From positions 21,670,910-21,734,909 of the forward strand of contig OY720350.1 in NCBI GenBank assembly GCA_963082975.1: 64,000 bases of DNA, given 5' to 3'. Position numbers and translations under genes: made by a program. This document shows positions 1 through 64,000 of the stretch, piece after piece. The notes beneath the pieces are model-generated. The model saw nothing but the letters and a program-made list of their open reading frames with translations, ran no database searches and was not told where the DNA came from. How positions within the stretch are numbered: the first letter of the stretch is position 1; every line of letters starts with the position of its first letter. This DNA comes from Labia minor. Lineage: Eukaryota; Arthropoda; Insecta; Dermaptera; Spongiphoridae.

Positions 1-66
1 GTGAAATAACGCTTTTACAAAATGATCTCGAAAAGAAAGAACAATTTTCAATAGAAACAGTCAACC

Positions 67-70
<4 letters not shown>

Positions 71-117
<47 letters not shown>
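71..117 (+). repeat. Poly-A tract inside an open reading frame
   Basis: Forty-seven consecutive A residues that keep the surrounding reading frame open (a run of about 15 Lys). Length in such a tract is prone to replication slippage and to assembly error, so the exact count is doubtful. Confidence 0.9.
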
Positions 118-121
<4 letters not shown>

Positions 122-890
122 TGAAAGTCATGTACAATTACATGATGATTTGAACAAAATTACATTAGAAAAAATTGAATTAGAAAATAAATATATCAAC
201 TTAAATAATGAAAACACAAGACATTTAGAACAGATTTTAAAATTAGAAGAATTAAATACTGAATTAATGGAAGAAAAAAATAATCATTCGCAAGGTATAC
301 ATGAAAAGATTGTGGATTTAGAAATTACAAATAATAACCTGTTACGAGACATTGAAGAATATGAAAATGTAAAACAAAAACTTATTGATAACAAGACTTT
401 GATGTTACTAACGTATCAACTTATAATTCATTGCCTAAAAATCTTGAAAATAATTTAATTTCCGAAGATTTAGAAATTTTTAATCAATCCGACTTAATTT
501 TAAACAGTACTTTCAATGTTTTGATGAGATGAAATTAAAAATAAATCTATTAAACGAACTAAAGAATTTTAAATTGGATATAAATCAAATTGATGAAAAC
601 AATAAACTATCTATCAATCAATTTAGATTAATCTTAAACGATTTAAACGATAAAAAAGCTAATATTGTGAGAGACCTTGATACTATTAATCAACTTTACA
701 TGCAATTCAAAGAAGTGGGACAAAATGAAATCGAATATAAAGAAAAATATGATAATATTTTAATAGAAGAATTGAATATAAAAAAAAAAGAAGAGATAGA
801 TGTACCAGAAAAGAAAGAAGAGAAGATAGAAGAACCAGGAAAGAAGAAGAGAAGATAGAAGTACCAAAAAGGGAAGAAGAAAAAGAAGAT

Positions 891-1490
891 GCTGAAGCTA
901 AAGCAAGGAAAGGAAAAGAAGGAGCCGATTCTAAGGCAAAGAAAGAAAGAGAAGAAGCTGAAGCTAAAGCAAAGAAAGAAAAAGAAGATGCTGAAGCTAA
1001 AGCGAAGAAAGAAAAGGAAGATGCTGTAGCTAAAGCAAAGAAAGAAAAAGAAGAAGCCGAATTAAAGGCAAAGAAAGAAAAAGAAGAAGCTGAAGCTAAA
1101 GCAAGGAAAGGAAAAGAAGGAGCCGATTCTAAGGCAAAGAAAGAAAGAGAAGAAGCTGAAGCTAAAGCAAAGAAAGAAAAAGAAGATGCTGAAGCTAAAG
1201 CAAAGAAAGAAAAAGAAGATGCTGTAGCTAAAGCAAAGAAAGAAAAAGAAGAAGCCGAATTAAAGGCAAAGAAAGAAAAAGAAGAAGCCGATTCTAAGGC
1301 AAAGAAAGAAAAAGAAGAAGCCGAATTTAAGGCAAAGAAAGAAAAAGAAGAAGCCGATTCTAAGGCAAAGAAAGAAAAAGAAGAAGCCGAATTTAAGGCA
1401 AAGAAAGAAAAAGAAGAAGCCGAAGCTAAAGCAAAGAAAGAAGAAGAAGATGCTGAAGCTAAAGGCAAAGAAAGAAAAATAAGAAACAGA
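891..1490 (+). repeat. 33-bp (11-residue hendecad) coding tandem repeat with 198-bp higher-order unit
   Basis: About 18 units of 33 bp encode KAKKEKEEAEA-type hendecads. A block of six units starting at 891 is repeated almost exactly from 1089, giving a 198-bp (66-residue) higher-order period. After the second block the units alternate between ADSKAKKEKEE and AEFKAKKEKEE forms. The E/K spacing favours a long charged single helix or a right-handed coiled coil. Near 1461 one extra base changes the final unit and the stop. Confidence 0.85.
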
Positions 1491-1543
1491 AACTGACCCC
1501 ATTGTTAAATACACTTGATTCTTAATTCGAACTACGTTCTCCC

Positions 1544-1771
1544 TTAAGGGGGGAGATGTAATATTACTCTATTATTTTGAATATTCCCCGCGCACCGATG
1601 GTGGCGCTCTGATTGGATAGAAAGAGAGGAGTTAAAATTTTTATATTTGACAGAAGTATTTGAGTTTAATTTGTGATAATGTTCCTAATCTTGAAGAAGC
1701 AATATTTAAATAAACAAAATATAATAAAAGGCTTTAAATGTTGTTTCTTCTGAATTTCAGGTAATATTATA
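1544..1771 (+). mobile_element. Possible LTR-retrotransposon 3' end: polypurine tract plus short LTR
   Basis: TTAAGGGGGGAGA at 1544-1556 resembles a polypurine tract and is followed directly by TGTAATATTA (1557). A near-inverted copy, GTAATATTATA, closes the block at about 1771, and AATAAA-like signals lie at about 1710-1730. This gives an LTR candidate of about 215 bp. The second LTR, a primer-binding site and a pol gene are not in the window, so this rests on end structure only. Confidence 0.35.
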
Positions 1772-2595
1772 ATAAACTTTATATATTTGTTTTTATTATC
1801 TTAATTATAATAATAAAAAAAACTTCTGAATTTCAGCTACTGATTTTCAGATTGAAAACGCAATTAAGTCTTTCATTTCATATAAAACCCACTAAAATAG
1901 ATAGATCATTATTATATATATATATATATATACGTATATAAATTTCATTTTTCTCGTGAAGCTGGTGCGCATTTCGTCTGCTTTCAAATTTCTTATGCAC
2001 AAGTTTTCACTTCTGTCGGCCAGTTCCACGACTGCCAATTCGACTTTTTTTTTATTAAAATAAAATAGAGATTTTTTACAATATAGATTTATTTATGAGT
2101 TTGAGTGTCTTATTCCTGTCGATACTTGCAGTATTTAAATCCTATATAATTTTTCTTATATTTTCATTAGTAGTTTCGCTCGTTATCTTTGAATAGGTAT
2201 TTAAGTCCAACACTTTATTTACATATTTTTAAAAAAAGTCATATCGGAAGCAAAAAAAGAAAAACGCCAATACAGTGCAGAATATATTAAATATAGATTC
2301 ATAGAAAATTCGACAATTTGCAATTAAGCCTTCTTTGTTCAAAAACATTTTTTCAAAGTGATAAAGACTTCAAGATCATTTGAATAAATCAGATAGGAAG
2401 GACAAAAATGTAGCCTATTTTCAAGATCTGGAAAAGAAACGACTTACGACTGTTTTTGAGTAAAAAGTTGCGATTTAATTGCTCTCACTGGTAAAAATTT
2501 CTCGTTTAGAATGTAAGTTTAAACAGCAGAACCGACTAATATAACACACTAACTACATTAAATAAAGTAAATTAAGTTTTAGGTATGTATACAAA
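1772..2595. other. AT-rich stretch without recognised gene
   Basis: Contains a (TA)n run at about 1914-1932 and a short stretch of more balanced composition at 1955-2040. No open frame of note, no RNA gene and no recognised repeat. Confidence 0.5.
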
Positions 2596-2599
2596 TTGG

Positions 2600-2669
2600 G
2601 GGGGGGGGCCTTTAAAAAAAATCATTTTTAAAGGGGGCGGTAAAAGAAATAAGTTTGAGAAACACTGAT
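2600..2669. mobile_element. hAT-like 3' terminus fragment
   Basis: A G-rich segment ends in AAGTTTGAGAAACACTG, which matches the outward end of hAT-type MITEs elsewhere in the window (CAGTG.TTCTCAA in the complement). A short palindrome (CCTTTAAAAA / TTTTTAAAGG) lies inside. The other end is not found, so it is probably a truncated copy. Confidence 0.35.
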
Positions 2670-3240
2670 GATGATCTTAATAAATTTTTATTTGAAATTT
2701 TAATTTTATTTTTTATTTTGATTTATTTATATGTATATAAATTGATTAAATCAATAATATTAAATATTAAAACATAATTAAAGCTTTATAGAAATTATCA
2801 ATCAAATTGTTAACGCAGAGTAAAGTAATCAGTAAAATAAACTCACATTTTATGAGATTTGAATATATTCCATTAAAGCTCCCATAGTCTTCTTTTGGCA
2901 AGTTTATAATACAAATAAATTATTTTCAAAATTGGAAATGGAGAGGTTTTGAGAAAAATGAAAAATAGATCGAGTCCGACATAAAACGGGTGTTAGATCA
3001 GATGGACAGTAATAAATCATTGGATGGCGTGGTGATGGATTGAAAAAAAGATGTATTACCTATTTCTTTTTGTAACACAGTGGAAGAGGTAATAATGGTA
3101 AAAGATGCCTTTTCTCAAGAAAAATCCTAGTTAAAGTATAAGTGTCAAAATAAGAAATATTATTCTCTTTAATTTAAAAGAGTTTTAAATTATAACTAGA
3201 AAAGAGAGAAGTGAATAAGTAAATGTTTCTATAATTATCC
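2670..3240. other. AT-rich stretch, nothing recognised
   Basis: Simple AT-rich DNA between two repeat fragments. I see no coding, RNA or repeat signal in it. Confidence 0.45.
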
Positions 3241-3245
3241 CATGA

Positions 3246-3337
3246 ATATGACTCAGAAACCTTCAAAACATATAAAAACATCAAAATCTCGACATCGAAA
3301 ATTTTTGTGAATACCATCTCTGGCGAGATAGTAAAAA
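3246..3337 (+). mobile_element. Family A (Helentron-like) fragment A1
   Basis: Only the terminal part near the TAAAA end survives: the shared motifs CAAAATCTCGACATCGAAAA and GGCGAGATAGTAAAAA are both present. Plus strand is defined here as reading from the hairpin end to the TAAAA end. Confidence 0.6.
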
Positions 3338-3537
3338 TTGTAATAATTTATATTTCAAGAAACCATTTAAATAAACTGAAAAAAAATTTGTTTAAACGGT
3401 ATATGATAGTTTTAAATAATGATTATGTAATTTAAAATGTATAATTAACTATAAATATATGATATATTTATATATTTTTTTTAATTTTTAATTTTTGGAA
3501 AATGAAATTACAATTAAAAAAATAAAATAATATAAAA

Positions 3538-3840
3538 TTGAAAAAAAAAGATTTGGAGTCAGAAAGGTCAAGAGTTGCTTTTTTTTATTTAGTGATGTCA
3601 ATTCTTTGTACTACCTTCTACTTATATTTTCCTAGAAGTTATCTAACTTTTCAGTTAGGCCTGTTCAACTCAAATAGCCCAATACTATCTAAGAAATCCG
3701 GCTGTGCCGGGCTGAAAACATTAGTAGAAATAATAGTTAGCATAACTCAAGACTCATTTTCATCCTCCAAACCTACCACCTATGAGCTGGTTTACAGGAA
3801 CCCGCAACAATTCCCGGCGAAAACTAATCGTAATAAGTAG
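3538..3840 (+). other. Island of more balanced base composition with a 100-codon open frame
   Basis: From about 3640 to 3835 the DNA is clearly less AT-rich than its surroundings and reads open in one frame (ending NPQQFPAKTNRNK before TAG). The only start giving the full length is TTG; the first ATG is near codon 20. No domain or signal peptide is recognised. It could be a decayed exon or transposon piece; I would not call it a gene. Confidence 0.15.
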
Positions 3841-4159
3841 ATATTTAACCTTCAAATCGCATCTTGGTCATATTTTTTTTTTATTTTTTTATAGATTAAA
3901 AAAATAATTTTATATCTTAATTGAATAATTATAAAATTTAATTTGAATTGATTCATTTTTAAAATATAAATATAGATACTGTGATTATCACATGAAAACA
4001 TCATTTCAGTCATTAGCCAATGGAAGAAATCTTCTTGGTCACCAAAATGGCGGCATCATTTAAATTTTCAAATTTAAAATAAAATTGTATATTGTAAGAT
4101 AGATGTATTTATTTTAGAAAATTATTCTTATAATAATTTATTTATTTTCTATAATAATA
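3841..4159. other. AT-rich stretch, nothing recognised
   Basis: AT-rich spacer before family A copy A2. A short less AT-rich patch at 4015-4065 (containing CCAAAATGGCGGCATC) has no identifiable function. Confidence 0.4.
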
Positions 4160-4718
4160 AGCTAGAGTGTCTCCACTCGACTATCTCGCAAATTTGAATT
4201 GGTTTAAGTAAAATATATTATATTTAAATTAATTTTAAGTTGAAATTAAAATAATATAATAATATTTATTAAGCCAGCGCGTCTTTGGCTATTTGTTGAC
4301 GTCACGTGCTGGTGCGTGATTGCAAGTTAACGTGTTAAAAAATTAATTCCGGTACTCTCAGCGATTCAATCAAGCTGAAATTCTAAATATAGCGGTTTTA
4401 TACAATTGTTAATCATGAGTAAAACTATCAAACATATATCTTTATTTTTACGGTCACTTTAGAGGGTAAATAATGAAAACGTGGTAGGTAATGATCCACT
4501 TCCGGGTGAACTGCATTTCTCAAAAGTTGATAGAAAACTACGAATTTTGAATAATGTCTGTATACTAAATTTTATGATTCTAGCTCAAGCCGTTTTTGCG
4601 TAATCTTTTCTACAAACAGACACACACACAGGCATTCTTCTCAACCTTAGTGAAAATGACTAAGCGATCTTAAAAACATATAAAAACATTAAAATCTCTT
4701 TCTGGCGAGATAGTAAAA
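4160..4718 (+). mobile_element. Family A (Helentron-like non-autonomous element) copy A2
   Basis: Near full length. It begins with the hairpin GAGTGTCTCCACTC, then the inverted repeat ACTATCTCGC. Next come an AT-rich block, GACGTCACGTG, and the core CCACTTCCGG then AAAAGTTGATAG. A short (AC)n follows, and the copy ends GGCGAGATAGTAAAA. It has no coding capacity, as expected of a non-autonomous element. Confidence 0.75.
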
Positions 4719-5460
4719 TACGTGTATGGTATATTATAAATATAAATATTTTCATAGATTTTTTAAAACATAATTCTTTTATTTATTTAATAATCTATTA
4801 TAAATATATATTATAATGATTTTAAATTAATTTAAAGCAAATAAATATAAATGTATATATCAAAACAATTTTTCATATTAAAAAATAAAACAAAAAACAG
4901 AGCGCTTTCTCGTTGGAAGCAGATTTTTATAGTGGCATCCTATCCACCATTAAATAAAATACTATAAACAACAGACAATCTCAAATAAAAATTAAAAAAA
5001 AAAATTAAACAAGAAATCATTTAGATAGAAAATTAAATTAATATTTCTATTTTTATATCTAATCCTTTTCCGAATAATATAATATATTATATTTTATTAT
5101 ATTTTCCCCTACTCCTTCTTTCTCCTCTTTCCTCTCATTTTCCTAGAGAATACTGTAGTGTAGCAACTTAATCTAAATTTAAATTTTATTTAAATTTTCA
5201 TTACAATATTTGAGAGGGGAGAAGGGCTTTGTTTTTATTTAACTTACTATCTTTCTGTTTGCTCGTTTCCGTAAATCACCACTGAACAAGAGCAATGGCG
5301 CTAGTAGTAGATGAACCCAATGTGCATATTTATATAGCAATTCATGCCAGACTAAAATAAAGATAGTACTTACACTGTATTTACTAATAAATATAAAATC
5401 CCTAAACCAAGTTTAAAACAGATTTTGTGCTACTTTCCTTATTTTCTACTTGTTTCATTT
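4719..5460. other. AT-rich stretch without recognised gene
   Basis: Long AT-rich DNA with short pyrimidine-rich patches (about 5105-5145). I find no gene, RNA or complete repeat. Confidence 0.45.
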
Positions 5461-5720
5461 TTACTATCTAGTAATGTCGAGATTTTGATGTTTTTATACG
5501 TTTTGAAGGTTCCTCAATCATTTTCACTAAGGTTGAGAAAAATGTATGTATGTGTGTGTGTATGAGGAAAAGATTACGCAAAAACGGATTGAGCTAGAAT
5601 CATGAAATTTGGTATACGGGCATGATTCAAAATTCGTAGTTTTCTATCAACTTTTGAGAAATGCAGTTCACCCGGAAGTGGATCATTACCTACCACGTTT
5701 TAATTTTTTTTCCTCTAAAG
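5461..5720 (-). mobile_element. Family A copy A3, first part (split by a hAT insertion)
   Basis: TAAAA-end half of a family A element, with a degenerate ACTATCT end and a short GT-rich microsatellite. It stops at TCCTCTAAAG, where the 3.3-kb hAT element begins, and resumes at 9047. Confidence 0.8.
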
Positions 5721-6185
5721 CAGTGGTTCTTAAACTGTGGTCCGCGGACCCCTGGGGGTCCGCGAAGCCTTTACTGGGGGTCCGCGGTCCTCGGAAAAAA
5801 ATCATCGTAAAAATATATACATATATAAATATTTAAAGTTCATTGTTTAACTATATCCTCCTAGAGAATTACGGCTATAATTTAATACTATTAATAATAC
5901 TATTTTATTTTATTAAATTGATAATTATGTCAATTAATTTTTTGTGAATAAATAAACATATATAAAAAACTATATATAAAATTTGAATTTTCATCCATTC
6001 ATTCATTTAAAATCATTTTTCGATTGTTCCTTTAAAATAACCCCTCTTAGGGGCTCGGAAGGGGAGGCATATAAGGGAATTTTCTTTCACTTTGTTATTG
6101 GGGAAAACCAGGGGAGGGGACAGTCTTACCCGGAAAAACCCAAATTGTCAGCGTCCACTCTGGGGTTTTAAACAGTTTTAAAGCA

Positions 6186-6295
6186 AATGTTAATTATAAG
6201 TTCATTTCTCAACGAGTTGTATCTTTAAATTATTTTTATTAATGTTAATTATAAGTTCATTTCTCAACGAGTTGTATCTTTAAATTATTTTTATT
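6186..6295. repeat. Two tandem copies of a 55-bp unit within the hAT element
   Basis: The unit starting AATGTTAATTATAAGTTCAT is repeated exactly at an offset of 55 bp. It is non-coding, upstream of the transposase frame. Confidence 0.85.
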
Positions 6296-6480
6296 AATTT
6301 AATTAATTATAATTAAATTATAGCTAATAATAGTTTATTATAGCTAATAATTTTTTTTAATTTTTAGTGTAATTTGCATGATCATTATTTTATAAAAACA
6401 CTAAACACATTTTGCAATTTCCCAGAAAGGCTGTTTTTGAGAGTAAGTATAAGTTAGTTTTATGAATAAAAAATATTTAT

Positions 6481-6720
6481 TTTAATAATATTTTAGAATC
6501 AAATTACGAAATTAATAATATTTTAGAATCAAATTACGAAATTAATAATATTTTAGAATCAAATTACGAAATATATTTATTATATAAATTAATATTCATT
6601 TAAAATGATATTAAATCATTTATTTAAAATGATTTAAAACATTTATTAAAATGATTTAAAACATTCATTTAAAATGATATTAAAACATTCATTTAAAATC
6701 ATATTAAAACATAGCTAGTA
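6481..6720. repeat. Tandem repeats upstream of the hAT transposase
   Basis: Positions 6481-6570 hold three almost identical 30-bp units (containing TTTTAGAATCAAATTACGAA). From about 6594 to 6720 a looser array of ATTCATTTAAAATGATATTA-like units follows. These lie in the 5' non-coding part of the element. Confidence 0.8.
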
Positions 6721-6801
6721 AATAATAATTCGTTATATTTATATTATATTTATATTATATTTATATTATTGTAGTTCAATGTTAATAAATTACTCCATAA
6801 A

Positions 6802-8660
6802 ATGGATCGTTGGCTACAAACTGGTTCAACACAGAAACGGAAAGAATCAGATGATGAGGCATCAACAGCAAACTCTACCAAGAAACGCAAAACTAGAAAA
6901 TATTCGGATGATTATTTATCATTTGGATTTACTTATATTTGCAACAATGATGTGGAAAGACCAGTCTGCGTTCTATGTCAGGAAAGTTTATCCAATGAAA
7001 GTATGAAACCTGCTAATCTCAGACGTCATTTACAAACAAAGCACAGCGAGCATGTTAGTAAGTCTATCGAATTTTTTAAAATGAAAAAAGAAGAACTTAA
7101 TTCAAGTCAGAAATTGATGGTAAAGACGGGATCTGGTGGTATGAGTAAGAAAGCAGTAATGGCATCATATGAAGTAGCTCTACTTATTGCTAAAGCAGGA
7201 AAGCCGCATAATATAGCAGAGCAATTAATTCTTCCTGCTACAAAAGTAATTACAAATATAATGTTAGGAACTAAAGCAGCAAACGATATAAATTTGATTT
7301 CATTATCAAATGATACGGTTAAGAATAGGATTGAAGACATGTCATGTAATATAAAAGAAGAATTAATATCGAGAGTGCGCAAAAGTCACTATTACTCATT
7401 ACAATTGGATGAAAGTACTGATGTCACTAATAATGCCAATTTGTTAGCTTTCATTAGATATGAGTTTGAAAATCAAATACAAGAAGATGTATTGTTTTGT
7501 GATTCACTACCTTCACGAACGACAGCTAATGACATATTTAACAGTTTGAATAATTTTATAACCGAAAATGAAATAGAGTGGCCAAAATGTGTTGGAATTT
7601 GCACTGATGGTGCTCGTGCAATGTCAGGTACAAGAACTGGATTGATTGCTCTTATTAAAAATGTTGCGCCTCAGGTTGTTTGGAATCATTGCTGCATTCA
7701 CAGAGAATCATTAGCAGCCAAAAATATGTCACCAGATTTGAAAAGAACATTAGACGAAGTAGTTAAAATTGTCAATTTCATTAAGGCTCGTCCACTTAAT
7801 TCCAGAGTTTTTAAAATTTTGTGTGAGGAAATGGGTAGTCAACATACACATTTATTATTACATACAGATGTACGTTGGTTGTCCCGCGGGAAAGTACTCA
7901 TTCGCCTTTTTGAGCTTCGAGATGAAATACGATTGTTTTTAATAGATGCGCATTTTGAACTGACCGAATGTTTCAATGATTTTATCTGGTTAGCTAGGGG
8001 GCTTACTTGACTGATATTTTTACAAAATTGAACGAACTTAATTTGAGCCTGCAAGGTACTGTTGTAAATATATTTAAAGTTGAAGATAAAATAGAAGCAA
8101 TGATTAAAAAAATCGACTTGTGGTCGAAACGCATCCAGAACGGTGTATATGAGTCTTTTCCAACTCTCAATGATTTCATAGAAAGCTCCAGTGAAAAATT
8201 GCTTAATCAAACGCGTCAATTATTTGTTGAACATTTAATTACTTTGAAAAGCAACTTCAGGAAGTATTTTTCTACTCCTGATCCTTGCAATAACTGGATC
8301 AGAGATCCATTTAATATGGAAATTACAAATGCTAAACATTTATCTGCACCTGAACAAGATATTCTCGTGGAATTATCATGTGATACAACTTATAAACTAA
8401 AATTTAACAAAACTGAATTGAGCAACTTTTGGTTACTTCTCAGGTCAGATTATCCTGCGCTTGCAAATAAAGCACTTCAACACTTGATTCCATTCTGCAC
8501 AACATATTTATGCGAACAAGCTTTTTCGGTACTATTTTATATTAAGTCTAAATATAGAAACAAATTAAATGTAGAGCCGGATCTTAGATTAAAAGTTTCC
8601 AATATTAAGCCAGATATTGAGATTCTTGTTTCAAGAAAACAACTGCATACATCTCATTAA
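6802..8660 (+). pseudogene. hAT transposase, ZBED5/SCAND3-like, one frameshift
   Basis: Would cut and paste the surrounding hAT element. ATG at 6802 opens a BED-type zinc finger (C56-x2-C59, H76-x4-H81). The RNase-H-like core follows, with acidic residues in LQLDESTD (D203) and ICTDGARAMSG (D269), then the CCIH motif at 297-300 and HTDVRWLSRGK near 354-364. At a run of five G (about 7997) the frame is lost by one base and stops at 8008-8010. The second frame (8007-8660) carries the C-terminal hAT dimerisation region, including PALANKALQHLIPFC and EQAFSVLFYIKSKYRNKLN. Both parts total about 619 residues, close to full length for ZBED5-like proteins. Apart from the single frameshift it is well preserved, so it is either recently dead or the indel is an assembly error. 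Terminal repeats and target duplication argue against a domesticated host gene. Confidence 0.88.
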
Positions 8661-8695
8661 ATATGTAAGTTATATTTAATGAGATAGATGCAGTT
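8641..8695. terminator. Long hairpin spanning the transposase stop codon
   Basis: Arms of 24 bp (8641-8664 and 8672-8695, two mismatches) with a 7-base loop. They overlap the last codons and the stop TAA of the transposase. It could be a 3'-end processing or RNA-structure element, or a small foldback insertion that now supplies the C-terminus. Confidence 0.55.
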
Positions 8696-9046
8696 ATTTT
8701 TTAAAATATTTCTTATTTAATATTTTCTGAAAAAAATTATAAAATATTTATATGAATTTAATGTAAGTACCCATTATAATTTGTGAGATTTGTTGCTATG
8801 ACAATGTTTGTATTTTCTTTCTTCAATATTATAATTTCTAATAAAATGTGTTCTACAATATGCAAAAAAATCGTTATTCACCAATCACTGTTAGAAATAT
8901 TCATCATATATCCTTGTCCTTATGAGATCGTAAGCCAGAAATTAATTAATAAAATGACGTAAAGTACCTAAAGTTGTGATGGGGGTCCGTCAAAAAAAAT
9001 TTTTTCAAGTGGGGGTCCGTGGAGTACATAAGTTTAAGAACCTATG

Positions 9047-9538
9047 CTCTAAAGTGAACGTAAAAATAAAGATATATGTTTGAAAATTTTTCACATGATT
9101 AAAAATTGTATAAAACAGGGGTGTCTAAACTATTACCATTCGAGGGCCACATTGCAAAAAGACAAAAAAATATGCTGGTTCGGAATTATTTAAAAGTCTA
9201 ATCCCAAAATCATTTTACCTTTTTTTAGAGCCATATTGAAAAAATTTAAATATTTTCATAATTTGCTTTTGGGCCGCATCTCAAGGGGTTTTGGGCCGGA
9301 ACCACACTATAAAACTACTACATATAAAATTTCAGTTTGATTGATAAGCTGAAAGTACCAGAATTAATTTTTATCACGACTGCAAACGTGATGTGGTGCC
9401 ATCAGCAATCACGCGCTGGTTTAATAAATATTATTAAATTTAATTTATAATTTATAATTAATTTAATTTAATTTATATATAATATATGTTAATTAATCCA
9501 ATTCAAATTTGCGAGATAGTCTTGTGGAGACAATTCAG
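9047..9538 (-). mobile_element. Family A copy A3, second part
   Basis: Continues the element interrupted at 5720: the target duplication CTCTAAAG, then the usual core, the less AT-rich block and the inverted repeat GCGAGATAGT near 9510. The hairpin end is degenerate (GTGGAGACAATTCAG). A second insertion lies at 9116-9306. Confidence 0.8.
9116..9306. mobile_element. Small hAT MITE inserted in family A copy A3
   Basis: Begins CAGGGGTGTCTAAACT, a hAT-type end, and contains GAGGGCCAC and GGGCCGCATC motifs. Flanks GTATAAAA (9108-9115) and CTATAAAA (9307-9314) are a 7-of-8 target duplication. Other family A copies read straight through this site as TTGTATAAAACTGC. The right terminal repeat has decayed. 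Confidence 0.65.
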
Positions 9539-9540
9539 AT

Positions 9541-9715
9541 TTATTAATTTATAAAATAAAAATTAAAAGAGTTAAAATATGACAAAAATAAATAATTAAA
9601 TAAAAAGCAAGGAAATTAAATAAAAAGATTTTTATTTAAATAAATTAGAAATGAATTAAAAAAAACAGAAAATTATTTTTATCAGTGAATCTGTTAGGAT
9701 AAACAAAAAAAAAAA
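9541..9715. other. AT-rich spacer
   Basis: Simple AT-rich DNA before the foldback element; nothing recognised. Confidence 0.4.
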
Positions 9716-9716
9716 A

Positions 9717-9949
9717 TAAGTAAAAATAAATCTTTTTAAAAAATACACTTTACTTAAAATTGCACTAAAAAGTAAAAAATAAAATCACTTTAAAGTGTGT
9801 GCGCTCAAATTATAATAACACCAAATGGAAGCAAATGGTTTACTGTATTATTATAATTTGAGCGCACACACTTTAAAGTGATTTTATTTTTTACTTTTTA
9901 GTGCAATTTTAAGTAAAGTGTATTTTTTAAAAAGATTTCTTTTTACTTA
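9717..9949. mobile_element. Foldback element with 100-bp arms
   Basis: Arms 9717-9816 and 9850-9949 are reverse complements with one mismatch in about 100 bp, around a 33-bp spacer. There is no coding. The near identity points to a recent insertion or to arm-to-arm conversion. The superfamily is not identifiable because no clear target duplication is seen. Confidence 0.85.
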
Positions 9950-9969
9950 AATTTATTTTATACTTTTTA

Positions 9970-10619
9970 GTCGTATTCAGCGCTTCTAGAACTGCTATCG
10001 CCATCTATGATTGAAATAGTGAACTATTCCATATTCCGCATATGAAAGTTTAGTTAATTAATTACCACTAATAGATAAATAATTCAGTGGATTTTTTAAT
10101 TGATTCGTGTATTATTAGCAGGAGTAAGCGCGTATGCAAAATTTCAAGTTGATTGAATGACGGGAAGTTGTTGAAATATCGATTATAAAATGCCGCGGAC
10201 AAACATCCGGACAGAGTGAGTTAAGTAAAAGTGTATAATAATAATAATAATAAAAAAGAAATCAAGTGTTCTAAGTTTTGTTTGTAGATGTATATTATTA
10301 TGTATTTCACTTTACCACGTTACCACCTTTACCCTTTTTGAGGAATTTATCATTTCCAAACCTGAAACAGTCGTTATTTGATTTAATAATTTATTTATAA
10401 ATAAATTTAGAAATCACAAATTACAGATTGATTTATATGAGAATAATTTTAAATAAAAATAATAATAATCTATAATAGATAAAATAATTTACATAATTTA
10501 ATAATATATATTTTTCATCCTGGCTTTTGATGCATCGTAAATAAAATCGTAATATAAATTGTTTTTTTTTATTTTTATTTCCTGAACTGAATGAACTCTC
10601 TATCCATAATTTGTGATTG
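9970..10619. other. AT-rich stretch, possible old repeat remnant
   Basis: Positions 10110-10215 are less AT-rich (ATGACGGGAAGTTG, GCCGCGGACAAACATCCGG) and look like a decayed non-autonomous element, possibly Helentron-like, but no ends can be drawn. A short (AAT)n lies at 10238-10252. No gene seen. Confidence 0.3.
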
Positions 10620-11130
10620 TCCACCTTTCACCAAACCTTTATAATGACTGCCGCCTGACAATCGGAGTTGGGGTAATTAATTCCTATTCCAGTGTCCAAT
10701 GAATATCCGTGCGACATGTTGATTCGATTGTGCTTAACGTCCCTATTTATTCAAAGAGTTGTAATTTCCACTCGCCCTTTGTATTAGCCCTGATGCAATT
10801 AATTTAAATCGAAATTCAAGGTGGGCCTTCGTCAATAAACGACATCAAAATCATTGCATTCTCGTAAGTAACAACATTGCAAGCACCTCGGTGATAAAAT
10901 GAAAATTGGCATTCGATGATGCTTGTGGGGGGGGCTCTTTTTATAAATCGGGTTAAGAAAAACTCACCCACTCATGGGTAATCCGATAAATCCCTGGTGA
11001 GGTAGGGATTTATTTTACTATCAGTTCCTTTCGTACGGTTACTTACAATTCAAACAGCATATCTGGAATAAAGATTCGACTACGTACCTATTTCTATGGA
11101 AATTTCTGTTACCGGGAATTTCTAAAGTTT
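10620..11130. other. Unique non-coding island of balanced composition
   Basis: About 500 bp with clearly more G+C than its surroundings. All frames are broken by stops, there is no inverted or direct repeat structure, and no second copy is seen in the window. It contains homeodomain-like ATTA motifs (GGGGTAATTAATTCC, GTCAATAAACGAC). Such islands in AT-rich gene deserts are often conserved regulatory DNA; that is inference only. Confidence 0.35.
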
Positions 11131-11845
11131 TGTTATTTTTGTTATTTTTTTATTTTTTTTTTTTTTTTTTTAAGAATTTGTTATAAAAGAAAAACAACGT
11201 TAAAAGTATTATTGAACATTGTTTTATTTAATTTAAATATTTATAACATTTTATAAAATTTTTTTTTTAATCTTTTAGATCTCGATAGATGTATAAGAAT
11301 TTAAATATACGATTTTACATTTAATATTTATTTTATTAATTTAGTTTTTTATTTTAAGTTGTGTATAGTATTCTATAAATTTAATATTAAGAATTTTTTC
11401 ATAATCTAAAATTTATTAAAATTCATTTAAAAAAAAAATTAAATTTTCTGAATTTGTAGTATTATATAAGAAAAAAAAATATCGACAACATAAAATCTAT
11501 ATAAAATTTCCCATTAGTATTTCTCCACATGTTTCAAAATTTCATTGTCATTTTCAGTTACTGGATGACAACTTTGATTTCCTGGACAGAATCAAGTAAA
11601 ATCCGTCTTAGTCCTTTTTTCACACATAGCATTCTTATCATTCTCACAAATTCTGTGTCTTTTTTCTAGCGCTTTAATGATTTTTATTTTGAAATTGAAT
11701 TAGAAAATAACCTTCACGAAAATGTAAAGAGAAATGTCACCTTTTAACCACATATTCGTAAGAAACAATCTTATTAGTGTTGTCAACAACATTTAACGGA
11801 AAAAAATCAAGGATAATTTATATGTCTCATTATAATAATAAAAAA
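11131..11845. other. AT-rich stretch without recognised gene
   Basis: Poly-T tract at about 11148-11172, then AT-rich DNA. A somewhat less AT-rich patch at 11515-11780 contains no open frame or known motif. Confidence 0.4.
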
Positions 11846-12463
11846 GTTGACCTGTGGCCAGGTCCGAACCGACCGACGTTTTGAAGTAAATTAATTTTCA
11901 GCTACAGAAACAATTTCAAATAATTTTAATATATCTATTAATGTAATAAAAAACAGATATGAATATAACATAAATATTTTTAATTTTATTTTATTTATAA
12001 TATATATGCAAGACCAGGCTGTGACGTCATGAATGGCTGGATGACGTCATATAATTTTAAATCAAGAAAAAACTAATAAATATGATTTTCCAGAGGATAA
12101 AACCAATACAAAGTGTACGATTCGTGGTGATATATAAAAAAATCTCCTTTGGTGTGAAAATAACCCTTCCCTTCCTATCGTCGATCGCTAATACTACCAC
12201 TTCCGGTTTCCGGATTTGCAACAAAAGTTGATCAATTCATCCCACTGATGTATTAAGTAAATATACCAAATTTCATGAAAATCGGTTCAGCCGTTCAGGC
12301 TGTACACATCTATACGGACGGACGGACGGACGGACAGACATCATGCTAAAAATACTTTTTTCTGTTTAGAAAATGCATGATTCGTGGAGATATGTAAAAA
12401 TCTCCACATGTGAAATTTGGTGTGAAAACAATACCTCCCTTACTATCGTCGGTCGGTAAAAAG
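11846..12463 (+). mobile_element. Family B (Helentron-like non-autonomous element) copy B1
   Basis: Full length. It starts with the hairpin GACCTGTGGCCAGGTC and the inverted repeat ACCGACCGACG. An AT-rich block and two TGACGTCA sites (12022-12029, 12042-12049) follow. The core is CCACTTCCGG ... AAAAGTTGATC ... ACCAAATTTCATGA, then a GACG microsatellite (about 12315-12335). It ends CGTCGGTCGGTAAAAA. An internal block (12118-12190) resembles the terminal block (12377-12460). Non-coding. Confidence 0.8.
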
Positions 12464-12596
12464 CTAGAAATTTATTATATAAACCAAATAAGAATTATTT
12501 AGTTTTTGTGATTACACTTATCTGTCTTTAAAAAATGTATAACAATTTTAAACTAGACCAAATTTTCAGAGTCGTCAAATTCGAAGAACTTTATTT

Positions 12597-12750
12597 CAGG
12601 GGTTTTATATCAAGCCTTTTCAAGTGCCCTCGAAGCCATTTTCAATTAAATTATTACTTAAAAAAGGGTAAAATGTTTTTGCGATCAGGCTCTTAAACAT
12701 TTGCGATTTTTCAATATGGCTCTAAGTATCACCAAGTGTGTCCACCCCTG
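12597..12750. mobile_element. Degenerate hAT-like MITE
   Basis: Left end CAGGGGTTTTATATC and right end GTGTCCACCCCTG are outward hAT-type termini enclosing the family motif TTTGCGATTTTTCAATATGGC. No convincing target duplication remains. Confidence 0.4.
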
Positions 12751-12967
12751 TTATATTATTTCAGAAATGTGCCCGAATATTGAAAAAGGTGCCCCTGATT
12801 TATATAACAATAAAAAAACCTCTAATAAAAAAAATTTCAGAAATAAATGCATTTTAACTACACACACACGTTGACGATTAAAAAAAACCTCTACTCAGAC
12901 TTAGGGGACGCGAGAAATTTTTTCAAAAAATTGGGGGTCGCAAATGAAGCTAAGTTGCGCATCACTG
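12751..12967. mobile_element. hAT-like 3' end fragment
   Basis: Ends with GGGGGTCGCAAATGAAGC and CGCATCACTG, typical of the right terminus of GGGGTCGC-type hAT MITEs. The left end is not identifiable. Confidence 0.3.
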
Positions 12968-13427
12968 AACCCGTTGCAAACAGTGTTTGCAATTTATGTT
13001 TAAACTGAATTTGTAACTAACTTCATAATGTTACAGACATCACATACATACAAACATACGACGAAATTATGTACTTTGATATTATTTATTTTATTTATTC
13101 ATTATCCTCAATTCATATTATATAAAAACAGTATAAATTTTATATTAATATTTAATGTAATTTTTAATCTAGTATAGGAAATCAATCATTCCATTGTCAA
13201 ATTCTATCAACGATAATAATTACATATATTTTTATTTTATTGATTATTAAATAGACACTAAAAATATATTTATTTAAGCATAATAAATCAATCATTGGAA
13301 TATTATAAATAAAATTTATTCAACCTATAGGAAAATATTATTAGCTCAATGAATATTAAATATATTATATATATTATATATATAATATATATATATGTTG
13401 GTTTAGGTTTCCGTGAATGTTATTGTT
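12968..13427. other. AT-rich stretch ending in AT microsatellite
   Basis: Unremarkable AT-rich DNA, with an (AT)n/TATAATATA run at about 13358-13396 next to the following foldback element. Confidence 0.4.
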
Positions 13428-13852
13428 ATTATTACTATCAGATTTATCAGGGATATAATCACGTATTTTTGTGAGATTGTTTTCTCGACGTTTCGGCACC
13501 CATTTTGGCGCCATTTCAAGAGATTATTTAGGTGAGAATATATGGGATTCTGTGTCATAGTCTCTGTGACCAAGGGTTAAGGGCTATTGTCCGGTACGGA
13601 CGTGTGCCAGAATCAGGATTGCCCAGGATTCTTCGGAGCGCCACAGCAACGCAGTGAGTACAAAACCGTCCAACCTATCAACCCAAAATCCCGATATTAA
13701 CCCTTGGTCACACAGACTAAGACCCAGAATCCCAAAAATATTCCCACCTAAATAATCTCTTGAAAATGGCGCCAAAATGGGTGCCGAAACGTCGAGAAAA
13801 CAAACTCACAAAAATACGTGATTATATCCCTGATAAATCTGATAGTAATAAT
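13428..13852. mobile_element. Foldback MITE with ~155-bp inverted arms
   Basis: Left arm 13428-13580 and right arm 13697-13852 are reverse complements with scattered mismatches. Each contains CGACGTTTCGGCACCCATTT or its complement and the motif GATTTATCAGGGATATAATC. The 116-bp centre is non-coding. G+C is well above the surroundings, suggesting an origin outside the local AT-rich background. Confidence 0.85.
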
Positions 13853-13888
13853 ATATACATATATAATATATATAGATTTTTATGAATA

Positions 13889-14005
13889 TTTATTACTATC
13901 TCGCCAGAGATAGTATTGCGATCACGAAAATTTTCGATGTTGAGATTTTGATGTTTTTATACGTTTTGAAGGTTCCTGAATCATTTTCACTAAGGTTGAG
14001 AAAAA

Positions 14006-14047
<42 letters not shown>

Positions 14048-14502
14048 GGCAAGATTACGCAAAAACGGTTTGAGCTAGAATGATGAAATTTGGTACATGG
14101 ACATTATTCAAAATTCATAGTTTTCTATCAACTTTTGAGAAATGTAGCTCAACCGGAAGAGGGTCATTACCTACAACGTTTTGATTTTTTTTCCTCTAAA
14201 GTGACCGTAAAAATAAAGATATATGTTTGATAATTTTTCACATGATTAATAATTGTATAAAACTGATATATATAGAATTTCAGCTTGATTGATTCGATGA
14301 AATTACCAGAATTAATTTTTTAACACTGCAAATCTCACGCGCCAACATGTGACATGGTGCCATCAACAAAAAGCCAAACATGCGCTGGTTTAATATTTAT
14401 TATTTATAATTTATAATTAATTAAATTTAATTTAAATATAATATATTATGTTATTTAATCCAATTCAAATTGCGAGATAGTCGAGTGGAGACACTCCAGC
14501 TA
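13889..14502 (-). mobile_element. Family A copy A4, best-preserved full-length copy
   Basis: Read on plus it starts ACTATCTCGCCAGAGATAGT and carries a (GT)n microsatellite at about 14010-14038. It continues through the core and the CACGCGCCAACATGTGACATGG block to GCGAGATAGT, then the hairpin GAGTGGAGACACTC and CAGCT. Length is about 610 bp. Short open frames here are accidental. Confidence 0.85.
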
Positions 14503-15200
14503 ATTTTAAAATAAAATTATATTTTTATCTATGTATATACATAATTTAGGTAGATAATATGTATATACAATTTAAAACTAAAAAGTAAATAAATTATAAA
14601 AGGATCAAAAATAACTAAACTGATTTTCCAATAAATTATATTAATTTACATTAAATAAATTAATTATAATTAGCGTGTTAGTTAACAGCTATATATATAT
14701 AAAAATACCTGAAAAATCTCATATATTATAAATTGAATTTTGATTAATAAAATGAAAGATAATATTATATATAGGTATATAATAATATTTTAAATTGTTT
14801 TGTATATTTAATAATCATTTATTTCAATGGGAGTAATTCCAAATCAATTTGTAAAATAAGCAAAGCTTGCTAATAATTTTCAACGTTAATTAATTAAATT
14901 TAAAGATAATGAGTGGATTTGTAATTGAATCATTTATTAAGAGTGTTTAATATTTTATCCTCTTTTGATGATCAAAATATAATTATATATATATTAGTAT
15001 ATTCTACCCAGCTATTAAAAAAAAAAAAAAAATTATTTTTCTAATTTTTTTTTTCATAGTGAATAAACATTTTATCATTAATTTAATTTTGGCTTTTACT
15101 TACATTTGAACTCAATATCTCTAAAACAAACTTCACATTCAAATTTGATATTCTTTAAAGATTAATTAATCGCTTAATTTTTCAAATTAAAACTATTAAG
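14503..15200. other. AT-rich stretch, nothing recognised
   Basis: AT-rich DNA with a poly-A tract (about 15019-15034). No gene or repeat ends seen. Confidence 0.4.
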
Positions 15201-15204
15201 TTTT

Positions 15205-15640
15205 CCAGGAGTATCAATATAATAGGAGATTCAGCAATTGCAATTAAAGATAGCGTACAAAAATTAATCGAAGCAGGAAAAAAGGTGAGGCTGGAAATTA
15301 ATAGAGCTAAGTCAATGTATTTAGTAACACACAAAGAGTCTTGTCATACAAAATGTAGAAAAATTTAAATACTTTCTGTAATCACAAAGGATAATAATAT
15401 TTGAGAAGAATTTAAAGCGAGGTTGCAATCGCGAAACGCCTGTTATCATGCAGTAAAGGGGCTTATCGAGTCAAAATTATTATCAAAGGGGATAAAAATT
15501 AAAATATATAAAAGAATTATTTTGCCGGTTGGGTATGGGTGTGAGGCATAGTCTATGACCTTAGGAGACGAGAGTAGATTTAGAGTATTTGAGAATAGGA
15601 TTCTATGTGGCATTTATGGCCTAAAGAAAGATGATTTCAT
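15205..15640 (+). pseudogene. LINE reverse-transcriptase C-terminal fragment
   Basis: Degraded copy of the non-LTR retrotransposon family seen at 27.9 kb: IGDSAIAI, KLLSKGIKIKIYKRIILP, GDESRFRVFENRIL and IYGLKKDD are readable across several frames with internal stops. It is truncated at both ends and stops where unrelated AT-rich DNA begins. Confidence 0.7.
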
Positions 15641-15749
15641 TAATAAAAAAATTTTATTCAAAAATATTAAACCAAGAAATTCATTTTTCTAAAATAAAAG
15701 ATAATAAATAATTAACCGCATTCCTCAAAGCTATAAAAATCCATTTCCT

Positions 15750-16525
15750 ACCCTCTCTCATCTCTCTCACGTCCCTTACTAAATTGTCTGACCCACCGCG
15801 TCCTTGGTTTTCCAAGCGGACGTTTGTCAATCGGTCTCCCCACCAATATATATGTATCTGACAAAAAACCACTTCGTGGTAGAGGTTCCTCGCCAAGTTG
15901 TGAGCCCTAAAAAGTTAGGAAATCAAAAAAGTTAGGGCCCCGCAAAGTTGTCTTTCAAAAAAATTAGTGAAATCAAAGCTTGGCGGCCGCCAAGTTACTC
16001 ACCTTACAATATTAATTGTTTTTAAAACGTGCATTTCCTGAATAGTGTATTTAATTATTGCATTTCTAATAAAACTTTTTCAAATAGTGGTAGTTCCTCC
16101 CACATTACCACAGAGTATTTGCAAAAGTTTTCCCGTATAAATTGGGTGTCCTGCCCATCGCAACCTTCTCGCTTTAAATACTCTATGTCTGGAGATGCAT
16201 AGAGATCATAGACCTCCTCATTATACAGTATCGACCATTCTCTTCTTTACCCTCTTCTTTTTTTGCTCCATACATGGTGCGAAGGATCCTATTTTCAAAT
16301 ACTCTAAATCTACTCTCTTCTCCCAGTGTCCTAGACGTCTACCTTCCATAACCGACAAAATAATTAGTTTATATATTTCAATTTTGATATCCTTAGATAA
16401 AAATTTTGAAGAGATACGCTTCTTTACTCTATGATAACAGGCTCGATTACTCGATTGAAATCTTGATTTAAATTCTTCTCTAATATTATTATCCTTCGTG
16501 ATTATAGAACCTAAGGATTTAAATT
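15750..16525 (-). pseudogene. LINE fragment, reverse orientation, interrupted
   Basis: The same LINE family on the minus strand (15750-15855 and 16141-16525), 110 bp from an oppositely oriented copy. A 285-bp block at 15856-16140 replaces part of the element. Open frames on the plus strand here are antisense shadows. Confidence 0.65.
15856..16140. mobile_element. Unidentified insertion within the LINE fragment
   Basis: Contains the 16-bp perfect palindrome CTTGGCGGCCGCCAAG and the motifs CGCCAAGTTGTGAGCCCT and GGCCGCCAAGTTACTCACC, which face each other. These suggest the ends of a small inverted-repeat element. No target duplication was recognised. Confidence 0.35.
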
Positions 16526-17640
16526 AAAATAATTACATACAATTTGGTAATTATTTACAAAACAGGAAGCTTTAGGAATTTGTGTTGAACTTTGCCAAAG
16601 GATTCCTTTTTTAATTCCAAACAAACTTTCCTTATACTTTCTCGGTTTTTCTCTAGTTTACGAGATAAAAAATTATTAAATATATATATAAATATCAATA
16701 AATAAACATTCATTGAATAAGTAGATAATTTTTTTGAAAATCATTTTATTTTTTCTGATACAATATTTAACATTTATATCACTTTTGTAGAGTATAGTTA
16801 AAAGATATACAAAGATATTCTCGATTATATATTAACTATGAAATGGGTTCAGGGGTAAAGTACCTTTTCTAGGTGCGTAGTCTGACTTAACAGTAAGCTG
16901 ACGTCACATCAAGGTTAATTAGTATGAAATAGTAACTTTTCATGCAAAACATTCAATATTTCATCATTGCTATGAAAACATTAATTATCTACTTAAAGCT
17001 CTTCTTTTCTTTATTAATCTATTGATTTTTCATACCATCAATAAAATATTAATGTTAACTAAATTTTTTAATATTTTTGTTTGAATGGATGATGATGTTG
17101 TAGTTGTTTTATAATCGGGTCTCTTCAAATTTCGTAATGTTCGCTCAGTAGAACAATTAAATTATACTAAGCACAGTTCGTACGTAATTGTTATTTCCGC
17201 AGAACAATTAGATAATATGAATTGCTTTATTACAAACTAACATTTAACATTTATACTCTCTTGATAAGCCTATAGAAATTTTGAAATATTGATAGAACGT
17301 GTTCAGATAAAGTTTCAAGTTTTAATGATAAATACTTAAATATTTTTGGAATATAAATTAAGAGTAAAAGATTATCATTTCTTGAGTTAGAAGAAGAGGA
17401 CTCACATAAGTACAAATGGAGAAAAAAATGATAATTTTGTATTTTAATAAAAATTGTTTCATTAAATCATTAAGAATATTTTACATTTTTTCTTTTCTTT
17501 TTTTTTTTTTTTTGAAAATCCAAAAATTTTGTTTAGTTTTGTTTAATAATATTTATTGATCACTAATGCCAACAATTCACAAATTGGCCTCAATAATATG
17601 TCTATTAATTATCCGTTTTAAAAGTACTAATTATATTTAA
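16526..17640. other. AT-rich stretch without recognised gene
   Basis: A less AT-rich patch at 16845-16930 contains one GACGTCAC motif. Otherwise AT-rich, with a poly-T tract near 17500. No gene or RNA seen. Confidence 0.4.
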
Positions 17641-17679
17641 TTTATTGTAAAAATTATAATAGAAGAAATACGCTTGTAG

Positions 17680-17905
17680 TTTCTGGATCGATTCCTGAGT
17701 CTGACAAGGGAATCTTTTTCTCTCTCTAGGGTCTTGTACGAAGTGCATCCAGCCTATTGATCAAAATTGAAAAGCTACTTGACATAAGAAGTAACGGCTT
17801 CCGATCACGAAATTAAGGAAAATGTTGAAAGGATCCGTAGTACTGATCATACATCACCTCTAATCCACTTAGACGGCAATTAACTTAAAAAGCTAGGTAC
17901 TTGAA
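17680..17905 (+). mobile_element. SINE-like repeat (family C) copy 1
   Basis: A tRNA B-box-like GGATCGATTCC (17685-17695) is followed by a body, AAAATTGAAAAGCTACTTGA to ATCCACTTAGACGGCAA (17763-17885), that recurs at 35.4 kb. A tRNA-derived SINE is the likeliest explanation. The A box and 3' tail are not clear. Confidence 0.45.
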
Positions 17906-19420
17906 GGACAATAATACCAAGGAGTGAGTAAGTGATATATTAGTTGCTACCATAATTTAGTATTATGTAAGAATTTATATATATATATACAAATTTATTA
18001 ATATAAAATTAATCAGAAATAAAATTTATGTAAAATTTATTTAAATTTAAATTCCTCAATTAAATTTTTTTGTATTCATTGTTATACGGGGTAGGGATGT
18101 ATTCTTTGAAATGACGTTTGTGACAGTTTACTTGTAAACTACAAAACAATAAATAAAACATAGATGAAAGTTAAACTTGCCTCACTTGTTTATATGTGAA
18201 TGGGTTTTATGGGTTTTTTAATAAAAATATCTTCAGTCTAATATAAGATAAAAAAATTCCATCTAATATTACTACATGTAATAAATAAAACTACATCTAA
18301 TATTACAAGACTATTTCATTTATTATTCCATTTTTTTAAACGTAGATAAATTTTAAAATTTTTACTATACTTACTTTAAAAAACATAAAAATAATAATAT
18401 TCATAATAATAATAGTTATATAGTCATTTCTTTTTAAAATATAAATAACTATTCATTTATTTATAGAAAAAAAAATCTTTAATTCTTAAATATCTATTTA
18501 TGATAATTATTTTATAAAAAATTGAAAGAAATTCGATCACAGAAATTAAATTAAATAAAAAAATATTGATCAATTCAATGTGATTGCCCTCTCTATATAT
18601 CCATCCATATATACGTATTCGTATTATATTATTATAATAGAATAAAATGGCATTCAAGTGAACATCAGAGAGACATTTTAAGATTTTAAATATTCCGTTG
18701 AGAAATACACAACACAAGGCATGAATCTTTAATATACAATCGGGAAAACTAAAAAAAAAAATGAATATTAAAATGTATTATTAATATTTAATATTCTCAA
18801 AGGGCTGAACTCTCGACTCTTTCAATAAGAAAAAAAAACCTCATCGACATTTTATTTTTATTGTCCTGTTTCTATGGACCTGTAATGTCGTTCCGCTTTG
18901 TGAATATATAATATTTATATTTTTTTCTTTCCTTTTATTAAATGCCTCTCATTTTCTTTCCTTTTATATAAGTTTAATTTTTAGTAAGAAAAAATTCGAT
19001 TTTTTAATTTTTTGTTATAATTCCATTTTTATACATATATCTATAGAGTCAAGATATTTTACATATTGATTGATATAAATCAGTCACTATAGTTTTAATT
19101 TTAACGCAATCCTCATCAATTCTCTAAATTTCAGTCCTCTCCACCACATTTACCAAAATATCTAATTTACTCACTATCTTATCTTATTATGCTAGCTAAA
19201 ATTGTATATATCTAGGTATATATATTTCTATATATATTTCTATATTGGTTCTCAAAAACCGCTCTAACGATTTTTTTCAAATTCACACTAGATATAGTAT
19301 TTATAAAGAAAAATTAAGTTTTATTGATCATATCTCTTGAAACATACAGCTTCATTATTTATTTCTTAATTAAAAATTATATATGGGTGACGTCAATGGC
19401 ATCCATTTTGAAATTTTACT
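17906..19420. other. AT-rich stretch without recognised gene
   Basis: Long AT-rich DNA. Open frames, such as one on minus at 18457-18717, are hydrophobic/Asn-Ile rich by composition and not credible genes. Confidence 0.4.
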
Positions 19421-19421
19421 C

Positions 19422-19755
19422 CCACCTTTTTTTAAAGGATATTGTATTAATATTTTTTTTATATTTAAAATATTTTAAAATTTATTATTTAATTTCGAAA
19501 TAAAATTAAAAATATTTATTTTTAATAAAATATATATATATTTATTAATCTCTCTCTCAAAAAAAAAACAACAAAATAAAATACGGTTGGTTGACTCCCG
19601 CTTTTTTTTTAAATGATATTGTATTAACATTTTTTTATATTTAAAATATTTTAAAATTCATTATTTAATTTCGAAATAAAATTAAAAATATTTATTTTTA
19701 ATAAAATATATATATATTTATTAATCTCTCTCAAAAAAAAAACAACAAAACAAAT
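19422..19755. repeat. Tandem duplication, 177-bp offset
   Basis: The segment with TATTGTATTAA, AATTTCGAAATAAAATTAAA and ATTAATCTCTCTC is present twice in direct orientation, at an offset of 177 bp. The copies are nearly identical apart from small length changes in homopolymers. Confidence 0.85.
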
Positions 19756-19799
19756 AAATGTCTTTGAAAGATGGTAAAAATATGTTTGTTATTATCAAA

Positions 19800-19870
19800 A
19801 TATCTTAGATCAGTGGTAAGAACAATTGTTTTTACTCCCCGAGTTCGAAGGATCGAAACTCGCCGCGTGC
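19800..19870 (+). other. tRNA-like segment (SINE head or tRNA relic)
   Basis: TAGATCAGTGG (19808-19818) resembles a Pol III A box and GGATCGAAACT (about 19850-19860) a B box, at a tRNA-like distance. A proper acceptor stem cannot be drawn, so it is not called a tRNA gene. Confidence 0.3.
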
Positions 19871-20029
19871 ATTTTTTTATCTATTTTCGTGATTTATTTA
19901 TTCATTGTTCTTTTATTAATTAAGTTTTAGATAGTTTTATAATTTTTAATATTTTTTCAATAAAATATATTATTTAATACATTTAATAATTGTAATAAAT
20001 AATTAAAGAATTGTATATCAATATTTTTT
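19871..20029. other. AT-rich spacer
   Basis: No recognised element. Confidence 0.3.
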
Positions 20030-20136
20030 AAAGGGTAGAGCGAGAGCTCGGTGTCTCAGGTATTAATAATTCCAGCCAAATCCAATAATAATGAATCATA
20101 TTTTTTAACTTAAGTACCGAGCCGGGGTCCCGGTAC
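20030..20136 (+). mobile_element. Helitron-like 3' terminus
   Basis: AGTACCG (20113-20119) pairs with CGGTACT (20131-20137) as a GC-rich hairpin (loop AGCCGGGGTCC), the kind of structure that precedes the end of Helitrons. The following tetranucleotide is CTAT, not a canonical CTRR, so the exact end is uncertain. A Helitron-like 5' end abuts it. Confidence 0.45.
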
Positions 20137-20377
20137 TCTATAATAATAAAAGCAAGTGTAATGTGTGTGTCTGTTTGTCTGTCTGTCTGACTTAAAGATG
20201 AATGAAAAATAGAACAAAACAACAAAAAGGACATTTTCAAAGCTTAGAAAATGGATAATACAGATGTCCATTGGTTATTGTTCGAGAAAAAAACATTTTT
20301 GGGTTCTATTTATTAAAAATGTTCTTAATTGTTTTAAATTCTTACAAACTTGTATTGATTTACGAAACTATATTATA

Positions 20378-20417
<40 letters not shown>

Positions 20418-20424
20418 TATTAAA
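20137..20424 (+). mobile_element. Short Helitron-like element, 5' end present
   Basis: Starts TCTATAATAATAAAAGC followed by AAGTGTAATGTG and a GTCT-rich run, a common Helitron 5' end. It is cut off at 20425 by a second identical start. It contains an (AT)n tract at about 20380-20414. No Rep/helicase coding. Confidence 0.5.
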
Positions 20425-20780
20425 TCTATAATAATAAAAGCAAGTGTAATGTGTTTGTCTGTTTAACTGACCGAGCTCTCCATCCATATCTATCGCACGC
20501 AGGGACCTGGAATTTTTTACACGGAAACACAAAGGGGCTGGCCACCAGACCTCGAAGCCCGATTTTCGATTTTTTAATTAGAAAAATTTTAAAAAAATTA
20601 TAAAGAATTATTAATTAAAAATAGTTTAGTTACCATACTAGATCATAGAGGCGCTGGTGGCGATAATTTGGCGGTAATTTAAATTCTGAGCAAATGTGCA
20701 GATAAAAATCTTTTTATATGTCTATTGATATTTACAATATCTCAATTGATCTTATTGGCCTTTTAAACTTTGAAAACATT
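20425..20780 (+). mobile_element. Second Helitron-like 5' end
   Basis: The same TCTATAATAATAAAAGC start, preceded by A as expected for A|T insertion. It is followed by a GC-richer stretch with CGCACGCAGGGACCTGGAA and GGGGCTGGCCACCAGACC. The 3' end is not located. Confidence 0.5.
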
Positions 20781-21000
20781 CACATTACGGCTATAATTTA
20801 ATACTATTATTTTTTAAGATTATGTGAGTAAATTATTTTAATTAAGAAAATTTGATCTCATAATTGGATTTTCACGTAAGATTTTAATATATAATATATT
20901 TTTTAATATTATTTTTATAGTAGTTTAGTGTTATGCTAATTTTATATTTTATTTTTATTTTGTTTACTTTGATTTTTTTTTAAATAAATTAATAACATTT
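20781..21000. other. AT-rich spacer
   Basis: Shares ATTACGGCTATAATTTAATA with the hAT element interior near 5867; otherwise nothing recognised. Confidence 0.3.
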
Positions 21001-21001
21001 A

Positions 21002-21410
21002 AAGTAGCATAAAAAAATTAATCGAGGCAGGAAAATTGATGGGGTTTGAAATTAATAGTGATAAGACAAAATAATTAGTATCAGAGAGAATATTTGCAAA
21101 GAATTTAAATCGAGGTTGCAATCTGGAAATTATTATCAAAGGGGATCAAAATTATTAAATTATAGGTCATAAAATAAAGAAGGCTGGGGCCGACAGGGCA
21201 CATGGCTAGCATGGGAGAGGAAAATATATTGGTGGGAGTTCGATTGGAAAACGTCCGTTTGGAAGACCAATTGTGAACAGGGTGGACAATGTAGGAAGGA
21301 ACGTGAGAGAGATAGGATAGGGTAGGAGTTAGATGGTTATAGCTCAGAATAGGGACACTCGGGGGGTACAGGGGGCGGAGCCCCCGTCTAGGTGTGGAGA
21401 GCGCCGAAGG
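21002..21410 (+). pseudogene. LINE fragment, first of a tandem pair
   Basis: Heavily deleted copy of the LINE C-terminal region. The KLIEAGK-like start and the AGTMASMGEE-like end are joined by a deletion. It ends in a GC-rich 3' tail with the hairpin GGGGGCGGAGCCCCC. Confidence 0.65.
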
Positions 21411-21835
21411 CATGGTCTATAACCCTGGGAGATGAGAGTAGATTCAGAGTATTTGAGAATAGGATTCTTCCCAGCATTTATGGGTCAAAGAAAGATGAGG
21501 ACACCGGGGAATGGCGGAGACTGCATAACAAGGAATTGCATGACCTCTATGCATCTCTAGATATAGTTAGGGTTATAAAAGCGAGAAGGCTGGGATCGGC
21601 AGGGCACATGGCTAGAATGGGAGAGGAAAAATATATTGGTGGGGAGTTCGATTGGAAAACGTCCGTTTGGAAGACCAATTGTGAACAGGGCGGACAATGT
21701 AGGAAGGAACGTGAGAGAGATGGGACAGGGTAGGAGTTAGATGGTTATAGCTCAGAATAGGGACACTCGGGGGTACAGGGGGCGGAGCCCCCGTCTAGGT
21801 GTGGGGAGCGCCGAAGGCGCTCGAAGCAGCTAGTC
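21411..21835 (+). pseudogene. LINE fragment, second of a tandem pair, with structured 3' tail
   Basis: Begins abruptly within the MTLGDESRFRVFENRILP region and reads DTGEWRRLHNKELHDLYASL and RRLGSAGHMARMGEE. A one-base shift follows, then the non-coding tail. The tail has two GC-rich hairpins, GGGGGCGGAGCCCCC (about 21777-21791) and AGCGCCGAAGGCGCT (about 21808-21822). It belongs to the same family as the 27.9-kb copy but has a different 3' tail. Confidence 0.75.
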
Positions 21836-22290
21836 ATATAATATACAAAACAAATATTATTATTATAAGTGGAAGTATTACTAATATAATAATGAGAGCT
21901 TAACATTATACCATTTTTAAAATTGATATGTTCATCTTTATATTTCATTCTCATTCTTATCAAGAAGTTAGAGCGGTTTTATTTGAGGCACAGCCAGGTA
22001 GAATAGTTATATGTTTCATAATTCCATTGTGCTTGTCTCTAATTTTCTTGGAATTTTATTAAATAACAAGAAACAATAAAATAAAATTTGTAAAATAATT
22101 AATATCGACAAAAACAATGATCGAAGTTAAAAATGCCAATATATTTATATATTTTCATAAAGTTATTATTTAGTTTAGATATATTATAACAAAAAGATTT
22201 GATATATGGCGATTTAATTTAATTTGTTGCAACATTAATAAAAAAAAAAAAATTAAAACTATTCACAATTAAAATTTTAATTATTTAAAG
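21836..22290. other. AT-rich stretch, nothing recognised
   Basis: AT-rich DNA. The last 8 bp (ATTTAAAG) are the target duplication of the next element. Confidence 0.4.
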
Positions 22291-23603
22291 CAGGGGTTCT
22301 CAACCTTTCAGGCTCTGCATCCCCCTTAGAACACTGATGTGAGGTCACGCCCCTCTGTTTCAGAGTATCGAAAATCATCTGACCTTTTTGAATAAAAAAT
22401 TAAAATCAGAAATGTTCGAAAAATTTGGCCACAAAATCATCCTACCTTTTTTTTACAACAAAATTTTCAAAAGTATACGGAAACATGATATGCTCGCCTC
22501 CCCCAGGTTGAGAACATGAATAAAATTTTTAGAAAAATATCTTCATATTTCAAATTACAAATTAATTTCTTTTATTTTTTACAGTTCAATAATATTATTA
22601 TACAATGGAATATGTAGTTGTAATATATTAAAGATTTATAACTTGTTCACTTTTATTTAATTTCATAAATTTGTTTATAATTAAAAATTTTTTGTTTAAA
22701 AAATAAAATATTTAATAAATTTCATTACAAATTTGCAATTAATTATTAAATAAATTTTTTATGAAAAATAATGAAATATATATACTTTTTTTTATTAATT
22801 AAATACATTAAGTTTACTTATTTATATGGAATTATTTTTTCTTCTATTTTGGTGGGTAATACTCATATGATAGTATGAAAATGTGTATTTTTTATTATTA
22901 TCATTTTTTTTCTTCATATACTAAAAGCTCTCACTCTCTTTACATAGAAAACGAATTGTGTGGTAATCATCATCTATCCTGATATAAATACAATATATTC
23001 TACTTACCTATAGTTATTTAAATATTTAAAGCATATGTTAAACTGAATTTGATAAAAAAAGTCTCTAGTTATTTAATAAATATGATATAGTAATATAAAT
23101 TCAAATGAAAAGCAGAATGAAAATAATAGTGTAATTTTTTATAAATATCTTTATATAGAATATTTTTATTAATAAAAGTACGACGACAGGTGAATTTACC
23201 GTCTTTTAAATGACATGGGAACACTGCACCTATCAGCAGACACCTATCAGCTAACTCCTGTCGAATTTTGAACCAGCTGGGTCTTTTAGTTTTTGTTTGA
23301 CATTCATTAATAGCTGACTACTTCGTGATTTTAGAAGAAAATGTAAAGAAGTGAATTTCGTTGAAAATCCATGAATTGGTATTGCTCCCTCATCCTTCTA
23401 GGTCAGGGGTGTTTAAACTGCGGTCCAAATGCAAATAATGAAAATATTAAAAAAAATTTTTAGGACAATTTTGAAAAAAATTGAACAAAATCGGAAATGC
23501 TCTAAAAGTTTGGCCACAAAAACATCTCACTTTTTTTTACAACAAAATTTTCAAAAGTTTGCGGGCTCTTGATATGCTCGCGCCCCCAAGTTGAGAACCG
23601 CGG
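22291..23603. mobile_element. 1.3-kb composite hAT element
   Basis: Ends CAGGGGTTCTCAAC and, read as complement, CCGCGGTTCTCAAC are flanked by exact 8-bp duplications ATTTAAAG (22283-22290, 23604-23611). The interior is mixed: a second hAT-type start CAGGGGTGTTTAAAC at about 23404, an AT-rich block (22520-23190) and a mariner fragment (about 23190-23400). The last two recur inverted at 47-48 kb. It has no open transposase of its own. Confidence 0.75.
23190..23400 (+). mobile_element. Mariner MITE fragment inside the hAT element
   Basis: Matches the 5' portion of the 39622-40136 element read in reverse: GGGTCTTTTAGTTTTTGTTT, AATCCATGAATTGGTA and GACAGGTGAATTT are shared. The terminal inverted repeat itself is lost. 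Confidence 0.6.
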
Positions 23604-23611
23604 ATTTAAAG

Positions 23612-24785
23612 AACTCTAAATATACATTTTAATTTAATTTATATAAAAGGGTTTATTTTAAAAACATCAATAAACTAATTCTGAAAAAAAGGAATCTCGC
23701 AAAACTAAGTAATAATAAAGAGATAACAAAAAAAATTTAGCAGCTTAAAAAGATTTCTCATTTTTTTAAATCCTATATCCAGTTAAATAAAAATTAAAAG
23801 ATAATTAAATTGTAAATATTTTTCTCATGTTGATCATTTTTGTCTTTAATATGAAAATCTTAATCTTAATGTTTCAAAATTAAGTTGCATTAAATTTTAA
23901 GTAGTAAAATAATCCTCTTTAATACTCATCTTTACTAAATTTAAAATATATGAAATAAAAATTGATAAACGTAAATACGTATATGATATAAAATAAATAG
24001 ACATTTTTTTTAGCTTGTATATAATTTAAATTTAATAAATTGGATAAGTTAAAATTAATCTTCAAAATATAAACTTTAATAAGAATAATTTTTAATTAAA
24101 AACTCTTGGTAAAATTGCAAGTTGATTGATATATTTGTTTTATGTGCATTTTGATTTTCATACCATCATCATAAACTTTGGATGATGATATAACAACCGA
24201 AATGCAGATAAAATAAATGGAAACTTCTCCCGAATGTTTTTAATTAAAACTTAATCTTATTAAAAATATGTTTTTAAATTTTTTTTTTAGTTTAGGTAAT
24301 AAATTTTAATTTATTTCATATATAATGAATAATTCATTACAACTTGTAGTATCTAAATTACTAAATAAATAAAGTTTATGAATGATAGTTTTGAAAATTA
24401 TAACGAGCTTAGTTTATTAAAATTGTAAATAGTTATACTATATAAAAAAGATGTAATTTCAACAGTCATGTTATGTGAGTGAGTAAACCAATGAATACTA
24501 TTTATTTATTACAATTAACATATTTGATTTATTTATTTATTTATGTACTTATATTGATTGTTTTTGTTGTTGGGATTTAGAAGACAGCAGTGAAAGTGTC
24601 AGGTTGATAAATGATTGGTTTTTAGATCAAGTAGTTGAAATTGAAACAATATATCACCTTTTTTCTGAATAAAATTTCAAGATTTATTTACTTAATTTAA
24701 TCTCATCGTTAAATAAATATTAATTTATAATCAAATTATTTTTTAAAAACTATTCATTTGAAGAGAGAAAAAAAATGGGATTTAG
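23612..24785. other. AT-rich stretch without recognised gene
   Basis: AT-rich, low-complexity DNA; nothing supportable found. Confidence 0.4.
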
Positions 24786-24789
24786 CTTT

Positions 24790-25374
24790 TTTGCTATCTC
24801 GCCTAAGATAGTATTACGATCATGAAAATTTTCGATGTTGAGATTTTGATGTTTTTATACGTTTTGAAGGTCCCTGAGTCATTTTCACTAAGGTTGAGAA
24901 AAATGTCTTAGGGTGTGTGTATGTAGACAAGATTACGTAAAAATGGTTTTAGAAAGAATAATGAAATTTGGTACATTGGCATTATTCAAAATTCGTAGTT
25001 TTCTATCAACTTTTGAGAAATGTAGCTCAACCGGAAGAGGGTCATTACCTACAACGTTTTGATTTTTTTTCTTCTAAAGTGACCGTAAAAATAAAAATAT
25101 ATGTTTGATAATTTTTCACATGATTAATAATTGTATAAAACTGCTATATATAGAATTTCAGCTTGATTGAATTGCTGAAAGTACCAGAATTAATTTTTTA
25201 ACAATGCAAATCTCACGCGCCAACACGTGCCATGGTGCCATCAATAAAAAGCCAAACATGCTCTGGTTTAATATTTATTATTTATAATTTATAATTAATT
25301 AAATTTAATTTAAATATAATATATTATGTTATTATCCAATTTAAATTGTGAGATAGTGGAGACACTCTCCAGCT
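24790..25374 (-). mobile_element. Family A copy A5
   Basis: Nearly full length. It starts GCTATCTCGCC, has a short GT-rich tract, the core and GTGAGATAGT, and a rearranged hairpin end (GGAGACACTCTCCAGC). Confidence 0.8.
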
Positions 25375-25500
25375 TTTTTATTTTTATTTTAAAGCACATC
25401 ATTAAAATATAAATATTTTGTGCCCAAAATGTATTTCTATTTATTTTTATTGTTTATAAATATTATTATCTAAAAATGTATGATAGTTTATGTAGCTCTT

Positions 25501-25857
25501 GATGGTCATTACCTACCATGTTTTAATTTTTTTCCTCTAAACTGACCGTAAAAATAAAGATATATGTTTGATAGTTTTTCACATGATTAAAAATTGTATA
25601 AAACTGCTATATATAAAATTTCAGTTTGATTGAATCGCTGAAAGCACCAGAATTAATTTTTTAACACGTTGACTGGAAATTACTCGCCGGCACGTGACGT
25701 GGTGCCATCAACAAAGAGCCAAACAAGCGCTGGTTTAATAAATATTATTTATTAGTTTTAATTTATAATTTATAATTAATTAAATTAAATTTAAATATAA
25801 TATATATGTTAATTCATCTAAGTTCCATGCGAGATAGTCGAATGGAGACACTCCAGA
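25501..25857 (-). mobile_element. Family A copy A6, truncated
   Basis: Lacks the microsatellite half. It begins at GGTCATTACCTACCATG and runs through CACGTGACGTGGTGCC to GCGAGATAGTCGAATGGAGACACTC. It lies 126 bp from copy A5 in the same orientation. Confidence 0.8.
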
Positions 25858-26079
25858 TTTTTTTTTATTCTATCTAAAAATCATTTTAATGAATATGTTC
25901 TATAAAACAAACGTCATATCAAGAGTTGTTTAAATTTGAAATAAACAAAGTAGTAATTAGAACTAAATAGAAATTGAAATTTAAATAGCTATGTATGAAA
26001 TGTGTCAGATAAATTTAATGATGTTTAAAAAAAACACACAAAATCAAAGTGCATGCGGATAATATTTTATTTTTATTCA

Positions 26080-26400
26080 ATACACTTCCCCAAGGGGTTC
26101 TCTACCTTGTAGAGTGTTGGAGGGGGGGGGGGGATTGAGTGTTCATGTGATTCTTCGAGCCATGCCGACGAAACCATTGCTAGTGGAAAGGACTCTCAAG
26201 CCGGACGGGTCGAATATATTAAGGAGTCAGAGTAAGAGAGAACTCCTGTCCGGTCTTTCAGGTTAGAGGTTTTATGTAAGGATAGCAACTCCCAAAAGGA
26301 AAAAAAAAAACCAAAAGCTCTTACAAATAATAAGAAAAAGTCAGAAAAAGGATTCATAAAATGGAAGCAGAGTAATTGTTGAATCGTCGAGTACACCTTT
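26080..26400. other. Unidentified island of higher G+C
   Basis: Includes a G run (about 26123-26133), GGGTTCTCTACCTTGTAGAG and a partial palindrome around GGAGTCAGAGTAAGAGAGAACTCC. Non-repetitive in the window and without a convincing reading frame. It may be a piece of an LTR or another element. Confidence 0.25.
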
Positions 26401-26434
26401 CTAGAAGAAGAAGATAATAAACTTAGTTTTTGAA

Positions 26435-26775
26435 AACTGTCTTTTTAGAAATAGTTTTCAGATATCCTTCTAAAAATTCTAAAAAATTTTTAGTAACTGA
26501 AAATTTAAATGATAGAAATCAAGAAACTCAACAAAGATTTACTTTATTAATTTTTACTCTTTTCAAAATGAATTAATTGAGAATTTATATTACTATTACT
26601 ACTCATAATAATAGTATAATATTATAATATAATATAATAATAATAATAATAACCAACTTTCTATTTGTTGTAATTGGTGAAATTGTTTAAAAGATGGGAG
26701 CGCCTGTTAGTTATACAACCCAAATACCCTGCAAGTAAATATAAAATAACATTTAGGAGATTAAATTTAATAAAC
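26435..26775. repeat. Duplicated segment, 'empty' copy
   Basis: Paralogue of 51450-52025 (shared CAACAAAGATTTACTTTA, GATGGGAGCGCCTGTTAGTT). Here the site reads GTGAAATTGTTTAAAAGATG without the hAT insertion found in the other copy. Confidence 0.8.
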
Positions 26776-26837
26776 TGTATAATAATAATAATATATAATA
26801 TATTTATATAATTCATTTTTTTTTATTTTCGAAATTG

Positions 26838-26950
26838 GCTGAATTTCTAAAACGACCGTGGAGTATACCAAAGACACGATGGATGCTAATGTATGGGAAT
26901 TGGCCAAGATAGAAATTAGTTGGATGAACTATCAAGTTCATTAGAATCAC
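26838..26950 (+). pseudogene. Short LINE C-terminal remnant
   Basis: Reads KRPWSIPKTRWM-like residues matching the Arg/Pro-rich GRP.TRW tail of the LINE family. Very short. Confidence 0.35.
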
Positions 26951-27392
26951 AAATTAATGGAGAGGTAAAATTATAATTAAATGGTAGTAAATTGAATAGA
27001 ATACCATATGAAATAAAATTTAAAAGATTTTAATTGAATTTTGATGTAATTTAGAGATTTAGATATATATGAAGGGTGTTAACTTAACACAGGTAAATGA
27101 AAATTTATTTGTAATTCCGTTTAATTATTTAAAGTGATTATCTAAAACATCGGCTGATCATATACGAGTATTTATTATTATATTGACAGAGGAGGAACCA
27201 ATATGAGTTATCCTTTGATTGATTAATATTGCATCGTTCGACTTGGTAAATAAAGAGCTCTTATTAAAGATTGATTGATGAATTGACAATGTGTTTGTTT
27301 ATTTGTTTAATAAATGTAAGCAATTTTCTAAATTGGCTGATAAAAGTGTTTAAATAAATCTTCATAGAACAAAGGAAAAATAATTGTTATTT

Positions 27393-27427
<35 letters not shown>

Positions 27428-27851
27428 TTAATGGCATTAACGTTCAAATCTTAGATATTACTTTTTTTATATAAACCTAAATCATGATAATGAAACCAGT
27501 AACTACGGTTTTATGTCGACATTTTATTTTTATACGTTTATTTACAAATATATATATATTAAAAATTAAATTTTTTATGTTACTTTTTAAATGTTATTAA
27601 ATCATGTGCAATTTAAAAATTTAATTAATTCAAAATAAAAATAATAATAATATTTTTATTATATTATTTGATTAATATTTATAAAAATATCTTTTCTAAA
27701 AAATTATATATTTTAATAAGTAATACTAAATTGAAATTTAAATATGGAGAATATTATAATATTAATATGAATTTATAAGAATTGTTGTGGATGTGTATAT
27801 ATTTATTTAATCGATTTATTTATAATATCTGACGTAATTTTCCATAATTCC
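26951..27851. other. AT-rich stretch with (AAT)n
   Basis: (AAT)n microsatellite at about 27393-27426; otherwise AT-rich DNA without features. Confidence 0.4.
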
Positions 27852-28916
27852 GCAGCAAACACACCCCTCCAAGTATTCCTATTCTGAGCCACAACCTTCC
27901 TCTCCCATCTCTCTCACATCCTTTCCCACATTATCCACCCACCGTGTCCTTGGTCTTCCAAGTGGACGTTTCCCACTCGGTCTCCCTACCAATATATTTT
28001 TGTCATTCTATCTTCTCCCATTCTAGCCACGTGTCCTGCCCACCGTAGCCTTCTCAATTTTATAATTCTAACTATATCTGGAGATGCATAGAGGCCATGC
28101 AATTCCTCGTTATGCAATCTTCGCCATTCCCCGGTGACCTCATCTTTCTTTGGCCCATAAATGCTTCGCAGAATCCTATTCTCAAATACTCTAAATCTAC
28201 TCTCGTCATCTAAAGTCATAGACCATGCCTCACATCCATATAATACAACCGGTAAAATAATTGTTTTATATATTTTAACTTTTATCCCCTTTGATAATAA
28301 TTTTGATGCGATAAGCCCCTTTATTGCATGATAACAGGCGTTTCCCGATTGTAACCTCGTTTTAAACTCATCTCGAATATTATTATATTTCGTTATCACA
28401 GAACCTAAGTATTTAAATTTTTCTACATTTTCAAATTCTATATCTTGTATATTAAGATGTTGTGTGTTAATACTATTCCTCTCTGTTACTAAATACTTTG
28501 TCCTAGCATTATTAATTTCCAGTCCCACCTCTTTTCTTGCTCCAATTAATTTTTCTAAGCTATTTATAATTGCAATTGCCGAATCTCCTTTAAGCCTTCT
28601 GCGTAACCTAATACTTGAATTTTTTTGTTTAATTCGATTCCGTTTGGCCTCTCCCAATTTGTCTAATTACATATTCCAGAACTAAATTAAATAAAATTGG
28701 TGATAATGCGTCTCCTTGTTTTAATCCATTTCGAATTTCGAAAGTTTCTGACAATTGTTTCCCGCATCTTACTCTTACTCTTCCTTTACTACCCACAAGA
28801 CAAATTTGAATCATTTGTACTAGTTTTTTTTGGAATTCCCATTAAGGTCAAGATTTGAAAAAGTTTTTCCCGATCTACTGAGTCATATGCTTTTGTAAAG
28901 TCTACAAAAAGTATAC
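27852..28916 (-). pseudogene. Non-LTR retrotransposon (LINE) reverse transcriptase, longest copy
   Basis: Encodes, in pieces, the palm-to-C-terminus part of a LINE reverse transcriptase that would copy its own RNA at the target site. On the minus strand: motif A VDFTKAYDSVDR near 28915-28880, motif B NGLKQGDALSPILFNLVLE near 28730, then a frameshift. The catalytic YxDD position reads Y-A-E-G at 28605-28594. A 223-codon frame follows (28657-27986) with KLLSKGIKVKIYKTIILP, YGCEAWSMTLDDE, GEWRRLHNEELHGLYASPD and RRLRWAGHVARMGED. A GRP..RPRTRW segment sits in another frame, and then the 3' tail. The endonuclease and finger regions are missing; the copy is cut at 28916 where a tandem repeat starts. 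The clade is not assigned with certainty (RTE-like). Dead element. Confidence 0.85.
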
Positions 28917-28917
28917 T

Positions 28918-29190
28918 ATACTATAATATTTTTGAAGTTTGACTAAAATGAGTCCAATGGTTAATAAAATTAAAAAAAAAATAAATATTATTATTAGTAT
29001 CGTAACTTTATTTGAATTAATTATAAATAATAAACATGTAAAGTAAACCAAAAAGTATTCTATACTATAATTAATTTTGAAGTTTGACTAAAATGAGTCC
29101 AATGGTTAATAAAATAAAAAAATAAATAAATAAATATTATTATTAGTATCGTAACTTTATTTGAATTAATTATAAATAATAAACATTAAT
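28918..29190. repeat. Tandem duplication, 145-bp offset
   Basis: The segment GAAGTTTGACTAAAATGAGT to CGTAACTTTATTTGAATTAA is present twice in direct orientation, at an offset of 145 bp, abutting the truncated LINE 5' end. Confidence 0.85.
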
Positions 29191-30055
29191 TTAACATTTA
29201 ATTTTTAGACGTTAAAAGTTTAAAATCTTGAAATATGTATGTTTATGTATTCTTTTTGATTAAAAGTAGAAATTTAATTGAATTTCTGAAATGAAATTAT
29301 TTCTGTTATTTCAATATATATATATATATATATATATATACTTATTTATGATTTGTTTATTTATTAATTTTCAATTAAATTTTAAATATTATATATATAT
29401 ATATATATTCATGCACATAACTATAAATTTGAATCAAAATATAACACGAGAAAATCCTATTTGTTTAATTTCCAACTCCTTTATGTATTTAATTAAATTT
29501 TGATTACAAATATATATACATATTACGTGTCTATGATATTTTAGAATTAATAGATGAAAGGATTAAAATGAGAGGAAGGTGTTTCAAATTAATTAAAACG
29601 CATTCATTTTTAAACTTTCAATTTAAATGTATTTGCACAAAATTTATTTAAAGAAAGACAAAAAAAAAAGAGAAGAGTTGTATTATTAATTTATTTGTGG
29701 TGGTGAATAAAAAAAATCCTTTCATGAGTAAATTAAAATAAAAATAAAATGATAAATAAAAAATAAGACACACAAAATTCATATCTGTTCTGTTTTGAAT
29801 AACTAAATTTATAAAATAATTGAAATACTTTTTTTTTATTTAGAATTTTTTTGTAGTACCTATATCTTTATGCAAAATGGAAAAGGATAACAAAAAAAAA
29901 TGTATAAATTGTAGGGAAATATATGAGATAAATGATTAAATGTGTGAATATTGTGTGGTGTGAACCAGATTTTTTTTTATAAAATAAATTAAATAGATAA
30001 AAGTGAAAACGTGTAGAATGTCAATTTTAATATAATCTTATTATAATATTAAAAA
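29191..30055. other. AT-rich stretch with (TA)n microsatellites
   Basis: (TA)n at about 29314-29340 and 29388-29409. No gene seen. Confidence 0.4.
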
Positions 30056-30060
30056 AATAA

Positions 30061-30675
30061 GTTGACCTGTGGCCAGGTCCGAACCGTCCGACGGTTTGAA
30101 ATAAATTAATTTCCAGCTACAGAAACAATTTCAAATAATTTTAATATATCTATTAATGTAATAAAAAACAGATATGGATATAACATAAATATTTTTAATT
30201 TTATTTTATTTATAATATATATGCAAGACCAGGCTGTGACGTCATGAATGGCTGGATGACGTCATATAATTTTAAATCAAGAAAAAACTAATAAATATGA
30301 TTTTTCTCGAGGATAAAACCAATACAAAGTGCATGATTCGTGGTGATATATAAAAAAATCTCCTTTGGTGTGAAAATAACCCTTCCCTTCCTATCGTCGA
30401 TCGCTAATACTACCACTTCCGGTTTCCGGAATTGCACCAAAATTTGATCAATTCATCCCACTGATGCATTAAGTAAATATACCAAATTTCATCAAAATCG
30501 GTTGAGCCATTCAGGCTGTACACATCTATACGGACGGACAGACGGACAGACATCATGCTAAAAATACTTTTTTCTGTTTAGAAAATGCATGATTCGTGGA
30601 GATATGTAAAAATCTCCACATGTGAAATTTGGTGTGAAAACAATACCTCCCTTACTATCGTCGGTCGGTAAAAAT
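30061..30675 (+). mobile_element. Family B copy B2
   Basis: Full length and very similar to B1: hairpin GACCTGTGGCCAGGTC, paired TGACGTCA sites, core, a shorter GACG microsatellite, and the end CGTCGGTCGGTAAAAA. The left inverted repeat is slightly changed (ACCGTCCGACGG). Confidence 0.85.
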
Positions 30676-31260
30676 GTATAAATAGATATTTTCTTGTGGA
30701 GTAAACTTTTTTTAAGTATTTAAAAATATTTTAAAAAACGGAATCAATAATTCAATGAATTTATGTTGTAAATTTTGAGATGTAACGTCGAAAAATAGAA
30801 GAGAAAATACTTGATATTGATTCTTTTTTTTTCTTTTTTTTGTTCATGTTTCAACTGACGGGGATATTACTAATATATATATTTATATTATATGAATTGC
30901 TGTCACTTAAAGCCTTGTATCTCGCTTGTCTTCAAAGAATGTCATGAAATTTTTACTAAGCAAGATTGACACTTCATAAATCAATCTTCTATCAACGAAT
31001 AATATAATAATACCACTATTTTCTTTAAAATTACAGTTTTTTTTCATAAAATTTAAAATAAAACCAATGTTAAATTATATAATATATCATATATCATATA
31101 ATCATTTATTTATGTATAATTAGAAACATTTTTTTATAAATATTAATCAAATTTTCTATATAAAGATAAAAAAAAGATATTTCATTTAGAATTTCGTTTT
31201 ATTTGTCAAATATATTTAAAAGGTAAATATAAACTATATTATATTACTATATTATATATA
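30676..31260. other. AT-rich stretch, nothing recognised
   Basis: Low-complexity AT-rich DNA up to the TA target of the mariner element. Confidence 0.4.
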
Positions 31261-31945
31261 CTACTGTGGGCAATAAATAGTAAGACTTTTTAAATTAAAT
31301 TTCGCGCGGAAACCCATTCGTCGAAATATATTTTTTCTAGGTTGGTATGACTGTCAGTGACATCTGTGCCAAATGTCACATCAAAATAATCATTGTGTTT
31401 AATATACGCATGTCTTTCTGAAATACAAAAAGTGCATTCGGCGACTTTTACAATGAGTGAAATTATTTAATAAAGAGTTCCATTAAATTTTGTGTGCGGA
31501 ATCAAATTTCTGGTACTGTCAACAAGGAATTGAGTGTTATGCGTCGTTTGCGCGAAGCTATTCGTAAAAAGAGGCCGGAATTATGTGCCGACAACTCTTG
31601 GTTTTTGCATCTTCGCATACTGCATTGATTCTTCATAAATTTTCCACCAAAAATTCAACCAATATCGTTCAACAACCACCGTATTCGCCTGATTTGTGAC
31701 TTGTGGCTGTTCAGCAAACTCAAACGACCGCTCCGGGGAAACCGTTTTGAGAATCGTTACGCGCATTGAAGGCTATTCCGGAAATTGGCTTTAAAAACTG
31801 TTACGAGGATTGGAAAAAACGTTGGCGCCAGTTTATTGAGGCCGGGGGGGGGGGATTACTTTGAGGGGGACAAAATAGATTTGGATGAATAAATAAAAAA
31901 TTTTAAAATAAAGAACAAAGTCTTACTATTTATTGCCCACAGTAG
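31261..31945 (+). mobile_element. Internally deleted mariner with 29-bp perfect terminal inverted repeats
   Basis: Both ends read CTACTGTGGGCAATAAATAG and continue TAAGACTTT without mismatch (29 bp), flanked by TA (31259-31260, 31946-31947). Inside are two ends of a mariner transposase. The N-terminal HTH-side remnant (RRLREAIRKKRPEL) is near 31540. The C-terminal part has PPYSPDL (third catalytic Asp region), KAIPEIGFKNCYEDWKKRW and the terminus DYFEGDKIDLDE (about 31855-31893). The first two catalytic aspartates lie in the deleted segment. A 10-G run disrupts the frame. Non-autonomous, but the ends look fully usable. Confidence 0.88.
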
Positions 31946-32780
31946 TATATATATTAGAGGCCTGTTATTATTTTTAAAAAATAACTGATTCACCACTATT
32001 AATCATCGCTTAAATAATTTATTAATAATCCAAATTCATATAATTTCAAATTAAAATATGATTTTATACATAAAAAAATCGCAATTAAGAAGAAATTGCA
32101 ACATAAATAAAAAATTAATTTAATTTTTTACAAGACCGAGTATTAATGGTTTTGTTGCGACTAATCAAATATAAAGATGTGATCTTGTCAATTTCAATAA
32201 GTTAATTTAAAATTGAATTTATTACTCACTTTTAATTTGCAATAAAACAAGATATATTTTTGCAATAGGTAAAATCCCTTGAAAATGCAAAATTAAGTAT
32301 AAAAAAAAATATGGATCTAGATAGAGGTCATTGTAGTTGACTTGTTAACACATAAATGATGAGAACATTATACGCCCTTTTGGCTAAAGTCCCATTTTAT
32401 CGTATTTGATAAGAGGACCCGCATAACTATTATACCCTTTATCACTGTCATCAATTAAAACTTCAATGAGTGTTTATATTTAAATTAATTCTATTAAATG
32501 TTTATTTTTGACTTAAATTTAATATTAGTTTGATATAATAAAAACAAAATATTAAAACAAGAATCAAATATAAAACATCTTTAAATATAATTTACTGAAT
32601 TTATTCTATAATTTTAAATTTACAGTAAATTATGCAAATTTAATAAATATTGATTTAAATTTAAATATTAAAAATATAAATATATGTATATAATTTTACA
32701 TAACAGATTATGTTAATATGTACCAATAAAATTAAATCATTTAAAAACATTCCTGAATATTATCTAGTTTATTAATCTAT
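31946..32780. other. AT-rich stretch with one less AT-rich patch
   Basis: Positions 32320-32450 (GCCCTTTTGGCTAAAGTCCC, AAGAGGACCCGCATAAC) stand out in composition but have no frame or known motif. The rest is AT-rich. Confidence 0.35.
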
Positions 32781-32782
32781 TC

Positions 32783-33295
32783 TAGTTCCTGAATCATTTT
32801 CACTAAGGTTGAGAAAAATGTCTGTGTGTGTGTATGTATGTAGACAAGATTACGCAAAAACGGTTTGAGCTAGAATGATGAAATTTGGTACAGGGACATT
32901 ATTCAAAATTCATAGTTTTCTCTCAACTTTTGAGAAATGTAGCTCAACTGGAAGAGGGTCATTACCTACAACGTTTTGATTTTTTTTCCTCTAAAGTGAC
33001 CGTAAAAATAAAGATATATGTTTGATAATTTTTCACATGATTAATAATTGTATAAAACTGCTATATATAGAATTTCAGCTTGATTGAATCGCTGAAAGTA
33101 CCAGAATTAATTTTTTAACACTGCAAATCTCACGCGCCAACACGTTCCATGGTGCCATCAATAAAAAGCCAAACATGCACTGGTTTAATATTTATTATTT
33201 ATAATTTATAATTAATTAAATTTAATTTAAATATAATATATTATGTTATTTAATCCAATTCAAATTGCGAGATAGTCGAGTGGAGACACTCCAGC
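32783..33295 (-). mobile_element. Family A copy A7
   Basis: Starts just inside the microsatellite end (TTCCTGAATCATTTTCAC) and lacks the ACTATCTCGC terminus. It then runs complete to the hairpin GAGTGGAGACACTCCAGC. Confidence 0.82.
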
Positions 33296-33297
33296 TT

Positions 33298-34415
33298 TTT
33301 TTAAAGATAGAATCAAATTAATAAATTCGTAAAAAATGGAAAAAATAAAAAACAAGCCTTTTTAAAGAATAATTAATCTAGTCTTAATTAATTTATAAAG
33401 AGAGAAGATACAATAAGTGATTTTTTTTTACACTTAATGAAATGTTCAAAATCATGGCAAACATCCAATCCAACAACAACAACAACGAAAAGTAAAACAA
33501 AAACCTCATGAATGAACAAATTGAAAAGTTAAACTTGTTCTTAATTAATCACTTTAAATAAACATTTAAACTCTTAAGTTTATATATATAACTTAATTAA
33601 CTTAAGATATAAAAAAAGACTAAAAATTTCTGGAATGCAATTCCCTTAAGAAAATGGTACCGGAACGAAAAATAAATCAATCCAGCCATATAATTATTTT
33701 TATCTAGTTTGTTTTAAAGTTAAATAGTATACACGATCAAATGAAATAAAACAAACTATATGTATTTTTCATTAATTTTTTATTGTAGTAGTTTATATAG
33801 TAGTTATAGTTTTTGTTCTTTTAAAGTTGACATAGAAAGTTCGAATTTTCATTCAATCATTTAAAACAAAAATATCACTTGAATAAATAAATAAGTGTCA
33901 AATATTAAAGTATTAAATAAATATACTACTTAAACCCAAATCCAGTCTTCAACGTTATATAGTTATTGAAGTTATTGAAGTTCTCCATGTAAGTAAGTGA
34001 GGAGAATAACTGTTAGAGGAGTTTAACCTTCATAGCCAGAGAATAATGTGGGCTTAATATATCATCTATTTCCAATTAATTTTCTAAATAATTCATTCAA
34101 GTCAGATCATTCAAGGAAGTGTCATATTTGATCTGATTAAAAGTGCTGAAGTTTGAAATTGGTAATAAATCATGGATAATCACGATGAAATATTTGCAGT
34201 GTAAAGTATGCAGTTAATCGATTGAAATATTTGCACTAAAATATTAACAATATAAATTTAAAAATAAATTGAAATTATATGCTTTTTAAATATTTAATAT
34301 TATTTTATAAATACAAATTGAATTTGGTATAGATTTTAAAATTATAGATAATTATGTAGTATATGACCATTAATCGAAAAAATATTCAAAATGTTTAAAT
34401 ATTTAGAGCATTTGA
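33298..34415. other. AT-rich stretch without recognised gene
   Basis: Contains (AAC)n at about 33472-33486; otherwise AT-rich without features. Confidence 0.4.
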
Positions 34416-34419
34416 AGGA

Positions 34420-34490
34420 TTAATCAAGAGGAGAATTGCATGATCTCTATGCAACTTCAAACAAAGTTAAGATCATGAAAACAAAGAAAA
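34420..34490 (+). pseudogene. Tiny LINE remnant
   Basis: Reads RRELHDLYATS then KVKIMKTK, matching the EELHDLYASPD..R.IK segment of the LINE family. Confidence 0.4.
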
Positions 34491-35314
34491 TTTGTTTATG
34501 TTTCAGCAGAGTGGTAGAAAGATAAATAATATGTTTATTTTTTGCTTACATTATAGAATTTATGCTTTTGATGTTTGAAATTCCTAAAAAAATATCACAT
34601 TGAGAATATTATACGTTAAATAGAAAATAAAAAATATTAGCATTCTTCAATTCTTATAATTTTATTTTTTTTAAATAAATTAAGTGTTTTTTTTCTTAAA
34701 TTTATGTCTTTTAAAATTGTAAAAAAGAAAGTATTAGATAATAAAAAAAAATATATAAATTAATATGAATTATTAAGGAAATAACTGTTATATTTATTCA
34801 TCAAAAATGACTAAAAAGTAAGATAAATAAAATTTATAGAGGAAATAAAATGATAAAATCAGTTAATCAATACTTATAAAAAAATGTATGGGATGTACTA
34901 TACCTATATTCTAAAGAATTTGTCCAAAGTAGCAAAATAAGTGTTAATAATTGCAAGCATTTTAGCATCGTTAATGATTAAGTATTAAACGAATATCCTT
35001 TTTATATCTTCTATCTTGTATATCTTTTATCTCTAGATTATGTCTAAAATGTTAAAATATTCATTAGTAATTTTAATAAATTAAAAAACAATTTCACTTA
35101 TCTTAAGGAAAGGTGATATTTTTTATCAAATATCGGGTGCTTGTTTGAAATAAAAACCTTGATTTGTGGATTCTTTTTTTATTTTTTTGCATTTTTTTGT
35201 TTGTTTGATAGTAAAATATAATAAATAATGAAAGAGGGGAAAATAGAGATTGAAAAATCGAACAAAATCAAAAATTTTTAAAAAATATATCAAATTAAAT
35301 AATTAAAATCGTGG
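34491..35314. other. AT-rich stretch, nothing recognised
   Basis: Low-complexity AT-rich DNA. Confidence 0.4.
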
Positions 35315-35317
35315 TAT

Positions 35318-35500
35318 TGGGTTCAAGTTCCTATAAATCGGGTTTATCTTCGGGATTAAAATTGAAAAGCTACTTGATAAAAAGTAGTGCCACCGATCAA
35401 GAAAATCAAGATAAGGGTTGAGAGGATTCGTTCTATTGATCATAGAACACCTTTACTCCACTTAGGCTGCAACCTACTTGATAAACGTTGTACTTTCTTA
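35318..35500 (+). mobile_element. SINE-like repeat (family C) copy 2
   Basis: B-box-like GGTTCAAGTTCC (about 35320-35331), then the body AAAATTGAAAAGCTACTTGA to CTCCACTTAGGCTGCAA shared with 17.8 kb. The head is shorter than in copy 1. A weaker third match may lie at 39540-39617. Confidence 0.45.
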
Positions 35501-35559
35501 GAATATACAAAAGTCAGGGATATTTTAATGATTTCAGATTTCTAATTATGTTATCTTAT

Positions 35560-36222
35560 ATCTATCTATCTATCTATCTCTGTGACTCTACGGAACTCGA
35601 AAGTTCTTGGCCGCAGCAACCACACCCCTCCAAGTATTCCTATTCTGAGCCACAACCTTCCAGTCTCTATCCTCTCCCATCTCTCACATCCTTTCCCACA
35701 TTATCCACCCACCGTGTCCTTGGTCTTCCAGGTAGACGTTTCCCAATCGGTCTCCCTACCAATATATTTTTGCCATTCTATCTTCTCCCATTCTAGCTAC
35801 ATATCCTGCCCACCGTAGCCTTCTCGATTTTATAATTCTAACTATATCTGGAAATGCATAGAGGTCATGCAATTCCTCGTTATGCAATCTTCGCCATTCC
35901 CCGGTGACCTCATCTTTCTTTGGCCCATAAATGCTTCGCAGAATCCTATTCTCAAATACTCTAAATCTACTCTCGTCACCTAAGGTCATAGACCATGCCT
36001 CACATCCATAAAATACAACCGGGAAAATAATTGTTTTATATATTTTATCTTTTATCCTTTTTGATAATAATTTTGATGCGATAAGCCCCTTTATTGCATG
36101 ATAACAGGCGTATCCCGATTGTAACCTGGCTTTAAACTCATCTCGAATATTATTATCTTTCGTTATCACAGAACCTAAGTATTTAAATTTTTCTACATTT
36201 TCAAATTATATATCTTGTATAT
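35560..36222 (-). pseudogene. LINE C-terminal copy with (GATA)n tail
   Basis: A 137-codon frame (36169-35756) carries KLLSKRIKDKIYKTIIFP, YGCEAWSMTLGDE, GEWRRLHNEELHDLYAFPD and RRLRWAGYVARMGED. The 3' non-coding part ends in (GATA)n (35561-35579 on plus), typical of LINEs that end in simple repeats. The 5' end is truncated at 36222. Plus-strand open frames here are antisense. Confidence 0.82.
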
Positions 36223-38110
36223 TATTGGTTATCTTTTATTACTTTATAATGATTTAATTAAGATAACATTTGATTCAAGATAGGGATGGATTGAGTTCCA
36301 ATAGCTCTTTTATTCACAAATATTTATGTGGTTTGTATACATAATTTTAAATAAGTCAATATAATGACAGAAAAAATAATGATTACTTTTATATATAATT
36401 AATATTTTAAATAAATCATTAAATGCCCTTTGAAAAGATTGCTTTTGAAGAAGTTACATTTTAAATCAAATGAATTTAATGTTTTTTTTTAAAAAAAAGA
36501 TTTCATCACATCTCAAACTTAAAGGATCTTTTTCAGAATATTAATGGATGTTCAAAAGAAATTTTTGAATCCACTTAAGTAATTATAAACCTAATATATA
36601 TATATATATATAATTTAATTTAAATTTTAATTTTTATTCCCCTTGGTTGTAAGATGTTTTATAAAATATTTGTATAGATTAAATTCAAAAAGTTTAATTG
36701 GAATTGCAATGTTGGCAGTTTATCAATTAATGATCGCGATTTGATTTGTAGGCGTTATGGAAATAAAGTCGACATCTTGACGAAGCGTTTCTAGTTCTTT
36801 TAATTAAGAATATTTAAATGATTTCTCAGGATATTCAAAAAAGTTTTTTTTTTAAATTAATTGACTTTAACAAGTTTTAAAAGTAAATTTTCTTAATAAT
36901 TATTTTATAAATACGATTTGATTTCTATTAGTCAGGTTAATGTCTTTTCCATTAATTACCCTTTAAAAAAATATTAAGTATAATTATATTAAATCAATTT
37001 GAAATTTTGACTTTTAATGGTATAATAATAAAAAAAAATCCTTTATAGAATATCTATTAAAAAATATAATCCCCCCCCCCCCATATCTTCCACCATCTCA
37101 TCACTTAAATCAGTCTGCTTGAGTCGGAAGCAAGTGTACGGTACATGATAATGACTACAGAATAAGAAACAGAAACGTTGTATATTTATTTAACTAAATT
37201 AATAAATTATACAAATATATCTGGCATATTAATAAAAATCACTTTAAACACACACACACATTTTTACATATAATGTTTATTCAAATTTATTTTATGTACC
37301 CTTATGCCAGCAAAAATTTAGAAAAAACATTGATTATATATAAATTATTAAATATTTGTATAGATTACTTGTTAATATAGATTTTTCATTTTTATTAGAA
37401 AAGAACATACTTTATTTTATAAATTTTGATATTTTATTTATTAACAATTATTAATTTTGAAATTTACTATTTTATCACTACAATGAAAATAAATCATTGA
37501 TTTTCATTAATAATTTTGAAAAAATATATATATTATATAATAATATATAAAAAAAATTACATTCGATTTCTGCAAAATTCATATCAATTGTAATTGACCT
37601 CTTTTCACTAATAAAACCCTATTTACATGAATAATACAATTTGTTACCAATTACATACTTATAGGCAATAAATTCAATACTAATAAATATACCATGTCCC
37701 TTTAGTTAATAAATTATGGAGTATGTGACCAGAATAATAATTTTCAAATTCATAACAATATAGTTCCAATGTTTAGACTTGTAGACAATTTTTCATTAAT
37801 CTATGATTTTATTTAAAATACAAATCAAAAACCATTTTCTTGAACAAATTTTAATTTTATTTGACAATTAACTCCCTTAACGATCACATAATCTTTTTTA
37901 GGTAGTATAAATTATTTTTAACAAATATAATTTTGAATTTTTGAATTTTTTTTTTAAGTATAAAATAGGGAAGTGTTAAAATGGAAAATTTTGATTTAAT
38001 GAAATAATATAATACTCAATCGACATATATATAAAAAGAAAATATTTATTATTAATCTATAAATTTAATAAATTGATATTAAATTTTCATTTGTGATATA
38101 TAAATTTACT
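36223..38110. other. AT-rich stretch without recognised gene
   Basis: Includes a (TA)n run (about 36596-36611), a C run (37071-37082) and (AC)n (37248-37260). Otherwise AT-rich. Confidence 0.4.
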
Positions 38111-38114
38111 TTCA

Positions 38115-38412
38115 TTTCCTTATAAAATTTAGCTAATTCATAATTCGACACTTCTCAGACTCCTTGTACTTTGCCACAACATCATAAACTGTGGATCTCG
38201 GGTATAATCTCTGTCACTGAGCGAACACTTTCAATGATCGCTGTTCTTCGGTTGTACTCCTGGCTTTGTCTCAACATTGCGACTGTTTTGAGGTTATGTC
38301 TACTTAGTAGATGCGTACACGATATTTAGGAGCCAATTGCTACATTCGTAGGTGGTATAGAACAGCGGAAAATTCAAATCAAATTTTTCCGGATTTTGAC
38401 TGTGCACCCTGT
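38115..38412 (-). pseudogene. Mariner-type element 5' fragment (terminal repeat plus HTH region)
   Basis: On minus it begins ATACAGGGTGCACAGTC, a typical mariner end with TA flank. The N-terminal DNA-binding part of a transposase follows: RTAIIESVRSVTEI in one frame, YPRSTVYDVVAKYKESEK-type residues in another. Indels separate the frames and the catalytic domain is absent. Confidence 0.6.
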
Positions 38413-39621
38413 ATATAATATATATTTGAAAAAAATTAATTATATTAACATTTTTTTTTAAATCGTCTATTGTTATTTATATGATACCTTCTGATAATAA
38501 AAAAGAGAATAAAACAAAATTTGTTAATATTAATTAAAGTAATGGAAAGAAATTAAATTTTAATTTATTTCTTATTATTTTAAATTATTTTAAATTGTGT
38601 AATATATTGAATTTCATTGATTTATTTCTATGAAACATTATTATTTTAAATTCTAATTAATTTTCTTTGGAATATCCACTCTTGTTTTGATATATATCTA
38701 TAGGTATGTAGAAATTGAAAAGAGAGAGAGAAAAAAAATGAAAAGAATATAATTCAACCAATTAGGAAAAGAAAAGAAATACCAATTTTCCTTTTCAATT
38801 TTTCTTCTAGAATACAATAGAAAGTAATCCTATAAATTTATGGAAAAATTTTCTTTTAAATCCTTTATATTATAAAATAATTATTTTCACTCAATCATAA
38901 AAGTTGATTTCATTTAAAGACACTATTACACTCGTTTATCTTTAATTAATACTAAATTTAAATATTTAATTATATTGAATTTCCCACTTTTTTTCTTTCT
39001 TGGATTTTGATATTGTTGAAGAAGATGGTAAAAATTGTTTACATCAAAACATCGTGTTATTCCATAAACAAAAACCAATTTTAGTAGCCCATCACTACAA
39101 TTAAAATATATCTTGAATTATATTATTATTTGTATCTAAGTATTTTAACAATAATCCAAAATAAGTTATATTTTTATTATTTATCTTACTTGTTCATAGT
39201 ATTTTTTTAAATTTATTTATTTAATGCAATTTCTGTTCATTTATCTATTCATTGCATTTATAGGAAGTAAAATAAATATTAAAAGTAATTAAAATGAAGA
39301 GATTTACTGAAAAAAGACAAAATTTCTCTATTTATTAGAAACCGGAGTTGAAAATTATGAAATCATGAGCTCACGTAAGGGCACGGGTGCTAAACCCTAA
39401 AATAGATTTCATTTTGACATGAAGAATCTACCCGTTATCCTAAATTATTAATTATTAGTTTATTTTATAGTATATACTATTACTTTGTGGATTCCCGTCA
39501 CTAAAGCGGTTAATATATCAAGTCATGCGAATTTCTCTTTAGAATTAGGAAGTTACTTGAATTATGAAGAAATTAAAGTAAAGTTTGAGTAAAGCAATTA
39601 ATTGTATTGATCATAGGTGTA
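38413..39621. other. AT-rich stretch without recognised gene
   Basis: AT-rich DNA with a possible weak family C trace at 39540-39617. No gene. Confidence 0.35.
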
Positions 39622-40136
39622 CATGGGCAGGTCAATAAGTCCGTGGCTTTTTGAATGAAACAAAGATTTTGGGATAAAATATTATTTTATTTTTCAACAT
39701 AGTCTCCTTTGAGCTCTATACACGTCGTCCAAGGTTTTTCCTATTTTTTTTATCCCTTCCAAAAAATAAGGTTTGTCGAGGACATCAAAATAGATTTGTT
39801 TGTATGATGAATTCATTGTTGGAGTCAAATCTCCAGTCAAAAGCCGTTTTTTCGTGTTTAGAAACAAGAAGTAGTCACTCGGGGCTAAATCCGGAGAATA
39901 GGCGGATGAGGGAGCAATTCGTATCCTAATTCATGGATTTTCATGGAAATTCACTTTTTTCATTTTCTTCTACTAGTAGTCTGCTATTAATGGATGTTAA
40001 ACAAAAACTAAAAGACCCAACTGGTTCAAATTTCGACATAAGTCAGCTGTTAGTTGCCTACTGGCAGGAGAAGTGTTACCATTTCATTTAAGAGACAGGA
40101 AATTTAAAAATTCACCGATTTATTGACCTGCCCTTG
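39622..40136 (-). mobile_element. Mariner-derived MITE with transposase C-terminal remnant
   Basis: Terminal repeats CATGGGCAGGTCAATAAGTC and, as complement, CAAGGGCAGGTCAATAAATC are flanked by TA (39620-39621, 40137-40138). On the minus strand PDLAPSDYFLFLNTKKRLL (third catalytic Asp region) and VLDKPYFLEGIKK are readable, then a shifted C-terminus. Most of the transposase is deleted. A related but rearranged copy is at 46.9 kb. Confidence 0.82.
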
Positions 40137-40138
40137 TA

Positions 40139-40895
40139 GATCACCCTGGCCTTATTCTTTCATAAGATTATCATTATCAGAGGTTTTATATAGTCATGTC
40201 CATTGGTTAATATGGTTACCTTCCTAATAATTATATAATAAAAAAAAATTATCATTAAAAACGATTGAGGGCAAATTATTTTCATGTATGATGGTATATT
40301 TGATAAAATATCTTGAATTGGACGTATATTTTATGACTTTTTAAAACAATTAAATAATAAAGATTTGTGCGATAATAGACAATTTTTTAACTCTAAGTAA
40401 TTTATATTATACACAAGTATAAATTTATTAGTAATTTATATTATAATTGTTTAATTGTATATACATTTAAATAAATCTTAAAATATATAATAAACACTTG
40501 TAAAATTTTAACACTGATACTCTCTACAAAGCTTTTATTTATTTTAATTTATTATAACAATTGTGCTTTAATATATGTACATAATATTTTATTCATTCAA
40601 ATTATTTATAAATATCACATCTCGTATATTTCAAATTAAATAATTATAAATATTCTATAGTTTACTAAAAAAACAAATTCAGCAAAAAATTCTATGTAAT
40701 AAATCTGCTGATTTTTAAATTTTTAAATTCTTTGATTTCATTTTTTATCAATTGATAAAATTGATTTATATCCTATTAATTGAAAACATTATATACCAAA
40801 TAATATTTTACCTAGTTTCATTATTCAATTATATTTTTAATTTTAGGTTTAATTAAATGTCTAAAATATATATATATATATATATATAAGATGAA
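40139..40895. other. AT-rich stretch with (TA)n
   Basis: (TA)n at about 40868-40888. No other feature seen. Confidence 0.4.
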
Positions 40896-40944
40896 TTGTT
40901 ATACTCTCAATTAGATTTGTTGTTACTCATATTCCACTATACTA

Positions 40945-41123
40945 GAGCATATCCAATGGAGTGTGATCCATGTTTGCGGTTAACATACACTCAGCCAAGA
41001 AACTGGACAGCGACTCCAACAGCTGCTCACTCGAATGCTTGTTTGCCGAGGGTTAACATCGACATCATTTGGGACGACGGACCAAATGCTATTGGTATCA
41101 CACTCGATTTCAGCCAATACTGA
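40945..41123 (+). other. Exon-like island (possible terminal coding exon)
   Basis: About 180 bp of near-balanced composition in AT-rich DNA. A pyrimidine-rich stretch ending CTATACTAG could be a 3' splice site; 58 codons then read AYPMECDPCLRLTYTQPRNW and on to GITLDFSQY and TGA. Three Cys and one N-glycosylation-like NWT are visible. The protein is not recognised. The minus strand is also open over much of this stretch, so coding is unproved. Confidence 0.25.
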
Positions 41124-41730
41124 TTTGCCGTATCCAATTCTAAGCAAAATCCAATCTCAAGTTATATTTCCAGAATGTATTTACCAAATATATATATATA
41201 ACAATATTCATATATTTGAGTATAATATAATTTGATTAAATTGTTTTGTTAATAAAATAAATATAACTAAATTAAAAGATTTAATTAATTATATTGTAAA
41301 TAATAATAATAATAATAATAAGAGGAATAAAAGAAAAAAGAAGTATTATAAAAATAAACTGTAATTATATTACTATATTATTATTTGATTTTATCTCTTT
41401 GTGACTTTTGTATTTTCTTGTAATTTGATTTTATAACTTTGTGATTTTACTTATGTTGTTTATGTTTGCTTTATTCGTTTTGATTGTTTGTTTTGGTGTT
41501 GTTTCACTAACTATTTTGTACAATAACAAATTAAGAATTTAGAGATCATTTTCCCCTAGAACATGATACTGGTTCTCTTCTTTCAAGATTTGACTATTCA
41601 ATGTATTAGGAGGGCAAAAAAAATATCAATTATTATTATTATTACTACAATGAACGCTCTACAATCAACAAGCGACCTCAATACAATCAACTTTTTTAGT
41701 TCAACTGTTCTGTATAAGCAACTTATGTAT
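41124..41730. other. AT-rich stretch with (AAT)n
   Basis: (AAT)n at about 41300-41320. No gene. Confidence 0.4.
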
Positions 41731-42363
41731 TTTTTACCGACCGACGATAGTAAGGGAGGTATTGTTTTCACACCAAATTTCACATGTGGAGATTTTTACA
41801 TATCTCCACGAATCATGCATTTTCTAAACAGAAAAAAGTATTTTTAGCATGATGTCTGTCCGTCCGTCCGTCCGTCTGTCCGTATAGATGTGTACAGCCT
41901 GAACGGCTGAACCGATTTTGATGAAATTTGGTATATTTACTTAATGCATCAGTGGGATGAATTGATCAACTTTTGGTGCAAATCCGGAAACCGGAAGTGG
42001 TAGTATTAGCAAACGACGATAGGAAGGGAAGGGTTATTTTCACACCAAAGGAGATTTTTTTACATATCACCACGAATCATGCACTTTGTATTGGTTTTAT
42101 CCTCGAGAAAAATCATATTTATTAGTTTTTTCTTGATTTAAAATTATATGACGTCATCCAGCCATTCATGACGTCACAGCCTGGTCTTGCATATATATTA
42201 TAAATAAAATAAAATTAAAAATGTTTATATTTATTATTTATGTATCCATATCTGTTTTTTATTACATTAATAGATATATTAAAATTATTTGAAATTATTT
42301 CTGTAGTTGGAAATTAATTTACTTCAAACCGTCGGTCGGTTCGGACCTGGCCACAGGTCAACT
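41731..42363 (-). mobile_element. Family B copy B3
   Basis: Full length in reverse: starts TTTTTACCGACCGACGATAG, has a GTCC microsatellite (about 41858-41882) and both TGACGTCA sites (about 42150-42177). It ends CCGTCGGTCGGTTCGGACC plus the hairpin GACCTGGCCACAGGTC. Confidence 0.85.
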
Positions 42364-44038
42364 TATTTTATTTAAATATTTGAGTTGGCAGCTGTTCATA
42401 ACAACATAACCTCAAATTGTAAAAAATTCTGTTATTGGAATATGTTTGTGTTTTGTGATGTCAGTATTGAAGTTAATTTCTGTTAATTGGAATAATTACT
42501 AGAATTTCTCTTAGTTTCTGTTCATTAATTAATTAATTAATAATTTTGTGCTTGAAATACAATCTATCCTTATAAGCAACTTATCCCAATTGGTTCAAAT
42601 GAGTTGCATATTTAGAGCGTTCACTGTATTACTAATTTAGATATAATAGATTTATATAATAAGGATCCGGATGTTTTTCTTATCAACAATTATTAATGAA
42701 TTATAATGTACAATCTATATATGGGTATTATTTATATTAATTTATTAATTATATGAATAGTGAAAGTAAAAGTAAATCCAATAGATGGTTTTTTAAATTT
42801 GCAACATGATAAATGAAACAAGAAATGTTTTTTTTATAGAAGAAATTAAATGGTAGGTAAATCACCTTTATGAAAAATACAGATTCTATTCTTTTGAATA
42901 ATAATGATAATAAATAATTTTTTCTTTTTACATTTTAAGAATACGTTTTATCATCTAATATCACACATGATAACACATCAATAATATGTTCTTCTACTTA
43001 TTTATTTTAATTTAATTTATTCAATTTTATAGAATATATTTTTTATTATTTAAATTTTAATTTACTTAAAATATTTTGATTAATTATTTTATAATTATAA
43101 TCCTCTTGGAAATTAAATTTTAAAATTCTCTACATCAAAATTTCATAACTTTTTTTTATTTTTATTACAATATGTGAAAAAATAAGGTAAATACATTTCT
43201 ATTCACAATTAAAACTTTAATAAGTAATATTTTTTTCAGAAATCTTTTTGAATATTTAAAGAAAAAAATCATAAAATAGAGCAATATAATTGGTCATAAA
43301 TTTTGGAAATATACATATGGGGAGAACAAGAAGATAAAAATATAATTGAAAGTAAAAAAAAGATAATTTAAAATAATTTATAACTTTTTCATTTTATATC
43401 AAGTTTCATACTTGTATTTGCTTATATAGGTATAATCAAAAATCTTTATTTTAACATAATTAAAAGAAAAAAAAAATGAAAATGAAATCATAGTAAAGAA
43501 ATTAAATACCTTTTAATTGGTAATAAAGATAAATTCCCAAGATATTTAGTTATTAGTGTATCTTGGTATTGAAGGGTTTATAGGATAAGATTTCCATTTT
43601 AATTATAAGCGCTTGTTTAAATAAATATTAGCTATTCTATATTAATTTCGGGGTTTGTTTTATATGACTTTTAATTATTCTTTATTTATATTCTTTTTTT
43701 TTGATGTTTATTTAAGTCCTTGGAAGGTAATTTTTAAGCGAGAAAGAAAACCTTTACAATGATTTGTTTTTTCTATTTTATTGAAATATTTTCAATTAAA
43801 AAGAAATAATTAAATAAAAAATAGGAAATTAAAATTTTCAAAGTTTTTATGAAAAAATATACAGAATGTTTATTAATTTATTAACACAAGTTTTAAAATA
43901 ATAATATATATTATTATATCGTGATCAGTGATGAATAATAATTAAGTAAATATAACAATTCATAAATTTTTAATTTTTTTAAGATTTCTTGTTATTATTT
44001 AATAAATATAAATAAAATAAGGATTAAGTATAAAAAAA
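42364..44038. other. AT-rich stretch without recognised gene
   Basis: Low-complexity AT-rich DNA; nothing supportable. Confidence 0.4.
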
Positions 44039-44039
44039 T

Positions 44040-44405
44040 CTGGAGTGTCTCTACTCGACTATCTCGCAAATTTAAATTGGATTAATTAATACATATATTA
44101 AATTTAAATTAAATTTAATTAATTAAATAATAAGTTAAAATATAAATATATATTAAACCAGCAAGTGTTAGGCTCTTTGTTGATGGAACCACGTCACGTG
44201 CTGGGGTGTGATTTGCCATCGTGTTAAAAAATGAATTCCGGTACTTTTAGCGATTCAATAACGCTGAAATTCTATATATAGCAGTTTTATACAATTTTTA
44301 ATCATGTGAAAACTATCAAACATATATCTTTATTTTTACGGTCAGTTTAGAGGAAAAAAAATGAAAACGTGGAGGGTAGTAAAGTAGTGGCGAGATAGTA
44401 AAAAA
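44040..44405 (+). mobile_element. Family A copy A8, internally deleted
   Basis: Both ends are present (CTGGAGTGTCTCTACTCGAC; GGCGAGATAGTAAAAA) but the core and microsatellite between about AAAACGTGG and the right terminus are missing. Confidence 0.82.
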
Positions 44406-44835
44406 GTTGTTGAGTATTAAAATAAACATATATGCTGTAGATTTGAATTCTTATGGTTATGGTATTTTATATGGTCAAATGGTACCAGATTTTAAATGTA
44501 AGTTTATTACAAACTTCTAATGATGATGTTACTGTCGAAAAAATCATAAAGTTGAATAACAATTTAATTTGAAACAAAAAACCGAGTGTTGTTATTAATA
44601 ATAACTTTCCTTTAATCTTTTTAATTTTAATATTAATTTTCAATAACATATATAAATTTAAAGTTGTTATAAAAGAAAAAAAAATTTAAGATAAAATCGA
44701 AAATATGAGAGGTTAATCAGAGTTCAACGATAAGTTCAATATATATATAAAAGAAAATGTAAGATGAAAATAAATCATAACTTTTAGAAAAACAAAATAG
44801 AAATTACCAACTTCTTTATTAAAAAAAGGAAATAG
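44406..44835. other. AT-rich spacer
   Basis: No feature recognised. Confidence 0.35.
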
Positions 44836-44837
44836 AA

Positions 44838-45070
44838 AGATGCTGGACACATTGCTAGGATAGAAAATGGTAGGGTAGATGGACGAGGATATCTACGGAA
44901 TGGTGCCCCTGGGAATATTCAAGAAGAGGAGTGGCAGACCATGCAAGGGATGGACAAACGACCTGGCGATGGGGCTGAAATCAAATGAACACGAATTACA
45001 AGAGAAAAAAAGTCATGTAAGCATTTGGACATGTTTATGCCTTAAGGAACTTGATTCCATTACTATATAA
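44838..45070 (+). pseudogene. Fragment of a different LINE family
   Basis: Reads AGHIARIENG, then in another frame KKRSGRPCKGWTNDLAMG, the W.GH.AR ... RGRP..W.DD tail of a LINE distinct in sequence from the common family of this window. Confidence 0.45.
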
Positions 45071-45430
45071 TACATTAATGATTAAAAAGAACATAAATAG
45101 ATATTATCTTCTCTTATCATCGAATAAAAGATAAAAATGAATTCAATATTAACATTAATATGAATCCTGAATTTAAAGTGAATATAAGAAAAGATAATTT
45201 TTTTTTTATTCATTAAAAGATTCCAAATTTTGTTTTTAGTAGTAGAGCTTCAATAAATCACAAATTTTATTTATTGTTGATTATATCCAAATTTATTATG
45301 TTGATAAATTATGAAACTTTTTGTTAAAGTTTCATCTTTAAATGACGTTTAAAATTTTTACTTTTAATTAATATTTTCATTAAATAGAAGGAAATTACCT
45401 TCTCCATTTTAAATATCTTGTAATATATAA
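45071..45430. other. AT-rich spacer
   Basis: No feature recognised. Confidence 0.35.
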
Positions 45431-45433
45431 TAA

Positions 45434-45505
45434 CTAGCTGCTCCGAGCGCCTTCGGCGCTCTTCACACCTAGACGGGGGCTCCGCCCCCTGTACCCCCGA
45501 GTGAT
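45434..45505 (-). mobile_element. LINE 3'-tail fragment with GC-rich hairpins
   Basis: Reverse complement of the tail at 21.8 kb: AGCGCCTTCGGCGCT and GGGGGCTCCGCCCCC. Only the structured tail is present, as expected for an extreme 5' truncation on insertion. Confidence 0.7.
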
Positions 45506-45654
45506 ACATAGTATTTGGTTGAAAGTCTGTATGTAAATGGTTTTCATCCATTTTGTTTCAATCAGTATAAGTAGATAAGACATGTATTTGTTTTATTGTA
45601 AAATATATTTTAATTTAATCAGTAAATTAATTATATATTATTATTATATATGTT

Positions 45655-46560
45655 ATATTTATCTAACTCTGTGTCTCTACAGTTTTCGAAAGTTCTTAGC
45701 CGCAGCATCCACATTTCTCTAAGCGTCCCTATCCTGAGCTACAACCGAATCCTACCCTGTCCCATCTCTCCCATGTCCCTTCCTTCATTGTCCTCCTACC
45801 TTGGTCCTTGGTCTTCCACCGGATGTTTCCCAATCGGTTTCTCCCAATTTCTAGTTTCTCCAATTCCAACCACGTCCCCTTCCCATCCCAGCCTTCTTGA
45901 TTTTATAACCTTAACTATATCTGGACATTATTTCTCGTTATGCCATCTCCGCCATCCCCTGTGACCTCATCTTCTTTTGGCCTATAAATGCTGCGAACAA
46001 TATTAATCTCACAAATACTCTAAATCTACTCTCGTCTCCCAGAGGCATCGATAGGGTGACCAAACGTCCCGTCTTTAGGTGCTCTGTCCCAAAAATGACT
46101 TCGGGACAGCCTACTGTCCGTTTTTTCAATATTTAGGACATTTCGTAATTTTTTTTTCAAAATTTTTTCAATTTAGTTCTAAAAAAAGGTATACCGTTTG
46201 TCCCGGTTTGGTGTTTTCTAGATATGGTCACCCACATGAAAAATAATTGTTTTATATATTTTAATTTTGATCCTCTTTGATGAGATAAGCCCCTTTACTG
46301 CTTAATAACAGACGTTACTCAATTACAACGTCGATTTAAATTCTTCTCGAATATTATTATCCTTCGTGATTAGAGATCTTAAGTATTTAAATATTTATAC
46401 TTTTTCAAATTCTACATTTTGTATGTTAATTGTATGTAAGTCGTATCCGTATCATAATTCTTGAATTTTTTTTGTTTAATTACACATTTCGGTTGATTTT
46501 TCCCCAATTTCTCTAATCATATGTCTCCTCTTCCAGTCCAATTCATTTACCTATCAATGT
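45655..46560 (-). pseudogene. LINE fragment, decayed, with a MITE inserted
   Basis: Reverse-orientation copy of the common LINE family with many indels and internal deletions. It is interrupted by a hAT-like MITE at 46052-46234. Plus-strand frames are antisense shadows. Confidence 0.7.
46052..46234. mobile_element. hAT-like MITE (TAGGGTGACC ends)
   Basis: Left end TAGGGTGACCAAACG, right end TGGTCACCCA. The interior includes CGGGACAGCCTACTGTCC and TGTCCCGGTTTGG. It splits a LINE fragment that is continuous in other copies (TCATAGACCATGCCTC to AAAATAATTGTTTTAT). The flanks do not give a clean 8-bp duplication. Confidence 0.6.
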
Positions 46561-46934
46561 TGCATAAGGAATTTAAATTTCTTAATTTGGCTAGAACACT
46601 CCATTTTTTAAAATTTTAAATAGAGGGAGAGAGAGAGAGGTTCTAATTATATATATATATCTGTTTCTATGACAGCACAAAAAAGTAAACAAATTACATA
46701 CATACAAACACTCTCCTTTATATATATTTCTGGAAAATCAAACACCCGCAGCTCAGCTCAGGAGTTACCTAAGATTCTAATTTCTTTTTTTATTTTTCAT
46801 CATTTGAGGTACTCTTCACCTCAGAAAAATTTGGTTATCTTACTCCTTGTAGTTTAGGCTCTGGAGTTTTTTGCGTACAGACGGACACTATCGTATTAAA
46901 TATATAGATGATCATTAATTTATTGACATATTAT
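46561..46934. other. AT-rich spacer
   Basis: Short (GA)n at about 46625-46639; no gene. Confidence 0.35.
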
Positions 46935-46935
46935 A

Positions 46936-47335
46936 GGGCGAGTCAATAAGTCCGTGACTTTTAAAATAAAATACTAATTTTTTCGTAAAAATTATTTTAT
47001 TTTTTAACGTAGTCTCCTTTAAGTACTAAACACTTCGTCCAATATTTTTTATCCCTTCCAAAAAATAAAATGTGTCGAGGACATCAAAGTAGATTTGATT
47101 GTGAGTTGATTTCATCGTTGAAGACAAATCTCTTTCCGCCGAGCCATTTCTTCAGTTTTGGAAACAAGAAATAGTCACTCGGACTAAATCCGGAGAATAG
47201 GGCGGATGAGGGATTCGTAATACCAATTCATGGATTTTCATGGAAATTCACTTTTTTACATTTTCTTCTCAGATCACGATGTAGTTTGCTATTAAGGGAT
47301 GACAAACAAAAACTAAAAGACCCAGCTGCTTCAAA
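46936..47335 (-). mobile_element. Mariner-derived MITE, truncated copy
   Basis: Starts GGGCGAGTCAATAAGTCC and matches 39622-40136 through AATCCGGAGAATAGGGCGGA and GACCCAGCTGCTTCAAATTC. It lacks the opposite terminal repeat and runs directly into an AT-rich block shared with 22.5-23.2 kb. Confidence 0.7.
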
Positions 47336-48024
47336 TTCACCTCTCGTCGTACTTTTATTAACAAAAATATTCTATATAAAGATATTTATAAAAAATTACG
47401 CTATTTTTTCATTCTGCTTTTCATTTGAATTTATATTACTATATTACTATATCATCTTCTCTTATCATCGAATAAAAGATAAAATTTATTAAATAACTAG
47501 AGATTTTTTTTATCATATTCAGTTTAACATATGCTTTAAATATTTAAATAACTATAGGTAAGTAGAATATATTGTAGTTATATCAGGATAGATGATGATT
47601 ACCACACACAATTCGTTTTCTATGTAAAGAGAGAGAGCTTTTAGTATATGAAGAAAAAAATGATAATAGTAAAAAATACATAATTTCATACTATCATATA
47701 AGTATTACCCACCAAAATAGAAGAAAAAATAATTCCATATAAATAAGTAAACTTAATGTATTTAATTAAGAAAAAAGTATATATATTTCATTATTTTTCA
47801 TCAAAAACTTATTTAATAATTAATTGCAAATTTCTAATGAAATTTAATAAATATTTTATGTTTTACACACAATTTTTTAATTATAAACAAACTTATGAAA
47901 TGAAATAAAAGTGAGAAACATAAAAATCTTTAATATAATACAACTACATATTCCAATGTATAATAAAATTATTGATTAGTTTGTAATTTTAAACATGATG
48001 CAATTTTTTTAAAAATTTTATTCA
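47336..48024 (-). repeat. AT-rich block shared with 22.5-23.2 kb (inverted)
   Basis: Reverse complement of 22515-23190: both contain the junction with CGTCGTACTTTTATT and the terminal AAAAATTTTATTCAT. Together with the mariner piece it forms one composite unit present twice in the window, in opposite orientation. Confidence 0.75.
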
Positions 48025-48031
48025 TCTAGAG

Positions 48032-48306
48032 CAGAGGTTCCCAAAGTGGTCTATATCGACCCCAGGGGTCTATGGCAACCTACAAGGGGTCTACGGCAGC
48101 GAATAAAAAATTTGGGGGTCTATAAAATGAAAATGGGGTCTACAATTCAATATGGTTCTAAAAAATAGGTAAATTGTTTTTCCGAGATGTCTCTTAAACA
48201 TTTTTGATTTTTCAATAAGGCTCTAAAAAAATAAATTTATTGTGTCTTCCCAAAACCGAAAAACATGGCAAGGGGTCTACGACACAAAAAAGTTTGGGAA
48301 CCTATG
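48032..48306. mobile_element. hAT MITE 1 of a serial pair
   Basis: Ends CAGAGGTTCCCAAAG and, as complement, CATAGGTTCCCAAAC; rich in GGGGTCTA motifs. Flanks ATCTAGAG (48024-48031) and ATGTAGAT (48307-48314) match at 6 of 8. Confidence 0.8.
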
Positions 48307-48314
48307 ATGTAGAT

Positions 48315-48578
48315 CAGTGATTCTCAACCACTGTTCCGCGGCACTTTTGTTTGCCACGAGATTATCAAAAGTGTGCCGCCAAATTATTACAAATGTAAAG
48401 AGGCTTTTAAACATTTCCGACTTTTTTTAAATTCGGTTCTTAAAATAAATGTAAACCGTTTTTGGGACCACTTTTTTCAATATGGTAAACATTTATACTT
48501 ATCTTTTTCTTTGTGTGCCGCCAAATTTTTAAACCGTTAAAAGTGTGTCGCGGTAAAAAAAAAGGTTGAGAATCACTG
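48315..48578. mobile_element. hAT MITE 2 of a serial pair
   Basis: Perfect 15-bp terminal repeats CAGTGATTCTCAACC. Interior GTTCCGCGGCAC and GTGTGCCGCC. Flanks ATGTAGAT (48307-48314) and ATGTAGAG (48579-48586) match at 7 of 8. Resembles SPIN-like hAT MITEs by its ends; that is a family-level inference. Confidence 0.88.
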
Positions 48579-48586
48579 ATGTAGAG

Positions 48587-49213
48587 TATTATTTTAATGA
48601 TATATCTTAGACTAGATTCCATGTTCATTTGTCATTATCGCATCTTTTGGTCCAAGTATGAAGCCCTTCCTGAAGGTAAAACTTGCTTAATTAAATTTAT
48701 AAAATGAGAAATAAAATGGTATAAAATGATAAATATTTTAAACATATCTTTTGTAATTTCCATGTAAAATATTGTTAAAATTTCAAATTAAATATTCTTT
48801 TCAATGAGTTTAAGTATATTTATAGTTTTAATTTAGTTGAATTAATTTTTTTTTATTTATAAAAAAAAAATAAATGATGAATGCACTAAATGTGATTTAT
48901 TAAACGGATAAGGAAACGGTTCAATAATTTTAAATCCGAACATTAAAAAAAAAGATATTTCAATACAATTGTCTACTGTGTTGATTATTATCATCACTAA
49001 TATCAATTGTTTATTTAAAAAATTAATTTCCAATTCAACAAGCTAGTACGAATAAATTTTAATATTAATAATAATATTGTTTTCAATAATTTATTTATTA
49101 AATTAAATCATATGTGTAATATATATATATATATATATATTAATCACATTTAAAATAATTATAAATAATAATTAATATAAACTTTTATAATATTTTAGCT
49201 GATTTATTGAAAA
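48587..49213. other. AT-rich stretch with (TA)n
   Basis: (TA)n at about 49118-49140; no gene. Confidence 0.4.
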
Positions 49214-49350
49214 ATGATTTTATCATTAGTATATAATAATGATAGATTTAGAATATTTGAAAATTGTATTCTTCGCAGAATTCATGGGCTAAAGAAAGAT
49301 GAGGACACCGGTGAATGGTGGAGGCTGCATAACGAGGAATCGCATGACAT
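49214..49350 (+). pseudogene. LINE fragment joined to a mariner remnant
   Basis: Reads DRFRIFENCILRRIHGLKK and DTGEWWRLHNEESHD of the common LINE family, then breaks off at about 49350 into unrelated sequence leading to a mariner. Confidence 0.7.
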
Positions 49351-49419
49351 TGGTGTGCTTGACGGACCACAGCGTTCACAAAACTCAGCACAGAATACGC
49401 TCCTTTATCCAGGTGCAAA

Positions 49420-49985
49420 CTGTTGCAGTGACGTCGAACCCGGGGTGAAAATTAATGAATAAAAGCCGATTTTATAAAATGGATACCACATGACTTGAAC
49501 AAAAGACAGATGGAAAATGGAAAAAAAAAACTTGTGAAAATTTACTTTAAAAACATGGAAGAAAATCAGATTTGCATCAAATTGTTACTGGCAATGAAAA
49601 ATGGCAATGAAAACCTGGTGAAACTGTTAATACTAATTGCTACAAACAATAAATGATCAATTTGAACAATGTATTTATCGAAAATCTACCAGAATGGGCA
49701 TGATGACACGTTTAAATAATATTATTACACAACAATGCACCTGCATGCAAAGCAGGATACAATCGAAGCACTTGTCTGGGAGTGAGAAGTTGCTCCTCCA
49801 CCCACCGTATTCACCAGACCTGGTCCCTTCCGACTATCATTTGTTTTCATCAATACTTATCATCACTTCAATTCCTACGAAAAAGTGGAAAATTGGGTTT
49901 CTGGTTGTTTTACTTAAAAAGACAAACATTTCTATTGGCGTGGTATCCACAAATTGGCAGAAAGGTAGTCAAAATATGTAGAATG
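49420..49985 (+). pseudogene. Mariner transposase remnant
   Basis: Reads KWIPHDLNKRQMENG (linker after the DNA-binding domain), PGETVNTN and LLHPPYSPDLVPSDYHLFS (third catalytic Asp region). A C-terminus of the GIHKLPERW..C type follows in shifted frames. Several stops and a deletion remove the second catalytic region. It is a different subfamily from the 31-kb and 39-kb elements. No terminal repeats seen. Confidence 0.75.
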
Positions 49986-49989
49986 CAAT

Positions 49990-50873
49990 GGTAATACCTT
50001 GAATAAATTTTTTTTTTACTTTTCCATTTAAAATTAGTGTTTCATTTTCAAATACTCAATACATACCGGTAGACCTACTATATATATATATATATATATA
50101 TAATTTTATATTATTTATTATTCAAATAGAATGATAGATAATTTCATTTAAATAATTTTATTTGAATAATAATTATATGCATATTCTTGTTTAATATTAA
50201 ACTCTTTTAAAAAATTTCCATTGATAATCATACACTAATCAATTCTAACAAATATATTTGATTTGTACGATGATATTATATTCATTGAATGGGAATACAA
50301 TTAGAAATATGCATATAATTGTATTAATTATATAAATAAATAAATAAGTGGGAAAATTTAAAAATAATAATTTCTCTTTGAAAGAAATGGACTAAAACGA
50401 TGGTTTTATTCAAAATTAAATGGATAAAAAAAACTCAAAATAGAGAAAAAGTTAATTATTTTAAATACAAGTAGAAAACTCAAAATAAATTTTTTTTGCT
50501 GTTAATTTTTTCATTTTATGTTATATTGAAACGATATTAATATTCAATAATAATATTCAATAATAACTAGAATAATTAATATTGATATAATTTCAATGAC
50601 ATACGAGACATAAATTAATAATTTAATAATATATATAATAATAAAACATAAAAATAATGGCTTTGGTGTGGGCAGATAGGGAAAGAGCCTAAAATATTCT
50701 TATATACAGAAGAATATAAAAGATTAAGGAGGAAACGGAGATAAGATTTATCAAAGGTAAACTTAATGAAGTGTAATATAAAAGGTCAATTAAAGCAATA
50801 ATAATCATTCATCCATACAAGAATAAAAAAAAATGTTAAAAAAGAGCTCAAAACCAATACATAAAAATAAATA
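49990..50873. other. AT-rich stretch with (TA)n
   Basis: (TA)n at about 50080-50102; no gene. Confidence 0.4.
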
Positions 50874-51345
50874 AGCTGGAGTGTCTCCACTCGACTATCT
50901 CGCAATTTGAATTGGATTAAATAACATAATATATTATATTTAAATTAAATTTAATTAATTATAAATTAAAATTAATAGATAATATTTATTAAACCAGCGC
51001 ATGTTTGGCTATTTGTTGATGGCACCACGTCACGTGTTGGCGAGTTACTTGCAGTAGTGTTAAAAAATTTCGGTAATTTCAGCGATTCAATCAAGTTGAA
51101 ATTTTATATATAGCAGTTTTATACAATTTTTAATCATATGAAAAACTATCAAACATATATCTTTATTTTTACGGTCAGTTTAGAGGAAAAAAAATTAAAA
51201 CGTGGTAGGTAATAACCCACTTCCGGGTGAGCTATATTTCTCAAAAGTTTATAGAAAACTAAAAATTTTGAATAATGGCCATGTAACAAATTTCATGATT
51301 CTGGCTCAAACCGTTTTTGCGTAATCTTCTCTTCATATATATACA
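50874..51345 (+). mobile_element. Family A copy A9
   Basis: Hairpin end AGCTGGAGTGTCTCCACTCG, ACTATCTCGC, then CACGTCACGTG and the core. Truncated in the microsatellite, so it lacks the TAAAA end. Confidence 0.82.
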
Positions 51346-51449
51346 CACAAATACACCAGAATAAATTTTTTTGCAAATTCTTCTTCACTCTATTTTCATT
51401 TTTTGAATATATTTATTTAATTAATTTTCAAATTTCTTTAGTAATTGAA

Positions 51450-52025
51450 AATATAATAGATAGAAATTAAGAAACTCAACAAAGATTTACTTTAATAATT
51501 TTTACTCTTTTCAAAATGCTTTAATTGAGAATTTATATTACTATTACTCCTCCTAATAATAAAAGTATAAAAATAATATATAATAATAATAATAATAATA
51601 ATAACTTTCTATTTGTTTGGTGAAATTGTTTAAAACAGAGGTTGCCAAAGTGGTGGTCCGTGGACCACTAGTGGTCCGCGAGAAAATTTCGCTGGTCCGC
51701 AGAAAAATGTGGAATATACTTACTCATCATGTTAAGTTATGTTTTAAGATGCATTAAAACATGATTCAATTCATAACAATACGTGATAATAGTTTCATTT
51801 TATTAACTAGGTACATTTTATGTGTTCTTTGATTACCATTTTTATTTATAAATATATTTAACACTTAAAAAATCCTATTAGTGGTCCGCGGGATTTAAAT
51901 TATGAATTAACTGGTCCGTGGTGTCAAAAAGTTTGGCGACCGCTGGTTTAAAAGATGGGAGCGCCTGTTAGTTATACAACCAAAATACCCTGCAAGTAAA
52001 TATAAAATAACATTTAGGAGATTTA
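51450..52025. repeat. Duplicated segment, 'filled' copy
   Basis: Paralogue of 26435-26775, here carrying a hAT MITE at 51636-51945. The right edge abuts a family A fragment. Confidence 0.8.
51636..51945. mobile_element. hAT MITE with paralogous empty site
   Basis: Ends CAGAGGTTGCCAAAGT and, as complement, CAGCGGTCGCCAAACT (13 of 16). Exact 8-bp duplications GTTTAAAA lie at 51628-51635 and 51946-51953. The same site is unoccupied at 26684-26691. GTGGTCCGTGGACCACTAG near the left end is a strong palindrome. Confidence 0.92.
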
Positions 52026-52029
52026 ATTT

Positions 52030-52228
52030 TTCAGCGATTCAATTAGGCTGAAATTCTATATATATAAATTATACAATTATACAATTTTACAACATTTATA
52101 CAATTTTTAATCATGCTAAAAACTATAAAACATATATCTTTATTTTTACGGGCACTTTAGAGGAAAAAAATCAAAACGTTGTAGAATAATGACCCTCTTC
52201 CTGGGTTGAGCTACAATTCTCAAAAGTT
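52030..52228 (+). mobile_element. Family A fragment A10
   Basis: Internal part only: TCAGCGATTCAATTAGGCTG through CAAAACGTTGTAG to CAATTCTCAAAAGTT; no ends. Confidence 0.7.
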
Positions 52229-52231
52229 CTC

Positions 52232-52345
52232 ATTTTGAACCGTCGTTTTGTCATCGAATCGCTGTCCTTTGAGTGCTTTTTTGAGTTTTGGAAACAGCCA
52301 AAAGTCACAAGGGGCTATATTGGGACTGTACGGAGGTTGTCGAAG
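52232..52345 (-). pseudogene. Mariner/Tc1-type transposase C-terminal fragment
   Basis: On minus, the YSP.IAPCDFWLFPKLKKAL-type motif (third catalytic Asp region) is readable over about 35 codons. Two plus-strand open frames here are shadows. Confidence 0.5.
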
Positions 52346-54060
52346 CAATATGTTTCCAAAACTCAAAAACCTCGTATTATTAATATTAATCGCATTTTGT
52401 ATTTGTATTTTTATTAATTTAAAATATAAAATCGATAGTATTTAATAGTAATTACAAAAAGAAGTGAATACAAAATTTTTGTTTATTTGGTTTAATTAAT
52501 TAACAAAAATACATATTTTTGGTTAAATGAATTTATATCTACATTTGATCAAAGTTTAAGCATAAAGTTGATTGAATTTGATATATGAATACATTCGTCA
52601 CCCTCCATTATATTTGTTTTTCTCATTGAAATAACCATTCATTTTGTATCTTCATTCATTTGTTTTATGGTTTATTTTTCAGTCTGCTTTTAAATCATCC
52701 GCTTCTGTTAACATTTTGTTTGTTTTTTTTTCTCTTTTTTACATTTTTCATTTGTAGTACTTAACGTTTCTCTTCCTTTTTGATTCGCCTTTCTTTCCTA
52801 TAACGAGCAAAATACTTATTTTTATTTAACCGGATTCTCTAATATATATACATAATACTTTTTTAATATAATTTAAATCAGAATAGATTATATTTTTTAT
52901 TCACAGGCAATTCCCAATTCTAAAAGTTATGAGATAACTTTTTTTCCATTTTTTCTTAAAAACTGGACTTTTTATTCACTAAATTCCATCTTAATCTAAT
53001 TTTTGAGCCATATTTTTTTAAAATATTATTTATACTATAAAGAGATATATATATATATATATAAAAGAAAATTTTCTTTTTTATTATATCTTATATAATA
53101 ACCTAACATTAAACATTTCTTTTGTTTGCTAAGATTTTTGCTTTAAATGATGTTATATTTTATCCTAAATAATATTATCAAAGCTTCTAAACAATTTATT
53201 AAGGTAAGCAGCTTATATCTAATATGTAATATATTATATAATAAAAAGATTTTTGTATTTGTACCACATAGGAACTCGTAATTCTTTTATTATTAAAGAC
53301 ATAATGTTACTGTGATAATAGAAGTGATCTTGATAAATTTTGAAAGCATACTGATCAGATTTGAAGGTAAAATATACAATGAGAATGAAAATTGAAAAAT
53401 TTACATAAAATAAAAATATACATATTATAGAACTTGTATTATATATTTTTTTATATTATCTTTAAAAATAACACCTTTAAATTCAGGAGGCATTGAATAT
53501 TGCAAATAAGAAGTGGAGTTTAATTATTTTTTAAATACCTTACACAACAAATATGTATATAATTACGAGTAAGTTGTGTTTTAATTTCTCAAGTGTCTAA
53601 TAAAAAAGACCTTTGAATTATTTTATTTTTCATTTATAACAAGAAAAAAAAGAGATATATTTTCCTCTTATTTTGTATTTCTTTGTTTTGAAGAGGCCAT
53701 TGTGATCTCCTTTCTTTATAATCAAAATTAATTTTATTTTAAATATTAAAATATACTTTTGAATAAGAATATAAAGTATATATAAAAAAAAATAATGAAA
53801 TTGAGTGTTGTTATTCTTCACCATAGAAAACCAGTCAATAAATAAAATTAAAAAATGTGCTCTAACCAGACACCGACTACTTTAAATAAATTACATTATT
53901 TTATATATATATAAAGTATCAAAAAATAATTATTTTTATAACTTGAATTAAAATGACTAAATTATATTATGTTGATTTTTATTTTTAGTTTAATTACTCA
54001 ATTATTAATTACTACCATATTTTAAGTGAAATATTTTCCGACAATGAATATAAAATTAAT
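52346..54060. other. AT-rich stretch without recognised gene
   Basis: Low-complexity AT-rich DNA, (TA)n at about 53047-53062. Confidence 0.4.
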
Positions 54061-54066
54061 ACTTTG

Positions 54067-54346
54067 TAAACTACCACTTCTGGTTTCCATATATACACCA
54101 AAAGTTGATGAATTCATGCTACTGATGCTTTAAGTAAATATACCAAATTTTATCAAAATGGGCCGTTCAAGTTACTATACACGTCTATAAGGACACACAA
54201 TGGACAGACGGACGGACAAATATCATACTAAAAATACTTTTTTCTATTAACAAAATGCATAATTCGTGGAGATATTTAAAAATCTCTACATGTGAAATTT
54301 GGTGTGAAAACAATACCTTCCTTTACTATCTTCGATCGGTAAAAAA
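54067..54346 (+). mobile_element. Family B copy B4, 5'-truncated
   Basis: Starts at the core (CTACCACTTCTGGTTTCC) and continues through a degraded GACGGACGGAC tract to the terminal GATCGGTAAAAAA. The most diverged of the four copies. Confidence 0.75.
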
Positions 54347-55800
54347 TAGAAGAAAAACAAGTAACCAATACAAATGTGGATTAGAACTATAGTGCTTAAG
54401 TACAGATATTGATATCGGGGATGAAAGCTCACCAAATTTACAAAGTGAATATTTAATAATATAAAATAACCATAAATGATAAAAAATGATTTTAGATCGT
54501 AATGATGAAGAAAATAAATACAATTAAAAAAAATTCTGCTTATTTTATATTTATTCTTCTATAATAATTGATTAACTTTATTCTAATTATTATAATTTAA
54601 ATTATAGAGGTGCCTAATAAATATGTAAAAAAAATATATATATATATTTTCATACATTAAAATATTTATTTTATTTTGTACTAAAAGAGTTGGGGTGTAA
54701 CATTGCTAATATCTTTGTTGGATGCAAATTCAGACATTTGGCCTGGAACAAATAAATTTAGCAACATCTGTGACTCAAGGCATCAAATGTTGTTGCCGGG
54801 TTATAAAAACTAGGAAAGACAAACGCCTTAAAATTTATAAGACAATTGCTGTTTGAACCTTTCTCTATTGCAGCGAAACGTAACCTAGGGCTTAACAAAA
54901 AAAAATAACAGAACAAACACCAAGATACGAGTTTCCACCGAATACTAAAGTTATAATAAAGGGTATAAGAAACAAGGTTAGATGGAGATAAAGGAGTGAA
55001 AGATATTTTTTATATAGAATAAAATATGCTAATAGAAAAAAAAAAACGTTGAGCTCAATATCACCTGTGATTATCTACAAGAACATAATATAATATTCTT
55101 ACAAAAACAACCACAAGAAAGTAGATAATTGATTAAAAAAAAGAAATAATTTAAAATTTTTTAACTTTATATACTAAAATATTATTATTTTAGTAATTTT
55201 CTACCTCCCAATGACTTCTTTTATATTTCATTTTATTAACTTCAATCTTATTATTATATACACTATTTACAAACTTTACACTTAGATTGTTAAAAATTAT
55301 TTTTTTGAAAATTATTGTTTAATATATTTATTAGAAGAAATACTTTTTTCAAAGGTAAATCATGAATGTATTTTTTTTTTTTTTTTGAATTTGAGAAAAT
55401 TAAAAAAGCAATATTTTAATTATTAAATTTATTTATTCCTAAAGATGAAAAAAGATTGAATCTCCTTGCGAAAACTTTACTATTTAATGAGAATAAATAA
55501 AAAAACAAAAAACAAAAAACAAAAAAAAAATATTAATCCCATTTAAATATATAATAGACTTAAAAATTGAACAAAATTCGCATAACACCCTTGTTTTTTT
55601 GTTCAAATTTTCAAAATATATTTTTTTACTTATTTTAAAGAATAGAATTTATCTGTTGATAATTATTTATCATTTAATAATAAATTTCAGTAAAAATTTC
55701 TTTATTCGCAGATCTAATAAGTACATACATAATAATAAAAGGATTCCAATAGTTATTAAACCCAATAACCTTTGTAAATGCTTCAAATCACCTCGATGGG
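54347..55800. other. AT-rich stretch, one unidentified patch
   Basis: Positions 54690-54950 are less AT-rich (CATTTGGCCTGGAACAAATA, GCGAAACGTAACCTAGGGC) and may be an old element; no ends or frame. The remainder is AT-rich. Confidence 0.35.
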
Positions 55801-56372
55801 TTTTTACTATCTCGCCAAAAATTTTCGATGTTGAGATTTTGATGTTTTTATACGTTTTGAAGGTTCCTGAATCATTTTCACTAAGGTTGAGAAAAATGTC
55901 TGTGTGTGTGTCTGGGTGTATGTGTATGTGTATGTATGTATGCAGACAAGATTACTCAAAAAACAGTTTGAGCTAGAATAATGAAATTTGCTAGACGGGA
56001 ATTATTTAAAATTCGTAGTTTTCTATCAACTTTTGAGAAATGCAGCTCAACCGGAAGAGGGTCATCACCTACAACGTTTTGATTTTTTTCCCTCTAAAGT
56101 GACCGTAAAAATAAAGATATATGTTTGATAATTTTTCACATGATTAAAAATTGTATAAAACTGCTATATATAGGATTTCAGCTTGATTGAATCGCTGAAA
56201 GTTCCAGAATTAATTTTTTAACACTGCAAATCTCACGCGCCAACACGTGACGTGGTGCCATCAACAAAGAGCCAAACACGCACTGGTTTAATAAATATTA
56301 TTTATTAATTTTAATTTATAATTAATTAAATTTAATTTAAATATAAAATATGTGTTAATTATTCCAATTCAA
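55801..56372 (-). mobile_element. Family A copy A11 (first of fused tandem pair)
   Basis: TAAAA end TTTTTACTATCTCGCC, microsatellite, core and CACGTGACGTGG block. It breaks at CCAATTCAAATT, just before where GCGAGATAGT should be. Confidence 0.82.
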
Positions 56373-56870
56373 ATTGTCTGTGTCTATGTGTGTGTATGTA
56401 TGTGTGTATGTGTGTATGTAGACAAGATTACACAAAAACGGTTTGAGCTAGAATTATGAAATTTGGTACACGGGCATTATTCAAAATTCGTAGTTTTCAA
56501 CTTTTGAGAAATGTAGCTCAACCGGAAGAGGGCCATTACCTACAATTTTGATTTTTTCCTCTAAAGTTACCGTAAAAATAAAGATATATGTTTGATAATT
56601 TTTCACATGATTAATTATTGTATAAAACTGCTATATATATAATTTCAGCTTGATTGAATCGCTGAAAGTACCAGAATTAATTTTTTAACTCTGCAAATCT
56701 CACGCGCCAACACGTCACGTGGTGCCATCAACAAAGAACCAAACATGCGCTGGTTATGTTAATAACGTTAAATCCTATGATCGTATAGAATAAAATTTTA
56801 ATTAATTATCAAATATAGAAAAAAACTTGAATATTCAATTCAAATTTGCGAGAGTGGAGACACTCCAGCT
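56373..56870 (-). mobile_element. Family A copy A12 (second of fused tandem pair)
   Basis: Begins in the (GT)n microsatellite directly after A11 and runs to GCGAGAGTGGAGACACTCC, lacking ATAGTC before the hairpin. Same orientation as A11. Confidence 0.82.
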
Positions 56871-56874
56871 AATT

Positions 56875-57504
56875 TTGAGAATGTAAACGAAATGAAGTCA
56901 CACACATTGAAGTCATGCTGGAAAAAACTGTGACCTCTGAAAGAATCTAACTTTGACTGCAAACATAGGCGAATTCACGAATGGAATAGGACGAGATGGG
57001 TTCGAACAGATAGAATCAAGTGACATTCAGGAATTGCTTGAATCTTCAAGATTTGACTGAAACCGACTTGTTAACGGAAATGTTAAATTTACAGCCACAG
57101 AAGATGAGGCTTCAATAAGTACTGGAAACGTGACATTTAATTTGAAAAATCTTAGTGAAGGTTTAAGAAGGGCAAATGAATCCGACTATGGACTTAAGTC
57201 TTATTTTTAAGAGGCAAATTGCAAAAGTGACTGCTGCGTATCAGTCTGAATTGAAGGGGCTTTTAAAAACTGCCAAGCAAGAGAAAATTACAAAATTCTT
57301 CAAACAATTGCCTAAGCCTTAAGATAATTAATCAAAATATTCAAAAACTTCAATTAAATTGATTTTAATATATATTTTTTTTTATTTTGTTACCTAAGAA
57401 AGTATCCCCTATAATCCCTTATAAATAACCATTTCGTATTCACGGTTTCTGTCTTCGCGCCAAATTTATGGAACATATACCTCGCAAATAAGGAGTTTTT
57501 ACTG
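56875..57504 (+). pseudogene. Tigger/pogo transposase 3' end with terminal repeat
   Basis: The C-terminal part of a TIGD1/Jerky-like transposase is readable across frames: NFDCKHRRIHEWNRTRWVRT, FTATEDEASISTGNVTF and VTAAYQSELKGLLKTAKQEK, then ITKFFKQLPKP and a stop near 57322. The 3' end CTCGCAAATAAGGAG and TTTTTACTG (57504), followed by TA, fits a Tigger terminal repeat. The catalytic DDE part and 5' end are missing; the copy starts exactly next to a family A hairpin end. Confidence 0.75.
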
Positions 57505-57631
57505 TATTCAAAATATAAATATTTTTTTAAATTATTTTTTGAGATTTAAGGAAATTGTAACCTATATATTTGATAATTGAGAATCTTGTGCAGAAATGAA
57601 AAAAAATGAAAAAATCCTAGACTAAATATAC
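57505..57631. other. AT-rich spacer
   Basis: Nothing recognised. Confidence 0.3.
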
Positions 57632-58057
57632 TTAATAATAATTAAATTCAAAAAATGACTGACTTATCAGAGGGCCGTTGATAGTCGCGATTCTTGTCTT
57701 CAAGTTCATTATAATCCCTTGAGGCAACGCTTGAATTATCAATAAATAAGAAATAATATAAAAGATCAGAATTATAAAGAGAACAATTATTTTAATTGAA
57801 ATAAAAAAATAACAAAATAAATAAATATTTTTAATTTGAATTAATATAAATTGTAATGTTAATGAAGCACACTTTTTATATTGGAATGTATTGTATGCAC
57901 AATTTATTCCTTTGGGTTTCATCATTAAATCAAATCCGGGTATATAGTATGATACCAATTGACTACAAAATGTTTCAGCCCCAAAGGTGCAAAAATAAAA
58001 TAAATTAATCGCTAGGGAAAACAAAACGAAAAAAAAGTTTAAATAAATCAACGCCAC
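57632..58057 (-). CDS. Hypothetical 141-residue hydrophobic protein, doubtful
   Basis: An ATG-to-stop frame, long for such AT-rich DNA. Predicted membrane stretches lie at residues about 3-25 and 78-108 (ISIKIIVLFIILIFYIISYL). Between them is a less biased segment, AETFCSQLVSYYIPGFDLMM, followed by KPKGINCAYN. The family is not recognised. Phe/Ile/Tyr richness follows from AT composition, so it may be an accidental frame; the middle segment is the only reason to keep it. Confidence 0.2.
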   Translation of the reverse strand: MALIYLNFFFVLFSLAINLFYFCTFGAETFCSQLVSYYIPGFDLMMKPKGINCAYNTFQYKKCASLTLQFILIQIKNIYLFCYFFISIKIIVLFIILIFYIISYLLIIQALPQGIIMNLKTRIATINGPLISQSFFEFNYY

Positions 58058-59011
58058 AATATTAAGACATGGCAGAATTAAAGAAAAACAACTTTAATCT
58101 AATATCATTAAATTTTTTTTTATTTAATGACAAAATAAATCTAAAATAATAAAAAATAATATCTTTAATAATTAAATATTTATATACAATAATAATATTT
58201 AATTTTATAAAAAAAAAGTAAATTAAAAATATACATACATTGATGTATATTATAATTATTATTTTAATTATTTGTATTATTATAATTATAATTATAACGT
58301 TTTTTTCAACTTCATTTGGCGTCTGTCTGTTCGCTCATTTGACAAATTGAAATCGATTTTTCATCGGCTTTTTATTGAGATAGGCTTTTGAAAATGTTTA
58401 TAGATATTTCAATGGATCCCTAGAAGGTATAGAAGAAATATAATTGAATTATAATGAATTATTTTAATATAATTAGCGATTAATTACTTTTAGTAACTAA
58501 CACCTTTTGTATTGCTCCGATTAATTTTTTTCAGCGGATTCTGAAGCATAAATATTGATTTCAGGATAGATTTTCATTTTGAACGTAAATATTTCAAAAA
58601 TTTTTATAGCATTAATGATGAATTCTTATTAATCAGCACTAGCGTCGATGAAGTAGGGAGAGTTTTCCCCTCAAATGGCATAGAGAAAAAATCCTTTTTT
58701 TTATATATATATCACCGAGAGAAATGAAACAAAAAAAAACAATAACCCTTTTTTTGTGAAGACAATACGAGTACAATACCCTATATACATTTATAAATTC
58801 TCATATTAATAAAAATTATTTATTTATAAATGTAATATAATATTTATTATTCAATGTTAACATTTAATTAACTTAAATACATAAAATCAATTTTGGAAGA
58901 TTAATATATTTTTTGGTTTATTCAATTTGCAAATTTTCGTATAACTTCATCTTTTCTATTTCTCTTATTATATAAATAAATTTATCAAATTAAAATTGCA
59001 CTAAAAAGAAT
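58058..59011. other. AT-rich stretch without recognised gene
   Basis: A less AT-rich patch at 58300-58420 and one at 58620-58680; no frame or motif. Confidence 0.35.
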
Positions 59012-59013
59012 AA

Positions 59014-59597
59014 AATAATATAAATATAAAATTTTTTTATAAAATAACGTTTTTCTCATGAACTAAAAAGAATAAAATAATTTTTCTTTAAGCCTGACAA
59101 AGTTTATGGATAAATTGCTTTATATTCAACTAAAAATGTTGGGCGCTTTTAGTTTTCATTTGATTTCTATGCAATTAACTTCCTTTATAGAGCTATAGTT
59201 CATATATATACAACACTCATTAACAAGTAACACTATTTCTTCTAATATAATCAACCATTTTGGATTTGATTGATAATGTGTAAATTTAATAAAAATTCTT
59301 TTAAATTTTGTTAGAGTGAAAAATAATAAAAAATTAATTTCTTAGCTCTTAATCTATCAATTTTATTGCTTAATAAAAAAATTTGTCAGTTTAGGTATTT
59401 AGTAAAATTTTTATTAGTACAAAAATTTGACTTGATCTTCATATAAATAAAAAAAACTAATGGGCCCAACATTTTTATTTGAATATGAAGCAATCCATCC
59501 ATAAATTTTGTCAGGTTTATAGAAAAATTATTTTATTCTTTTTAGTCCATGAAAAAAACGTTATATTATAAAAAAATTGTATATTTATATTATTGTT
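59014..59597. mobile_element. Inverted-repeat element, ~140-bp arms
   Basis: Arms 59014-59150 and 59458-59597 are imperfect reverse complements sharing ACTAAAAAGAATAAAATAAT and AACATTTTTA. The AT-rich centre of about 300 bp is non-coding. Confidence 0.8.
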
Positions 59598-59636
59598 GCT
59601 ATGGATACATAACTAAAATATTTAATAAAAAATAAG

Positions 59637-59809
59637 GGAATTTTGTAAATAATACCACATATAATATTTTATTGTAATTTTATTCAAAAAACAAAAAATA
59701 AACGATGTTTTGATTGCTCTTTTTTGAAATCTTTATTAAACTTATATTTTTTGTTTTTTGAATAAAATTACAATAAAATATTAATATGTGATATTATTTA
59801 CAGAATTCT
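59637..59809. mobile_element. Small foldback element
   Basis: Arms 59637-59701 and 59745-59809 (GAATTTTGTAAATAATA / TATTATTTACAGAATTC; ATTTTATTGTAATTTTATTC) enclose about 43 bp. Direct repeats GATACATAAC and AATACATAAC lie just outside. Confidence 0.75.
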
Positions 59810-61301
59810 CTTATGAATACATAACCACCAAAGTTTTAATAATTTAATAGAAAATAGTTCATTAATATAACATAAAAATCAAATTTAAATCAATAAAATT
59901 AAAAAAATTATTTATTTTATTTTCAGTCAAAATGTAATACTTATATTATATTAGATTCAAATTCACAATCTTAAAATATTTTTGTAGAATATTTCGAATT
60001 TTTTTTTTTTTTTTTTATTTCACTATATATTTTATAACAAAAAGTTTATTTTTAGTATATTTTATCCGCTACTCGTAAATATAAACTTTTGATTTTCCAT
60101 GTTTACTATTGGAGTATTGGATTTATTTATCCATAAAGTTGGCACACCATTTTTCCCCTACCCCTAAGATGATCATCGCTAGCTAGCAAATAAATTGAAT
60201 GTATCGGAGCGATATTTCTGCTTTTGCGATTTTCTATAGATTCTTTACAAAATATAAAGAATAGAAGCAAAAAAAAAAGAAATTGAGATTTCAATAAAAA
60301 TTATTTTTCAGTTGAAAAGTTTTTATTTATTAAATACGAAGCACATTGGATCGCTGAAGTTGAAAACTTTTTTAAAGAGCTCTCCTCCCTTTTTAATCAA
60401 CTTAGAGACCTACGATTATATTGTATTGTAGTTAAAAGTTAATCAATTTAATTACATCTTTTATTATATATATTATTTACATTTAAAATTTATAATACAC
60501 TCGTTAAGATATGTATGTAGCTCACGAAGTTTGATTATATAATAAGAATTGAGAAAGACAACGAGGTGAGTTTACAATTTAAATGTAGATGTAAAAGAAT
60601 TAGGAGAGAATAAAAATTGGATGGAGCTGGCTGGGAAAGAATTTGATTGTTATGAAGTAACAAACACTGTAGAGATAATTAAATAGATTAACAGATATAC
60701 GAGTATTTCAAATATTATAAAGATGCCTGTCTGAAAAATAGCATAAATATATAACGAAATAATTATAAAATATTATGAAATTATATGTGCATTACACATG
60801 AACAATTGATTAATGATTTAAATTAAATTGACGTATATATCCCTACTATATTTTATTATTTTATGATATGATCTGTTCGTTTTTTTCTATGTAAATCATA
60901 CTAATCCTCAAAATTTAATTTATTTTATATCCCTATAAAATACCGTTTGATATATATTCATTGGTTAACTGGCTAAATTTGCAAGAAATAAAAATACAAT
61001 TAATTGATTTCCAGTCAAATAAGCTTTATGTGAAATCAAAAATTTGTTAATTTAATAAAATACAGATTTTGACATTTCTAATTGAACATAATTGATTATT
61101 TTGGATATAGTTAATAAAAAATTTCAGAGAAGAATTCATTCTAAATCTAAAACTTTTGATTCTTTAAAAATATTAATGAATAATATATATTAGTATATAA
61201 ATAATAATAAAAATTGAAATATTTTAAAGATCAGTATTAAAATATTGAGTTAATACATTTCTCCAGATAGTATAGTATGTACTATTGTTGTTTATTATAA
61301 T
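59810..61301. other. AT-rich stretch without recognised gene
   Basis: Less AT-rich patches at 60135-60230 and 60530-60690 have no readable frame. Poly-T tract at about 60000-60016. Confidence 0.35.
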
Positions 61302-61309
61302 ATAATAAG

Positions 61310-61566
61310 CAGTGATGTAGTGGAAAAGTAAGAAGTAAGGGAACGCATAGTGGGAAGCAAAAAAAAGTCGTATTTTCAGCAAACTATTTTTTTCCCTATA
61401 AATTTTTATCTTATTCTTACTATTCAAAATATTAACGAGTACAAAAAAGAAATTCTAACAGTGGATTTAAGTAGGAGTTGTCGGGACATGAATAAGTACT
61501 GGAACGCGTTCCGCGTTCCGGTTCTGAAAAAAGGTAAGGGAACGTTCTCCTCCCAATACACCACTG
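61310..61566. mobile_element. hAT MITE
   Basis: Ends CAGTGATGTAGTGG and, as complement, CAGTGGTGTATTGG (12 of 14). Flanks ATAATAAG (61302-61309) and ATAATATG (61567-61574) agree at 7 of 8. The palindrome GGAACGCGTTCC lies near the right end. Short open frames on both strands across it are accidental. Confidence 0.82.
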
Positions 61567-62484
61567 ATAATATGTTATAATAACAATTTAAACAATTTCC
61601 ATTCCCCAATAAAAATTCAATGGGAATTTATTTTAGTGTTTTATTAAGTATTTTATCCACAAAATATAAATATTATTGTTTCGAAATTTATTGACTTTTT
61701 AATTAGAAAATTTAATCATTGTAATTTTATTTTTCTCTGATATAAATTAATTTTTTTTAAGTAAGATTATATTTTATACTTGCCATTAATATAATTGAAT
61801 ATTATGTAAATAAATATGTTGTTTTTTTATAATATAGAATGTTAAGAGAAAGTTGGATCATATAGCTACAAAATAATTAATTAGTTAATATAAAATGTAC
61901 ATATGATATCAAAATTCAAATAAATAAGTTTTAAATTATATTTTAAGAACAAACCAAAAAAAAAAAAAATTATTATTAAATACTCGTATTTATGAGAATT
62001 TGTGAATAAATGGAAATTATTAACCCCATATAGAAATCTATTATTAGAATGGTTGGTATGATGAGGGATGAGCGGGGAGGGGGGAAGAAGAGGATGAGGT
62101 AGAAAGGATGTGATGGAACAAAGGTAGTCAAGCGCAAATCCCAAGTTTTCATATTTTATCATACCATGATTCTCGTATTTAATCAAAAGTCTATTCTTCT
62201 TCGTGTGAATGAAATTCTTGACACGGAATGCAAATCGGTTTATAATTTTTTGAATTTTGTTTTGATTACGTGATTTGAATTTTCAAAATTTTTAAAAAAT
62301 AAACATAAACTAAGTTCATAATATATATGAACTTATAATTTTTTATTTATTATTATTTACTTATTATTTAACTTAAAATTATTTAAATTAATTCTACTTT
62401 CATTAAAGTCTAAATGCCAATACAGTCTAAATAAATAAAAAATCAAATTTGCATATAGTAAGAATATTAACATCAAATATTTAC
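61567..62484. other. AT-rich stretch, nothing recognised
   Basis: A purine-rich patch at 62065-62115 gives short frames on minus; not credible genes. Confidence 0.35.
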
Positions 62485-62487
62485 CAT

Positions 62488-63050
62488 CTCTGTAACTTTT
62501 CGAAACTTAAAAGTTCTTGACCTAAGAAACCACATCCCTTCAACCGGTGCTATCTTATGACACCTCCATTTAACTCCTATTCTCTCTCAACTCCCTCACT
62601 ATTTATGGCCGCCCATTTAATTCTTGATTGGTCATTCAATCGGTCGCTTTCGAAATGGTCTCACCAAAATCAAGTTACTCGTTAGTCTTTTCTCACCCAT
62701 TCTATCCACGTATTCAGTCCAACACAACTTCCTGGATTTTATGGTCCTAACTATGTTTGCGGATGCCTAGATTCCTCGTTATACAGCCTCTCTCTTTCTC
62801 CAATGATTTTATTCTCTTCAGGACTTAAAATCTTATAAAAAACATATTTTCAAATACCGTGAGTCAATTTTCGTCCTTCAAAGTCATATACCACGCCTGA
62901 CGTCTATAAAATACTACCAGCAACATAATCATTTCAAATATTTGAATTTTAATACTCTTGAATAATAATTTTGATGAAATGACCCACTTTATAGGATAAT
63001 AAATGACAAAGCCCGATTGCAATTTAAATTACCTTTTTCTTGAATAATAT
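62488..63050 (-). pseudogene. Old, strongly decayed LINE copy
   Basis: Order and short blocks follow the common LINE family (TTCGAAACTTAAAAGTTCTT tail, GTCATATACCACGCC, TTTGATGAAATGACCCAC). Substitutions and indels are frequent; it is the most diverged copy in the window. Confidence 0.6.
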
Positions 63051-64000
63051 TAGAATTTTTATAAAAATAAAAATTAAATTATATTTAAATTAATTAATTA
63101 TTTTTTTCTTTATCTTAATATATTTAAATATATTTAAAGAAAGATATTAAAAATAAAAATAAAATTGAATAACTGGAAATGTCATTTCGCTATTTTGAAA
63201 TTATTATTCTCATTAACTATGATTTTTCAAATATTAATTATCTATGTTATTTATTCTTTATAAAATTAATTATCTTAAGTAAATAGAACATAATTAATGA
63301 TATTTTCTTAATTTTATATATATATATATTGTATATTAAATAAATAATATAATATTATATTTTAAACATGTGATTAAAAAAAATATGATAGAAAAGTTAA
63401 AAGGCTAATAAAACTTTCTAAAAATTTATAAGGAAAATAAGTACAAATCGAAAGATTAGCCAAGAGTGTGTGTTAGTGGTGATATATAATTTATTATATA
63501 ATACTCTCCTGGGGAATGGATTTCAAACATTTCGAGCGTAAAACAGAATAATATAAACAGTTAACTACACCATAAACTTGGAGAGGTAGAAATAAGGATG
63601 GATAAAAATTAAAATAGAACAACATATAAAAGTAAATGTTTCTTTAAAAAATAAAGCATGTCAATCAAATATATTTACTTTGAATCGATGTTTTTTTTTA
63701 TTTTGCAATATGAGGGTGAAAATAACTCCATGAAAATTTTTATCTCTTTTAATCATTATTCCGAAAATATGTTATTGATTTTATAGATTAATTAATTACC
63801 AATATGATTATTATAGTAAATTTAAAAATAAAAAGTATAAATATTTAAATAAGTCATTTAATTATAGTCTTAATAAATTAAAAACAATAAACTTGAAAAA
63901 TCTTAAATTTAAATACGACGATATATTTGAAATAATAATTTTTATTAATGAATTTACGGTCTTGGTAATGTAAAATTAATATCATGATTAGAGCAAGTTG
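63051..64000. other. AT-rich stretch to window end
   Basis: No gene, RNA or complete repeat recognised. Confidence 0.4.

Follow-up and report, generated by a model that had tools for sequence, protein, structure and literature searches.

The window, a stretch of 64 kb (C9:21670910-21734909) of a 604-Mb eukaryotic assembly of 71 contigs, contains two short repeat elements, one from each of two families, A and B. The family B element (11840..12462, minus strand) is 97.0 % identical to the B consensus over 633 bp and lies with its 3' hairpin end at the left. From this end, a terminal hairpin with a 6-bp stem that is conserved in the B consensus (11849..11864) is followed on the same strand by an 11-bp 3' subterminal inverted repeat, or subTIR (11868..11878), two TGACGTCA palindromes (12022..12049, at 12022 and 12042), the motifs CCACTTCCGG at 12197, AAAAGTTGAT at 12223 and ACCAAATTTCAT at 12265, a (GACG)n microsatellite that is of the GTCC/GTCT type on the element strand (12317..12335) and the 5' subTIR (12447..12457). 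The interval 12197..12306 is the B copy of a 110-nt core of four blocks shared with family A, with one base different in the second block. The family A element (13890..14507, plus strand), 98.6 % identical to the A consensus over 623 bp, has its motifs in the same order as B. It comprises a 10-bp 5' subTIR (13895..13904), an adjoining 8-bp inverted repeat (IR) of the DINE-1 type (13907..13914), a (TG)n microsatellite (14010..14040), the A copy of the core (14053..14162, with blocks at 14064-14068, 14081-14095, 14127-14137 and 14151-14159), the 3' subTIR (14472..14481) and a terminal hairpin with a 5-bp stem (14483..14496), which is identical in the Helentron helA discussed below. At the place matching TGACGTCA of B, the A consensus reads TGACGTGG and the window copy TGACATGG. 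The initial annotation of this DNA had assigned the two families to 11846..14502, a range that, besides the two elements, includes the interval 12463-13889, part of neither. Its count of four B pieces in 64 kb stands, while its 12 A pieces become 13 when the 25 BLAST rows are merged.

Genome-wide, consensus sequences were built from the 30 best-scoring copies of each family with their flanks, chosen for B from 40 scored copies out of 2,137 first-look candidates and for A from 40 out of 2,912. Oriented with the hairpin at the 3' end, the consensus starts with TTTTTACCGACCGACG in B and TTTTTACTATCTCGCCAGAGATAGT in A, and ends with CGTCGGTCGGT-TCG-GACCTGGCCACAGGTC-AACTTATT in B and GCGAGATAGT-C-GAGTGGAGACACTC-CAGCTAATTTT in A, where column agreement drops to background. 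The hairpins and inverted repeats by which the families had originally been delimited are thus the points at which the consensus of the 30 + 30 copies stops. Both families are spread genome-wide: exact 3' ends, i.e. subTIR plus hairpin, occur 13,380 times for B (30-mer) and 6,408 times for A (32-mer), against 0 for each reversed-pattern control, so that two short families combined account for 19,788 exact 3' ends in one genome. If every copy were full length, B would amount to about 8.5 Mb and A to about 4.0 Mb. The large number of identical 30- and 32-mers suggests a recent amplification. The identity of the listed copies, which are the best matches rather than a sample, is 95-98 % for B and 88-98 % for A.

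The elements insert at runs of T. Among the 57 of 60 copies that a script could orient (three were skipped), the 5' subTIR is immediately preceded by five or more T in 51 and by two T in the other six. Four copies (A_L045, A_L036, B_L017 and B_L020) are nested in other A or B elements, and joining their flanks restores an uninterrupted host sequence at the T-run. Moreover, for six of the 57 copies the immediate neighbour is the end of another A or B element, which indicates that the T-rich ends are themselves targets. The habit of inserting at TT or T-rich sites is known for DINE-1 and Helentrons (PMC2374699, PMC4067079).

When the core of the A consensus is set against that of B, 110 nt align without a gap and 65 are identical; 20,000 block-shuffled controls give a mean of 31 and a maximum of 49. 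The identity lies in four blocks, AACGG, TGATGAAATTTGGTA, ATCAACTTTTG and AACCGGAAG(N)GG, which match throughout, while the spacers match at 23 of 68 positions (34 %) and thus stay near the shuffle mean of 28 %, it being understood that one and the same alignment served to define the blocks and to test them. A gapped test of the core gives z 8.9, a score reached by 0 of 500 shuffles, and a simpler local test scores 31, the best of 1,000 shuffles being 30. Since the local test barely exceeds its shuffles, it is the fixed spacing that carries the case. Ahead of the microsatellite, A and B show only a hint of similarity (z 2.4, 7 of 500 shuffles reaching the score), and the stretch downstream of the core has no detectable homology between A and B (z 0.3, 196 of 500). 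The common core originally claimed for the two families therefore holds for these 110 nt and is narrower than proposed. It was to include an AT-rich block and a CRE/E-box-like site; both families do have them, and in the same order, but their alignment does not rise above the shuffles, and homology of this downstream half is not demonstrable. The whole-element alignment is nevertheless colinear, with order and layout common to A and B, as would be expected if the core were simply an old module, passively shared by ancestry, that has not yet diverged. Uniform decay of such a module does not fit conserved blocks (even allowing for their choice after alignment) that are separated by spacers near background and followed by an unalignable stretch, and we regard passive ancestry as improbable.

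The initial annotation had also called for a search for Rep/helicase-encoding Helentrons with either set of ends. A Pfam search for the Helitron_like_N domain in the genome gives 92 matches, and for family A the search leads to helA (C1:47862605-47874782, 12,178 bp), which matches A at both ends. Its frame at C1:47.86 Mb runs over 2,181 codons without a stop and combines Rep and helicase in one protein, with Helitron_like_N (PF14214, E 1.3e-23), PIF1 helicase (PF05970, E 1.9e-31) and DUF6570 domains. An endonuclease-like stretch (Exo_endo_phos_2, E 3e-4) scores 21.1 bits, below the Pfam cut-off of 27.4, and a Peptidase_C48-like stretch (E 0.003), likewise below cut-off, agrees with weak PDB matches to SENP8 (E 0.015 and 0.032). 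About 1.25 kb downstream of the frame lie the last 45 bp of A at 100 % identity. The same 45 bp are present in a second helA copy at C1:44.69 Mb; the two copies are 99 % alike and their similarity ends within one base of the end of A. At the 5' end of helA (L086), A 1-507 at 94.8 % is followed by a repeat of A 298-534 at 92.8 % and then by a leader that is found again, at 96 % over 128 bp, in front of the C1:44.70 copy. A and helA agree at 51 of their last 60 bases, which is above the 80 % subfamily rule given in PMC4067079, with a subTIR of 10 rather than 11 bp. Family A thus corresponds to about 534 bp of the helA 5' module plus the last 45 bp of the Helentron, about 44 bp between the two being unaccounted for. 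A third helA copy (L074) has its A-type 5' block truncated at A 266; this copy was set aside as proof of the helA 5' end because other repeats lie between the A block and the frame. Of two further helA-like copies, one (L070) abuts an LTR retrotransposon, and the 1.6 kb read at the other (L069) contain no A 3' end.

Several other loci were considered as partners and rejected. A Helitron class with a 1,652-aa protein (L062) has an A copy nearby, but none is found in the stretches at three sister loci; this test is a weak one, as only one of the three shares any sequence (82 bp) with the downstream side of L062. The Rep-helicase part of helC is about 27 % identical to that of helA, and the A copy at the 5' border of helC is a neighbour. 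Neither helD (C2:66.56 Mb, 52 %) nor a Helentron-like locus on C63 has an A or B end in the stretches concerned (L072/L073 and L084, respectively).

For family B the search succeeded at the 5' end. Upstream of a second Rep/helicase gene, helB (C1:55.79 Mb, L085), B 1-525 is present at 91 % from the first base of B, followed by a leader of about 1.3 kb and then by an open frame, and two loci start at the first base of B with different flanks. Rep/helicase sequences of helB and helA are 40-51 % identical over the two stretches compared, as judged from search alignments only. Further downstream, helB has a stretch matching OTU proteases (E 1.5e-9), which are known as passengers of Helentrons (PMC4067079). 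The sequence read stops short of the helB 3' end, an LTR retrotransposon interrupting the downstream part (L083). A pattern for B 3' ends with altered upstream sequence occurs at 68 places, many of them small variants. None of the 68 lies in the right order and on the right strand within 30 kb of the 92 Rep matches, and two lie within this distance in the wrong order or on the wrong strand; the filter demands an exact 3' end and by estimate passes about half of unrelated upstream sequences. Family B is composed of 525 bp of the helB 5' module and a 3' end of about 110 bp, for which no counterpart was seen in helB. It is consequently the 5' end that pairs B with helB, and the Helentron would be expected to terminate in a B-type 3' end.

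The existence of two coding partners bears on the proposal that the two lineages have kept a common core while swapping termini. No swapping was found among the loci and copies read: the A ends and the B 5' end belong to separate Helentron lineages, with Rep/helicase proteins 40-51 % identical over the stretches compared, so that the pattern is accounted for by whole lineages having diverged around a constrained core. An exchange of termini around the core, by recombination or template switching, might be seen in the helA locus itself, where a B-type 5' block is also present together with the helB leader (90 % over 1,865 bp, 90-97 % like that of helB), and in helC-type loci, where a leader piece is about 94 % like that of helB. 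However, the stretches flanking the B-type piece in helA (399-709 and 2827-3105) match each other at 89 %, as expected if the helA leader had been tandemly duplicated. The apparent chimera with a B 5' end and an A 3' end was accordingly rejected as a helB 5' fragment nested in the duplicated leader, the true 5' end of helA being A-type. In addition, no hybrid occurs among the 60 copies with ends displayed, a set made of the best whole-A or whole-B matches in which hybrids are under-represented. Exchange of termini between A and B appears very improbable.

A search for further carriers of the core gave little beyond A, B and their partners, helA and helB both containing it in their 5' modules, ahead of the open frame. 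In 353 kb of pooled sequence from the same genome, selected around A, B and Rep matches and with A and B masked, no third core-bearing family came to light (best E 0.13, none below 0.1), and the parts of helC that were read have no core. Four matches in viral contigs were taken as chance, with no microsatellite within 100 bases on either side; the further sequence collections searched gave no matches, and a search for the core letters in published papers returned nothing relevant. Against a provisional DINE-1 sequence, the A core gives a weak match in one block (1 of 500 shuffles reaching the score); the match of B to the same sequence is driven by the common GTCC microsatellite and was discarded as evidence on the core. 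A common DINE-1-type ancestry is likely for the A and B cores, judging from the letters compared.

The explanation that we favour, with a probability of roughly 60 %, is that A and B are HINEs of the DINE-1 kind that arose as internal-deletion derivatives of their own Helentrons and are copied in trans, and that their core is a likely cis-acting site for transposition. Copying of short elements in trans by Rep/helicase is the accepted model for the family. In such a rolling-circle scheme, the Rep/helicase (or Rep/helicase/endonuclease) of helA or helB would nick at the 5' end, after which the helicase would displace the strand, stop at the 3' subTIR and hairpin, and insertion would occur into T-runs; short elements with matching ends would presumably be copied by the same protein. 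The core would then be a putative site at which the Rep/helicase or a host factor is loaded next to the origin end, and would have been kept while subTIRs, hairpins, microsatellites and spacers diverged. Three observations suggest that it acts in cis: the blocks and their fixed spacing are kept between spacers near background, the core sits in the module that adjoins the initiating 5' end, and separate deletions left both short families with about 534 and 525 bp of this module. The suggestion of the initial annotation that the core may have a role other than end recognition is upheld to this extent, as an inference.

The core could also be the promoter or a regulatory region of the Rep/helicase gene that recent deletion derivatives merely inherited. 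This is the main rival: the core precedes the open frame, within the 5' module, in helA as well as in helB, and CRE-like palindromes are found near it. Short elements, on the other hand, need no promoter and yet both families kept their long piece of 5' module, and the DINE-1 core has been maintained across 12 Drosophila species (PMC2374699); neither point is decisive, and we consider a promoter inherited in this way unlikely. Returning to a cis-acting core, a more specific proposal can be made, tentatively and at somewhat less than even odds, namely that it is a modular Helentron transposition site with four invariant blocks at fixed spacing, read by Rep/helicase or a host factor independently of the terminal sequences. 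The block centres are about 22, 44 and 24 nt apart and are possibly helically phased. If this proposal is true, a short element needs matching ends for cutting and a 5' module for efficient copying. The core is not needed by every rolling-circle element, since the parts of helC mentioned above and the mite HINEs as described in PMC4067079 do without it.

The function of the DINE-1 core is a question raised in 2008. Here, one genome offers two lineages that differ in their ends and in their coding partners, and their comparison reduces the core to four short blocks. With short elements and an open-frame Helentron at hand, tests by deletion or block swap become simple. In the open-licence PMC literature, neither an earlier description of the A and B elements nor a four-block core map across two lineages was found, which is not to claim that either is unpublished. 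Coates et al. (2010, 2011) reportedly described MITEs of Lepidoptera in which (GTCY)n microsatellites hitchhike, together with a related Helitron-like family; these elements are said to resemble A and B in being short and in having a GTCY-type array beside a conserved stretch.

As to class, canonical Helitrons (5' TC, 3' CTRR, A/T insertion and a hairpin about 11 bp from the 3' end) were rejected, as the elements begin after a T-run with ACTATC or ACCGAC and end in CTAATT or CTTATT, with subTIRs. On their sequence features, A and B are Helentron-associated non-autonomous elements of the HINE/DINE-1 kind, in agreement with the first assignment: both have subTIRs, T-rich insertion, a 5'-block microsatellite (GTCC/GTCT in B and a different unit, (TG)n, in A), a conserved core beside it and a single 3' hairpin, whose stem begins 1 nt past the subTIR in A and 3 nt past it in B. 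The 8-bp IR adjoining the 5' subTIR is present in A, none being seen by eye in B, and the union of Rep and a PIF1-type helicase in one protein, as in helA, is a Helentron feature. HINE subTIRs are given as 11-15 bp (PMC4067079), so that those of B fall in this range and those of A are slightly short.

Among described systems, Cg_HINE of the Pacific oyster (PMC7492417) has a similar architecture, with a 5' subTIR, IR and microsatellite on the left and a subTIR and palindrome on the right, as well as oligo-T insertion and several families per genome. It differs by its satellite-like arrays, and its authors could not relate known autonomous Helentrons to it; the word "core" is absent from the main text. 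The HINEs of mites and mosquitoes (PMC4067079) are likewise short elements that share ends with a Rep/helicase/endonuclease Helentron, some of these Helentrons encoding an OTU protease, and have variable terminal T-runs, whereas the mite HINEs are described there without core and IR and have palindromic subTIRs of their own. A close parallel is DINE-1 (INE-1, mini-me) of Drosophila (PMC2374699, PMC4067079). DINE-1 has 13-bp subTIRs instead of 10-11 bp and central tandem repeats that the A and B consensus sequences lack; A has (TG)n in place of GTCY, B is without a visible IR, and the cores are only partly alike (one block, by comparison with the provisional DINE-1 sequence). The likenesses concern subTIRs, the hairpin just past the 3' subTIR, TT or T-rich insertion, very high copy number, the IR beside the 5' subTIR (A), the GTCY microsatellite (B) and a conserved core adjoining the microsatellite in the 5' block, with several subTIR types around one core. 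Yang and Barbash described such a core of about 90 bp near the GTCY microsatellite in the 12 Drosophila species, with differing subTIRs, and a role of the DINE-1 core in transposition has already been suggested (PMC2374699). A and B are ordinary members of this HINE/DINE-1 group, to which they contribute two coding partners and a map of the core in four blocks.

In family B, one of the two short Helentron-associated element families of this genome, consensus positions 272-366 (window 12191-12107) are a second copy of the family's own 5' block (consensus 4-96; window 12459-12367), 83% alike and placed after the core shared with family A, an arrangement that looks like the fusion of two element starts. 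The Helentron that begins with family B sequence, helB, has this duplication too. The same pieces of the helB leader also occur at three other loci (L081 1975-2516 at C9:34.50 Mb, C6:19227262-19228490 and C4:68219206-68220285), the best being 93-94% identical, and at two of these they are followed by Rep/helicase genes of the helC type; the helC lineage shares about 27% identity with helA, the Helentron with A-type ends. This may represent real sharing of modules between lineages.

For some elements the exact insertion point is the T-rich end of a second element (A, B or Helitron-like), which leaves the neighbours head to tail. This applies to 6 of the 57 copies oriented by script, out of 60 best-scoring copies fetched, and to one additional locus (L004, L007, L022, L037, L041 and L047, plus L080).

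Within the window, a fold-back element (13427-13853) lies between the B and A copies, with 90-nt arms that are 99% complementary and further inner arms. A hAT-like transposase remnant (6775-8660) is split over two frames, the second of which matches Dimer_Tnp_hAT (Pfam, E 1.8e-4) while the first gave no Pfam match. At 484-1504 both strands carry long repetitive open frames rich in Lys, Glu and Ala; a Pfam search with the part at 484-855 found no match.

In the last 472 aa of helA's open frame (L064, C1:47861000-47870700), a Ulp1/C48-like stretch (E 0.003, below the cut-off) comes after the endonuclease-like one. The term Ulp1 is absent from the two papers that mention Helentron most often among the 12 of 672 matches listed in one literature search. 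The position of the Ulp1/C48-like stretch is that occupied by OTU in helB.
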